DNA of 64,000 nt from Nymphaea colorata (lineage: Eukaryota > Streptophyta > Magnoliopsida > Nymphaeales > Nymphaeaceae): NCBI RefSeq assembly GCF_008831285.2, contig NC_045142.1:501001-565000 (forward strand), in the 5' to 3' direction. Below are positions 1 through 64,000 of the stretch, one piece after another. The position numbers were made by a program, and so were the translations under genes. The first letter of the stretch is position 1; every line of letters begins with the position of its first letter. Under the pieces are notes generated by a model. The model ran no database searches and was not told where the DNA came from. It was given only the letters and a program-made list of their open reading frames with translations.

Positions 1-1805
1 TTGAACCAGCTGGGTCTGTCAGCTTGTCAATACCTTGCCAATCTGAAATAACAAAGCCCTGCAATTAATAAATCAGATATATATTATTATTTCAAGATGT
101 ACTTGGAGTGCATGTCTGTGAGCTTTCACAAAGCTTGGTGAGTTGTAATCCAAATGCATATAACATACCTTAAACCTCAGTGCTCCTTTGAGGTAGCGAG
201 TGACCAAATCATAGTCTGCATGCATTTTTATTCCGTTCACACTGGAGAAAGAGACCATGACAGTTGCAACACCTTTCCTAATGGCATTATAGTAGGGAGC
301 CATGTGAATCTTAAGCAATTCATAGCGACTGATAATGGTGTTGTCCTCATTTTTTCCTTCATGCGTCCCACCATCGCCCACATAGTGCTTGGCACAAGCT
401 GCTACACCTTTACTATTAACGAGTATGAGAACACAGATTAGTGTATCGAACATAATGTAGTAATTTGTCGCTATCAAATTGCAGAGGGCTGTTTCTACTC
501 ACTTTCCAGCAACAAAGGGAAGACCATTCCTTGGTTTTGAGCCTTGCAAACCAGGAATGATTTCAGTCATCATTTTGACAACCTTGGGATCTTCACTGTA
601 ACTCTCATAGCACCGACCCCAACGCGGATCCCTACATACCTATTTGTAGATGTCACAGCCTAACAGAAAATTTAACTTCAAAAGCTCTTAAGATGTGCTT
701 CTGAACAAGTTACTGAACTTACCAATTCAATAAATTCTTCTTGAACAATTTAGTCTAAGTCCTATATGGGATAACTATTTTATGATTGCTAGAGAGCATA
801 ATAAGTTCAATCTTACCGCAACGCAGGGTGCAAAAACATAAGGAATGCCAGTGGCTCTAACTTCTAGTGCTGTGGCCATACCAATCCTCTTCACAAGGTC
901 TGGGTCCCTGTATAGTTTAAAACAGAACATTCAAACATCTTCTACAATAGAACACACCAGGAGCTACATCTTAATTGCATGTTGCATGCTTTGTATGTCT
1001 TCATTTTTGTGATCCCCCCTGCTGTCGTTTTCTTGAACCAACTTATCACTGGAAAGTAACATCACTACATTATTTTATCTACAGGAAAATGATTGATATA
1101 AGAACTTAAAAGGAGGAAAATGTGATAGCAAAACTCTGGAACGTTTCTGCAAAGGAAACTGCCACAAGATTCCAACATTTTAATATCATGTTTTCTTCTC
1201 TTTACCTTATTTCCAAAAATCTACTTTGAAAGATGATGCTATATGAAGCTTTGGATGAAAGAAGAAAATGAAGTTCAATTCAAATTTGATTCTTGCCTGG
1301 TGGCACCGAGGCCAACATTATGAGGAAATATGGTTGCATTGAAGACATTGTTATGACCATGAACAGCATCAATACCATAAATCATTGGGATTTGCAGACG
1401 AGTAGATAATGCTTCCTTCTGAAAACCATTAACCATATCAACCCAATCTTGTGCAGAAGCTCGAGGACGAGGCACACTTTCTCCTCCACTCAATATACTT
1501 CCTGTTGAATGAACATCTAACATTCATATTTTTTAGATCAAAACTCGACCACTATGACTGTAAACAAAGAAGTTCCATGTTGTACCAATGAAGTAGTTTT
1601 TTATCACATCTGGAGATGCAACTGAGCGATCAATTTGTGTCATTTGCCCGATCTTCTCTGCAAGCGTCATTCGGCTCAGCAAGTCTTCGATCCTTACGTC
1701 CACTGGCTCATTTCGATCCTTGTACCTCAATCGGTCTGCTTTCCCAGCAGATATGCAGCTAAGAAGTAATAGAATGCCGAGCGTGGAGACTCCCATGTAC
1801 GCCAT
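1..1805 (-). CDS. GH3 beta-glucosidase / exo-beta-glucanase, 5' half (partial, spliced)
   Basis: Coding exons on the minus strand, in order: 1805-1586, 1501-1297, 907-817, 639-503, 412-169 and 58 to beyond 1. All phases join without a break, giving 318 residues. The plant family usually has about 620-660, so the C-terminal half lies off the left edge. The start [10 protein letters not shown] is followed by a hydrophobic run typical of a secretory signal peptide. Family motifs appear in order: [54 protein letters not shown], and FVISDWQG, whose Asp is the GH3 nucleophile. The family hydrolyses beta-glucans or beta-glucosides in the cell wall; the substrate here is inferred from family only. 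The intron after GLGATR starts with GC (1296-1295) instead of GT; the other introns in view are GT-AG. The usual SSWNG is SSVNG here. No premature stop is seen, so the gene is probably functional. Confidence 0.93.
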
Positions 1806-4052
1806 TCAGCTCAGTTCTTCTTGACAAAAATGAAGAGGTAGAAATAACTTATCAGTTTCTCAAAAGTACAGTTAGCTTGTAAAAAGCTCTGCTGCAGTAA
1901 TTCCTATTGACTCCAATATGAACATGATTCCTGATTATGGGACTCTTTTAAACACCATCCTTTGAACCAGAAAGGCACTAAAACCATTAACAAAAAAAAA
2001 AGGAGCAATATCAAAAGGCCAAATTCTATGAACCAGATAGTCAGAAACAAGAGAAAAAATAACAAAATTTCACAGAAAGAGAGAAAGAGGGAGGGAAGGG
2101 GATGAAGGGGGTGGGTGGGGTGGCGGTGAATGTGAGAGATCCTGAAGCTTAGCTGAATCTGCCTTAAAGATCAGTACCAGGCTACGACTTCAGAAACAAA
2201 GGCTGGAAATAAACTACCATCAGCAGAGCATCAAAGAGGAGACTGGAAGTCACTGGAAACAATCAAGCGGGCAACCAATGCAGGGAAACTATCCCAGCCT
2301 GAAAGAAAAGGAGAAAAGAAAAAAAACCAACAAAGGATAAAAACATCACCCTATAGAAACCAAAACATTTACAACAAGAAAGATACCAAAAAACCTTGTT
2401 CCCAATGAAAACAATGATCGACCATCAACATAAAGCAAAATAACAATGCTCCGAGAAAGCCATAACCAATCAATATTCTCGGTTCAACAAAGTAATTTGA
2501 TCCACCGCACGGGAAAATGAATTGCATGAATGATTATCTAACCTTTCTGTGCTACTACGATGCATATGAGAAGCTGAAAATCTTCGGTGTGGCTTCAAGG
2601 AGAGAAGACCTCGAGCAAATCCAGAGAGATTATAAATTTATAAAGGTGAGACAAATGGAAAAGAAGAGTGAGCGTGTAAAGAAAAAGCGGTTCTCCTCAC
2701 TTACATGTAATTTAAGGAAAAAAAATTAGCTTAGTATTTCATGACAGAAAGCGCCCTGTAATTTAGTTTATTTCATTCAAGCCCCCTCTTTAAAAATTTA
2801 TTTTTTCACTCTTTTTTTTGTCACAGGAACCGACAACAAGGACATTTCACTCACTTTATTTGACTCAAAAGAAGTATCTTTGACGCCACGAACCAAAAAG
2901 TACAACAGCTAAGTGCAATTACGGCAACCATAGGGAGCTTTTTTGGATTCATTTTGAAAACCTTTCTCCTGTTATTTTTCTTAAATACCTCATTTTATTA
3001 CATTAAAAAATTGGATCATATCACAGCCTTCTTTTTTTGCCTCCTAGAGTACATAACAATTTTGATGTCTATGGTTACCCCTTACTCAACATATGAGGTG
3101 ATCTAAGATCTTAGGCTCATGCATTTTAAAAATTTTGAAGGTTTTTCATTCTTGATCTTTAATAAGGAAATGAAATCTTTTGCTTGATTATCTTTATACA
3201 TCATGAATTTTTTACTCTTGCAGTGGGAAACTTCGGTTGTGCCAAATTCTTAAGTCAATCCATTTTCGTTGCACGACAAAATTCTGGATCAAAGCTTTGA
3301 AAATCACGTGTATCAAGTCATTCATGACTAATGAAACCATTCAAAGTTGTGAATCAAGAAACTGAAAAAAATAACTATCCTGTGTTTGAATGACATCAAA
3401 ATCATATTAGAGACTTGAATCTGGCATCAAAGCAGTTTAAAAAGAAAAACAAAGGGAGAAAAACTTGTTGGGTATTAAAACCTGGTTCTCTAACATGGCT
3501 AAACCAGTATCGTAGTATCACTTTGTATCAGACTGTATCGGATAGGCTCGTTACTGATACGATACAGAGACGACATGGGTTTGTATATTTTTCTAATTTC
3601 TATTTTTAGATCAGTACAAAGTAGTTTATATTAATTTTAATTTAGAATAATGAAAAATATGCCGATATGTAATAATACATATATGTGACCAAACTCATAG
3701 TGCCAATATGAATATTTAGAACATTGGTCCGAACGTTTGACAAAAATAAAGTGGAAAAGCTAGACATCCATATAGATAGTGACCCTAATTAAGTCTGGAC
3801 CCTACAAAGCTAGACCAAGTTTCATCACGGGTCCAAATCGGATATATTTATGGATTCACTAATTTGCAATAGACCTAAATACCATTGCTGGGGTTCTTTT
3901 GACAAGGAAAACCTCCTAGCTTGTTTGTGATGGAAAAAAAAAAAAATAAATATTTGCCTCTACGTTGAATCGGAAGTTTCAATACCGCTCCTAAAGGTAG
4001 CAAATAAGAGCCGGTACATAAGATGGAATTTTAATTTCCAGGCCATACATTT
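1806..4052. other. Upstream region of the GH3 gene; no gene recognised
   Basis: This should hold the promoter and leader of the GH3 gene, which is read leftwards. A purine-rich stretch at about 2072-2120 (GA and GGGA runs) reads as a CT-rich tract on the gene's strand, as is common in plant leaders. A 70-codon open frame at 2517-2729 has a lysine-rich end but no recognisable domain and is not called. The rest is AT-rich without visible structure. Confidence 0.5.
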
Positions 4053-4053
4053 T

Positions 4054-4084
<31 letters not shown>
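4053..4084. repeat. Compound microsatellite (CA)n(TA)n
   Basis: Dinucleotide run that changes from CA to TA units. Its likely instability is inferred. Confidence 0.9.
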
Positions 4085-4976
4085 AGAAAGATCTTTAAAT
4101 TGTTTAAAAGCAATTATCCATTCAACTTTATAATCTAAAAAAAAAACATGTTTAAAAGCCATTATTTTTTAAACTCGATGCCCCTTCCTTAATCCTGTCA
4201 CCCAAGTTTAGAACTGTTTTGGAACCTGAGTAGACCGAATTTTATATTTTTTGAAAAAAGTATATTTATTTATTTATTTTAACCCTGATACATTGCCCTG
4301 TATATATTACTGAAACAACTTATACTGTGCAGTTACTAAGAAGGAACACATACTGTATAATAGCATTAGATTATTAGACGGAAGTCATTTGAATTTGAAC
4401 TAGGATATTGGAGACGTAGTCCAAGCATTGTCATTCCTAGTGTTATCCTATCTTCACTCCACGAATTTCACTTTACTGAAAGTAAAAGGGTTTGGAATTT
4501 TACTTCTCCTTGATTTAAATCAAAAGAAGTTCTTCCTTAACAGTGAATAAAGAATTCCAATCTGCTTGTCATTTTAAAGTGGTTTTCGTTTTTATGCTTT
4601 TCGTATAAGTTGCTCTCTATATTGCTCCAAGTCCGGTGCGGGTATACCAGGTTCAAAACTGCCAAATAAAGATCCAGATCCATGTGTCCATAAAATTGAA
4701 CCAAATGGTACTATGGCAGCACACGGACAGGTTTAAGCTTGTACCGAACCTTGTCCAGTGCTGAGAAGGATTGCCCAATGTCGACGCACGATCAAGTCGA
4801 GCTTAGACTGCACCCAGTTCGTTTGTCTTGAAGCCGGCAGCTTGAACGGAGCCTTTTGTGATGCCAGTTTAGATAGAGAGAGAGATGAGTGCAAAAAGAA
4901 CTGAGAATGACAACTCTCATATTTACTTATCTACACCAGGGACACTTGTTTAAACAAACTCAAATTTTATGGAACA

Positions 4977-4978
<2 letters not shown>

Positions 4979-5029
<51 letters not shown>
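4979..5029. repeat. (TA)n microsatellite, about 25 units
   Basis: An uninterrupted TA run of about 50 bp. It is followed at 5069-5112 by a motif with CCCACACCAGCCACA and TGGCTATGCCAC. Similar motifs occur at 50963-51003 and, in weaker form, at 61232-61280, suggesting a dispersed non-autonomous element. Confidence 0.9.
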
Positions 5030-5030
<1 letters not shown>

Positions 5031-5582
5031 ATTTTTATTTAAAAATAATTTTTTTTTTAAGAGGGTGGGGTGAACAACTGCCCACACCAGCCACAATATG
5101 GCTATGCCACCGATCTACACTCAACCTCTATAGAATAGTAGCGCCCATGAAAATCAAACAAGAGACGTGCCACCTTACCTGTGAGAGACCGAAAAAGTCT
5201 TCAAATGTGAGTTGGAGAAATAGGGAGACGTTGAAGTTTTCAAAATACCGTATGGGGTTAAATGTAACTTAATTTTAAATATTGAAAAGTTCAAATTTCT
5301 TTTATGAAATGCACAAAGATGAAGCACATTCAATCGATATTTTCATTAACTAAGGCGATATTTTACGCAAAAAATAAAGCTTGACAAGGCTCGATCAGGT
5401 TATTCAGCCCGTAGTTTAAGACCTGACCCGATTTGCTAGCCCGGCCATCTCAAGTTGTTTGACCTCGGAGTCAGGTAATAAAGGTGGTTCCCAAAACCAA
5501 GCTCCTTTTTAATGTGGGTCGGCAACACCCGATCACCGACTCAATTTGGCATGGGCAAAAAAGGACCATAGTCTGAACAACG
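5030..5582. other. Intergenic, probable old repeat sequence
   Basis: No open frame is recognised. The stretch 5390-5570 is relatively GC-rich, with pieces such as CTCGATCAGG and CCCGGCC. It resembles degenerate plant repeats seen elsewhere in this window, for example 23405-23515, but I cannot define its ends. Confidence 0.35.
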
Positions 5583-5940
5583 AGTTATAAAATTATATCG
5601 TCAATCAGCTTCGTCGATAGTTAAGACGCTTGCTTTGTCAGTGGTAAGTCCAGGAATATATGCTTCTCGAAGTAAAAAAAGAAAAAGTTGAGAAAGGTTC
5701 ACATTATATTAGCGAATGTAGAACGTAAAGAATATAGTATTGGCGTTAGTGAGAATAAAGTTAGCAATAATCAAAGTTGCTAAGGGAAAGGAGCATATAC
5801 TTGCAGAAAAAGAAAGCGAAGACTGCTTCATATCATATCACGTGAGCATGTAAAGAATATAATATCTAAAGTTACGTGCTTTACAAGTTTTTGGAAATTT
5901 AATTTTTCAAACCAACCTTTCACCTATAATTTATAATCCT
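5583..5940 (+). repeat. Dispersed repeat, copy 1
   Basis: About 350 bp that align along their whole length with 23591-23920 in the same orientation. Shared blocks include AGTTATAAAATTA, AGTTAAGAC, CAGGAATATATG (here) against CGAGGAATATATG, TCACATTATATT, AGCAATAATCAAAGTTGC and TATACTTGCAGAAAA. Many small indels and substitutions show that the copies are old. No coding potential, long inverted ends or tRNA boxes are evident, so the class is unknown. Confidence 0.7.
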
Positions 5941-7897
5941 TAATGCAATTTGTTCTTTTTTAGGGTAAGCGTCAATTATTTATACTGCGCAAAAGAAGGG
6001 ACAACCATATATAAGTTGAAACATGCTTCGAAGACACCAAAAATAGATCCTATAAAAATAATATAGACCACCACCCTTTCTTTGGTTTGTTGCGTATAAT
6101 ATACATGGCTTGTTTATTCATCTAATTTGTGAACATCAGCATATAAATATAATTTATATACAAAACAATTTGCGTACCTCCTTTCAACATTGAAAAAATT
6201 ATTCACTTAACCTGAGTAAGGACTGTTCAATCGGGTTGGGTTGGTATTCATAGTTAAAGATATTGGGGTCCGTCCTGATAAAGACTAGCCTCTATCCTCG
6301 CCCCTCTGCAAAGATATTCTGTAGACCTTCTTGGAACCCTCTTGTTTTAATATTCTCTGTCTGCTCTGGCATAATCTTCAATAAATTACATTTAAGCCAG
6401 GCCTGATGCCTCCTTCTTGTACCCAAAAAAGTGGACGATCTCATGAGTAATAAAAAAATCTTGGCGATGTTTGTGTGTTTGCCTTTAGATCCGAGGGTTT
6501 GAAAACCAAGTTTCTCAGCAAATCAATAAGGAATCACCTCTGTTTGCAGGGAATAATCCTTTGTAGAATCTCTTTCGTGTCATTGCCCATGCGGATTTCA
6601 ATGAAGATTTGTAAAGCATGAGCAATCATCGCTATGATTTTATAATTTTCTCCTCTTCGTTTCTATTCAATATCATACAGTTTTATCACACATTTGGTTG
6701 ACCATCTCAGTGGAAAGCATATCCCTCCTTTATGTTGTAATTTTGATTTAAAAGGAATTGATGTGGAATCTTTCCTTGGTCGTTATTTCTTGAAATATAT
6801 ACTAGTGAACATTGATTACATGCATGCGTACGTCATTAGCTATTTAGTTTTTTTCTTGTTTGCTGCCTCCTAATTGCTGCACACTGTTGCCGAGAATCTT
6901 TGCATCTATGAATCTTCTCCCTTAAGCAGCTGGTGTAGTTTGGTTTGGATACTTGAATGGAGTTCATGCTGGGAAATGGATTGACAGTTTGTTAATTATT
7001 CGGTTGAGAGCAAATATTTGTTTAATGGATATGCTCAGTGTATGTTCTTCCACTTAACTAGATCATTCTTACTGCTAGTAATCCATGAAATAATGGGATG
7101 ACTTGTTTCTAGATTGGACTCAACACAATTTTATATGACAAGATAAAACAAGTATAACAATTGCAGCAGCATCATGGGTAGCACATATGACAACAACAGT
7201 TACAAGTACAACACATACTGTATGTCTATAAAGAACAAAAAGAAAAGGTAAAACTCATGATAGAGAGCTGATGCAAGAATCCAGCAACAGAAGTTCGTAA
7301 GGAAGGTTCACTTAACTGAAAGTACATAATAAATTCTTCAGGAATTACTCCACTAAATGCTCCAGTTCCGCGTAGTATCTATGATGCTACTAGAGGTGAT
7401 AATTGATCTTGTTCATGACTGCACCCTGAGTCTTTAGTACTCAGCTCTTCCTTTGGAGAACCAAAAGAAACAAGTAGCAACCTTTCCCTGAATTCTGAAG
7501 ACTACCAGCTGACACTAGAAGTCTCTTGTTCAGATGGTCTAGTATTTCCTATTATTGACTCCATCTCCTTGAGGACTAAATGTATATGAACACCTTATTC
7601 CACTAGTCACATGAGCAGCATCTCAAAGTTCATAAAGGTATCAACAGAAGCCTCACACAAGTAGTTTCTATCCTTATAATACTTGACAATCTGCAAAAGA
7701 AATGCACCCAAAACAGATAACAGCCAACGGGAAAATGAGGCCCAAATACCTGCCAATTTTATGAGTTTGAGACATATCATCTATGGCTTCCAACAGAAAA
7801 TAGAAATATCATAACATGACGAGCCAACGTGGTTTCCCCACTGAATTGTAATTCATTAACAGTTCCAGGGGCAATTTTCACCCCAATCCATCGCATT
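5941..7897. other. Intergenic; nothing recognised
   Basis: AT-rich sequence with no open frame above about 60 codons that resembles a protein. The stretch 7170-7890 is somewhat less AT-rich and adjoins the MADS-box remnant, so it may include decayed downstream parts of that gene. I could not place any motif there. Confidence 0.4.
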
Positions 7898-8107
7898 TCA
7901 GGTGGTATTCCTCACCTTGATGTAAACCATAAGCAGTTTCTTCTTGAAGCCTAGGTGCGAAAAAGATGACGATGATTCGCTGCCTTTCTTCATGAGGCCA
8001 TGCCGGCGCTTGGAGAAACAAACCTGGTGACTATCTTTATTATAATTTTCTTGATCTTGATCTTTTGATGCCCCAGCTTTCGTCTTGGCAGTTGGCCCGC
8101 GGTTCAC
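7898..8107 (-). pseudogene. Type I MADS-box gene remnant
   Basis: A 69-codon minus-strand frame contains NKDSHQVCFSKRRHGLMKKG at about 7976-8038. This matches the DNA-binding core of MADS-box factors, whose usual form is near RQVTFSKRRxGLxKKAxEL. After that the sequence turns into a serine-rich run and departs from the family, so the rest of the MADS domain is lost or shifted. Upstream residues (RGPTAKTKAGASKDQDQ) do not resemble a normal MADS N-terminus. Type I origin (AGL61/62-like) is inferred from the motif. Too short to bind DNA as a MADS dimer, so it is called a remnant. Confidence 0.55.
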
Positions 8108-8385
8108 AGGTCCGCAATATTTGAGGAGACTGTGGACCCAATATTGTTAGGAACTACTTCAATGACTTGCTGATCGTCCCTGCCTGAGCCAGACTCGATG
8201 AGGAAGGGACAGAAGACAACGAAGCGGTGGATAGAGCTCCGACAAGAGGCAGAGGCGGTGGAGGTAGAAGTTCAGGGACGTCCAAAGGTGGTCGTGGGGG
8301 TGCTGGGCAGCTGAAATCTAAAACCCGACCCGACCCAACCCTTGTGAAGCAGCTCTGACTTGGGACGTTCAATACTGCCACCGTC

Positions 8386-8706
8386 TATGACCACGCCGCC
8401 GTTAGGCTTAAATATTAGGGATGAATTCCTCGATGAAGAAGAGCTTGTAGGTGCTGCAAGAACATCCAATCTTCTGCGATCCTCTACTTATTGGTGGTTT
8501 TTTGAGCAAAGAAACAAGAACTTCCAATCTCCTATGATCATCTACTTCTTGGTGGTTTTCCGAGTAAAGAATGACTCTCTCAACCAAACCTCCGGTAGTT
8601 GGTATCAATCTTGGTACAACATACTCTCGTGTAGAAGTATGACTTAACAATCGAGTGGAGATCATTGCCAACAATTTGGGCAATAGGACAACTCCTTCTC
8701 GTGTCG
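8386..8706 (+). repeat. Left arm of HSP70 inverted duplication (5' end copy, plus strand)
   Basis: Plus-strand copy of the 5' leader and first HSP70 codons, inverted relative to the pseudogene body at 8708-10079. It includes the frame reading GINLGTTYSRVEV, then a TGA stop at 8640-8642, then [20 protein letters not shown]. It pairs with 9945-10271, matching in the leader (CCTAATATTTAAG on the reverse strand) and the coding part. Both arms contain an internal tandem duplication of a segment with GATTGGAAGTTCTTG (GATTGGATGTTCTTG in one left-arm copy). The shared nonsense codon shows that the arm was copied after the gene had died. Confidence 0.85.
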
Positions 8707-8707
8707 C

Positions 8708-10079
8708 CTTTTTTCTTCCATTTCGAGTATGAAATGTTGGCATGGATTCCCTCATTCATTGTGGCATTTTCCATTTGACAGGCATACATGTGTAGGACGT
8801 TCCTCTCTTTTATCTTTTTTTTGTACTTCTCATCCTCTAACGTATACCGCTCACTTGGCAGCTTCGATTGCAGCACCATAAGCAACAACTTAATCGAGAT
8901 TGATGCTTCTAGAAAGTTTCTTGTCATCAAAGAAATCCTTTAACAATTGTTGTATTTTCGGTATTCTAGTCGACCCACCCAAAAGAACGATGTCGTGGAT
9001 GGAGCTTTTCTCCATCTTTGCATCATTCAAGCACCTCTCAACTTTTTCCAAGCATTTTTGAAAAAGATTTAAGTTAAGTTTTTCAAACCAGCTACGGGTT
9101 ACCGTATAAACAAAGTCTATGCCCCCATAGAAACAATCGATCTCAATGACAGCCTTCAAATGGGTAGATAGGTGGCACGTTGCCTTTTCGCACTGCATTC
9201 TCAAACGCCTGAGGGACCTATGGTTGCTGCTGATGTCCTCATTGTGCTTCCTCTTGAACTCCTCCATCAACTCATCTAGCATTCTATTGTCGAAGTCTTC
9301 GCCACCAAGATGGGTGTCCCATGCTGTGGCTTTTACCACGTATTCCGCCAAATGTATGGTCACCAATGAGACGTCAAAGGTTTTGCCGCCGAGATCGAAT
9401 ACAAAAATGTTCTTGGGACCTTCTCTTGTGACGTCCCTAAGGAAGCCATAAGAGATTGCAGCGGTGGTTGGTTCATTGATTATGTGCATGATGCTTAGGC
9501 CGGTTAATGGTGTCTGCGTTCTTGGTGGCCTGACGTTGAACATCGTTAAAGTAGGCAGGGGCGGTCACGACGGCATTGTCGATGGAGGTGCCGAGATACG
9601 ACACCACCACCTCACGCATCTTTTTCAGCACCATTGCTGAGACCTCCTCCGGGAGGAACTGCTTCTTTTCACCCTAGACGACGATGACCGGTTTGTCGCC
9701 TGAATTTGGAACCACTTGAAAAGGCTAGAGTTTTACTTCGCTCTGCACTGTAGCATCACTGAATCGCCTGTCTATGATACGCTTGACGTTTGCAAGAAGT
9801 GAAAGATGAAACCAGTGACTAACAAAAGTTTCATCCCAACTATATGACATAAGTTTGAAACTCACCAAGGATGGTACTGCTCGGGTTCCAGATGACGTGG
9901 GATTTCGCCGGCTCACCGATCAGACGTTCTTCGTCGGCGAAGTTGACACGAGAAGGAGTTGTCCTATTGCCCAAATCGTTGGCAATGATCTCCACTCGAT
10001 TGTTAAGTCATACTTCCACACAGGAGTATGTTGTACCAAGATCGATACCAATCGCCAGAGCTTTGGTTGCGAGTGTCAT
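8708..10079 (-). pseudogene. Cytosolic HSP70 pseudogene, internally deleted
   Basis: Reads from Met at 10079. The N-terminal ATPase domain begins ALAIGIDLGTTYSCVEV, followed by a stop at 10008-10010. An intron remnant lies at 9865-9790, inside an Asp codon as in plant HSP70 genes, but its 3' end is CAA instead of CAG. The frame resumes VKRIIDRRFSDATVQSEVKL, then has TAG stops at 9725-9727 and near 9676, a frameshift near 9500, and a long open part (9543-8890) with [27 protein letters not shown] and [11 protein letters not shown]. After VVAYGAAIEA it jumps to the C-terminal lid (YTLEDEKYKKK), so the peptide-binding domain is missing. The phosphate-loop Gly is replaced by Lys (GGKTFD for GGGTFD). 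Clearly non-functional as a chaperone. Confidence 0.92.
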
Positions 10080-10271
10080 TCTTTGTTCGGAAGACCTCCA
10101 ACAAGTAGAGAATCGTAGAAGATTGGAAGTTCTTGTTTCTTTGCCTAGAAAACCACCAACAAGTAGAGGATCATAGAAGATTGGAAGTTCTTGCAGTGCC
10201 TACAAACTCTAGTTCATCGAGAAAACCCTCTGTCTTCCCTAATATTTAAGTGTCACGGTGGCGTGGTCATA
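9945..10271 (-). repeat. Right arm of HSP70 inverted duplication
   Basis: Original 5' end of the HSP70 pseudogene (leader plus about 40 codons, minus strand). It is inverted and repeated at 8386-8706. The arms are separated by about 1.24 kb of pseudogene body. By eye they are roughly 85-90% identical with a few indels; no alignment was computed. Confidence 0.85.
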
Positions 10272-11167
10272 TGTATTTTTGTGACTAAAAAACTATAAAT
10301 TTTTTCATTACTTACACTGTCATCTGTAGTTTATCTAAAAATAGACATGTAGTGTTCTACGTTGTTCTTCCACTTAACTAGATCATTCTTACTGCTCCCT
10401 TGCCACAAATCAAACAAATGTACACCATTTGTTGGAATCTGCATGGGACTTTATCGTTTTGTGCTTTGCCACTTGTCTTTGTAAGATCTTATTCAATGTA
10501 TTTCTTTCTTTTTTTTTTGATAAGATGAACACATTCCATGTTCAGTTTTCCACTTCTTCAAGTCCAATCTTCACCAATGTAAACATAGAACCCTACTAAT
10601 CTTAGAGTGCCGTATCTTGACCATCTAAGCAAGACACATACATCCGACATATGTATGTATTTTCATATGTGTATGTATCTCTGTATGTATATGTACTATG
10701 TACACTATAAGTAGATATGTATAAGTAGGAATTCAATCTGTTTTTGTTCGGCATCCATTTTTGTTTACTTTGCCAAACAAATGTGTAACATACTTGTATG
10801 CTGGTGCCTCATTGTTAGCTTTTCTAGCTTCTATTCTTCTCAGTTACACAAGCTCCATCTACTCCACTAAGCTAACGTGAAGAATATGATGTCTTAAATG
10901 GAGCTTATCAATAGCATTACGAAGATATAATATTAAGACTTGCCAACCCAAGTAATTTCATACAGCCATTATTGCAGCAGTTATACAACACTATACCAGA
11001 AGTTCCTTAAATTTAGAATCGAATTATGTTCTTTAGATTCTCTATGTTACTTGGTTCATTTGAAAAGATGTTGCTGCCTTTTTAGTTGTAAGATACACAC
11101 TCTTCAAGATAATATCTTGTTTCATTTGCGATGTATATTCTTACCAAGATTTTATTCAAATTGACAG
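10272..11167. other. Intergenic; nothing recognised
   Basis: AT-rich. It contains short TATG/TATGTA runs at about 10645-10700. The sequence at 10370-10397, TCTTCCACTTAACTAGATCATTCTTACTGCT, repeats almost exactly at 7046-7077, so the two sides of the MADS/HSP70 block share a short direct repeat. No gene motif was found. Confidence 0.45.
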
Positions 11168-11875
11168 TTTAAGGACCTTGTTGAGCATGACATAGATGCT
11201 GTGCTAGGACCATCTGAATGTGCAATGGCAGACTACTTTATACTTTTTAAGCCTTTGGAATTTGAGAAGATTATCGACAGGAAATCCTTTAACAGGTATC
11301 TTTTCTTCTTATTTTGTCTCTTTATAGAAAATTAAGATAAGGTTGTCAACATTGACTTTAGAGTGAAATTTATGCCGCCTAGACTTTTTGTGCTCATTTC
11401 AAGAGCTAGCTGTATTTGCTGGCATGATACAAATATTTAGTTATAAAATCTATTATTTCACTTAAAAGCTTCTCATGATTATAAATTTTACCCATTATGA
11501 AGCCTTTGTATTAATTATTCTGAGACTTGCTATATTTTCTTCAGGGCTTATAATTATTCTGCTGTTGAAATAGCAAAAAAAAGAGGCATGTGATAAATTT
11601 ATAGCCTTCGAAAATTGTAAATTGTATCCAAAACAAATGACTGAAACATGGATCCATTCCACCATAATTTGGGGTTGTTATGATGTTAAAGTCGGGTAAG
11701 TTAGACATTCATTTTTATACTGTTTTTTTTAATCTATCTATTATGTTAACATTGAAGGGTGTCATGGACATTATCTAATGGAAATTCCAAATTTTGTAGT
11801 GACCTTGTAGACAATGATCAAGAAGGGGTAATTCCATATGGAATTAGCGAGTTGCAGAATATATATTCCTTGTAA
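11168..11875 (+). pseudogene. Exon-like fragments of an unidentified gene
   Basis: Segment 1 (11168-11296) follows an AG and ends before GTATCT. It reads without stops and includes LVEHDIDAVLGPSECAMAD and later FEKIIDRKSFN. Segment 2 (about 11545-11588) reads RAYNYSAVEIAKKRGM, then a stop. Segment 3 (about 11799-11873) follows TTTGTAG and reads DLVDNDQEGVIPYGISELQN, ending before GTAAG. The splice-like borders and non-repetitive amino-acid composition suggest exons, but I do not recognise the family. The stop in segment 2 and the lack of other exons suggest a relic. Boundaries are approximate. Confidence 0.35.
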
Positions 11876-11879
11876 GAGC

Positions 11880-12667
11880 ATTCACTCCATAATTACAGAT
11901 TTTTCTTTTACTCTATATTAATGGATTTCACCTCTATTTCATATAGAATTCATGTTAGTTGCCCTTTGAGAATTGTAGCCTTCATATTTTTGTGCATAAT
12001 GCTTATTCATGATGTTTGATAGTCACTTATGACTGCAGTGATGATTATAGATGTTTGGTTAGTACTTAGTAATGCATTGAAACACCAGTCATTAATGATG
12101 CACTTCCTACATTATTAAAACATTAGCAGAATTTATAGTAGCATGCTTTATGATGGAGCAACCCCATCATCTATAACATTTAGTGATGCATTGTCTATAT
12201 TTTTCTTTGGTAGTCAATGGTGTAGATGTTTTAGTATTTATCTAATCATGTGAATTCATAGTGTATGCCTAATGTTCATTTTACTTTTTGTTCTCTTGTT
12301 TCAAACTATAATGCCAGCTAAAATTTAGGCTCCATTGATTGTATGATTTGCTAAGTGGTGTAAATTCTAGAGGGAAATAAGTTACCACATGTTTCTGTAA
12401 ATTTTTGTTTAGGGAGAGAAACTTGTTCCAAGTCACAACACAAAACTTGGTAAATGCTCACAATGGAGATGTTTGAAATACTAAACTTTATGAATACTTG
12501 AAAAGTACAAAGAAGAAGAATAGTTTTCAGGAGGGGATCATTCCCCTACATACGTAGAAGAGACCTTAAATGCTAGCTGTTGGAGGTTATCTAACAGCTA
12601 GTTGATGTTCTATTTTGGTCAAAGACAAAATATATGCAACAAATAGAAGTATAAACTATAAAAAGTA
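11880..12667. other. AT-rich spacer before the satellite
   Basis: No coding signal. The tandem array begins abruptly at about 12668 without a transition zone. Confidence 0.5.
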
Positions 12668-15600
12668 TTTAACATTTTATCCATATCTTATGTAGAATGT
12701 TCAAATTCAACATTTAGACCGGATCAGACGAGACATTTGATCCACATCTTGGATCACAATGCAAGATCTAGGTCAAATTAACATATGATCAACATCTAAC
12801 GGGATTAGATGAGACCTCTGCTCCTTACCCTAAATCCAAGTTCAACATCCTCTTCATGTCGAAACAAACTCATGATCAACATCCACACAAGATGAGACCT
12901 TTGATCCATATCCTATGTAGAATGTTCAAATTCAACATTTAGACCGCATCAGATGAGACCTTTGATCTGCATCTTGGATCACAATCCAAGATGTAGGTCA
13001 AATTAACCTATGATCAACATCTAATGAGATCAGATTAGACCTCTGCTCCTTGCTCTAAACTCCAAGTTCAACATCCTCTCCCTGTCGAAACAGACTTGTA
13101 ATTAACATCCATACAAGATCAGATTGGACCTCTGATACATACCCTGTATCTGAAATTTGAATCCAACACATAAGGTCGGCCAGATTAAACCTTTGATCCA
13201 AATCGTAGATCTAAAATTCATATCCATTATCAATTGACATAGATTCGAGATCCAAACTACAAATGCAACATCTAAATAGAGTCAGATTAGACTTCTGATT
13301 CATATCCTATGTAGAATGTTCAAATTCAACATTTAAACCAGATCAGATGAGACCTCTGATCCACATCTTGGATAACACTCCAAGATCTAGGTCAAATTAA
13401 CCTATGATCAAAATCTAACGGGATCAGATGGGACCTCTGCTCCTTGCCCCAAATCCAAGTTCAACATCCTCTTCATGTCGAAAGAAACTCATGATCAACA
13501 TCCACACGAGATCAAATTAGACCTCTGATCCATACCCTCTGTCTGAAATTTGAATCCAACACATAAGGTCGACCAGAATAGACCTTTGATCCAAACCGTA
13601 GATCTAAAATTCATATCCATTATCTATTTTAGATCAGTCTAGGCCTTTGATATAGATTTGAGATCCAAACTGCAAATGCTACATCTAAATTGGGTCAGAT
13701 TAGACCTCTGATCTATATCCTATGTAAAATGTTGAAATTCAACATTTAGACCGAATCAGATGAGACATCTGATCCACATCTTGGATCACAATCCAAGATC
13801 TATGTCAAATTAACCTATGATCAACATCTAACAGGATAGATGAGACCTCTGCTCCTTCCCCTAAATCCAAGTTCAACATCATCTCCATGTCGAAACAAAC
13901 TCATGATCAACATCCACACAAGATCATATTGGACCTTTGATTTGTACTCTTTATCTGAAATTTGAATCCAACACATAAGGTCGACCATAATAGACCTTTG
14001 ATCCAAAGTGTAGATTTAAAATTCATATCTATTATATATTGATACATATTTGAGATCCAAACTGCAAATGCAACATCTAAGTAGGGTTTGATTAGACATC
14101 TGATCCATATTCTAAGTATAATATTCAAATTCAACATGTAGACCGGATCAGATTAAACCTCTAATCCACATCTTGGATCACAATCCAAGATCTATGTCAA
14201 ATTAACCTATGATCAACATCTAACGGGAACAGATGAGACCTCTGCTCCTTGCGCTAAATCTAAGTTCAACATCCTCTTCATCTCGAAACAAACTCATGAT
14301 CAACATTCACACGAGATCGGATTAGACCTTTGATCCATACCCTCTATCTGAAATTTGAATCCAACACATAAGGTCGACCAGATTAGATCCAACGCGTATA
14401 TCTAAAATTCATATCAATTATCTATTGATATAGATTTGAGATCCTAACTGCTAATGCAACTTCTAAATAGGGTCAGATTAGACCTCTGATCCATATCCTA
14501 TGTAGAATGTTCAAATTCAACATTTAGACCGCATCAGATGAGACCTTTGATCTGCATCTTGGATCACAATCCAAGATCTAGGTCAAATTAACCTATGATC
14601 AACATCTAATGAGATCAGATTAGACCTCTGCTCCTTGCTCTAAACTCCAAGTTCAACATCCTCTCCCTGTCGAAACAGACTTGTAATTAACATCCATACA
14701 AGATCAGATTGGACCTCTGATCCATACCCTGTATCTGAAATTTGAATACAACACATAAGGTCGACCAGATTAGACTTTTGATCCACATCGTAGATCTAAG
14801 TTTCATATCCATTATCTATTGATATAGATTCGAGATCCAAACTGCAAATGCAACATCTAAGTAGAGTCAGATTAGACATCTGATCCATGTCCTATGTAGA
14901 ATGTTCAAGTTCAACATTTATACCAGATCATTAGATGTCTGATCCATAATCTAAAATTTGAATCCAACACATAAGGTCGACCAGATATAGATTTGAGATC
15001 CAAACTACAAATGCAACATCTAAATAGGGTCATATTAATCCTCTGATCTACATCTTATGTAGAATGTTCAAATTCAGCATTTAGACCAGATCAAATGAGA
15101 CTCTTGATCTGCATCTTTGATCACAATCCAAGATCTAGGTCCAATTAACCCATTATCAACATCTAATGGGATCAGATTAGACCTTTGCTCCTTGCTGTAA
15201 AATGCAAGTTCAACATCCTCTCCCTTTCAAAACAGACCTATGATCAACATCCATATAAGATCAGTTTCGACCTCTGATCCATACCCTGTATCTGAAATTT
15301 GAATCCAACACATAAGGTCGACCAGATTGGACATTTGATCCAAATCGTAGATCTAAGTTTCATATCCATTATCTATTGATATAGATTCGAGATCCAAATG
15401 TAAATGCAACATCTACGTAGGGTCAGATTAGACCTCTGATCCATGTCCTATGTAGAATGTTTAAATTCAACATTTTGACCAGATGAGATTAAATGTCTGA
15501 TTCATAACCTTTGTTTGAAATTTGAATTCAACACATAAGGTCGACCAGATATAGATTTGAGATCCAAACTGCAAATGCAACATCTAAATAGGGTCAGATT

Positions 15601-18300
15601 AGACCTCTGTTCTACATCCTATGTAGAATGTTCAAGTTCAACATTTAGACCGGATCAAATGAGACCTCTGATCCACATCTTGGATCACAATCCATGATCT
15701 ATGTCAAATTAACCTATGATCAACATCTAACGGGATCCGACGAGACCTCTGCTCCTTGCCCTAAATCCAAGTTCAACATCTTCTCCATGTTGGAACAAAC
15801 TTATGATCAACATTCACATACAATCAGATTAGACCTCTGATCCATACCCTGTATCTGAAATTTGAATCCAACACATAAGATTGACCAGATTAGACTTTGA
15901 TCCAAATTATATATCTAAATTTCATATCCATTATCTATTGATATAGATTCGAGATCTAAACTACAAATGAAACATCTAAGTAGGGTCACATTTGACCTCT
16001 GATCCATGTCCTATGTAGAATGTTCAAATTCAACATTTAAACCAGATCAGTTGAGACATCTGATCCACATTTTGGATCACAATCTAAGGTCTAGGTCAAA
16101 TTAACCTATGATCAACATCTAATAGGATCAGATGAGACTTTTCCTTCCCCTAAATCCAAGTTCAGCATCATCTTCATGTGGAAAAAGAAACTCATGATCA
16201 ACGTCCACAAGAAATCAGATTAGACGTCTGATCCATACCCTTTGTCTGAAATTTGAATTCAACACATAAGGTGGACCATATATAGATTTGAGATCCAAAC
16301 TGCAAATGCAACGTCTAAATAGGGTCAGATGAGACCTCTGCTCATTGCCCTAAATCCAAATTCAACATCATCTTCATGTCGAAAGAAACTCATGATCAAC
16401 ATCCACAAGAGATCAGATTAGACGTCTGATCCATAACCTTTGTTTGAAATTTGAATTCAACACATAAGGTCGATCAGATATAGATTTGAGATCCAAACTG
16501 CAAATGCAACATCTAAATAGGGTCAGATTAGACCTCTGATCTATATCCTATGGAGGATTTTCAAATTCAACATTTGGACCGACTTAGATGAGACCTCTGA
16601 TCCACATCTTGGATCACAATCCATGATCTATGTCAAATTTACCTACTATCAACATCTAACGGTATCCGACGTGACTTCTGCTCCTTGCCCTAAATCCAAG
16701 TTCAACACCCTCTTCATGTCGAAACAGACTTGTGATCAACTTCCATACAAGATCAGATGAGACCTCTGATCCATACCCTGTATCTGAAATTTGAATCCAA
16801 CACATAAGGTCGACCAGATTAGACCTTTGATCCAAATCGTAGATCTAAAATTCATATCCATTATCTATTGATATAAATTCGAGATCCAAACTGTAAATGC
16901 AACATCTAAATAGGGTCAGATTAGACCTCTGATCCATGTCCTATGTAGAATGTCCAAATTCAACATTTAGACTAGATTAGATGAGACCTCTGATCCACAT
17001 TTTGGATCATAATCCAAGATGTAGGTCAAATTAACCTATTCAACATCTAACGGGATCAGATGAGACTTCTACACCTTGCCCTAAATAGAAGTTCAACATC
17101 CTCTTCATGTCGAAAGAAACTCATGATCAACATCCACAAGAGATCAGATTAGACGTCTGATCCATACCCTTTGTATGAAATTTGAATTCAACACATAAGG
17201 TCGACCAGATATAGATTTGAGATCCAAACTGCAAATACAACATCTAAATAGGGTCAGATGAGACCTCTGCTCCTTGCCCTAAATCCAAGTTCAACATCCT
17301 CTTCATGTCGAAAGAAACTCATGATCAACATCCACAAGAGATTAAATTAGACGTCTGATCCATACCCTTTGTCTGAAATTTGAATTCAACACATAAGGTC
17401 GGCCGGATATAGATTTGAGATCCAAACTGGAATTGAAACATCTAAATAGGGTCAGATTAGACCTTTGATCTATATCCTATGTAGAATGTTCAAATTCAAC
17501 ATTTAGGCCGGATCAGATGAGACCTCTGATCTATATCTTGGATCACAATCCATGATCTATGTCAAATTAACCTATGATCAACATCTAACGGGATCAGATG
17601 AGACCTCTGCTCTTTGCGTTAAATCCAAGTTTAACATCCTCTTCATCTCTTAACAAACTCATGATCAACATCCACACGGGATCAGTGTCTGAAATTTGAA
17701 TCCAACACATAAGGTCTACCAGATTAGTCATTTGATCCAAATCGTAGATTAAAATTTCATATCCATTATCTATTGATATATATTAGAGATCCAAACTGCA
17801 CATACAATATTTAAGTAGGGTCAGATTAGACCTCTGATCTATGTCCTATGTGGAATGTTCTAATTTAACATTTAGACCAGATCATATGAGACCTCTGATC
17901 CACATTGTGACTCACAATCCAAGATCTAGGTCAAATTGACCTATGATCAACATCTAACGGAATCAAATGAGATCTCTGCTCTTAGCCCTAAATTCAAGTT
18001 CAGCATCATCTCCATGTCGAAAGAGACTCATGATCAACATCCACACAAGATCAGATTAAACCTCTGATCCATACCCTCAATCCGAATCTTGAATCCAACA
18101 TATAAGATCGACCAGGATCCAAAGTGTAGATCTAAAATTCATATTCGTTATCTATTGATATAAATTCCATATCCAAACTGCAAATGCAACGTAAGGTCAG
18201 ATTAGACCTCTGATCTATATCCTATGTAGAATGTTCAAATTCAACATTTAGACTGGATCAGATGAGTTCTTTGATCCAGATCTTGGATCACAATCCATGT
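12668..18300 (+). repeat. Higher-order satellite array, 394-bp unit of five subrepeats
   Basis: A tandem array. The anchor TATGTAGAATGTTCAAATTC recurs near 12691, 12923, 13310, 14499, 15056 and 16012, with variants near 13718, 14115, 14891, 15450, 15627, 16547, 16949, 17478, 17845 and 18224. Most spacings are 365-410 bp. A complete unit is 14488-14881 (394 bp): A 14488-14548, B 14549-14629, C 14630-14718, D 14719-14779 and E 14780-14881. All five subrepeats end in a version of GATCAGATTAGACCTCT and mostly start GATCC, so they descend from one shorter monomer. Short spacings (about 165-180 bp) and long ones (about 530 bp) mark deleted or rearranged units. There is no coding potential; open frames inside it are incidental. 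Role unknown: centromeric, heterochromatic or simply selfish. Confidence 0.93.
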
Positions 18301-19850
18301 TTAGCATCCAGCTGGGTCAGATTGACCTAAGATCAACATGTAACAGATCAGATGTGAACTCTGCTCCTTGCTCTATATCCAAAATGTATATAAGACGTAT
18401 GGGTGATAAGGTTTGACATTTGATCCGAACTCAACATCCAAAATAAAAGGGCAACATTTGAATTAGATTATACTAAACCTTTGATCTGGACTGGAGATCC
18501 AAAATTCAAATGCAACATCCAAATAGGATCAGATTAGATCTTTGATCCACATCCTTTATAGAATGTTCAAGTTCAACAAATCGGATCGGATGAGACCTCT
18601 GATCCACATCTTGGTTCACAATCTATGTTCAACATCTAAAGCGGATCAGATTTGTTCTCTAATCCAAATAAATTGGATCGGATTAGACATTTGATTTGAA
18701 TTTGATTTTTTAAATCCAAGTTCAACCTCATCTCTATGTCATGTCGAAATGGGCTTATGATCAACATCCACACATGATCATATTAGACCTTTGATACATA
18801 ATTTGAAATTAACACATCAAGCGGATTAGAGTAGACCTCTGATCGAAACCTTAGATCTATACAACAAATCAAATATTTGAATTAGATCAAATTAGACCTT
18901 TGATCTAGTGTCGTGATCCAAAATTCAAATGCAACATCTAAAAAGGGTATGTTATACTTTTCATCCATATTCTATGTGGTATGTTCAAATTCAACATTTA
19001 AACTGGATCAGATGAGACCTCTGATCCACATATTGGATCACAATTCAAGTTTAACATTTAATGATGATCAGATTTATTCAGTGATCCAAATCATAGGATC
19101 TATACCCAAATCCAACACCTAAGCCATATAAGATTAGGTTTATGTTCTTGATATTGTGTTCAAAATCCAAACCTAATATCAAAAGTGGATCAGGTCAGAC
19201 CTCCTATTCAAATCATAGGTTCTAAACCAGATCTGATTAGGTGTTTAATCCCAAATTCATATCCTAAATTCGAATTCTATATTTGTCAGGTCGATAACGA
19301 TCAAATTTGACCTTTGATCATGACACTCTATCCAAAATCTAAATCCAACACATAAAACCGATTTACATTAGACCTCTGATCCAAGTTGTAGATCGAAAAT
19401 TCAAATCTAATATCTAAATTAGAAAACATTAGGTCGTTGATCTAGATTCGAGATCCTAAATTCAAATGCAACATCTAAATAGGGTCAGATTAAACCTCTG
19501 ATCCATATCTTATGTGGATTGTTCAAATTGAACATTTAAACCGGATCAGATTAGACCTCTGGTCCACATCTTGAAACACACTCCAATTTCAACATCTAAA
19601 GCGGATCAAAATTTAGCCTTTCATCCAAATCATTGAATCTAAAATGAAATCCAATAGATAAACCAGATGAGATTATGTCTTTGATCTAAATTTGATATCT
19701 TAAATCTGAATTCAGCATTCTGTACGGGTCTGACCTATGATCAACATTTTAACTAAGATTAGATTAGACTTCTGACCTTCACCCTATATCCAAAATCTAA
19801 ATTAAACATGTAAAGCTGATGAAATTTAACAAATGAACCCAACGAAGGGT
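18301..19850 (+). repeat. Degenerate right flank of the satellite
   Basis: The same GATCAGATTAGACCT-type monomers continue, but the A-B-C-D-E order is lost and divergence is much higher. Perfect palindromes still occur, for example 19005-19027 with 8-bp arms. This looks like an old edge no longer homogenised with the core. Confidence 0.8.
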
Positions 19851-19904
19851 GGCCAAGATTGCTAGGCATGGACGAATATATCGTCAGAAACTCATATTTC
19901 CTAC

Positions 19905-20390
19905 CTCACGATCCATCAGCATATCCATAAGCCTAGTCAAGCCACGAGGGGTAGCCAAGATTGCTTCCTGTAGCCTGCAAGTTAATGAATCATAGCTCAT
20001 GAAATTCTGCTCTTGTCAACACTTAAGCAAGTGAGACGCAGAACTCGTAGACAGTATCTATGCGAAGAATTGGTCAACAGAGATGTTAAAAGCTGTAGTG
20101 TATAGTACCGAACATAGAAGTCATCTTCAGACTGATAATACACCAAAAAAATAAAGCAAGTGACCGAATTATTTAGTTGGAAGATGAAAATCAGACAAAA
20201 AGAAAAAAATACTGTAATTTAAAGGTGCACCAATCATCAAATCTTACCAGCAGAGACTCACTTGAAAGAAGATCAGAGTTCATCAAAGATGGTTGAAGCT
20301 CATTCTTCAATCTACCTGCTGAATCAAGGGGGGTCAATGCACCTATAAGTGTTTCCAGTGCACCTCGGACGTGCATGAGAAAAGTAACCA
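19905..20390 (-). pseudogene. Golgin candidate 6 / p115 (Uso1) gene fragment
   Basis: Three exon remnants on the minus strand. Exon a (about 20390-20248) includes VRGALETLIGALTPLDSA and LMNSDLLSSES and ends before GTAAG. Exon b (20131-20058) reads EDDFYVRYYTLQLLTSLLTN. Exon c (19974-19905) reads LQEAILATPRGLTRLMDMLM plus DRE. This matches, in order, the armadillo-like N-terminal part of plant GC6, the p115/Uso1 vesicle-tethering factor of the Golgi. The 5' splice site after exon b is AT instead of GT (20057-20056), although the Arg codon would still join AG to G across it. The segment between exons a and b is shorter than expected, and no flanking exons are visible. The fragment sits between two blocks of satellite. 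Family assignment is from memory of conserved motifs. Confidence 0.75.
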
Positions 20391-20699
20391 ACCTTGCAAT
20401 AAAGGACAAGAATGAACATGGGGACATCATAGTTAAGTTAAATTTTTTTATTTTGCAAACTTTAAAGGTTCACTACTAAAGAAACTTTCCAACTATACTG
20501 TAGTAGATGCTTGGCAGCTTGGCTTTTTTAAGATGTGGACAAACAATTGTCTTTACTTGAGAAGATGTTGCATCAAAAATTTGAGTTGTTGACGTGTTTG
20601 TTTCCAAATATATTTGGAAGGTAAGAACAACTTATGATGCACTCCAACAAGTTCAGGTTTTATAAAAGTTTTGGAAGGAATCTGAACCAACTTTAATAG
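20391..20699. other. Spacer between GC6 fragment and distal satellite
   Basis: AT-rich sequence with no repeat monomer and no coding motif. It may be intronic to the GC6 relic. Confidence 0.4.
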
Positions 20700-21515
20700 T
20701 TGTCAACATTTAAACTAGATCAGGTTAGACCTCTGATCCTAACCCTTCCGATCAGATCTGACCTTTGATCTAGATTCGGGATCCAAAATTCAAATGTGAC
20801 ATCTAAATAGGATCAAACTAGATCTCTGATCCATATCATATTTGGAATGCCCAATTTCAACATTTGAACCATATCATATGAGACTTCTGATCCATTTCAT
20901 ATTTGGAACAGGCTTATGATCCACGTCCAAACTAGAACAAATTAGACCTATGATTTTGACACTCTATCAAAAACTTAAATCCAACACATAAAACCGATTA
21001 GATTAGACCTTTGATCCAAGTTGTAGATCTAAAATTAAAATTTGACACTGCATTAAAAAAGATTAGACTGGTGATCTATATTTGAGATCCTAAATTCAAA
21101 TGCATCATCTAAATAGGGTCATTAGACCTTTGATCTACATCTTGAATCACAATTCAATTTCACATCTAAAGTGGAACAAATTTGTCCTTTGATCCAAATC
21201 ATAGATTCTAAACCCCAATCCAACACACAAACCAGATGAGATTATGTCTCTGATCTAAATTTGATATCTTAAATCCAAATTCAACATTTTGTACAGGTCT
21301 AACCTATGATCAACATTTCACCTGGATTAGATTAGACCTCATATCTTCACCCTATATCCAAAATCTAAATGGAACACGGAAAACATCTAAACTAAATCAG
21401 GTTATACCTCTCATCCTAACCCTTTTATCCAAAATATGAACCCAATATTTAAATCAGATTAGATTAGACCTCTGATCTAGATTCGAAATAAAAAAATTCG
21501 AATGCAACATTTCAA
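20700..21515 (+). repeat. Distal block of diverged satellite monomers
   Basis: Monomers of the same family (GATCAGGTTAGACCTCTGATCC at the left edge, CAGATTAGATTAGACC near the right) resume after the GC6 fragment. The 394-bp unit order is not recognisable. The similarity shows that the GC6 segment was inserted into, or trapped between, parts of one array. Confidence 0.8.
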
Positions 21516-22529
21516 TCATTTGAAATTTTAATGCAATGAGTTGCATTCATAATACAAAGTTCATTCTAGATGGTTGTAATATACTTTTAGTCATGCCTTA
21601 TGATGCCAAAAGCCAACATGCATGTCAGATTTTCTAGCATCTCAAAAGCTGATGGTCATGCAAATACAAAAATTATGTAAATTGAAGCCACATACTTCGG
21701 TAGGAAAAATATGATTTGAGTGGTTGGTTCATTTCACATTAAACCCTTGAGGTGACATTTAATGCTGCCAATTTTTTATTAGAGTAATCTTAATCATTGA
21801 AAACCCGAGCATGCTTGTGTGTAAACCCAGATATATGTGCTTTTGGATGTATCTGAACTATTCGAAATTTCGAATGCGTCGATCTGAATTGAGCTCATTC
21901 TTTACTTGAATCCTGTGTGAGTTGTCGCATTGTCTATGAACTCTATGACTACTAAACACAGCCAAGTCGTAAACCAGTGACAGTTAAGTCCATCTGCAGA
22001 TCATAAATTTTTATGCTTTAACTTAACTTGTTGTATATGCATGTGTGCATGTGAATGAAAAGGCTGATAATGTAGAAAACAACCCCAGTTCATGCTATTA
22101 TCGATTATGCATCTGCTAGCTGTAGGATTTCTCTTCTTTAAAGTCTCTTTTGTATCTATGGTCGTTAATATGGCAATACCGTGTTTTACATATTCATTTT
22201 ATCCTAGAACTGTAATCTACAGTGTCTTACCTCTTAGTGGACAGGAGTGGCTTTAGAGCTTCCAGTTGATTTTGCAGAATTTTCCATGGCATTAAAGCCA
22301 TCATGCTCTAACGAGTTTCTCATTTTCAATCATTATCCAGTGCACTTGTTAATGAACTACATGCAAGCCCTATACATGGCAATAGTGAGGTCCATATTTT
22401 GTATGACTATGTGTAGTGGATTGTCTTGTTGAACATTGACATCCTTCATTTCGTCATAGTCATAGAAAACATGATTTTTTTTTTTTTAAATGTGATAAAT
22501 TAACTAGCCATTTAAAACTTAAAAAACAC
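21516..22529. other. Intergenic; nothing certain
   Basis: A 61-codon plus frame at 22247-22432 (MALELPVDFAEFSMALKPSC...) looks protein-like in composition, but I do not recognise a family and it has no clear partner exons. The rest is AT-rich. Confidence 0.3.
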
Positions 22530-22775
22530 GTTTTTTTAAACGTTAAAAATCAAAAACGCGTTTTTTCAGTTTTTTCATTTTTTTAATGTCAAACAGTTTT
22601 TTTTTTCATTTTATATTTTTTATCTGTTGCAAATCTACTTATCTTTTGATTTTTGTATTATTGGTTTCTCACTTATTTTATTCTTTTTTCTCATTTTTAG
22701 TTGTTTAAAATTTTTGAAAATTTACCGTATTTTTCTCATTTTTTTTTTGTTTTTGTTCAAGCTCGCTGGCGGCTA
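22530..22775 (+). repeat. T-rich dispersed repeat, copy 1
   Basis: A T-rich tract sharing ordered blocks with 61690-61905: TTGTTGCAAATCTACTT (here TCTGTTGCAAATCTACTT), TTTTGAT, GGTTTCTCACTTATTTTATT against AGTTTCTCACTCATTTTATT, and AAAATTTACCGT. Low complexity makes alignment uncertain, but the ordered non-T blocks argue for common origin. Confidence 0.6.
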
Positions 22776-22861
22776 CATTGGAGGTACTTCTCCTCAACCT
22801 TATACTAAATTGACTAAAATTGGAAGTGGAGAAGAAAGACCAGTTAATTGAACAGGTTTGT

Positions 22862-22862
22862 G

Positions 22863-22889
<27 letters not shown>
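22862..22889. repeat. (TA)n microsatellite
   Basis: A run of about 14 TA units. Confidence 0.9.
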
Positions 22890-22893
<4 letters not shown>

Positions 22894-23590
22894 GTTTGGG
22901 AGGTAGAAGAGTTAATTCAACAGGTTTATTTTACATGAATTAATTAATTACACACTTTTATTTTATAATTTTTTTTAGAAAACTTTTATGAGACATTTAA
23001 GGAATTGATTAATAATAATAAACAGCACACCTAACCTTTTTCATATTCTTGAAAAATGATACTCAAGTTTATGAACTATTAATAAAAAACAATCATTTTG
23101 TGTAAAAAGGAATAAAATTTATAAGTTCATTTGTTTGTACTAGTTTTCTTATCTATTTCAATAATTATGTGATGCAAAGATTTTCAAGGGACTGAATTTT
23201 TAACTTGCTTTAACAACCAAATAATCTTATGAACCTTCTTTTATTAACAATAGAAAGATTTTGCGTATACTCCTGACAATATGAGAGGGTCTGGTGTTTT
23301 TCTTTTGTGACAACTTTTAGATATATATTTTAAAGTCATCCCTATTGTTTCATGTGAATAAGTGGTGAGGACACTCAAGTTTAAGAAGAATAAAACAGTT
23401 TGATTGGGCCCGGCCTGGATCAACCTGGGCCTTCTCCAAGCCATTTTCATAATTGATCGAGAAATTTTGACTGAAAGCCCGATCGGCCCTTGGTCCGGTG
23501 CTCACTCCTAGCCATGGTTGTGGTGCATTGCCCTTTAAATCCTTTTGTGTTATGTTTAGAACGGCATCCAGCTAAAATATATGAAGGCTA
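22890..23590. other. Intergenic; nothing recognised
   Basis: AT-rich. A GC-richer piece at 23405-23515 (GGGCCCGGCCTGG) resembles degenerate repeat sequence. Confidence 0.4.
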
Positions 23591-23920
23591 AGTTATAAAA
23601 TTAGATCGTCGATCAGTTTCATCCATAGTTAAGACATCTGATTTTTCAGTGCTAAGTCGAGGAATATATGTGTCTCGAAGAAGAAAGATTCACATTATAT
23701 TGTCGAATGTGGAACGTAAAGCAGCATTACTGTGAATAAAGGTAGCAATAATCAAAGTTGCCAAGGAAAGGAAATATACTTGCAGAAAAGAATTCAAGAC
23801 TTCTGCATATCATGTAAAGAATATAATATACAAAGTTGTAGCGCGTCCAAAGTTACATGCTTTTCATATTTTTTGGACATTTTCTTATTCAGACCTACCT
23901 TTCACCTTAATTTATAATCG
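23591..23920 (+). repeat. Dispersed repeat, copy 2
   Basis: Second copy of the repeat at 5583-5940, in the same orientation. It contains TCACATTATATTGTCGAATG, AGCAATAATCAAAGTTGCC and ATATACTTGCAGAAAAG. Confidence 0.7.
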
Positions 23921-24322
23921 TATATGTAGTGGCATGGTTTCCTTTGGATTTATTTATACTCGTTATATTGATGTCTAAATTATAAATTCACCTTTTTCCT
24001 GTGCTTTTATTTAATGTGTTAATTTAAATAAAAAGATATTGTAGTCAAATTACCTGGCAGAACAAAGGTCATGATTAATTTGGAATCAAGTTTGACTGAA
24101 AATTTGGTTACAAATAACAAAGAAGGCTGTCGAACATTCATGTGGAGATGTGTACAATTTCAATTAGATTGTGTGATGCCATTACCACATCGAACTTACA
24201 TCATCTCAAGAAATCTGGAGTTGGATTTGGACGCGACTGAAAATGGTATGTTCAATCTAAATTTTACAAATTAACTGTGAACTTGACGGAGTTATTGGGT
24301 AGTATTAACAAGTTTCGAATAG

Positions 24323-24617
24323 GGATGTCAATGTAACTGATTTGGATCAGACATTTGACCAAACCGTTTTGAAAAATGGGACATGGAAAAGAGTGTTATG
24401 GCATATTTAGAAATCGGTCAGATTTAAGTATATTTATGTCTGATGCCCTTACATATTTAAGTACTTGATCGGATTCAGATCAGATTTGGTTTTGAATGAA
24501 TATTTATGTCTAATGCCCTTACATTTAGAAAATTGGCCAGATTAATCTGAACACTCAAGAAAGTGGATATAAGTATGAGAATATATCTTATTCGAGTTTG
24601 ATCCGTTGACATCCTTA
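24323..24617. mobile_element. Small TIR element (MITE-like), copy 1
   Basis: Left end GGGATGTCAATG at 24325 and right end GTTGACATCC at about 24615 form short terminal inverted repeats. Both are bordered by TA (left TA directly, right after one extra T), suggesting a TA target duplication as in Tc1/mariner-type elements. The interior has no coding capacity and includes GATTTGGATCAGAC-like sequence. A second element with the same ends lies at 60018-60286. Confidence 0.55.
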
Positions 24618-27266
24618 GTATGAAACATGGTGGGAAGATATCTTTTATTATATAGATGAAACTGAATTTTGTTTCTAGTAGTAATAAGGACCGTAAGATT
24701 TTCATTGTTCAAATTGAAGGTGGCTTTTAGGAAATTGATTGGATGCGCAGAACCCATTAGAATTAAGACAACCGTTTGAGTAAATAATAAATCAATGGTC
24801 AACTTAATAAATATTAACCTATCCACTTATGAAGGGAATCTTTAAGAGCTGCTTGTTAACAGAAAACACTATTTTTTTTATCATTTTATAAACAAAAGTG
24901 ATTTTTATCGTAAAGCAAGTGTCTTTTATCCCCAAGAGGGTTGGTGAGTAGCGGGAAATGGTAAGCGGTTAGGTTTCATTTCTCTGAACTGCGAATAGAA
25001 AATCCTAGTATACAAGTTGAAGAATAGTAAAGCATCACCTCAAGAAGGCACGGAGAATAGTTTTGGATCCTCAGGAGAATAGTTTTGGACCTTGGAGGAT
25101 GAGAGGAGGTTTCAACCTTGGCTCAAGTATGGTGAGATTTTCTCCCACTCACCTGAAAAAGAAAACATCTTTTATTTATCGACTAAAAGATGAGTGGTTT
25201 TCTGTAAAAGGTAATTTTACATCAAAATTAAGCATCCTTGCGTAATTTTTTTTAATTAGCAAAACAAGACCTTTACGACATCTGGGGGGGGGGGGGGGGA
25301 TATTGGTCCGAATTGCTTTTTTCTCCTAGCTAACGTTCAATGATCAAAGGCATATTTTTGGAAAGAGCAGAAACGATTTCATCTAACTTTCAACCGGAAA
25401 TATGTGCCTTGAAATTCAGCCAATGCCGGTGATCTCTGTATCCATGTCCACGTATACAGAGTTGGCCATGAGAAATTTATATGTTGAATGCGACCGCGGC
25501 AGGGTGGATCACATGAACAAACTTCCTCCTTTTAATGCTTTACAATTAGGCCCACATCCTGACATTCGCCTTGAACGATCGATGAGATTTCATTCTCAAC
25601 ATAACTGCCGTAAATGACTTGCAGCCATGTCTACATCATCATCTACCCTTTTGTTGTTGTCATTCATATTCCGTTGCCTCTTTTTTCATCATCATCGCTC
25701 GTGTGAACCATAACAAATCACCCACGTATATAAGGGGCATTAGATGTATGAGTACTGAAATTTGGCAATGGAAGACATGGAATGAGGTGTAGTGCTCATA
25801 AATCATTACCTGACAGTTTGCACCAATAAATAGACCACGAATATGTTGACGGCATTATGCATTCCACATGAATCATGAATTAAGCAACATGACCCATGTG
25901 CTGGTTATTATTTGAGGAAGCAGCTGTTCAAAAACTTCAAAAGAGAGAGAAAACAAGACGAAACAAGATGGCAATGACTCTTAATAGTTCCTTCTGCCAC
26001 ATCAATTTGTCTGTTATATTTCTATCAAGAGATTGGCATTCGATGAGATATTAACAAGTTGAACGTGTGTTTGTACATCACAAAACATACAACCAAGTTC
26101 GTGAAATTCCACATTATTATAAGGAACTGCTTTTTGTTTAATTTCACCGTCAAAGTTTCCTCGTAAGGCCTGGTGGTCAGGGTCAACCCCTCCCGTCATG
26201 GAAAAGAAAGTTTTTGTGGGGTTTGATTTTTTTTCTTTTTCACTTGGGACTTCTTAGTTATGGTCATCAACACTATGAAAGAACTCCATAATTAGGTTCA
26301 TGTTTTCTTTAAATTAAATAACCTTTCTAGGCCTGATCTTCTTTTACTGATTAAGACAACTGAGACCATGTTAATAATGTTGCAGCTGGGCCAGGTGTCA
26401 TCAGTAGGTTTATCAACCCATTATATATGGTATGCCAACTAAGAGAGTAGGTAGTCCTGGTGATGTTGCACATTCATTGGGTTAAGCAGAGGCAGATGTG
26501 GGAAATTGCCCACACAGAATCATAGAAAATGCTAATTTTTTCATACTGATAATTTAAGACAATTTCTTTAATTTAATTTTCATACTGATCATAGTCTCTC
26601 TCTCTCTCTCTCTCTCTCTTTGTGTGTGTGTTTGTGTGGTTAGGAAAAGTGTTTCGAAGTCAGGAAATCAAGCTTAAGATGAGGTTGAAACTTCCAAAAG
26701 CAAGAAAATAATGCATGGCAAGAAGAAGGGGACATAAAAGTTCAATTGGCTGTAGGACTTTGCCGGAAACAGGTAAAGCGAACTGTTATCCGACGTCAAA
26801 AGCTGTGAACCTCTTTCCAGTCCTAACATGATGGCAGCAGATTTTTCTCTGCTTCCTTTGTCAACTTCTATTCTTGTTTGGACAAGCCAAGTGACAGGTA
26901 GATGCTGGTAAATGATTGACACCCAATATTTGACAACTGCAAATAGCGCCTGGTAAATATCGCCGAACAAGTCAAAGTGTTAGTTGCTTCTGTTGCCACG
27001 AAGGTGAGCTCCAATCACCAAGTCTTACGAGGACAACCCCATAACAACGTTGGGACTTTGATCAAGAGCCTTCATTTTCACGGGGGAAAACACATTGGTT
27101 GTCAGACTTTGTCACTTTCCTGGCAACATTAAAACCTAAAGTCTACTCCTTCTTGTTCTCAGGTCATAGTGTACATTCATAAAAAGTAATACGTGGTGTT
27201 CATGCTACTCAACCAGGAACCAGCTGCTTACCAGCATCGACAAGAGAAACTTGTGGCACCCATACA
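24618..27266. other. Intergenic; microsatellites only
   Basis: Contains a run of 16 G at 25284-25299 and a CT/GT microsatellite at about 26595-26635. Open frames at 25402-25617 and 26674-26970 show no family motif. Otherwise unremarkable AT-rich DNA. Confidence 0.45.
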
Positions 27267-27763
27267 GGGGTGAACACGAGTCGAGTCGAGCCCGAGTTCA
27301 GCCAGCTCAAACTTGGCTTAACTAATTAAACGAGCGGCTCGAGCTCGAGAATAACTTGATAGAAGCAGTTCAAGTTCGACTCGACAGTTATGTGTTGAGC
27401 TCGAGCTCAACTCGATTAAGGCTCGACAAACTCGTTTGAATACATGAACTATTACTTTGTCATAAATCGAGCTCGATTAGATTAAGTCTCAATAAACTTG
27501 AATGGGCTTTTGTATAAACTTACATAAATAATTAACGTCAATATACCAGTTTTTTAACATAAAAAACGAGTCGGATATTTAAGAAATCGCTACACATCAT
27601 TTTCAAGCCGAATTATTGTTCGAGTTCAGTGAACTCGAACTCAACTCGATTATGAACGAGTCGACTCATGAACTCAAGTTTGACTCGTTAAGCAAATGAC
27701 TTGGCTCAAACTCATTCACTAGCCAAACTTTAATTAGTCGAGCTACTCGTTCTTCACCTCCAA
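27267..27763. mobile_element. TCGA/CTCGAG-rich element with inverted ends
   Basis: Begins GGGGTGAACACGAGTCGAG and ends CTCGTTCTTCACCTCC, whose reverse complement starts GGAGGTGAAGAACGAG. That gives imperfect terminal inverted repeats of about 15 bp. The interior is dense in CTCGAG, CGAGCTCGA and ACTCGA motifs on both strands. Such elements are common in plant genomes. There is no coding capacity. The ends are approximate. Confidence 0.5.
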
Positions 27764-30700
27764 AAAAGCCAGCTAGTGCACCATATCAAAGGCAAATTGT
27801 GTACAGGGTGCGCAATAACCAAAATGCTTCCATTAAAATATATATATAATAACAAAAAAAACTTGTTAGAAAAGGTAAAAGAAGGATTGTGAAAAAGTCT
27901 AAAATGTCCATTATTTTATTAAAAAAACCCATCGCCCTTTGGTGCATAAGTGCGCATCCAACTCAATACGTCAAGAACCACCAATTTTGTTGGTATGTCA
28001 TTGAACGGTTTAAAAATTTTATGTTTTCAAGTATTGCAACTCGTATTTACGTTTAGAGAACGATATTATGAGCATTTTTAGTCGGCGATCGAAGAATTAA
28101 TAATTAATTAACCGGAAGATTATTCGAACCGATTGCATTAGCGCCAAGTTGGACTTAGTTAGGAAATCCATCAATATGGGATATAAAATTCGATGAGGCT
28201 ATCTGACAATCAATAATATTATCACATGAATTTTGCGATTTTTGTAATTAAAATTAGCCATTGTGAAAACCAATATCACATACATGTTCTCAACTGCCTA
28301 GAGGTTCCGACATGATTGATTACGTGAGAAACTCATCTCTTTTTAATTTTCTCTCACTTCCAATAGTAAAAATCCTATTTACAAGACAAAAAAACTTTTC
28401 GTTTTTTTTTCTCTTATAATATGAGAATATGGAAAACCTAACATTTCAATGGTTAAAAAATATATTATTTTTAAGCGTAATAAGAAAGTGTGCATTTTAT
28501 CCCGAATAAACTGATCAACAACAATAAGCGGCTTTACTACAACAAATATTCGAAACAGCGACCTTGGTTCCGCGTCGAAGATCAGTAGTTTCGACGTGGA
28601 AAACGCATCGCCAGCAGCGTTGGTGAAGGTCTCGTCGCAAATTGATCCGGATTCAGGACAGCTGCACATTCATGGTGATAAAAATGACCAAAACTTGGCA
28701 GTCCGATCTCCCATGTATTTTGGATTATCCACATTCTAGACCGCCTGCATCTCTTATCAGCATATTTTCTAAAACTTAATAACATACCCTAAGAAACCTG
28801 TGAAATCCCAATATTCACCTCGATCGATATCATGTGAAACTCGACCAAGTTCATGATCTCAGCCGTTCTCAAGGCAATGGGAGATGACCAACTTCATGAA
28901 CTCTTGGAATGGTCCTACCATATCACGTGAATTCTAACCAAAGATATGGAAGTTGGTGAAGTACTTCATTCAATATTGCTTGGAAATTGAACCCAATCAA
29001 CCAGTCTGAAAGAAGCCAGGAAACAAACACTTAGCCCAATGCATTATTTGTTGTTCACTCCTAAAAGTAGATTCCGAGGTCTCACATCCACTACCCAAAA
29101 AAAAAAAAAAAAAAAGAGTTTGTTGACCCAAAAGATTTTAGGGATGGTCTTGGTCAAAGGGTCCACCGGCTGGTCAAGGTCGGCTGAGCTTGCTCAACTC
29201 CCAATCCAATAAGCATGATAGTTGTTTGGACCTAGCCATGTCATTTTCCTAGAACCGAAACTGTTGTTGGTTCAAATAAAATTGGAGGAACTTCTTTGTT
29301 TTGGATATTAGTGGATCTCCGGTGAGATCCAAAATTCATAAGCACAAATTTAAGATGGTGTTCCCACGGTACAGCCCCAAAGAAAGAAAATCTCAAAACC
29401 ATATATAACACGAACGATTTTGGATATGAAGTTTACCAACTTTCATATCTAAAACTTCAAACGAAACTCATGCGATGTGGGAGCAGGAAGGCTTTAATAG
29501 TTCATGAAGTTGGTCTGTCTTCCATTGCAATGAGAAAGGCAGAGTTTCTGGTCGCGTTTCCCATGATATACTCTTATTTTCCACGTTTGGGTGGGAATTG
29601 AGTTCTAAAAAGCAGGTATTGATGCATTTATTGGGGACCTAGCGGGTTCAGATTTGGACAACTTATTTGCGTGGTAAATCAGGAACAGATCCAGTCGAAT
29701 CCGATATAGTTAAAGAAGAAGAAAATCAAAATCCTAAAACCATTTCGTGAGCATATATCCTTAAAGGCGTGTTTGGGTTAGTGATAACAAAAAACCAGCC
29801 TGACTTGGCAGTTGGACTCAAATTGGCGGAAAAACAATTCAATTCATCGTGCCACACAGTTTCTACATGTTTGAATATAATAAACCTTTTGTTGATTCAC
29901 AAATTTTCGGGATACAGTTTTTTTGAGGGGTGTAGTATAACTAGTTAGGTTGGTATTCGATTATCAGTTTAATTCATGTGGGTGGTACTTCTTTGGATCT
30001 CGATTGTCAGTTTAATTCATGTGGGTGGTACTTCTTTCATCGATTGTACCACTCCCTACCATATCCCAAAAGATCGATTCATTTTTTCCAGACATTTTGG
30101 GACGGAATGTCTTACGTGACGTTCCATTTGTCCCAATCAAATACATAGCAATTGGTAGAACGCTTGAGTCTCCAATGTCTGCTAAGCAGTTTCAATATTA
30201 TTCCATGAGCTTGGTGACTATTTTAACTTGGCCTTACGTATAACAAGTGGAGCCCTGATAAGCAGTGCTTCCACGGTTAGTCATACGGAAAAGACAAAAA
30301 TATGATAAGAATGAACAGACGTCCAAAAGTGGTTCTGCATTTGCAAGAACGTGAAAAGCAACGCTTTTTTTTTTTTTTAAAGTATGGCATATAATACATA
30401 TATATGTGGCTACATGCATGCACACATTCAATGTATGTAATTCTGTCTGTATTGTTTGGAATTCCCTAATAGAACCAAGACGGAGGAGGGTAGATCCACA
30501 CTGGGATTTTTTTTTTCTAAAACCTTTTAAGAAAATGTTTCCTTATGCATTCCTAAAAACCAACTTTCTTGTCATTGTTTTCTTCCTTTTCGTGATTATC
30601 AGTATTTAATGTTAAGTAACTATTGCACTTTCTTTATTTTAAAAGGGTTGGCATCTTGGGGGCGCCTATATTGTATAGTAGTGAAAGTTTAATTTTTTCA

Positions 30701-32351
30701 ATATCGGACTAAATTTTCTGATAATGAGGATGTTACAATTCACCTCCTTACAATACGCTTGTTCAATGCCTACACCTAGCTCCAGCAGCTAGCTTGGCGG
30801 ATCCTAGTCTCTTAACAGCTTTGATTTTAGTTTTAAAAAGAATAGGAATCAGGACAACTGATCATTTATCGGACTCCAAAATCTTTCTATGAAATAAAAT
30901 TTCTCATAATTAAATGTCACACAAATTGAGTACTTGAACACCCTTCCCTTCATGAAAACATTGCATATTGGGGTTGGCACAACAATGGTCACTAAAACCA
31001 AAATGCACATTATATGCTTTGCTTGGAGTGGAAGGTACTCGATCTACTCGGTTCAAGTAGTACAACCTCTTTATAGGACCAGAGTTCCTCATAAAGCGGT
31101 TAAAAGACAAAAAATATTGCATTTCATAGCACGCGCAGTCATAATAAGACAGTTTACGAAGATCTTGTCATGGATTAATGAAATTACATCTCAATAAACT
31201 AACTAATTTAGGGTGCTGGTTTGCTTCTATACCTCGTGGAATAGATCAGCTTATGGGCAATAAAAGCAAATCGATCGGTATCTATCTGTGTGTAAATAGT
31301 TGTCTATGTGGATTTAATTAACTAGGATGTACGTGCTAAACATATTATATATTTCAAACTTAGTCCATATTTGTAGGCAAGTATGCACGTCCAAACAAAC
31401 TAGATGGATAGGAAAGCAATGTGCTAACCATACTGGCAATTTTTTTAGGCAATGACCGGACGTAGCTGAGATGCATTTTATATTATTTTCTTCACTTTAA
31501 TAAAAAAATGATTTTTTGTCTTATAAAATAACGTATTTTATTGAAATGTTGTAAAAAAAATGTTGGGATATGCCAAAAATTTTATAAAGGAAAAATGGAT
31601 CATTCGAGACTTGTCATGTCATGTCGTGTTCCCGTGTAACTTTTTGACACATAAACACCCAAAAAACAGCAATAGGCATGTAATGAGATGGGTAGAGGAT
31701 CATATCGTATTGATGAAGAATATGGGGTTAAATTGCTAATTGGAGCAGAGTTGTAAGTAAACCTGATCCAAATCCATATGAGAAGTACTCATCGCATCCA
31801 TCACGAGACCCAAAAATCCATATTTTTTACCCAAAGAGATCCAAAAACTGTACTGCATTTTAGTGGATCTGGGTCTATCAAAGATTAGTCCCCTACATGA
31901 TCACACTTGGATTAATGGACGAATTTTTTTGTATACTTTAGGCTTCTAGGAGTACATCTAAACAATATAAAAGATTTGGTTTGTTCTATTTTGTTTCTTT
32001 GTCCGTCTACCTTTTACTTTTTTTTTCTATTAATTTATGTCGAGCTCAGGGTAGCTGGAGTGTCAGGCTAAGGAATCTTAAATTAATGGTCTATGAACCA
32101 TATCTTACTATATCATATCAAATTATGATCACATTTCCAGGTGGAGTTGAAATCAAGCCACATGTATGCGCTTAAACCAAGGGTGAGCTGGTTTATTCAA
32201 CCCTCTTCTTGAGGGGAACAAAAAACAACTGGGAGAGAAGCCCCTCCTCTTTTTCCCTTGCTTTCAGAGAGTAAAGTTGTTTGGGGACCTATGTGATGAG
32301 CGGGAAGCCCGTCAACTAATTGTTGTATACTAATTCCTTGAAGTTTAGGAA
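27764..32351. other. Long intergenic region; no gene supported
   Basis: AT-rich, with poly-A at 29098-29115, a 43-bp tandem duplication at 29958-30040, and scattered open frames of 64-100 codons without recognisable domains. The stretch 28520-28790 is locally GC-richer and may contain a decayed exon, but no motif was found. Confidence 0.45.
29958..30040 (+). repeat. 43-bp tandem duplication
   Basis: Two adjacent copies of CGATTATCAGTTTAATTC...GGTACTTCTTT; the second has CGATTGTCAG and a short 3' change. Confidence 0.85.
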
Positions 32352-32420
32352 AGTAGTGTCTGTGAGAATCGAACTAGCGACTGACCTTACACCGCATCAT
32401 TAGTCTGACTACCTATTGAT
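32352..32420 (-). repeat. Possible tRNA-derived SINE fragment
   Basis: On the minus strand, GCTAGTTCGATTCTCAC resembles a Pol III B box (GGTTCGANNCC). It lies downstream of GGTAGTCAGACTAATG, which faintly resembles an A box. The match is partial, no poly-A tail or target duplication was identified, and the call is weak. Confidence 0.2.
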
Positions 32421-32936
32421 AATTGATTATGGGAACTCACATGCAATGAGGGTCAAAAATAATCATTTAAAGCGTACCCTCTAACTAGATATAAGAAATA
32501 TAAACCGCCAATTAGTTAAGATTTACCACAACTTTCATAATTTTGGGTGAGCAAAACCACCTTGGTGGCCTTGTCATTTCGTGAGATGAGCATCTTTGAA
32601 CCATTTCTTGCGTAAAATTATGGAACCTCACGAAATATGAAGCACATATTCTAAACATCTAACTATTTGTCTTCAAAGCTTTTCCTTTAGCTCACCCTCC
32701 CAAATATATAGAGACCTTCTAAACAATTTTTTTTTGGGGAGTTCATTACGGTTGCAAATGGGATGGATTTAGTTTGGAATTCAATTGAATCATTTCATAT
32801 TATGGGAAATTAGATCTAATTTGTCATTTTCTATTATCTCAAAATCCATCTTAACCAAGCTCCAATGTTTTTGGGCATCCCACACCAGACTCAGACCCAG
32901 ACCCATTCACAACTATTATGCTCGTAATTAAGGCTG

Positions 32937-33325
32937 GGGATCAGGTTGAGCTTGCATCGAAGAATTTGAACTGAACCTATCTCGCTGGTCCCATTTACTA
33001 AATGGGCCGGGTTGGGCTGAAGCATGAGGTGAGGAGCCTCACTTAAGCTGGGTCAAGTGGAAAGATAAAACCTAACCCCACAATTGAACTTACTTGCATT
33101 TTATTAAATTTGTAAGATTTAAATGAATTGTTTGGAATTAAATCATAAAAAAGATATAGATTTTAAAAAGAATAAATATGAGTTGAATTTAACATTGGAT
33201 GAGCAGCGATACTTATTGCACGGTGACTTGAGTGGAGTATGAACTGAATTTAACCTAAAATTAACTGTCCGAATCGTGCCTCGTATTACCCCGGCGGCTC
33301 GGCCCAGTAACCAGCCCTATTCCTA
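32937..33325. mobile_element. GC-richer element with GGGCTGG-type inverted ends
   Basis: Left end near GGCTGGGGATCAGG and right end near CCAGCCCTATTCC are roughly inverted. The interior repeats words such as GGGCCGGGTTGGGC and GGCTCGGCCCAG. This resembles common plant dispersed elements that begin with GGGCTG. No coding capacity. Confidence 0.35.
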
Positions 33326-35560
33326 AGTGGAGCCAAGCCGAGGGGTTGCGGACAAGCAGGTAATATTGAGCGACGCTCGGGGCTAATTTACAGATGGACG
33401 AGATTTAGTGGTTGCTCTTTTTGGGAGCAACCCCCAGAAACGTTGTCCCAAAATGAATCAAATGATTCGGTGGTACTGGACGGGGTGGTCGCCGTTACAA
33501 CAGTCGGTCCGAAATGCCCGCCGACATTGCCGATAATGCCAATCATCTCCTTCCTCTTTGGATATGGATCTTTATTCAATATGCCCGATTCAAGCAATTT
33601 TTTTTTTTTATAAATGCAAAATTCTGTGCCAACAAAATAGTAGAGATCCAGAATCTACTTACTCAACTAACAAGAATACATGACCAAAAAATCAACGCTG
33701 ATACTAAACCGGATCTGGTGCGATATCCAAATCCTATTGAGATATTTCTTCACAAGCCGAAGAAAGGCTACGTTCCAAGATGGATCTCTAATCCGGAGTC
33801 CGTGTCCACTGCATAAATTCGGGTCATGCTTGACCCGAACCGTCTAATATCTGTTCCCAACTAAAAAGTGGTTGGAATCTGCAACCTGACCCAGAAGTCC
33901 GGACAAACGAGAATCTAGGGCATTCAGGTCTTTTTATTTGCTGACCAATTTCTCCCCTCTTCGGTTATCGTTATTGCGATTCGGAAGCCGAGTGAGGAGG
34001 TGAGGAAGGCACTCACGGAGCTTGGGTGCAGCCATCTGTCACTCCTTGGCCATACGCCACCGCTGACACCCTAGACAGGTCCAGTTGTTTCAAATTTAAG
34101 TCCACAAAATTTCCTCGATTTGTTTTTTCACACAAAAAACTAGAAGAGGAAAATGAATTTTAGAAATAATATTTAATAATACATTTACATATAATACATG
34201 CATAGTTAAACGTGCTTTTTGCTTAATATTAATTGGACTATACGTATCTGCATTGGATTCTTTCCATAAAAAATTTGAAAAATTTCCATCACCCAATTTT
34301 TGAAGCAATTTGAACTATTATTTTTTCACATTTTTTTTGAGCGACTAGGAGGCAAAACCACGTCGCTTTATCTTATCAATCCAAGTGTTAAAAACCCAAA
34401 GAGCCAAACCAACCATACAAAGGCTCGCCGGCGCAGGTTTGAAGCCCATGAGGAAGTTTTTTCAAAATATTTTAAAAAGACATGTGCATGTATACTTTAA
34501 ATATATATTTACAATAAGGAATGGTACTTAAATCTATAAATGTAAACCATCAATGCCAATATCATTAAAAATGCACTTTAATAAAAACATTTGTGAAGAA
34601 GCACGTTTGACTTGTAGGGGTGAACCTGACGTTTTCTTGTTAAGCCTTACAGGTTCAGTGACGGATACTTTAGCAATGCTTTTTAGGTCGTCTGAATTAC
34701 ATGACTAAAAATATGTATAATTATCGTAGGTCGTTGCAATATTCTTCTATAAATGGGTGGAAAAGTATCCTATGAAAAGTTACCTTTTAAAAAGCTATTG
34801 TAATGCAATATATATATACATATATATATATAATGCATTACAACACACACATGCAACCTATTATCGTCCTATATAACTCGAATCAATAGGGTCATCATGC
34901 ATCTCAAAAGCCATTTGATGCCTGCAAGGTTTTCTGCTTTCCATATGGTTACCTTTATTGGTAGTGAGTTCATATTTTCTTACTTCTTCCACCACTCCAT
35001 CCAGATTCCAAGTAAATAAATGCTTACGAAAGTGAATAGTTTTTTTGTTTTAGATTTAGAGTGTCTCTATGTTCCTGCCATCCATCATTCCACCACTAGG
35101 GCAATTTCATTTCTTTTCATGAATTCCTGTTCCAACCAATCAATCACGCTAAATTCAGATTCCATCACTAAAAGTCTCTGGTTAGTACCATGTTCGGACA
35201 TTTTTGGTGCTTTTATCGAAGATTTATGATCCTTTTAGGAATAGATTTTAAATATTTAGCTGCCTGGGAGATAATTTCAAATTTATGTGTGGTGTTTTTG
35301 TTAACATTATATTAAGCTCCAAAAGCGAGCTTTTTAGTGGGTAAAACAGACGTCCAAAATCTTAGAAACCAAAATACTGGGAAGATCAGGGCTTTCCAAT
35401 GGTAGCCAAACAGGATTTGGATCACAAATTCGGACTGCTCTTGTTGCACTTTTTTCCTTTATTCGCTAATTTCTCAATAAACTAAATTCCTAGTTTTTTG
35501 TAAAGTAATAAAAAAAGAAGAAGACCAATGTGGAGCTTTAGGGAGGACAAAGTCCAATAA
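33326..35560. other. Intergenic upstream of CDKA; nothing certain
   Basis: The open frames are short and unrecognised. A (TA)-rich imperfect palindrome lies at 34808-34835. Distal regulatory sequence of the CDKA gene could be here, but I see no specific element. Confidence 0.4.
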
Positions 35561-35847
35561 TGAATGAGGCAGAAAAAGAAGAAAAAGATACCTTACAATA
35601 AAAATCATCTTCACCGACCGGGCGGTCGGCCTCACGCAACAAGATGTGGAGGCGAAGGCCATGGTATCAGCTCCCAGTGGGAGTGTAGTTGGTCCAAGTA
35701 CACGACCGCACTGTCACTTCAGTGGACTCTCTCCCACGGAGTGGCGACTCTTCTTTAGTCAAAATTTCGAGGGAACGGAGGGCCGAAGGAAAAAAAATTA
35801 GCGGGGAACGGTTTAAGAACTGCGTCTTACACGTTCTCCCTCCCCCC

Positions 35848-35854
35848 TATAAAT
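35848..35854 (+). promoter_or_regulatory. TATA box of the CDKA gene
   Basis: TATAAAT within CCCCCCTATAAATTCC. It is followed about 20-60 bp downstream by a CT-microsatellite initiator/leader region (35870-35925), a common plant core-promoter layout. The start of transcription near 35880 is inferred from spacing. Confidence 0.7.
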
Positions 35855-35879
35855 TCCGTCCCTTTCATCTCTCTCTCTC

Positions 35880-36923
35880 TCTCTCTCTCTTTCTTGCTCT
35901 CTCTCTCTGTCGCTTGCTCTCTGGCCACCACTAGACATCAACGCTCTGAGCGTGGCAGACCCGCCGGAATACAGCCGCGGACGAGCGGCTGAGGTTCGCC
36001 GACGGGAGTGTTGTGTCCGAAGGTGACTTCCGATCACTCTTCCTTCTCCGTCTCTGTCGATCTCGTCTTCGTTTCTATGCTTTGTCTGGTGTAGAATCTG
36101 CTCTCTCGTTTCCGCGGAATGCTTTCGCCGTCGCCCCCTATTTTGATTGTTTTTGGCCCGGTTCCAAGCGATCTACGGCTTCGGTTTTGCTTCTGAGGCT
36201 GGGAGGCGCTGGCGGCTTCTTGTAGCGGTCGTAGTGATGATCGGCCGGGTCCGCTTTAGGTTTCGCGGTTCCGTTTGGGTTGCTGTCTGTGGTTCTTGCA
36301 GATGTTGGCTTTGTTGAGCTCTAATTAGTGAGGTATTGGCGTGCATTGTGTGTTGGATTGTTGATCGGTGGAGGTTTCAATCGGGAATCGGCTGAGATCC
36401 TAGTGCGGCTGAACTTGTTGACTTTTCTTTTCTGATGATGGATAGTTTGTTGTTTCTGGCTTCATTTCTTGGCTTTTATTCTTGTTTCTGTGTTTCTATT
36501 TCATTTGTTCAAGTAGCGTCAGAATTCCAGGGTGTTATCGAAGTTCGTAGAACTCCTAGCGCTTTTTATCCGTCTGCATTTTTTCCTGCGGAGGAATTAG
36601 TTTGTTTTTTTAATCTAAAAATTCATCGTCTTTTGTTCTGTTTTGCCAGTTTCAATCATTGTTCATTTTGTTTTCGTTCTTTTCTCATGTTCTATGATGG
36701 ATGTCTGCGTTATATTTTTATTAGCAAATCACAGTGGCTTTGTATTTTGTGTTTATATATGCAGATCGTTTATATTCGTGTTTGTGAACTCCGTCACGCA
36801 GTGTTTACATAATGTCATACATTGGTTTTTCGTTGTTGGCTCTTATGACTTAACGGTGTGGATTTTTTTTTTTTTTCTGGCATTAGGTTTGGATTTCCGG
36901 AGGCCTGAGTGTGTCTTGACTTG
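35880..36923 (+). other. CDKA 5' leader with probable leader intron
   Basis: From the likely transcription start to the ATG. The GC-rich, CT-repeat leader is followed by T-rich intron-like sequence ending in a strong polypyrimidine tract and CATTAG at 36881-36886, just before the ATG-bearing exon. A donor near 36019 (CCGAAG followed by GTGACT) is one candidate, but several others exist. A leader intron is known in some plant CDKA genes. Small frames inside this region are not called. Confidence 0.6.
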
Positions 36924-39900
36924 ATGGACCAGGTTAGTGTTTTCTTCTGATAAATTATTTTGCTCTTTTTTGTAAGATTAGAATGGTTTTGATGGGCATG
37001 CTTGAGTCAATGGTTTTTATTCAAAGAAGATACGAGTTTTCTGTCGTGATCTTTATACTAATAATTTTTGTTGTTATTCATTTTGGTAGTACGAGAAAGT
37101 TGAGAAGATTGGGGAGGGGACGTATGGTGTCGTGTACAAGGCTCGGGACCGTGCGACTAATGAAACAATTGCCCTTAAGAAGATCCGTCTTGAGCAGGAA
37201 GACGAAGGTGTCCCAAGCACTGCAATACGGGAGATTTCCCTTCTCAAGGAGATGGAGCACGTGAATATTGTCAAGTTGTCACACTCTGTTTAGGCATTCT
37301 CTTTGTTGATTCAGTGTTGATGCTGAATATACTTGTACTTTTCTTGTTCGTGATTTTCTAATTCTGTTTAATTTTGTCATTGATCATGTTTTTTCTCAAT
37401 GAACAAATATTCAGTAATTACCTTGTGGTTTTATTCCTTCCTAAGTCATGGCATGGACTGCAATCTTGTATTGCAAATGTTTAATATTGAAAATTCAACA
37501 AATGTTGCTCTCTGTTCTCTAATGTAGTAAATAATTGCTTTCAAGGATGGGAAGCAGTTTTTATTCTTGAGAGGCCACACATTCCGTTTATGTCATACAT
37601 ATAGTTTCCTGTCTTCTACAAACTTGCTTCCAGTTTATTGAAATTGTGCCTTTCATACTTTGTCCTCACAGTCAGCCCTGTAGCCATCATTGACAAACTA
37701 CTTGTTTCCCTTTGTGAAATATCTTGACGCTCTTCTGATTCCATTTTTCTTTTTTATTACACTATAAAAAGTTTCATGGTTCGTATATCCATAAAAGTGC
37801 CAAGTTATGAATCTCTTTCTGCTCTTATAGTTTTTGATGTATTTCTTCTGTTGCTCTGTGAGGTGAATGCTGCTGTTTTGCTTGCAGACCTTTCCAATGA
37901 CAGCATTATTTTGGATTTCAGGTTGCATGATGTTGTGCACAGTGACAAGCGCTTGTACTTAGTTTTTGAGTATCTTGACCTTGATCTTAAGAAGCACATG
38001 GACTCCTGCCCTGAATTTTCTAAGGATCCTCGTTTGATAAAAGTAGGTGAGACCTTTCCTTCCTGGGTAATGTATCTGAATGTGGTGGAAAGTTGGATGA
38101 TTTTATAACCTTTAAGGATCCATTAGTTTTCTTTCTTTATCAAATTTAAATTTGCTTGCAATGAACTATGCACCCTTTTACTCGTATATTTTTTTAACCA
38201 ACTCCAAACTCCATCTGCATTTCACACATGATGCGGATAATATTTTCTTTCTTCTTAACTTTGTTCTACAATTCATACAGATTCAAATGTTGAGCCCTAT
38301 AGTGGCCATTTGAGCAAAGATGTATTTTGCTATTTTTTTTTTAATATTGCAGGACTAGGGCAAGTTGATACCTTTCAGGGTAATCGACTCCAAGCTTGTT
38401 TGGGTTAATTCAGTTCATTTTAACTGCAGGTTGAACTAGCAAGCTTTGTATCTTCTGGTCCATCCACGGTCAAATTTAGAAAGCCTAGTTACCTTGCTTT
38501 TCCCTTCCCTTATATCCTGCATTTCAAACTGTTTTTTGATTGTTCACAATGAAGTTGGACTCACTAGCTGTTGACTTATGCACCATAAGGACATGTTGAC
38601 TCTTCCTGCTGTTATTTGTGCTTCGAGTATGGGAACTAGCAGTTCTTTTTCCCCCATTGAACTGAATCCAAAAGCAGCAGTAACTCCATAGTTTGAGATG
38701 TCAGTCAGGCCAATTTTGTCATTACCATAGTACTGGCTTTTGCTTATAGGTCTACGAGAAGGTGGATTATGATTCAGCATGCCATCTTCTCAGCCTTCTC
38801 ATCAATTCTAATGCCCAGTTTATGATAATGTGGAAATAGATAAAGTCGAGAGACACATGGATGGCTTATTTGTTCGTCATTCAATTATTTTCACATAAAC
38901 ATCTTTATCTGACCTCACTGCTTTATTTCTTTATTGGATGATTCACATTTTTCATTATAACTAATAGGTGGCCTTCTTCATTGTGAAGCCTATAATTTGA
39001 AAATATACATCTAGCGAATTGAGTTTGTAAAGTTTTGTGTAAATAGAAGAGTTCATCTGATTAAATCCTTAGAATGCAGCGACAGAACTTGGGGGTGGTA
39101 CATGACATCAAAGTGATTAATTATTTCCCCGTGCTCCCATCTGTCAATAGGGGGTGATTTATTGATAGTTTTTCTCTTTTATACAAGTTGTGCTCACTCA
39201 TATCCATTTTCAGCACACGCTATGGATTCATGATATTATGAAATATCATATTAATATGAACAGGATATTGTCATATACGGCATCACTGTGCATCCTAAAA
39301 TCCCTTTTTCCAATGCTTGAATAGATTGTCAGTTTCCATGTTCATCGGACAAATAAAAATTACATTTCTTCATGAAAAAGGCATTGCATGTTCTTCTACT
39401 ACAATGAAAACGAGAGTTCATTAATGACTATTGATATATAAGTGGGATGGGGCATAATATGGGCCATCTGAGGAGCAGTTACTAACTATTTGTCTAAAGT
39501 TGGCTTGTGGAAGAAACTACATGGAGGAAATGAAATTGACTTGTGCTTTGTTGATTCATCGTCTTGGTCAAACCTAAACTTGCATGGCCGCATGCACTTG
39601 TCTATCTTTGTCCATGTAGATGATTGTAAATGCTATAATTATTGAATAGATGCACCCAACATTGAAGTGGTCTAAGTCTGGTTTTTGTGTTCCTTGCTGT
39701 TTCTGATTTTGTGTTTGTTTTTTCCATCCAGACATTCCTTTATCAGATGCTTCGTGGGATTGCACATTGCCATTCCCATAGGATCCTCCACAGGGATTTA
39801 AAGCCACAAAATTTGCTAATAGACCGACGTACTAATGCTGTAAAACTGGCTGATTTTGGATTGGCAAGGGCTTTTGGTATCCCTGTTCGACCATTCACTC

Positions 39901-40426
39901 ATGAGGTATGTCTGGTGATAGAGATGTGAATGTAATGTTTCAGGTTAAATCTAAGTTGCAGTACTACCTAAATTTCTTTTGTTGAGTTAAACTCTTTGTT
40001 TTTTGAAATTATAGATCAGAGATTTTGTTTATACCTTTTTTCTTTTCCGATTCATTGTTTGATGCCTATAGTCCGAGATGGATCTTGCAGGTTGTAACCT
40101 TGTGGTACAGGGCACCAGAAATCCTCCTTGGCTCACGCCAATACTCTACACCTGTTGATGTTTGGTCTGTGGGGTGCATCTTTGCAGAGATGGTGAACCA
40201 ACGTCCACTGTTTCCTGGTGATTCTGAGATCGATGAGCTTTTTAAAATATTCAGGTTTGGTTACCTTTAATCATTACTGCATGTGCATGTGTACTGGCAT
40301 TTTTGCTAAAAGGACTGTTTGTTTTCCCCTTGTCAAGAGTGCTTGGTACCCCTAATGAAGAAACCTGGCCTGGTGTGACATCATTACCTGACTACAAGTC
40401 TGCATTTCCAAAGTGGCCTCCCAAGG

Positions 40427-40488
<62 letters not shown>

Positions 40489-41701
40489 ATCCATTTTCCT
40501 TCTGCATGTCCTTTTATTGAACTTTTTTCTTTGCTCTTTTTCCTTTTTTTTTTCGAACTGTAGGATCTGGCAACTGTTGTTCCTGGTCTTGAACCTTCCG
40601 GAGTTGATCTTCTTAAGGTAAATATTCTCGCTTTTGTTTAAATTTTTAGCAATGAAATTTGCTACTCAGGCTTGAGGGTTCTTTAGCTTTCGGTGTTGAT
40701 TTTGAGATTAATGTGTGAAATGATGTAGGCATTTCCTTTTTTTGTCTGTACTATGTCCAATCCAGATCAACTCTATGAGTTATTTGGCTGATCTGTGTCT
40801 GATGCTTTCCAACCTACTTGAGTGGATATTTGTTTGCAGACCTAAAGCATAATTTCCTTGGAAGAAGTTTTGTGTTAAGGTTTGTTTTAGTGAACATTAC
40901 ACTATGCTGACTGTGAGGAGAAACCAGAATGACACAATGTCGAAGGCATTAATTTGGTGGCAAATACAACTTCTAGTTTGCATATAGTACAAGCATACCA
41001 TATGCACGTACACATGAAGATGCACTTGCACGCATGTTCAAGATCAAGATTTTAGGAGTGAAAAGAAGCCTATTTTGTTGTCTGATCAAATACAATTTTT
41101 TAGTTGACCTACAGACTACAGTACAAGCACCCCACATGCATGCAGATTGCAGACATAAAATGAATTACTTGTATGATTATATTGGATCAAGACATTTTGG
41201 CTCTGATGGGAGGTTGATTTAGTCTGTCAGAATACAACTTTTACTTTACATGCTACAAGGATCGCACATGCATAACATAAAAATGCATACCTGTACGATT
41301 ATATTGGAGGACAAGAGGGCACCTCGGATGGCTGTCAACAAAACCTAATTTACTTTGTGATCTGGACACTTCAATTCTTCCATTTGCCCTAGTGCAAAAG
41401 AGTCTGACAGGTTTTCTAATCGGCTGCAAGGCTTGCCTCATTTGGCGTGCCATCTCCTGTGTAATTTCTAAAAGATTTGCTGTCCAAAAGACTCAAGTTG
41501 GTCCTTATGTTTTCTTTTTTTAGTTATTTGCTGGAGTGGAGCAACTGTTTCCAGGAATCTGCATTTACTCTTAGTAAACAGAAATCTGACAAGCCGTTTT
41601 TTTTTTGGCAGAAAATGCTCTGCTTGGAACCGAGTAAGAGAATCACTGCTCGCAAAGCGCTCCTGCATGAATACTTCAAGGACTTGGGGCCTGTACCATG
41701 A
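36924..41701 (+). CDS. CDKA: A-type cyclin-dependent kinase (CDKA, cdc2 homologue), complete
   Basis: Eight coding exons: 36924-36932, 37090-37274, 37922-38042, 39732-39905, 40091-40254, 40338-40425, 40564-40617 and 41612-41701. They sum to 885 nt, that is 294 residues plus stop, exactly the usual CDKA length. Every hallmark is at its canonical position: glycine loop with T14/Y15 (GEGTYGVVY), catalytic K33, the cyclin-binding PSTAIRE helix, HRDLKPQN with D127, DFG with D146, and T-loop T161 in PFTHEVVTLW. The kinase binds cyclins and drives G1/S and G2/M entry in nucleus and cytoplasm. It is inhibited by T14/Y15 phosphorylation and activated at T161 (family knowledge). Residue 159 is Pro where many CDKAs have Thr. 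Intron 2 uses an unusual donor, AA followed by GTTGTC. No damage is seen, so it should be functional. Confidence 0.97.
40431..40485. repeat. (CT)n(CA)n microsatellite in CDKA intron
   Basis: Dinucleotide run that begins five bases inside the intron after the WPPK exon. It is likely polymorphic. Confidence 0.9.
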
Positions 41702-44116
41702 CTGTCGCTGTATATTGGGGTAGGGTGCAGAAGACTAGTTAGCTGCACATTAGGTTTGTGTGCAAATTTATGTTTGCCTCTAGTCTATCTTTCTTTTCCT
41801 TTCTTGCTTCTCTGGACCTTAGTTTGATTGGGCTTTTGGCTTCTATTGAGAATTTTTGGAAGTGATTTTTTTTTTTTTTCTTTTTTTGGCCTCACAACCG
41901 GGCTTTGACGAACTCTTGTGCATGTATCTTTCAGCACGGTTGGATGGAATGACTAAAGTTTTAGGCCACTTACTGTCCCCATGCTTTGCTTCATGAACAT
42001 GCAAATGTGTTGGATCTGGTTCCAGAGTTTTGGCTGTCCTAGGTATGATGTTTGGTGTTTACTTCCAAGCACAATTCTATTTGCCAGCTGCTAATTAGTG
42101 GAAGGGCAATCTTCTATCCACGGTGGGACTTGAACTACTGGAGATATATTATAGGACCCAGCCAATAATCATTAATAACTGATATTGGTACATCTTAGGC
42201 AACTTCGCGAATTCTTTTCGATTGAGTTCCGACGTTCAAGTTTTAACAAGAATGGTACTGTGAGAAAGCTCAAGCAACATAATGGCATGATTAATACTTG
42301 CATCTCCTTCTACTTGCTTGCCACCTGTAGTAAGGGAAAAGCTGTAATGTAGTCGAAATGGGGCCTCAATCCTGCTTTCTTCATCATAGTGTAATGAGGC
42401 CTCAGTTTCTTGTCGGTTAGGAAAGATACATGTCATTTTCAAAGATGTGCATGTGCCAGATATTTTTCGAAGCAAAATTGGATTTCGTGGTCGAGTTAGG
42501 TGAGTTGTGGGAAAATCGAGCTGGGAGAACGTTATGTTTTCTTTTTATTCGTTTAATGCATGATCAGTAAAGTGACCCTCGCCAATCAGTCCTGATTGCC
42601 ATGCTATACGGTAACAATACTATAAAAAAGCTGAACGCGAAAAATATCTGGCCTGCTTCTTGATCTGCGGTCTTTAACCAAACGAACTTTCCTTGTTGCT
42701 CTAATTTTTTGTATCGTATGCGAGGGGAGTGGCGATTCACCTCCAAAACCCATGTTCACGACGTTCCTACAGCTTGCTAACTGGAAACGGGTATGTGCCG
42801 GATCCGTATCGTTTTCCTACATGATACTGCGAACTGGATTGTACGGACCAACACATTTCCACCTGAATCAGTAATTTTGCAACATATTTCTTCTGACTTA
42901 AAAAGGAGCACATACAGGCTGGATCGGCAGATTCAGGCCGATCCGATCAATACAGCAGCCGATCATAAAATCCTTCATTACCCCGGGTATTTTTTCGGTG
43001 AGGAGCCGATACGATACACTACCAACCGACACTCGTGGGCATGAACACCATTGTTTAATAAGTTCACGTTTTCTCCGTGCTTCTAGGCGAGCAGGCAGCA
43101 ACTGGACGATTATGTCTAATTGGGTGTGGGGTCCTGTCGGTAACGTGCTGTCCTTGCTGTTTGATACTACGCACCAAAATGTTTGCATATTGAAAGGAAC
43201 TTGGCTTCGCTGGTCGTAGTACATGCTCATGGCTGGGAATCGAACTCAATCAAACATGTTCGGCTGGTCCCGCTCGATAAGACATTGATTGAACACGAGC
43301 TGGCTCGGTGAGACCAGTGAGTCGAGTATCAACTGGTTGTGTTTGTTTGGCTCGGTTCATTTAGGCTTGGTAGTCCACCGAACAGCTCAAATGTGTGTGC
43401 GTGTGCACGTGCTCGACCCAGGCCTTGCACCATTTGTTGATATAATCACATACTAATTACACTTCTATTCGTGATTCTATTTGATGCTTAGATTTGCAAG
43501 CTCATGAGCCAAGTAGGGCCAAAGATCAAATTGGGCCCATATGTTCTCTGGAGTTCAATGCAAACGAGCCATATTGAGCTTTGGGCGATCATTAAGCGAG
43601 CTGATACAGGTGATTTTCCTTTTCGGGGATACATTTGCTAGTAATTTTTAAAAAACCACCTCTATAATTTTTTTTTTTTTGAGGACTACAGTTTTCACAA
43701 GGCCTGTCGAACAAGAGTTGGAAGTAAACTTTCTTTAGCCTAAGGAGGAAAAATGTCGGCTAGAACGGTAAAGAGGTACTTAGTGAGAGAGGGTAATACT
43801 TCAACAATTTGCTGCATTCTGTGCTTTTTTATTTCTCTGGTTATAAGAAGTTCATTTCAGGTACTCATATGACAGTTTTGATGTAAAATGTGGACTTTAT
43901 TTTAAAAGCTACAAAAGGACTACCTTTTTCTGAAATTGTAGGAAAATACTGGGCTTGAAAATGAAAATTTCTCTCTATAAGTCCAAGGCCAACCCTGTCT
44001 CCAGCCAGATACGGTACTGGTTGCAGGCAGAGGTACTTAACCTTATCATCTCCAAACAAATGCAAGAGCCAATGTACAATTATTTAATCAAGGACGCAGT
44101 AATCACATGATCTTGT
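41702..44116. other. CDKA 3' flank and intergenic DNA
   Basis: The first few hundred bases are probably the CDKA 3' UTR: T-rich, with no clear AATAAA chosen. Later parts (42780-43060 and 43230-43430) are GC-richer, with words like GGATCGGCAGATTCAGGCCGATCC and CTGGCTCGG, suggestive of old repeats. No gene is supported. Confidence 0.45.
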
Positions 44117-44129
44117 TTCTCTCTCTCCC

Positions 44130-44168
<39 letters not shown>

Positions 44169-44183
44169 TGGGGGAGAGAAAGA
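44117..44183. repeat. Perfect-looking hairpin around a (TA)n core
   Basis: The left arm TTCTCTCTCTCCCCCAAT and right arm ATTGGGGGAGAGAAAGA are near-perfect inverted repeats of about 17 bp flanking about 32 bp of TA. The whole could fold into a single hairpin. Confidence 0.75.
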
Positions 44184-47120
44184 GATAGAGAGAGTAATGA
44201 TATGGTGTGAGAGTTTCTCACCACATTACATTCTTGGTGAAACATTGGGGAATGGATGGGTCGCAATTAATTGCATGAAAATTGTGCAATTTTCTTAAGA
44301 GATAAATTTTTTATTTTTTAGAATTTTAATTAATTGTATAGATGTGGTCTCGATGGCCAGAAACCTAATCAACTATTACTGGATTATAGTTTATGTGATT
44401 TGTTATGTGTTATATAGTTCATAAATTATTAAAGCGCAAATCCAAATAAGAAAACATGTTCAGATTCTTGAACATGTTAAGCATATTGTGAAAACCCAGG
44501 ATCATTTATCTTGAAATCTAACTGCACAAACGAATGTACTCATAACTTGCTTCGCTAACTAGAAGGAGGCCAGACCTCTTAAAATATGGATGCCTCTACG
44601 GTACTTGGTAAAATTGAAGGCACTCATTTATGAAAAGACATCAGGTAAGCACCATCCTGCAAATTCGTAATTAAAACAGTGACATGATTGCAAAATCTGG
44701 AATACTGCTACGGACTGAATTCAGTCTTAACTGCTTGATTTATACACAAAAGATGTGCTTAAATAAAAAAGAAACAGATTTAAGTGCTTCTGTTATACGT
44801 ATCTGTAAAATTTTCCATAAACTAAGCAGCACAGGGAAAGAACAAGCAGTGGGCTCAAAGCTGCAAAGGTGTAAAGGAAAATGAAGACTCCTGATTAAGC
44901 TGCCACTGCACGGCCACTTTGCAGCTTGAGCTTTCCCATGGTATTATTATTCTTGGAAGTAATTTTCCGTTAAAGTGATTTTTTTTTAAGACATTCTTGA
45001 AGCCATTGTGTCCCTTGGCACATCCTGCTAGGGATTAACTTAGTTTGCCTTTTGAAAAAAAGGAAAAACTTAGATTTGAATCTCTAAATTATGATTATGC
45101 TCATTTTTCTACTGAATTTACACCTGAAAGTAGGAGACCTGAAAACCTACTGGCAGCACTCTGAAACCTAAAAGAGGTGACTTTATAAGATGAAACGGTG
45201 GCGATATAACCTCTCCTACTTCAGACCATGTGGATAAATAGACGAGCTAAACCGCATGAACTCATTTTGGTTCAAGCAGTTAGTACACAATCCAACTGAA
45301 GCCCAGGAATCTGATGCAACAAAAAAATGAGGGCAAACTGTTTCTCATTTTTTTTTATGATCTTCTCAAGATCTTTTTATCCCAACTGTTTAACTTGTGA
45401 TCAGAAAGTGAGATGCGTATGCATATTCCCAAAGGCCTCCTTCACAAGCAGACACCTTAACATAAATGAATAAGCAATGTTGATAAAGCGGAAGATAGTT
45501 TTCAGGTTTGGATTTGCTACTACTTCAGCACCAGCTCTAATTGATTTTTACTGCTCTTAATGATAAAGCAGAAGATAACTTTCAGGTCTTGAATATTTGC
45601 TACTGGGATTCCACTATTTTATCACCAGCTCTAATTGATTTATACTGCTCTTATCTTCACAAGATCATTCATGTTCTATTGATAAGATAGAGCCAGGCAG
45701 ATGCTACCAGTTAGAAAGATCAACAGTTGTGTTACATCGTAGCTATTGTTACGCACCAAACAAGAAAAGTACTATCCAAGCCAAGGTGAATGCACTCAAA
45801 TTGGTCTCCTGTTCGCAGCAGTAGGTAGATCATAGATGGAATCACAGGACAGCAGAAGTCTGGCACTAGAACCCCAACGTTGTTTTTGGCATCTGCATGA
45901 TGCCTACGACCATTGAACCACAACTGCAAGCAACCAAGATCAAGTATCACCCACTCTAGATCAGCAACTGTTTCAGTCGTCTCTACAAAAACTGCTTCGA
46001 GCTGTAACCAGATGATCAGTAGCATCTACGATGTGTCTGGTGCACAAATCAAAGCAAATCTTACTTTAGATGAGTTTTAAAATGCCCTTGTGTTCTCTGC
46101 GTTTCCTAGCGATAGCAGCTGCATCCTATACAGATCATCCTTCATACGCTTCATTCCATTGCGATTTCTTCTAGTAAATGTGGCCTCCCAATGATGTATA
46201 CATGCTGAATGATTAATCTTAGTCCAATTAGATGGAGAAGGCGTCCACTGCCTGGAAAACAACCTCGAACTATAGAATCACAATCATTCAACACTCACGG
46301 TTGATTCTTTTCTTCCTTGCCATTGAAAAGAAACAGTGTAATGTATAGAGAATGAGGTGAAATCAGACAAGACACATCGTGAACAATGGATGAATTGTAG
46401 AAAAAGAAAATAAAGATTTCATTCTAAACACCACAGACAAGCTACAGTGCTGCTTACTGCAACCTTTCTCTTCTAACACGAGAAACCTGATTGAAAGTTT
46501 CTTCCTAAACAGTCATATAGATTTCAGTTGTACAATATTTCTAAACATATTCCAGCAAAATATTTCTGACCAGGTATCAACATGTGGTTCGTGGACTATT
46601 TGAACCATGCACTTCTCTTCACCATTGCTACTATTGCTTTTTGTTGCAATGCTATTATTATTTCTTAAAATCTGCTAAAAGGGCATGTAACAAATGTGCT
46701 CTTAGCTTCTCTATCAAATCTCCTTCTGAAAAGCAACTCCATCCAAATCAATTAAATCTAATCCAACCTCATATTAACGAACATGTTTCTACCTTGCGAA
46801 TTTGCTTTATACGAGCTATGCTCTTCCCCTACGCAAGCTCGCAATCATATGGTGAAGGATTTTTGAACAAAATTTGATAAGCAATCGTTTGATCTGCATT
46901 TTCTGGTTACAATTTAATTTTGTGGATGACCAATTTCACGTCAGCCAGTGTTTCTGACCACTAGTGTTTTTTTTTATTACTTATGAAACAAATTCCTCAA
47001 TATATGAACAACGCTTAGAGACAGTGTATTTCATATTTTCAAGCATACACAAGATACATGTCTTGCAAGTAAAGTTGATTGCTGAAAATTTGATTGCCCG
47101 GAAGAGAAGTTGCAAAAATT
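44184..47120. other. Intergenic; weak coding hints only
   Basis: A tandem duplication lies at 45481-45652. Minus frames at 45732-46025 and 46077-46262 have plausible composition (for example LGCLQLWFNGRRHHADAKNN) but no recognised domain, and no convincing splice link between them. The interval 46975-47120 is the 3' flank of the uL18 gene and is duplicated near 51720. Confidence 0.35.
45481..45652 (+). repeat. Imperfect tandem duplication of 79/93 bp
   Basis: Unit 1 is 45481-45559 and unit 2 is 45560-45652. Both run from TGATAAAGC-GAAGATA through CACCAGCTCTAATTGATT to ACTGCTCTTA. The second has an insertion near GGGATTCCACTATTTTA. Confidence 0.8.
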
Positions 47121-48092
47121 TCATTTGCCCCGGCTCGCAAGAGAAAATGAATTCGCTTTCTTTGGCCGTGATTGCTTGATCTTCACCTTCACACTGACGC
47201 CATGATCTATAACAGATTGGAGCACAATCTGAAGCTTCCCTTCCAACTTCTCCCCCTTCCTCGGCGTATACACCACATTATGAATATCATCAGCAATGGC
47301 TCGCTGAGCCAGAACAGCTCCCACTGCAATGCAGGCGTTGGAGTCTCTCGTAGAGGCCAAATCACGCTTCATATCCTTAGAAATCGAGTGTGCAACGACG
47401 ACCACCTTGCTTGTCACTCTGTGAACGACGCAAGCGCGGACGGAACTCTTCGAAATGAAGATATCCAAGCAAAACGGCTCCATGTAAGGGTCTGTCAATT
47501 GATTGTACGTCGGCTTTCTCTGTTTCTTCACCACCATTTCTTCCAATGGTGCCTCATCGTGAGTCCCCACTTCGGGCTTTTCCAGCAACTCCCTTCTTTC
47601 TCCTATTTGGAGATCAATGGCCTTCTCCTTTCTTCTCTTTCCTTTGTTTCTGCGGTGAAACTCCAAACGGTACTCCTCGAACTCGCGAGAGTCACGGTCG
47701 AGCTTGTAGAAGAGGCTGCCACGGAGACGCATGTCATCGATTTCGTCGAAGTCAGGATCTTTTCGCTCTTCCAGAGGGCAACTCCCATCAAGTCCCGTTC
47801 TTTCTCGATTGGAAGCTTCTCTAGAGAACTCGGCAACGCTGTAGGAGACGCTCCAAAGATCGGGATCCACTAGCTCGATGCAGAGATCTCGGGAATCGAT
47901 GCCGCTGTTGGGGAGTAAAGGGGATAGGCTAGTCGTCGACGGAGAGATTGTGGGAATGGGAGGAGAGTGAAATGGTGGATTGGAGCGTTCGAACTTCCGG
48001 GGTTTTGAGGGGATAAAGGGGGTCTGAGAGAGGAAACGAGTGTTTTTCGGGCAGAGAAGACTAGTAGCTCGGCGGAGGAAGCATGCCACCAT
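47121..48092 (-). CDS. uL18 (L18p/L5e) family ribosomal protein, organelle-type
   Basis: Single open frame of 323 codons from ATG at 48092 to TGA at 47121. The N-terminus (MVACFLRRATSLLCPKNTRF) is basic, hydroxylated and acid-free, like a mitochondrial or plastid transit peptide. The middle is charged and probably disordered. The uL18 domain occupies about residues 200-310, with FISKSSVRACVVHRVTSK, VVVVAHSISKDMK, AVGAVLAQRAIADDIHNVVY and GKLQIVLQSVIDHGVSVKVK. The uL18 family binds 5S or large-subunit rRNA; localisation and exact role here are inferred. A broken partial duplicate lies 4.6 kb away on the same strand. The overlapping plus-strand frame (47172-47873) is a shadow. Confidence 0.9.
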   Translation of the reverse strand: MVACFLRRATSLLCPKNTRFLSQTPFIPSKPRKFERSNPPFHSPPIPTISPSTTSLSPLLPNSGIDSRDLCIELVDPDLWSVSYSVAEFSREASNRERTGLDGSCPLEERKDPDFDEIDDMRLRGSLFYKLDRDSREFEEYRLEFHRRNKGKRRKEKAIDLQIGERRELLEKPEVGTHDEAPLEEMVVKKQRKPTYNQLTDPYMEPFCLDIFISKSSVRACVVHRVTSKVVVVAHSISKDMKRDLASTRDSNACIAVGAVLAQRAIADDIHNVVYTPRKGEKLEGKLQIVLQSVIDHGVSVKVKIKQSRPKKANSFSLASRGK

Positions 48093-49089
48093 AGCGGGCT
48101 GCCTTCTTCTTGAAGAGAAATGGCCTGTTGCTGATCAGAGAAATGGTGAATACTGTTTTCAGCGTTTTCAAATCAATTCTTCCCTTTCTGTTTTACAGGG
48201 TTGTCAACTGAGAGTGGCACAAACATTTCATCATGCTTTGGCAGTTAAATATGCCACTTACACACAAGATTTGTTGATCTACTCGCGCATTACAGTTAAT
48301 CCTGCTTCCACCATTTCCCACCAATTGATATCAACCAACCTTCAAGCTCCACAATTAAACATCAGAAACAAAAAAGAGAAAAAGCAACGGCAACCAAACT
48401 GTTTTTGAAGAAGAACAATCGCGACGTTACATGAAATATCCATCTATGAGGCAGAGACAGAACAGGTTCAAAGGGAAAAGTTGGGTGGAAAAAACAAAAA
48501 ATTCTAATACTCCGCCACAACCACACAGAAAATTTTGGCTACCAAGACTCGCAAGGAACCCCAAAGGAAACAGAAAAACGTTAATTAAGACCACCCACAA
48601 GACAGTTCGTCATTCCGAGTTCCCTTCAAGGGTCAAAACCCTAAAAACGCCAACAATACGGAAAACGAGACACAGGAGAAGAACGCAAATCGGGGACAGA
48701 AAGGGTCATAGTCCGTCATTTCCCCACTTCTTCTAGCCCCTCAGCTGCACAAAAACCCAAAAAAAACACACCGAACGCCTTCCGACGAGTTGTTCGCACA
48801 TCAGGCAAGCCTAGGATTCACATTCCATTCAATGAAAAGAACTCCATGGCAACAGGACACGGGAAGTTGAGAGCTAGGAGATGCTAAAACTGGAGATATA
48901 GGCATACCAAATAATCAATCGGCCACGAAGACCATGAGAGAGAGGGAGATGGGGAAGAGAGAGAGAGAGAGAGAGAAGAGCACCTTCGGTGTGTTGGCAG
49001 CCGCAAAACGGTGCCGACGATGCCGACGAGTACCATGGCGGTTAGCTGCCACTCTCTGCTGGTGAGAATGGCTTGGGGTAAGACACGAT
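48093..49089. other. Upstream of the uL18 gene; nothing certain
   Basis: Probable promoter and leader of the uL18 gene. A GA microsatellite at 48957-48977 reads as CT on the minus strand. Upstream of it, at about 49035, is an ATG frame starting MVLVGIVGTVLRLPTHR that could be a small first exon, but I find no second exon. Confidence 0.35.
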
Positions 49090-49500
49090 ATTATTAATTG
49101 GATCAGATCGTTATTGGATCTCAATCAGGTTCTGTCTTTAAACCCCTTGCGGAAGTTTCATTGCCTTGACTATCCTTCGCTACCAGCGTATTCTAAGCGA
49201 CACCAACTCCCCGTGGTCCAAGAAGAATTTCAGGCGCACCTCATGGTTCATGAAGGGTCTCATCGTGGCACGGAGCGCTGTTCAGACTCAGGTGTCTTGG
49301 AGGGTTGGTGATAAGTTTGGTAAACGAAGGATCCCTCATCGAAATTTCATCTGGTGCTACTCCGTTAGCTTCAAGAGAGGTTGGTTAATGCGATGTTGGA
49401 GAAGCTTTGGATGACCAGAAATGCTCGGCTTCATCAAGGAGAGCCGAACCAAGTTGAGCTCATTGCCAAAAACATATGGTCTACTTGCGGTGAGTGTTTT
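49090..49500 (+). pseudogene. LINE-like non-LTR retrotransposon remnant (3' part of ORF2)
   Basis: Overlapping frames give SDTNSPWSKKNFRRTSWFMK, then VQTQVSWRVGDKFGKRRIPH, then EKLWMTRNARLHQG. This resembles the region after the reverse transcriptase in plant LINEs (WRVGDG followed by the zinc-binding domain, and W-x-x-R-N-x-R). The frame changes between pieces and there is no intact reverse transcriptase core, so it is a decayed fragment. Moderate to low certainty. Confidence 0.4.
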
Positions 49501-50558
49501 TTTTTTGCAAAGGATCAAAGAGGACTCCAGGGATCGCAGACAGCTGGAAGCGTGGACCGCGTGGTTATCTTCAGACTTCAGGTTATCTTTCAGACCTTTC
49601 TCCTTGCGTTTATGTGCCTCTAGTACAGTGCTAAGTAGGCAATCGATACTTATTATCAAACTTCATACTAAAGAAGATCCTGCCTTTCTTATGATACAGT
49701 CACAACCATCTTTATTTTTCCTGGCTTTGGCATTCTTGTGAAGTCTCAAGATCTTCATCTTCCCCATCTTAGATCACATTAGTTTTCCTGTTAATATACT
49801 ACAGTGAATAAGAAAATATTCTTTCTTGCTAGGTGTGGTTTCGCTTTCCTCCAGTTGCTAAACTTAAAAAGAAACTGCCTACTTAACAACTACAATTGAA
49901 CTACTCATGCTGAATCTTTTAAAAGCATTTGATGAGAAAAATAGTCTTAGAATACGTGTTCCTGCACGCATGCTCCAGGAACACCATGTACACTATGTTT
50001 TTTTCTTCTTCTTCTTTATTTTCTTTATCTTAACCCACTATTGAAGCACTGCTCGAGATCTAAATTTTCCTACCTGAAACATCCTTTACATGTGTCTTAT
50101 TGTCTAGAGCATTGACGGTGCTCGGCGTCGGTTACTATATAATTTTTTACTCTGTTGTGGCAGCCCCAATGTCAGTAGAGTTCAAAATTGACAGTGTCAC
50201 AGGAAAGAATATTTTCTTAAGTCATTATAGTATACTGCCAGGGAAATAAAAAACGATTTAAGATGAGGAAGATGAAGATCTTGAGAGTTGAGACTTCACA
50301 AGAATACTGAAGACAGGAAAAATTAGTGACTTTAACAAAGAAAAACCCAGATTGGAGATTATATGGTCATCTACAAGTGGAAATAGACTCAAGAAGGGCA
50401 TTAGTTTATGCTACCAGAGGCACCTTGGGTACTAAAGACAACCTCGTTTAACTTGGATGTATCATATTGTATGTTATTGTTCTTGTAATTGGAAGTTATT
50501 GTTATCATTCAAAGAAAATACAACCTTGTCCTTGTCTTGATTGCCAGAAAATGGACTA

Positions 50559-50630
<72 letters not shown>
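50559..50630. repeat. (CT)n(TA)n microsatellite
   Basis: About 11 CT units followed by about 22 TA units. Confidence 0.9.
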
Positions 50631-50631
<1 letters not shown>

Positions 50632-50835
50632 ATGATGAGACCATTATATTTAAATTTTCTATCTGCATTTCTTAATTGTATTAAACATCTATTGCAAAAG
50701 TGGAAGTTCGTGATGAACTCCTCTGCCGTCAAGTTCATCTGATTTGGCTAGTCGGATTCAGTTCCGTGATGCCACTTCTTCTTCTTCTTCACTCGGCAAG
50801 ATGATGCAAACGGTGGTGAGGAGTTGCTGCCCATT

Positions 50836-51004
50836 AGCGGAGCCTTTTTTTTTTTGTAAGAGCATTCATTCAATATCTTTAATTTGTTTAGAACATTTAT
50901 ATGTATAAAAATCAAATATATCAAAATATTAACATAATATTAAACTAACTTTGTGAAGTTGGTGTGTGCAACTTCCACACCAGCCACCATGTGGCTCTGC
51001 CACT
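50836..51004. mobile_element. Possible small element with GGAGCC / GGCTCTGCC ends
   Basis: The ends are roughly inverted (AGCGGAGCC against GGCTCTGCC). Related pieces are at 5069-5112 and 61135-61280, all with a GTGTGGGCA- or CCACACCAGCC-like block near one end. No coding sequence. Ends are approximate. Confidence 0.35.
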
Positions 51005-51714
51005 GGAACACTCTCTTCTTGATTTGGAGCCCAAAAGGCTGATAATTTGTAGTTGTAGGTGCGTTGATAATTTGTAGTTGTAGGTGCATGGTATCCGGAG
51101 TAGGGTTATGCCTACGAGAAAGAAAGTGCTACGTTTGGAAGAAACTGTTTGCAGGTTGTGTCATTAATGCATCAAAATTCAAAACTATATATATCATCCT
51201 ATAGAAATGTTGAATAGATGAAAGCATGTTGGTGGATCATTCATGTGACAGTTCCTTCTGTTTAATTAAGTTTGCCGTTTTTCAGTCTGTGCTCATAAGA
51301 CAAAAAGAGATTATTGTTGGGTTGCTTTAACAAGGGTGCCACATGTTCGGGGGAGTGAGTTGCGTGCAACATATATTCGCAGTAAGAGATGGTATATTTT
51401 GGTGATTTTTATTTTTGTCTTTACAAAAAGTTTTGCTTTTCAATGTGAACTGAGGGTATTTTGATCATTAACAGTCTTAATGAGGTTCCCACGTTCGGCC
51501 CCAACATGGCTTGTATCCAGCCTTTCTCAAGTGAGAGAGAGGGATTTAAGATGTTGTAAGACGCATGAAATATGTACTACTTATCAATGTGCGTCATCAA
51601 GCAGCATGTGCATCTCTTAGAGCAGTCCATACTTCATAAGAAGTTTCGAGTCCAATCACTTGAGAAGGACAGATTCAGACAAAATGATATAATCCAGCCT
51701 AAAAGTACTCATGA

Positions 51715-52490
51715 CTACTTAGGTGAAACAAGTTCCTCAATCCATGAACGTCACTAATAGAGACGCTTTATTTCATACTTTGAAGCATGACATATTTTTC
51801 CCTAAAGTCGAGAAGACGATAAAGCTGCAAGTAAAATTGATTGAATATTTGCCTCCGTTGTCAAGAGAAAATGAGAAGTCGCTTTCTTGGGCCTCGACTA
51901 TTTGAACTTCTTCTTCACACCGATGCCATGATCCATAACAGATTGGATCACAATATGAAGCTGCCCTTCCAGCTTTTCCCCCTTCCCCAGCGTATACACC
52001 ACATTATGGCATGCATATGATCAGCAATGTCCTGCTGAGAACTAATCCCACTACAACGTAGGCATTGGAGTCCCTCGTAGAGGCTAAATCATGCTTCATA
52101 CCCTTCGAAATTGAGTGCGTGAAGACGACCACCTTGCTTGCCATTTTGCGAGCGATGCAAGCGCAGATAAAGTTCTTCTAAATGAAGGTATCCAAGGAAA
52201 ATAACTCCATGTAAGGGTCAATCAATTGATTGTAGGACGGCTTCCTCGGTTTCTTCACCATCAATATTTCTTCCAACAGTGCCCCATCTCGAGGTCCCAC
52301 TCTGGGCTTCTCCACTTCTTCCCTTCTTTCTCTTATATTCTCGTATATGGGGATCGATGGCCGTCTCCTTTCTTCTCTTCCGCTGCAGGACTTGTTCCTG
52401 CAGTGAAACTCCAAGTGGTACTCCTCAAACTCGCGAGATTCACAATCGAGCTTGTAGAAGAGGCTGCCATGGAGATGCATGCATGCCTTT
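51715..52490 (-). pseudogene. Truncated duplicate of the uL18 gene
   Basis: Direct duplicate of 46975-47740, including 3' flank. The minus strand reads HLHGSLFYKLDCESREFEEY, then KPSYNQLIDPYMELFSLDTF followed by a stop at 52178-52180. Past the stop, KVVVFTHSISKGMKHDLAST and RDSNAYVVVG still align with the intact gene, followed by frameshifts. The transit peptide and first third are missing; the copy begins abruptly at about 52490. A 9-bp-scale insertion gives extra residues near CRNKSCSG. Not functional as a ribosomal protein. Confidence 0.88.
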
Positions 52491-53079
52491 TGGGCTGGCG
52501 GTTTCATGGTTGTCTTGTCGGGCCTTTTGATTATTTGGCTCCGCTCTTCACCCCATGTCATGACTTTGGCTTGCTTCCTTCATGTTGACCACATTAATGT
52601 ACCACAATCTCCAATCTCACAAAAATGGCAAAATGCCCATAAAAATGACCGAATGGCCTTAGGAAGGGCCTAAGCAGTAAACACTGAACTCTGGCTCCTC
52701 TTATGAGAGGGCAGCGTTGACTTTTCATCTTAAGGGTCGATTTGATCACTTCAGCACTCGAGCTCAGAGTTCAGCGCTCGGGCCGTCGACGACTCTCAAT
52801 TGTATTAGTATGCCTGTAGCTTTGACTTGCACATGGATTGCCATTGGAGGGAATCAAATTATCCGCATCCATCTCATTAGGATATTGTACAATGAGTCCA
52901 GCAAAATCGGCCCCAGTGTGAAGCGTGAAAGAAAAATAGAGATTCTTAACGTTTTTCTTCATTTTTTTTTTTTAATATTTTGGGAGGAAGCCAATGTGGG
53001 TGAGAGGGACTTTGTGGCTCGCTCGCTCACCATAAAACTCCCTCGAATCATTCCCGCAACCCACAAGGTCTTGGGACAA
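52491..53079. other. Intergenic between uL18 pseudogene and copia element
   Basis: No gene. A plus frame at 52717-53112 has no recognisable domain. Confidence 0.45.
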
Positions 53080-53170
53080 AGTCACGGTTGCAAAGGTCGG
53101 GCTCCACAATGATTTGAACCATGGAGTAGCAGCCTACCAGCCACTGGTCCAACCAGTTATATCACATCGC
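53080..53170 (-). repeat. Possible tRNA-derived SINE fragment
   Basis: The minus strand contains GGTTCAAATC, an exact core of a Pol III B box, about 30-50 bp downstream of TGGCTGGTAGGC / TAACTGGTTGG, which resembles an A box. It could be a SINE head or a degenerate tRNA relic. No cloverleaf could be completed. Confidence 0.35.
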
Positions 53171-53219
53171 TCAAGGCATACATTATTAAGAACTTCACTT
53201 GCAGAAGGATATATACAAT

Positions 53220-53224
53220 TTAAG
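53220..53224. other. Target-site duplication TTAAG (left)
   Basis: A 5-bp direct repeat flanking the copia element; the partner is 58155-58159. Confidence 0.85.
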
Positions 53225-53472
53225 TGTGAAATGTTTTACTCATGAGGATTGACACGTTGAGGGAGAACAAGAAAAAAACATTAAATGAACAGATTTTTAT
53301 TGTTTACTAGAAATCAAGAAAATATATACAACAATTTTTACAACGGTAAATAGTGAGCCCTCCTTTCTTCACGTGACAAAAGTTTCTAAAATAATTCTGA
53401 TATTTGAGGCAAGTTGAGATGAACGTTGAAATGGGCATTGGATGAATAGCCGTTGAGGTATTTCCTTTAACA
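53225..53472 (-). repeat. Copia 3' LTR (248 bp)
   Basis: Begins TGTGAAATG and ends TTTAACA (TG...CA). It aligns with 57930-58154 except for about a dozen substitutions and a 24-bp segment near 53376-53400 absent from the other LTR. Confidence 0.95.
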
Positions 53473-53483
53473 CTCTCCCTTCA
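53473..53483 (-). other. Polypurine tract
   Basis: On the minus strand, GAAGGGAGAG lies directly before the 3' LTR, as required for plus-strand DNA priming. Confidence 0.8.
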
Positions 53484-53499
53484 AACAGGTGTCAATCTT

Positions 53500-54808
53500 A
53501 GATTGACGACACCAAGTTTGAACAATAGATCATGAAAACCTTTTTTTCCTAATGCTTTAGTGAATAATTCTGTTAGTTGGTCTTTGCTTCAAATGTAGCA
53601 TATGTGTATCGTCCCCTGAAGCCATTTTTCTCATACGATATGACAATCTAGTTCAATATGTTTTGTGCGCTCATGAAAAACTGGATTTGCAGCTATATGT
53701 AATGCTTTAGTGAATAAATCTGCTAGTTGACTAACTCCAAAGATTCCAACTTCATTAAAACCACAAACCAAGTAATGACTCAATAGATATCTTAACCATG
53801 TTATTTCGTATACCATATTAGCCATGGATCTGTATTCAGCTTCAGCAGAGGATCGTGACACTGTCTGTTGTTTCTTTGACTTCCAAGTTATGGGAACTGG
53901 CCCTAGAAATATGCAATAACCAGTGACAGATCGTCGCAATTAATGGCAGGTAGCCCAATCTGAATCACAAAATGTACTTAACTGCATATTATTCTCTTTA
54001 CTCATTAGAATGCCTTGACCTGTATTCTTCTTGAGATATCGAATCACTCGAAATGCCGCCTGTAGGTGAGGTATGCGTGGTTGTTGCATGAACCTTCTTA
54101 GGACGTGCACAACATATTGTATATCTGGGCATGTAATGCTGAGATAGATTAGTCTTCCAATAAGCCGCTGATATTGTGTTGGGTCCTTGATTAGTCTCCA
54201 TGATCTTCATCCAACCCATGCTTTTGTTTCATTGGCGTTTCTACTGGTTTTGCTTTCAAAAGACATGTTTCATGAATAATATCTACAACATATTTTTGTT
54301 GTGAGAGATATATACCTTTTGAAGAACAGACAATTTCAATTCCCAAAAAATATTTAGGTTTGCCTAAATCCTTCATGTGAATTTTTTTACATAGAAATGA
54401 TTTGAAGTTATCAATTTCGTCCTGTACATTTCCTGCAATTATCAAATCATCAACGTATACCAGAATAGCAAGAAAGATTTTATCACGCTTGAATGTGAAT
54501 AAAGAGTGATCAGCTTTAGATTGCATAAATCCATAATCTTCGAGAGCAGTTGAAAGCTTATGAAACCAATTTCTTGAAGATTGTTTTAAACCGTAAAGAG
54601 ATTTATGTAATTTACATACCTGATTCTTCCCTTGTTTGACATACCCTTGAGGTATTTGCATGTAAACATCCTCATGTAGGTCGCCATGTAGAAAAGCATT
54701 ATTGACGTCCATTTGGCACATGATCCAATCTTGATTAGCTGCTATAGTAAAAAGAGTACGTACCGTGACCATTTTTGCGACCAGAGCAAATGTTTCATTA
54801 TAGTCCAA
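53500..54808 (-). pseudogene. Copia reverse transcriptase and RNase H segments
   Basis: The 54808-54191 frame begins YNETFALVAKMVTVRTLF and has MDVNNAFLHGDL and the catalytic YVDD at about 54446-54457. A frameshift near 54190 follows; the next part (RLIGRLIYLSITCPDI) is in another frame. RNase H (53939-53631) starts RRSVTGYCIFLG and has SRSSAEAEYRSM. Just after it, QLADLFTKAL, normally near the C-terminus, is fused to HIAANPVFHERTKHIELDCH, and a second, similar ELFTKALG occurs further on at about 53550. A stop (53940) precedes the RNase H frame. Confidence 0.9.
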
Positions 54809-54814
54809 TCCTTC

Positions 54815-56423
54815 TTATTGAGCGTATCCTTTGGCCACCAGCCTAGCCTTGTAACGTTCTATGGATCCATCTGATTTTAGTTTAATATTATAAACCCATT
54901 TGCACCCGATTGGCTTCGCCCCTATTGGAACTGATGTAATAGTCCAAGCCATGTTTTCTTGTAAGACACGAATCTCGCTATCCATGGCATCTCTCCATTC
55001 TTTATGTTGGGCTGCTTCTTCAAAGGTTTTTGGTTGAGACTTGAAAACGAGAGATGTGAGAAAGGCAAAATGATTACTGGAGAAGCGATGAAAAGAAATA
55101 AAATCTCTTATAGGATACCTCATTCCTTTTTGCTGACCTGATTTGGAGATGTCGTTGGTTGAGGGTGAGATAAGAAATGAACATTGGAAAACTTTTAACC
55201 AGACCGTAGGTTTTCTTACACGAGTAGATATCCTAGGTGAATCTGGATCTGGATCTGGATCAAACAAGGATAGGTTGGGTTCATTTGTATCTAAGCGCTC
55301 CTCATTTGTTTGTTCGACTTGTACATGTTGTTTTTGTGTAGGAGGCGAAATATTGGTTCCTAGGTCAATGTGTTCAAGATTAAGGGGGGTAGTAAGAGAC
55401 ATTTCATTCCTCGTACCTTGTGTGGGATAAATATGTAGATCATATGGAATGGGTAAAACAATACATTTTTCACCAAAATTTTTATTTTGAAAAAGGAAAA
55501 CATTTTCATGAAAGATTACATCAAGACTAACAAGCACCTTATGTGTCTCAAGATCATACAATTTATAGGCTTTTTGTCCTTCAAGGTACCCAATGAAAAT
55601 GCACTTAGTCGCTCTAGAATCAAATTTGTCTTTGTTTTGGTATGTGTTCGTGGCATAACACAATGATCCAAAAACTCTAAGATGTTTGATGTTTGGCTTT
55701 CTTCCAAATAATATTTCAAAAGGAGACTTTTCATTAAATTTTGATGATAGTATGCGATTTATTAGATAGGTGGCTGTCAAAACACATTCACCAAAAAAAT
55801 GCAAAGGTAAATTAGATTTAAAACATAAGACCCTTGCAATTTCAAGAAAGTGGTGGTGTTTACGTTCCACTACACCATTTTGTTATGGAGTAGCCACACA
55901 ACTATGTTGATGAGTGTACCTTGTTTTTGTAAAAAATCTTTCATTTCATATGAAAAAAATTCAGTCTCATTATCTGTTCGTAAAGATTTAATTTGACAAT
56001 TAGACTGTGTTTTAATCAAAGTAAAAAATTTTTGATAAGGTGTAATGTTTCATATTTATGTTGCATTAAAAAAATCCAAGTGGCACGAGAGTAATCATCT
56101 ACAATGCTAAGAAAATAATGTGCACCAGAAATAGTAGATTAAGCATAAGGACCCCAAATATCACAAAGAATTAAATCAAAATGATGCAAAGTAGATATTT
56201 TACTTAAACCAAACTTAAGTCGAGTTTGTTTTGCTCGATGTCAAGCATCACAAATATAATCATTATTCAAGTCAAAGTTTAAATCTAAATAATTGTTCAC
56301 TAACTTTAAGCAAGAATGCGAAAGGTGACCTAATCTTTTATGCCAAAGTTCATGAGTAGAAACGGCAAGACAAGCTTGAACACATGTTGGTCTTTGTTGA
56401 AGAACATATAGTCCACCTTTCAC
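54815..56423 (-). pseudogene. Copia integrase and start of reverse transcriptase
   Basis: GAG-pre-integrase motif HELWHKRLGHLSHSCLKL (56423-56241) is followed by a frame-broken integrase core. The 55870-54815 frame carries integrase C-terminal parts (PFEILFGRKPNIKHLRVFGS, KCIFIGY) and the RT beginning GCKWVYNIKLKSDGSIERYK. It ends in a TAA (54812-54814), where a Gln codon is usual before EGLDYNETF. Integrase inserts element DNA; this copy cannot make it intact. Confidence 0.88.
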
Positions 56424-56429
56424 CTCACC

Positions 56430-56822
56430 CTACCCAATCGTCATCTTCGATTCTAGGTCTTGAATAATACAATGACCAGGTAAAGGGGTTATTGAACAAT
56501 TTAAACTTTTAGTTAGTTCGCTAATTGAAAGTAAATTAGCTTTAAAGGATGGAATGCATAAAACATCATTAGCTTCAAACGAAGGCAGTGATAGTTTACC
56601 CACCTGATGGACTGGAATTGTTTTTCCATTTGGTAATGTCACGAGAACATTGCATGATTTTAAGTTTTGAAGTATATTTTCATCAGCACATATATGTCGA
56701 CTCGCTCCCGAGTCAATAATCCAAGTAAAAGATTGAGTGTTAATAGAACAAACATTACCTCCATGAGCTGCATTACTTGCAGAGTTTATATTGGTATGCT
56801 GGTTCTTCACCAAGGACAGCAA
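56430..56822 (-). pseudogene. Copia protease segment
   Basis: The frame contains FTWIIDSGASRHICAD at about 56685-56730, with the catalytic Asp-Ser-Gly of the retrotransposon aspartic protease. The stop at 56430 separates it from the integrase region. Confidence 0.88.
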
Positions 56823-56917
56823 TTTGTGATATTCTTCAAGTGTAAATACTAGAGCAAAACCTTTAGTATCTAATCCTCTACAACCTAGACCCCCAACACC
56901 ATCAAAGGGAGTCGATT

Positions 56918-57916
56918 TTACATTTGAGATACATTAGCTGCAATATGCGGTTTAAAATTAGGATCATAAAATCGATGCCCTGGAGGGTACCCAATGAGTT
57001 TGAAACATTTTTCTTTAATATGTCCAATTCCTCGGCAATGGATACAAACAGGCTGATTTTGTCGTCCTCCTTTGTTTCTATATAATCCACCATGGTTAGC
57101 ATCATGACTGATTTGTTTAACATGCTCACTTTGTTTGACTGGCAAGGCTGCAGTCCTTCCACTAGTTGAACCAAAAAACCCTACCTCACGCTGTTTTTCT
57201 TCTTGGAGGACCATCGCATAAACTTTGTTGACATTGGGAAGGGGATCAAGAAGTAAAATCTAGCCTCTAACAGCATTATAAGAATCATTGAGACCCATTA
57301 GGAATTTGATAACATGTTCCCTTTAGATTTGTTCCGAATACGATTTCATGGCCCCACAAGAACACATGGGAATGAGAGAATATGAACTAAGCTCGTCCCA
57401 AAGAGCTTTTAATTTGGTATAATATAATACAACAGTCATAGTATCTTGTTGTAGATGACTAATAGCACTCTAGATTTGATAGATCCGAGGGGCGAGACTT
57501 TGAGAAAATCGTTCTCGCAAATCTTCCCAGACCTTTCTAGCATTAGTCGAATAAATAACACTCTCTACAATATCTTTGTTGACTGAATTTAAGATCCAAG
57601 AAAGTATCATATTGTTGGACCGAACCCATAGATAATAGCTCGGATCATCCTTTTCTGGTTCCTTGATAGAACCATCAATGAAACCAATTTTATTTTTTGT
57701 TGAAAGAGCTATCAACATGGCTCTACTGCACGTCCCATAATTTTCCCCATTAAAATGTTGTGAAACCAAGACATTTCCAGGGTTGTCTGAATGGTGAATA
57801 AAGAAAGGGTTAGGCATCACATGGGACAGATCTGCGCCGCTGGGTTCAACATGGACGACATCATCCGCCTTTCGTCTATCACTGTTCTCATCAACTCCAC
57901 ATATCATTGTCTTCAT
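56918..57916 (-). pseudogene. Copia gag, broken
   Basis: The start at 57916 overlaps the end of the primer-binding region. The N-terminal part (57916-57470) has SQHFNGENYGTCSRAMLIAL, KIGFIDGSIKEP and WILNSVNKDI, typical of the plant copia gag domain, and ends in a stop. Further stops occur before the frame at 57214-56918, which carries the zinc knuckle CIHCRGIGHIKEKC at 57005-57046 (C-X2-C-X4-H-X4-C). Gag would form the particle and bind RNA. Confidence 0.9.
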
Positions 57917-57917
57917 T

Positions 57918-57929
57918 GCTCTGATACCA
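57918..57929 (-). other. Primer-binding site for initiator Met-tRNA
   Basis: The minus strand reads TGGTATCAGAGC immediately after the 5' LTR, complementary to the 3' end of plant initiator methionine tRNA. This is the standard copia primer site. Confidence 0.95.
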
Positions 57930-58154
57930 TGTGAAATGCTTTACTCATGAGGATTGACACGTTGAGGGAGAACAAGAAAGAAACATTAAATGGAAAGATT
58001 TTTATTGTTTACTAAAAATCAAGAAAATATATACAGTAATTTTTACAACGGTAAGGAGTGACCCTCCTTAAAATAATTCTGATATTTGAGGCAAGTTGAG
58101 ATGAACGTTGAAATGGGCGTTGGATGAATAGCCGTTGAGGTGCTTCCTTTAACA
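57930..58154 (-). repeat. Copia 5' LTR (225 bp)
   Basis: TGTGAAATG ... TTTAACA. It lacks 24 bp present in the other LTR and has a few substitutions. Confidence 0.95.
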
Positions 58155-58159
58155 TTAAG
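58155..58159. other. Target-site duplication TTAAG (right)
   Basis: Matches 53220-53224. Confidence 0.85.
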
Positions 58160-60017
58160 AGAGCAAGTAAAGACAAAAAGAACATGGTTTGCACCTTTAA
58201 CATGGTTTACAAAACTACAGTTTCATCTTTAATGGGACACAAAGTTCATTACTTTCGAATATGCTTAGATTGCTTCTCAAGAAGGCTGTGTAACTCTGCA
58301 TTATCCACCCAGTTTCGCAATACCACACAGTGGTGCTTGTCTGGTTGCTTTACTATATATCTAGAGATAAGAGGCTCAGGAGTCACTTAAGCCTCTATTC
58401 ATTGAAGACAACTAGGAAAGAAGGAAGATTCTAAATAGAGAAAGCGAAAGCCAAACTTGTGTTGTATCGATCATAGTCATGTCATCCTCCAAAATGAGAT
58501 TTTTCACAAAGTTCCATCAATAGAAAAGGCAAAGATTGCATAGTGTCACGCTTTTAAAGCAAGCTAAAGAGATTTCGAGATGTTTTCCCAAACTATGGTC
58601 TAGATTCATGTTGGTGACATCCATCCTAGACAAGGCAAGACTCAGATTTTCTTCTTTACTTAGATTCCAACTATAGTGATGGTCCCAGATCTGGCCGGCA
58701 ATGTGCCTAGACATGAATGACTTCTTGCAAGAGCCATGCATGAACTAAAAAGAATCCCCGAAGGTGTTGGCACGATAGATGGTGTGGGGACTGGTAGGCA
58801 TCAGTTTCCGTTCTCTATTGCAAAGTTGAAGCACAGGGGGAGAAGCCCTGAAGCGAGGAAAGTTTCAACCCTCACACGGTCCCACTCCCACTCATCTGAA
58901 TGCATGAACCAAAATGAAATTTCTGCCTCAGCAATGAGAAATCTTCGAGCAGGCATGGCAGCAATCAGTTCTGCTTCTCTCAATCCAAAGCAAAAATGAA
59001 AGTGAAGTAAAGAGATCAGAGGATGAACTTGTTTAGTGCATGATGAGGCACGCAAGCTACAGTTCATCTGCAGTGATTCATGGCACGAAAATCTCTTTAT
59101 GCAAAAGGTGAAAGGGCACTAGAAGACGAGAGAACATCAAACACAATAGTATCAATTGATAAGATCATGAAGTAGGTGATGAATACAAAGTTGGTGTATC
59201 ATATAAAGAGGAAAGATGTGGCATGCTTGAACTTTGTCCGTACTTAGAATGCTGGACCCCACCCACAAATTTTTGTCAATCCGATCAGATTCTCACAAGA
59301 AACGTATGAAGGATGCCCAAGTGCAGATTTTAATATTGAAATACCTAACTTATTATAGACCAGTACATCCTTGTGTGCGTCTGTACGTGCACGCACACAT
59401 GTGGATGTATTTCGAATGTATGCAAGTTTGGGTTAAGTAGAGATCCCTAGCAGTTTATTAGTAGATAAGTAATGTAGTAAATGTAATTCAAATACGTTTA
59501 TCAAATGTCAAGAAACTAAATCAGGTCATTTATCTTTTTAGGAATGTTCATAGATAATGACGAATAGCATTCCACATCTTAAATTAAAAAAACCAGAATT
59601 CATTTAAATAAGGGCCAGCAGGAACCTTGGCCGACCCACTCAAAAAGTTTTCTTTTTTTTAAAAAAAAGTAAATGTAAATTTAAAAAATCATTTTATCTT
59701 ATATAAAAATTTTGAAAAATTGTATTTCAGTTTCTGTTAAAATTTTGAAACTATAATTCGGCTTTTTCATGAAAAAATTCTAGCTCCACTCCTGCAGCTA
59801 AACTTAATGAATCATTCGTAGACTAATATGGTGTTGTACGTTCTTCATTCACTTTGATTGTTCACAACTAGGTTTCTATGCAATATTGATATAAGATGTG
59901 CAACACATATGGCAAGTCCTTTAGAGGGTGTTTGATTATTTTTGGATCGCATGGAAGGGGAATACCCAGTTCTCCTATTCCTTCAAATTATTGCAGTAAT
60001 AGGCCCGAACACTTTGA
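58160..60017. other. Intergenic; nothing recognised
   Basis: The stretch 58180-59080 is less AT-rich and has overlapping open frames on both strands (58736-58999 plus, 59067-58801 minus), but neither has a motif I know. The stretch 59615-59800 looks like a decayed repeat ending CTAGCTCCACTCCTG. Confidence 0.4.
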
Positions 60018-60286
60018 TAGGGATGCCAATTTAGATCCGACATCCGATCAGATTTGGACTCGGATTGAAGTAAATATTGATTGGATTGGTACAAATACAG
60101 TTTTAAATAAATGTCCTGTTTGGAGTCATATTCTGATTTTAATTTAGAAATTAGATTTAGATATGGTATGCTTTTTTTTCATCCAAATTCAAATATGAAA
60201 TTGAATCAAATATATAGATCTCCAAAAAAATAGATATGGTAAAAGTGTATATTTGATTCGAGTCCGAAACCCTTTGACATCCCTAC
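60018..60286. mobile_element. Small TIR element (MITE-like), copy 2
   Basis: Left end TA-GGGATGCCAA, right end TTGACATCCC-TA. The inverted ends differ by one base and are flanked by TA on both sides, consistent with a TA target duplication. The interior is rich in GATTTGG / CCAAATTC-type words on both strands and is non-coding. Same ends as 24323-24617. Confidence 0.6.
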
Positions 60287-61689
60287 ACCTTGAAGCACAA
60301 AGCGATGTTGTTTACATCAAGCAGGGCCGGCATAAGACAAAAACTTGGCACAGAATGTGAAGCTTCCATTAATGGCAGAATCCCGATATCCCCTTCAGTG
60401 GTGTGCACATGCCGCAGCCCACGCATTCTGCCATCCCACGCTTGTGCAAATGTGGGCCAACGCCAATCCCATGTTTGATGAAGATAGTTGATCACCAAAA
60501 CGTGCTTAAAGCTTTTCTTTTAAAGTAGAGGTCGAGATCTGAAAACTGTTCTAGTTTAGATGATTACAGTATCACATCTGGACTAATATTTCAACATGCA
60601 GAAGTATGCAGATCCTAGTAGACAATCCGACAGTCAGTTCATTTCGCAAGTGCCTATATTTTATTTACAAATATAAAATAACATTTATATATTTTAAACT
60701 AACTCATGTCGACTACAGGGCCATGTTCATAAGATGAAGTGCACTCGACAATCAAGAAAGGATAGATCTCTTCCTTTTGCTTTCTGATCCTCCATATCAA
60801 CTCAATTTGAGGATATATATACATATATATATATATAAGCCAACTAGGTAGATATTCAATATTATCTAAAAGCAAAGATAGTTGCCCTTTGTGTAAAACT
60901 ACCACTAAGCTACTTTAGTTGCATTTAACTTGCAAGTGTCATTTGCTAAGAGTACAGATTTAAAGAGAAAAGGTGCCACTAACATTCCGTACAAGTAATT
61001 GCTGCGAGGAGCTCAAACTTGACATATGAAAATATTATCATGGAAAACATGATTAAAGATGCAGTGATCTATTGCTTGCTCATCAATTTAATAGTTAGAT
61101 TTACGTAAATAAAAAAGGTGTAGAGTACCTAAGAGCGGAGCCAGCAAACTCTGGCTAAGGAGCATTATGTATAAAGTTTAAATTTTTTTAAGAAGCACCA
61201 ATATATAAAAACGAGGAAAATTACTCACAAATATCAATAGGTCCGTGTGGGCAAGTGCCCACGCGTAACGCTTCCGTCGCTGCCGGTACCATAAGTACTC
61301 GATGGTACTACGGAGAAAAACGTCTAAGCTGCTGATGCTTTGTCATCACGCAGTTGTGTCGTTGACTGGAGCGGGGAGTAGCCGCACCTTTTTGTACATA
61401 CATCATTTACGCTCCAAGGTGGAATCGGCACGGGCGAAGCTCAACTTGCGGATGAGCTTCGCCTTCATGATGCACGCTCTTGTCCTTGCTGCTATTCACT
61501 CACTCACTACTGTCTTCATCCACTATGTATGTCGATACGTACCCCACCAATGCCTTCTGGTAACATTTCTGCCCATGTATTTCCATTATATATATATATA
61601 TATATAAGACTTAGATTTCTCCAACCAACAGCCCGAATGTGGTAAAATATGGATTTCTTTTTTTGAAAAACTTTAAAATGAAAAAAGAA
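60287..61689. other. Intergenic; nothing certain
   Basis: The stretch 61135-61280 starts AGAGCGGAGCCAGC and ends GTGTGGGCAAGTGCCCAC...CTTCCGTCGC, resembling the small element at 50836-51004. Short TA runs lie at 60818-60836 and 61589-61606. The frame 61302-61607 has no known domain. Confidence 0.4.
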
Positions 61690-61905
61690 CGTGAAAATGA
61701 GTTTTTCACCTGTTTTTTACCTTTTCCTTTTCTCATTTTGTTCATTTTTTCGAGTTTTTTACTGCCAAACTGTTTTGTTGTTCATTTTTTAATTTTTATT
61801 TGTTGCAAATCTACTTTTGATGTTGTGTTATAATTAGTTTCTCACTCATTTTATTTTTTTAAAATTTACCGTGTCATATTTTTTTTTGTTTTTTTAAGCT
61901 CTCTA
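61690..61905 (+). repeat. T-rich dispersed repeat, copy 2
   Basis: Counterpart of 22530-22775, with the same ordered blocks around TTTGTTGCAAATCTACTT and TTTCTCACTCATTTTATT. Confidence 0.6.
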
Positions 61906-62312
61906 CTTGAAAAAACCTCACCCTTTAAAACCAAACATTGACCTGCGTCAAGGTTGAATGAGAAGGACGAGCGTTTTCTTAAGGAAGATTTTTTTTAAAA
62001 AAAAATTGTTCTTGACTGTGCTTTTGCAGAAACACAACTAAAGGGGAGCTTGTAAAGCACAGATTTTAGTGTATGACCATACGCAAGAAGCCACGAAGAA
62101 CGGGGTCCCTCTTGCAGGACTAGTGATCATTTGGTTGAGTACATACACGAGAAATACATATGCTACCTACATACATGATAGGCAAATATATTGAAGAATA
62201 TACAACGGTTCAGTTGTCATCAGTTCATTCTAACTTGATGTAAGCAAGTTTCTAGGTTCTTGCAGGGGACACAAGACAAATGCAGTTAAAAATGGAACAG
62301 CATTATAACTCT

Positions 62313-64000
62313 TCAGGAAGATCTCACTCGCATCAGCATATGATAGATTTCCCACAAATTCACATGAGCTAAAGGGTTCTCATTTTGAAGAATTTCTTGA
62401 ATTCCACACTCGATTTTCTTGGATTCCTTCATGACGTTTGCAAGGCAAAACCCCATAGCACCAAGGCCCAAAACCATTTGGACCCTCATCTCCTTCATGC
62501 CCTCAACATGCGCCACTGCTTCTCCCATATGCCTAACAAATGACTCAATAACCTTGTCTACCACATCCCCATCAACAATGTCGACCCCTCCTGCCTCAGG
62601 ATCACCCCCTTCATTCTTCTTCATGTACTCTTCACTCAACCCCTTCAAAGACTTGACCTGAAGGACTTCCTGAAAGCAAATCAAATACGAACTGATACAG
62701 TCTTTAAATTCTTCAAGGTCTTCGCTTAGGGCCTCGTACATCTCAAATGCTTGAGGAAGAGAGTTAATTGTATCAACCAAGAAGTCTAAAAGCTCAATAA
62801 TGGTAGATAATGACCCTAAAACCTGGCTATAGCTAGCATGAGGGAATGGAACAAACCAAAAGTCTGGCTCAGTCTTCGCTTCTTCAATCAAATTCTTGAG
62901 CTCAGAAGAGTTCGTCCTCAGTCTCCTTCCTGCTTCTTTCATCTCTGGAAAGCTTAGGCATGGTATGTCGGTGCAACCAATCAATGAGATACAGTCACTG
63001 ATATCTGTTAATGTTCCTAAGAGTTTCTCTCTTGCTAGAGTTGAAGCCCTCCTTGGAAGGAATATAAGTTCAACAAGGATGCAGCAAAGTATACCCACAA
63101 AAGTTTCTGTGATTCTCTCAATGGCAAATTGAGAAGGTGAACCGTAGTCTCTTCTTCCTAGAATTACTACTGCTCCGATGAACGCGGTCAAGCCTCCTAC
63201 ATAGCCATACATTTCACTCTGCCTTATGAAGCTAGTGAAAACCACCCACGGTATCAATGCTATGTACCTCATGTACACAAACTTCTGTGTGAAAAAACAT
63301 CCTAAAACCCCATAAACAGAGCCCAGAACTGTGCCCTGTGTCCTTATGTTGGCCATCTTGAACGTGGGTTCTCTTTGTGACGCAATGGAGAGAGCAACAG
63401 CAAGTCCTCCCCAGTACCCATTGTCATCGGTGAAGAGAATCCCGAAAAGAACAGAGAGTCCTAAGGATATTGAGCACTTTACAGCCATTAACAGGCTCTC
63501 GGTGTCGATCTTTAGAGACCAAGTACCTTTTTCTTTCTTCATTGGTGTCCCTTTCTTGGGCACGTCAGTAGTTTTCTCCTGTTCTTTCTGGGGCAGCACT
63601 ATGCCTTCGTAGAGATTCTTCATGCAAAAGAGGAAGAAGATGGGAGGCAAATCCCTGGAAGATGTTGGTGCCACCGCTTCTAGTGCTTCAAAGCGCATCT
63701 CTGGAGGCTGGCTGTCGTTGTCATACACTTGTCTCGAATCTTTATGTGCTGAACCCATAATTGTTTCTATTGAGTGCCCAATTCTTTCCGCCATGGCACT
63801 TGAAAGATCCTTGATTTCTTTGTCTCCCATTGATCCGTTTGTGGGGAATGAAGGGCAACAGCTCAATGCAATCTCCATTCCTTTTATGGGTTTCTCAAGC
63901 GAGAGAAATTTCTCCAGTAAGGCTTTAAAATTGGGCGTCAAGCAGCCAACAAGAGGCTTCTCCCAACCAATAATTGCCTGTATCCAAAACCAGAACGAGA
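62313..64000 (-). CDS. FUSC / aaeB-like membrane protein, C-terminal part (partial)
   Basis: The open frame ends at TGA 62313-62315 and stays open to the window edge, reading FWFWIQAIIGWEKPLVGCLT at about 63942-63999. The true start is therefore beyond 64000 and the codon at 63941 (TTG) is internal. At least 562 residues are visible. A first soluble part contains FEALEAVAPTSSRDLPP. A membrane block follows, starting SLLMAVKCSISLGLSVLFGI, then DDNGYWGGLAVALSIASQRE, FKMANIRTQGTVLGSVYGVL and several hydrophobic helices. The rest is a soluble helical C-terminus. This fits the plant 'p-hydroxybenzoic acid efflux pump subunit'/FUSC family, related to aromatic acid exporters and distantly to ALMT channels. 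The substrate is unknown. No introns or breaks are seen. Confidence 0.9.
   Translation of the reverse strand, partial: SFWFWIQAIIGWEKPLVGCLTPNFKALLEKFLSLEKPIKGMEIALSCCPSFPTNGSMGDKEIKDLSSAMAERIGHSIETIMGSAHKDSRQVYDNDSQPPEMRFEALEAVAPTSSRDLPPIFFLFCMKNLYEGIVLPQKEQEKTTDVPKKGTPMKKEKGTWSLKIDTESLLMAVKCSISLGLSVLFGILFTDDNGYWGGLAVALSIASQREPTFKMANIRTQGTVLGSVYGVLGCFFTQKFVYMRYIALIPWVVFTSFIRQSEMYGYVGGLTAFIGAVVILGRRDYGSPSQFAIERITETFVGILCCILVELIFLPRRASTLAREKLLGTLTDISDCISLIGCTDIPCLSFPEMKEAGRRLRTNSSELKNLIEEAKTEPDFWFVPFPHASYSQVLGSLSTIIELLDFLVDTINSLPQAFEMYEALSEDLEEFKDCISSYLICFQEVLQVKSLKGLSEEYMKKNEGGDPEAGGVDIVDGDVVDKVIESFVRHMGEAVAHVEGMKEMRVQMVLGLGAMGFCLANVMKESKKIECGIQEILQNENPLAHVNLWEIYHMLMRVRSS

Follow-up and report, generated by a model that had tools for sequence, protein, structure and literature searches.

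The window analyzed here, a 64,000-nucleotide stretch of Nymphaea colorata DNA (C5:501001-565000, in an assembly of 407.8 Mb and 783 contigs), contains, some 0.5 Mb into a 27.3-Mb contig, a tandem array built on a 61-bp monomer. On its left the array adjoins a dispersed repeat, and toward its right end it contains a partial copy of a p115/MAG4-like gene (Table 1). The original prediction placed the array at 12668-18300. A real array does lie there, but it continues, in decayed form, to 21512: a monomer profile (E <=1e-3) gave 111 matches in the window, all on the plus strand and all within 12671-19811 and 20718-21512, with none outside these two segments. A permissive pass (E <=10) showed weak reverse-strand matches inside the array and a few strays elsewhere.

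An HSP70 relic also lies nearby, as had been noted; its inverted arms extend to 10271, and it ends 2.4 kb before the array (the earlier figure was about 2.6 kb). There was no plasmid match, no ARAGORN match, and no Rfam match at gathering scores.

Table 1. Features of the array and its surroundings, in window coordinates.
Feature	Position	Strand	Evidence
Dispersed-repeat body, with exon-like stretches (e.g., 11169-11294)	10780..12668	+	Genome search, copy alignment
Young array part, 61-bp-based, containing the 394-bp tier	12669..18300	+	TRF, spacing, unit string
E part made of two 61-bp monomers (122 bp; others 102 bp)	13571..13692	+	Unit string
Complete 394-bp unit (A61 B81 C89 D61 E102)	14471..14864	+	Core spacing, unit string
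929-bp block, first copy, [ABCDE][ABCd][Cd]	15592..16520	+	Lag, unit string, alignment
198-bp unit (C88 + d110)	16323..16520	+	TRF, unit string, alignment
929-bp block, second copy (91.5% like first)	16521..17449	+	Unit string, alignment
Decayed array part, mostly plain 61-bp monomers	18301..19811	+	Unit string, monomer profile
Stretch best matched by most other arrays; taken as ancestral monomer order	19299..19826	+	Array comparison
Partial p115/MAG4-like gene copy, introns included, with 28-bp template-switch piece at 19836-19863	19836..20700	-	Donor alignment
Decayed right end of array	20718..21512	+	Monomer profile

A nested array of 61-bp monomers

The array is organized around a near-palindromic 21-bp core, GATCAGATTAGACCTCTGATC. 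At up to 6 mismatches, the core has 98 plus-strand matches in 12600-21600 and a single one elsewhere in the window; its 10 reverse-strand matches each coincide with a forward start, because the core is near-palindromic. From 14471, successive core starts are spaced by 61, 81, 89, 61, and 102 bp, which sum to 394, and mostly the same spacings (61, 81, 88-89, 61, and 102) recur over the array as a whole. The predicted 394-bp unit and its five subrepeat lengths are thus exact, the unit lying at 14471-14864 in the phase used here. The tandem-repeat search that had been proposed as a check also found a repeat of about this length: TRF reports a 386-bp repeat (3.3 copies) at 13647-14924, along with 198-bp repeats of about two copies each at 16113-16538 and 17041-17464.

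Each segment of the array was compared with the A-E parts of the reference unit (14471-14864), and a few unit boundaries missed by the core scan were placed by hand. The resulting string includes a 110-bp variant, d, that resembles D fused to the end of E. It begins ABC ABCDE ABCD(61+61) ABCDE ABCDE ABCDE Ad ABCDE Ad ABCDE, and it continues ABCd Cd ABCDE ABCd Cd ABC(37)E ABCDE A. Sixteen units start with A (between 12662 and 18195), eight of them with all five parts, which agrees with the 14-16 complete or partial units first counted. However, the commonest and strongest long lag in the array is 929 bp, not 394 bp, and this higher tier had been missed. It reflects the block [ABCDE][ABCd][Cd], present as two tandem copies (15592-17449) that are 91.5% alike; the 198-bp unit at 16323-16520 and its counterpart in the second block (17252-17449) are 93.4% alike.

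Ten 394-bp-type units are pairwise 82-95% alike (differing by 5-18%), the closest pair being those at 12886 and 14471 (95.2%), whereas agreement between unlike subrepeat types within the reference unit is about 0.79 at most. Unlike monomers in fixed order, repeated together as a larger and more uniform unit, make this a higher-order repeat array. The proposal that an ancestor of about 60 bp diverged and was then re-amplified as a block also holds up: one E part consists of two 61-bp monomers (13571-13692), and the right edge is mostly plain 61-bp monomers. Since the parts beyond 18300 are plain in this way and fit the A-E types less well, the left and middle of the array are young and ordered, and the right edge has decayed and is older. 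On the left the array begins abruptly.

The decayed edge includes the stretch that most resembles arrays elsewhere in the genome. The whole window array was compared with 23 fetched array stretches, many of them pieces of one locus or close copies, and with L033 left out. The best window match fell in 19299-19826 for 16 of the 23 (starting at 19299-19309 for 12) and outside it for 7; by locus, the count is 9 of 12 for this stretch and 3 of 12 against. In a register test the best start was 19299 for seven of eight blocks, a partly circular result because the blocks were chosen from matches to that place. The simplest reading of these matches is that unlike monomers were already ordered in the array when it dispersed.

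The gene fragment said to be trapped in the array is indeed there, as an intron-bearing p115/MAG4-like copy. Window 19860-20700 aligns with C5:968.6 kb, about 450 kb from the array, with 802 identities in 865 columns (27 gaps; about 4% different in ungapped columns). Its exons have p115 as their best PDB match (E 0.075), and a MAG4-like N-terminal probe matches three minus-strand exons (combined E 2e-18). The left 28 bp (26 identical) correspond to another place in the same donor, and the passage to the main stretch falls within TGCT, which both share. Because introns are kept, the template was DNA, and the piece probably is filler from break repair; with its donor known, it marks one repair event inside the array. 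That the array is an intron of a MAG4-like gene is not supported: the N-terminal probe finds no other MAG4 exon in the window, and three 10-kb stretches around the donor contain no 61-bp repeats by the profile.

Relatives of the array and the repeat beside it

Among at least 104 matches to the 394-bp unit in the assembly, those of full length occur at this locus only, and those on other contigs are pieces of 36-194 bp (40 of 52 candidates were scored, so these counts are lower bounds). By the test suggested with the original prediction, a single full-length locus denotes a local array. The monomer itself is widespread. With up to 2 mismatches the core has 1,476 + 1,230 = 2,706 matches genome-wide, and a reversed control pattern has none; among the 100 matches listed, the core occurs at several places on each of C1, C4, C8, and C9. 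Periods of the related monomer arrays are locus-specific: 1233, 1658, and 2890 bp at C12:16.84-16.87 Mb; 2085 bp at C1:14.13-14.16 Mb; 367 bp and longer at C9:11.33-11.36 Mb; 982 bp at C1:36.17 Mb; and 880 bp at C1:17.38 Mb. Part of the growth of the C12, C1:14, and C9 arrays is recent, since some 300-bp segments in them recur without change one period away. The array at C9:11.33 Mb is at least 27 kb long, and the unplaced contig C66 holds the same array. A literature search, with subscription papers and repeat libraries outside its scope, found no description of the 61-bp/394-bp family, and sequence strings of the repeat led to no paper.

The 1.9-kb body to the left of the array is a real dispersed repeat. 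Searched alone, it has 45 matches, grouped here into about 25 places outside the window (on C1-C6, C9-C13, and C595). Seven of these places were surveyed: L009, L020, and L021, selected for their arrays, and L032-L035, taken from body matches alone. Identity to the window body is 67-85%, exon-like and intron-like parts alike. All seven copies have 61-bp monomers beside the body: 6, 2, 3, and 3 in L032, L033, L034, and L035, respectively, and 6 in L020, 15 in L021, and 67 in L009 alone, compared with 111 in the window. Short arrays in most of the copies surveyed, with expanded ones in a few, fit a satellite born from an array that its carrier brought along.

The junction from body to array has near-identical letters in L009, L032, and L033; L020 and L021 have extra letters before the array, and the window seemingly has lost about 22 bp. 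Beyond the array, the window, L011, L020, and L021 are mutually different, and L032, L034, and L035 agree for a stretch. Other arrays (L012-L019, L022-L027, and L039) have different flanks that lack the body, some of them common among themselves, and the 61-bp repeat therefore has more than one context.

A described transposon carrying these repeats in its interior had been named as a finding that would refute the satellite reading. The array does adjoin a dispersed repeat, but no element ends, target duplications, transposase, or published description was found. The four young copies (C4, C9, C10, and C4b stretches) contain no LTR-sized direct repeats and, by blast, no inverted repeats, full-length copies not being delimited; inspection by eye recognized no Helitron-type ends (CTRR plus hairpin) at the young-copy breakpoints and no transposase in the ORF lists of copies. 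Pfam searches, which covered the window peptides and one copia ORF of L033, gave no match for the body peptides in the window. Because ends, target duplications, and transposase were not found, mobility of the carrier is not proven.

Origin of the array

These observations are probably best explained by a dispersed, unclassified repeat that carried a short ordered 61-bp array, and whose copies then grew their own higher-order arrays through local recombination or repair. Under this explanation, a dispersed plant repeat would have carried a short array of unlike 61-bp monomers in fixed order, and carrier and array together would have been scattered to some tens of places. Arrays would then have grown independently, here and elsewhere, by out-of-register exchange or repair synthesis. 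In the window, deletions and fusions of 61-bp monomers could have generated the five-part 394-bp unit, which multiplied before its 929-bp compound doubled; the right edge would have retained the older order and decayed. One repair event presumably copied in the p115/MAG4-like stretch, about 450 kb away, as filler.

Divergence is 15-33% for body copies, 5-18% for 394-bp units, 8.5% for the 929-bp copies, and about 4% for the gene piece and its donor. Taken at face value, these figures suggest the order dispersal, 394-bp growth, 929-bp doubling, and gene capture. Only the precedence of dispersal over growth is fairly safe, because units that exchange sequence may appear younger than they are. 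Several points run against the explanation: 7 of 23 stretches match best elsewhere, some arrays lack the body, L020 and L021 carry extra junction letters, and about 22 bp seem to have gone from the window junction.

A carrier derived from a host gene, a piece of which spread through the genome, is a serious rival. Here the body would not be mobile at all: an old genic or intergenic segment with an internal minisatellite would have been spread by segmental duplication and repair, its arrays growing locally afterwards. The C4 and C9 copies have about 10 kb in common, exon- and splice-like sequence occurs both in the body and after the array, no element ends were found, and the captured gene piece points to copying by repair in this genome. 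However, segmental duplication would not readily account for about 25 places spread over many contigs, and the length of flank shared by L032, L034, and L035 is not constant. We regard this account as possible, and distinctly less likely than a carrier with its own dispersal. It also seems rather improbable that the 61-bp monomer acts as a portable seed for its own amplification, whose near-palindromic core, break-prone or bound by a host factor, would nucleate locus-private higher-order satellites at each landing site, with template-switch repair as the engine.

The core might instead be a working binding site for a transposase, a CENP-B-like protein, or a regulatory protein, with the array kept as a cluster of sites. 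In seven array groups the core agrees with consensus at 0.86-0.94, and the rest at 0.64-0.72, but the profile that selected these groups starts at the core, which biases the sample. The less biased comparison, across all units of the window array (six subrepeat types, with 6 copies of d and 9 to 16 of each of the others), finds no less variation in the core than in the rest (pi 0.12-0.17 versus 0.07-0.16). Selection on the 21-bp core is not borne out on this ground, and a functional site is correspondingly hard to credit. Nor do paired changes appear to keep a hairpin: in C subrepeats, TCTGCTC faces a GATCAGA arm that has not changed, which speaks against it. There is no sign that the array now serves the plant or the carrier.

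Centromeric satellites form very long arrays, typically at one site per chromosome. Nested organization had led the array to be likened to centromeric or heterochromatic satellites, and related arrays do reach larger sizes (at least 27 kb at C9:11.33 Mb, and contig C66). Against this, the full-length 394-bp unit occupies a single distal locus, and its relatives, with differing periods, occur at several sites per contig (for the core, on C1, C4, C8, and C9 among the matches listed). On these grounds a centromeric satellite at this locus was rejected, and membership of the array in such a satellite is very improbable. A related species, moreover, has a centromere repeat named Cen-42 (PMC13254204). 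Least likely of all is that misassembly, common in tandem repeats, produced the tiers: the units here differ by 5-18%, and the order at the right edge is common to other loci.

Comparison with known systems

The beginnings of higher-order satellites have mostly been guessed at from very long, finished arrays. In this genome, siblings grown from one 61-bp seed stand at many stages (2-6, about 15, and about 110 monomers, with periods from 367 to 2085 bp), so the dispersed repeat offers a natural series for the birth of satellite DNA, rather than a centromere. Comparing the siblings, and the same loci in related water lilies, could measure the route and rate of that birth.

In the Pacific oyster, non-autonomous Helentrons carry satellite-like arrays (PMC7492417). 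The dispersal of short tandem arrays with a carrier is similar, whereas Helitron-type ends were not recognized by eye here. In alpha-satellite-like layering, the edge consists of old, decayed monomers and the interior of younger higher-order units (PMC2729386), a pattern this array shows at its right edge; however, this array spans a few kilobases at a single distal locus, its left edge is abrupt, and a centromeric role is not supported. Cen-42, the centromere tandem repeat of Nymphaea minuta (PMC13254204), is likewise a tandem repeat and probably from the same genus, but its name suggests another unit.

A close parallel is found in Lathyrus sativus, where short tandem arrays inside Ogre LTR retrotransposons have given rise to satellites (PMC7004042). 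There too, short arrays sit in a dispersed repeat, a few have expanded to great length, and higher-order patterns differ between individual arrays. Ogre arrays, however, lie downstream of gag-pol and between LTRs (PMC7004042), and neither LTRs nor gag-pol turned up near the body; arrays in the present genome, as far as fetched, measure kilobases to some tens of kilobases. The present case works like Ogre-borne satellites, with no implication that its carrier is of the Ogre type. In the limited flanks fetched, copia coding sequence does occur beside some copies, such as L033. There it follows LTR- and primer-site-like letters that, by eye, interrupt the array, and the copia element therefore looks like a later insertion.

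The HSP70 relic and its bracketing repeats

The HSP70 relic (window 8386-10271) is an inverted duplication, and its transcript could form a long hairpin. It is bracketed by a perfect 34-bp direct repeat (7043-7076 and 10363-10396). A more diverged direct repeat (5583-5938 and 23591-23919; about 365 aligned columns, 74% alike) places one copy on each side of the entire region. The pair may derive from a single scattered repeat, or may be old terminal repeats.

Coordinates of HSP70 and Ty1/copia features (L033, C4:6347500-6353500, is a copy of the dispersed repeat body adjoining the array)
Feature	Location	Strand	Measure
Inverted arms of HSP70 relic	window 8426-8710 and 9940-10224		285 nt, 87%
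Further inverted pair of HSP70 relic	window 8386-8424 and 10233-10271
HSP70 fragment between inverted arms	window 8890-9543	minus	Pfam E 4.8e-67
Broken Ty1/copia reverse-transcriptase region	window 54191-55870	minus	Pfam RVT_2 E 1.1e-50
Ty1/copia integrase region, adjoining array	L033, 1233-2474	minus

A probable copia insertion and a duplication between contigs

In L033, letters resembling an LTR and a primer site, noted by eye, lie between the array and the copia integrase region. Because these letters interrupt the array, the copia sequence there is probably a later insertion. About 10 kb is common to the loci at C4:6.35 Mb (L033 and L037) and C9:8.45 Mb (L034 and L038) at 96-97%, and each copy contains 98-bp tandem repeats of its own; this is a large recent duplication between contigs.

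Related arrays on other contigs

Among the matches listed, the 21-bp core of the 61-bp monomer recurs about every 1260 bp at C1:13.02-13.11 Mb and every 1264 bp at C8:13.10 Mb, possibly reflecting one higher-order unit common to the two contigs. The C9 array at 11.33-11.36 Mb may be longer than assembled, since an unplaced 16.9-kb contig (C66; L024) matches it at up to 99.4%.
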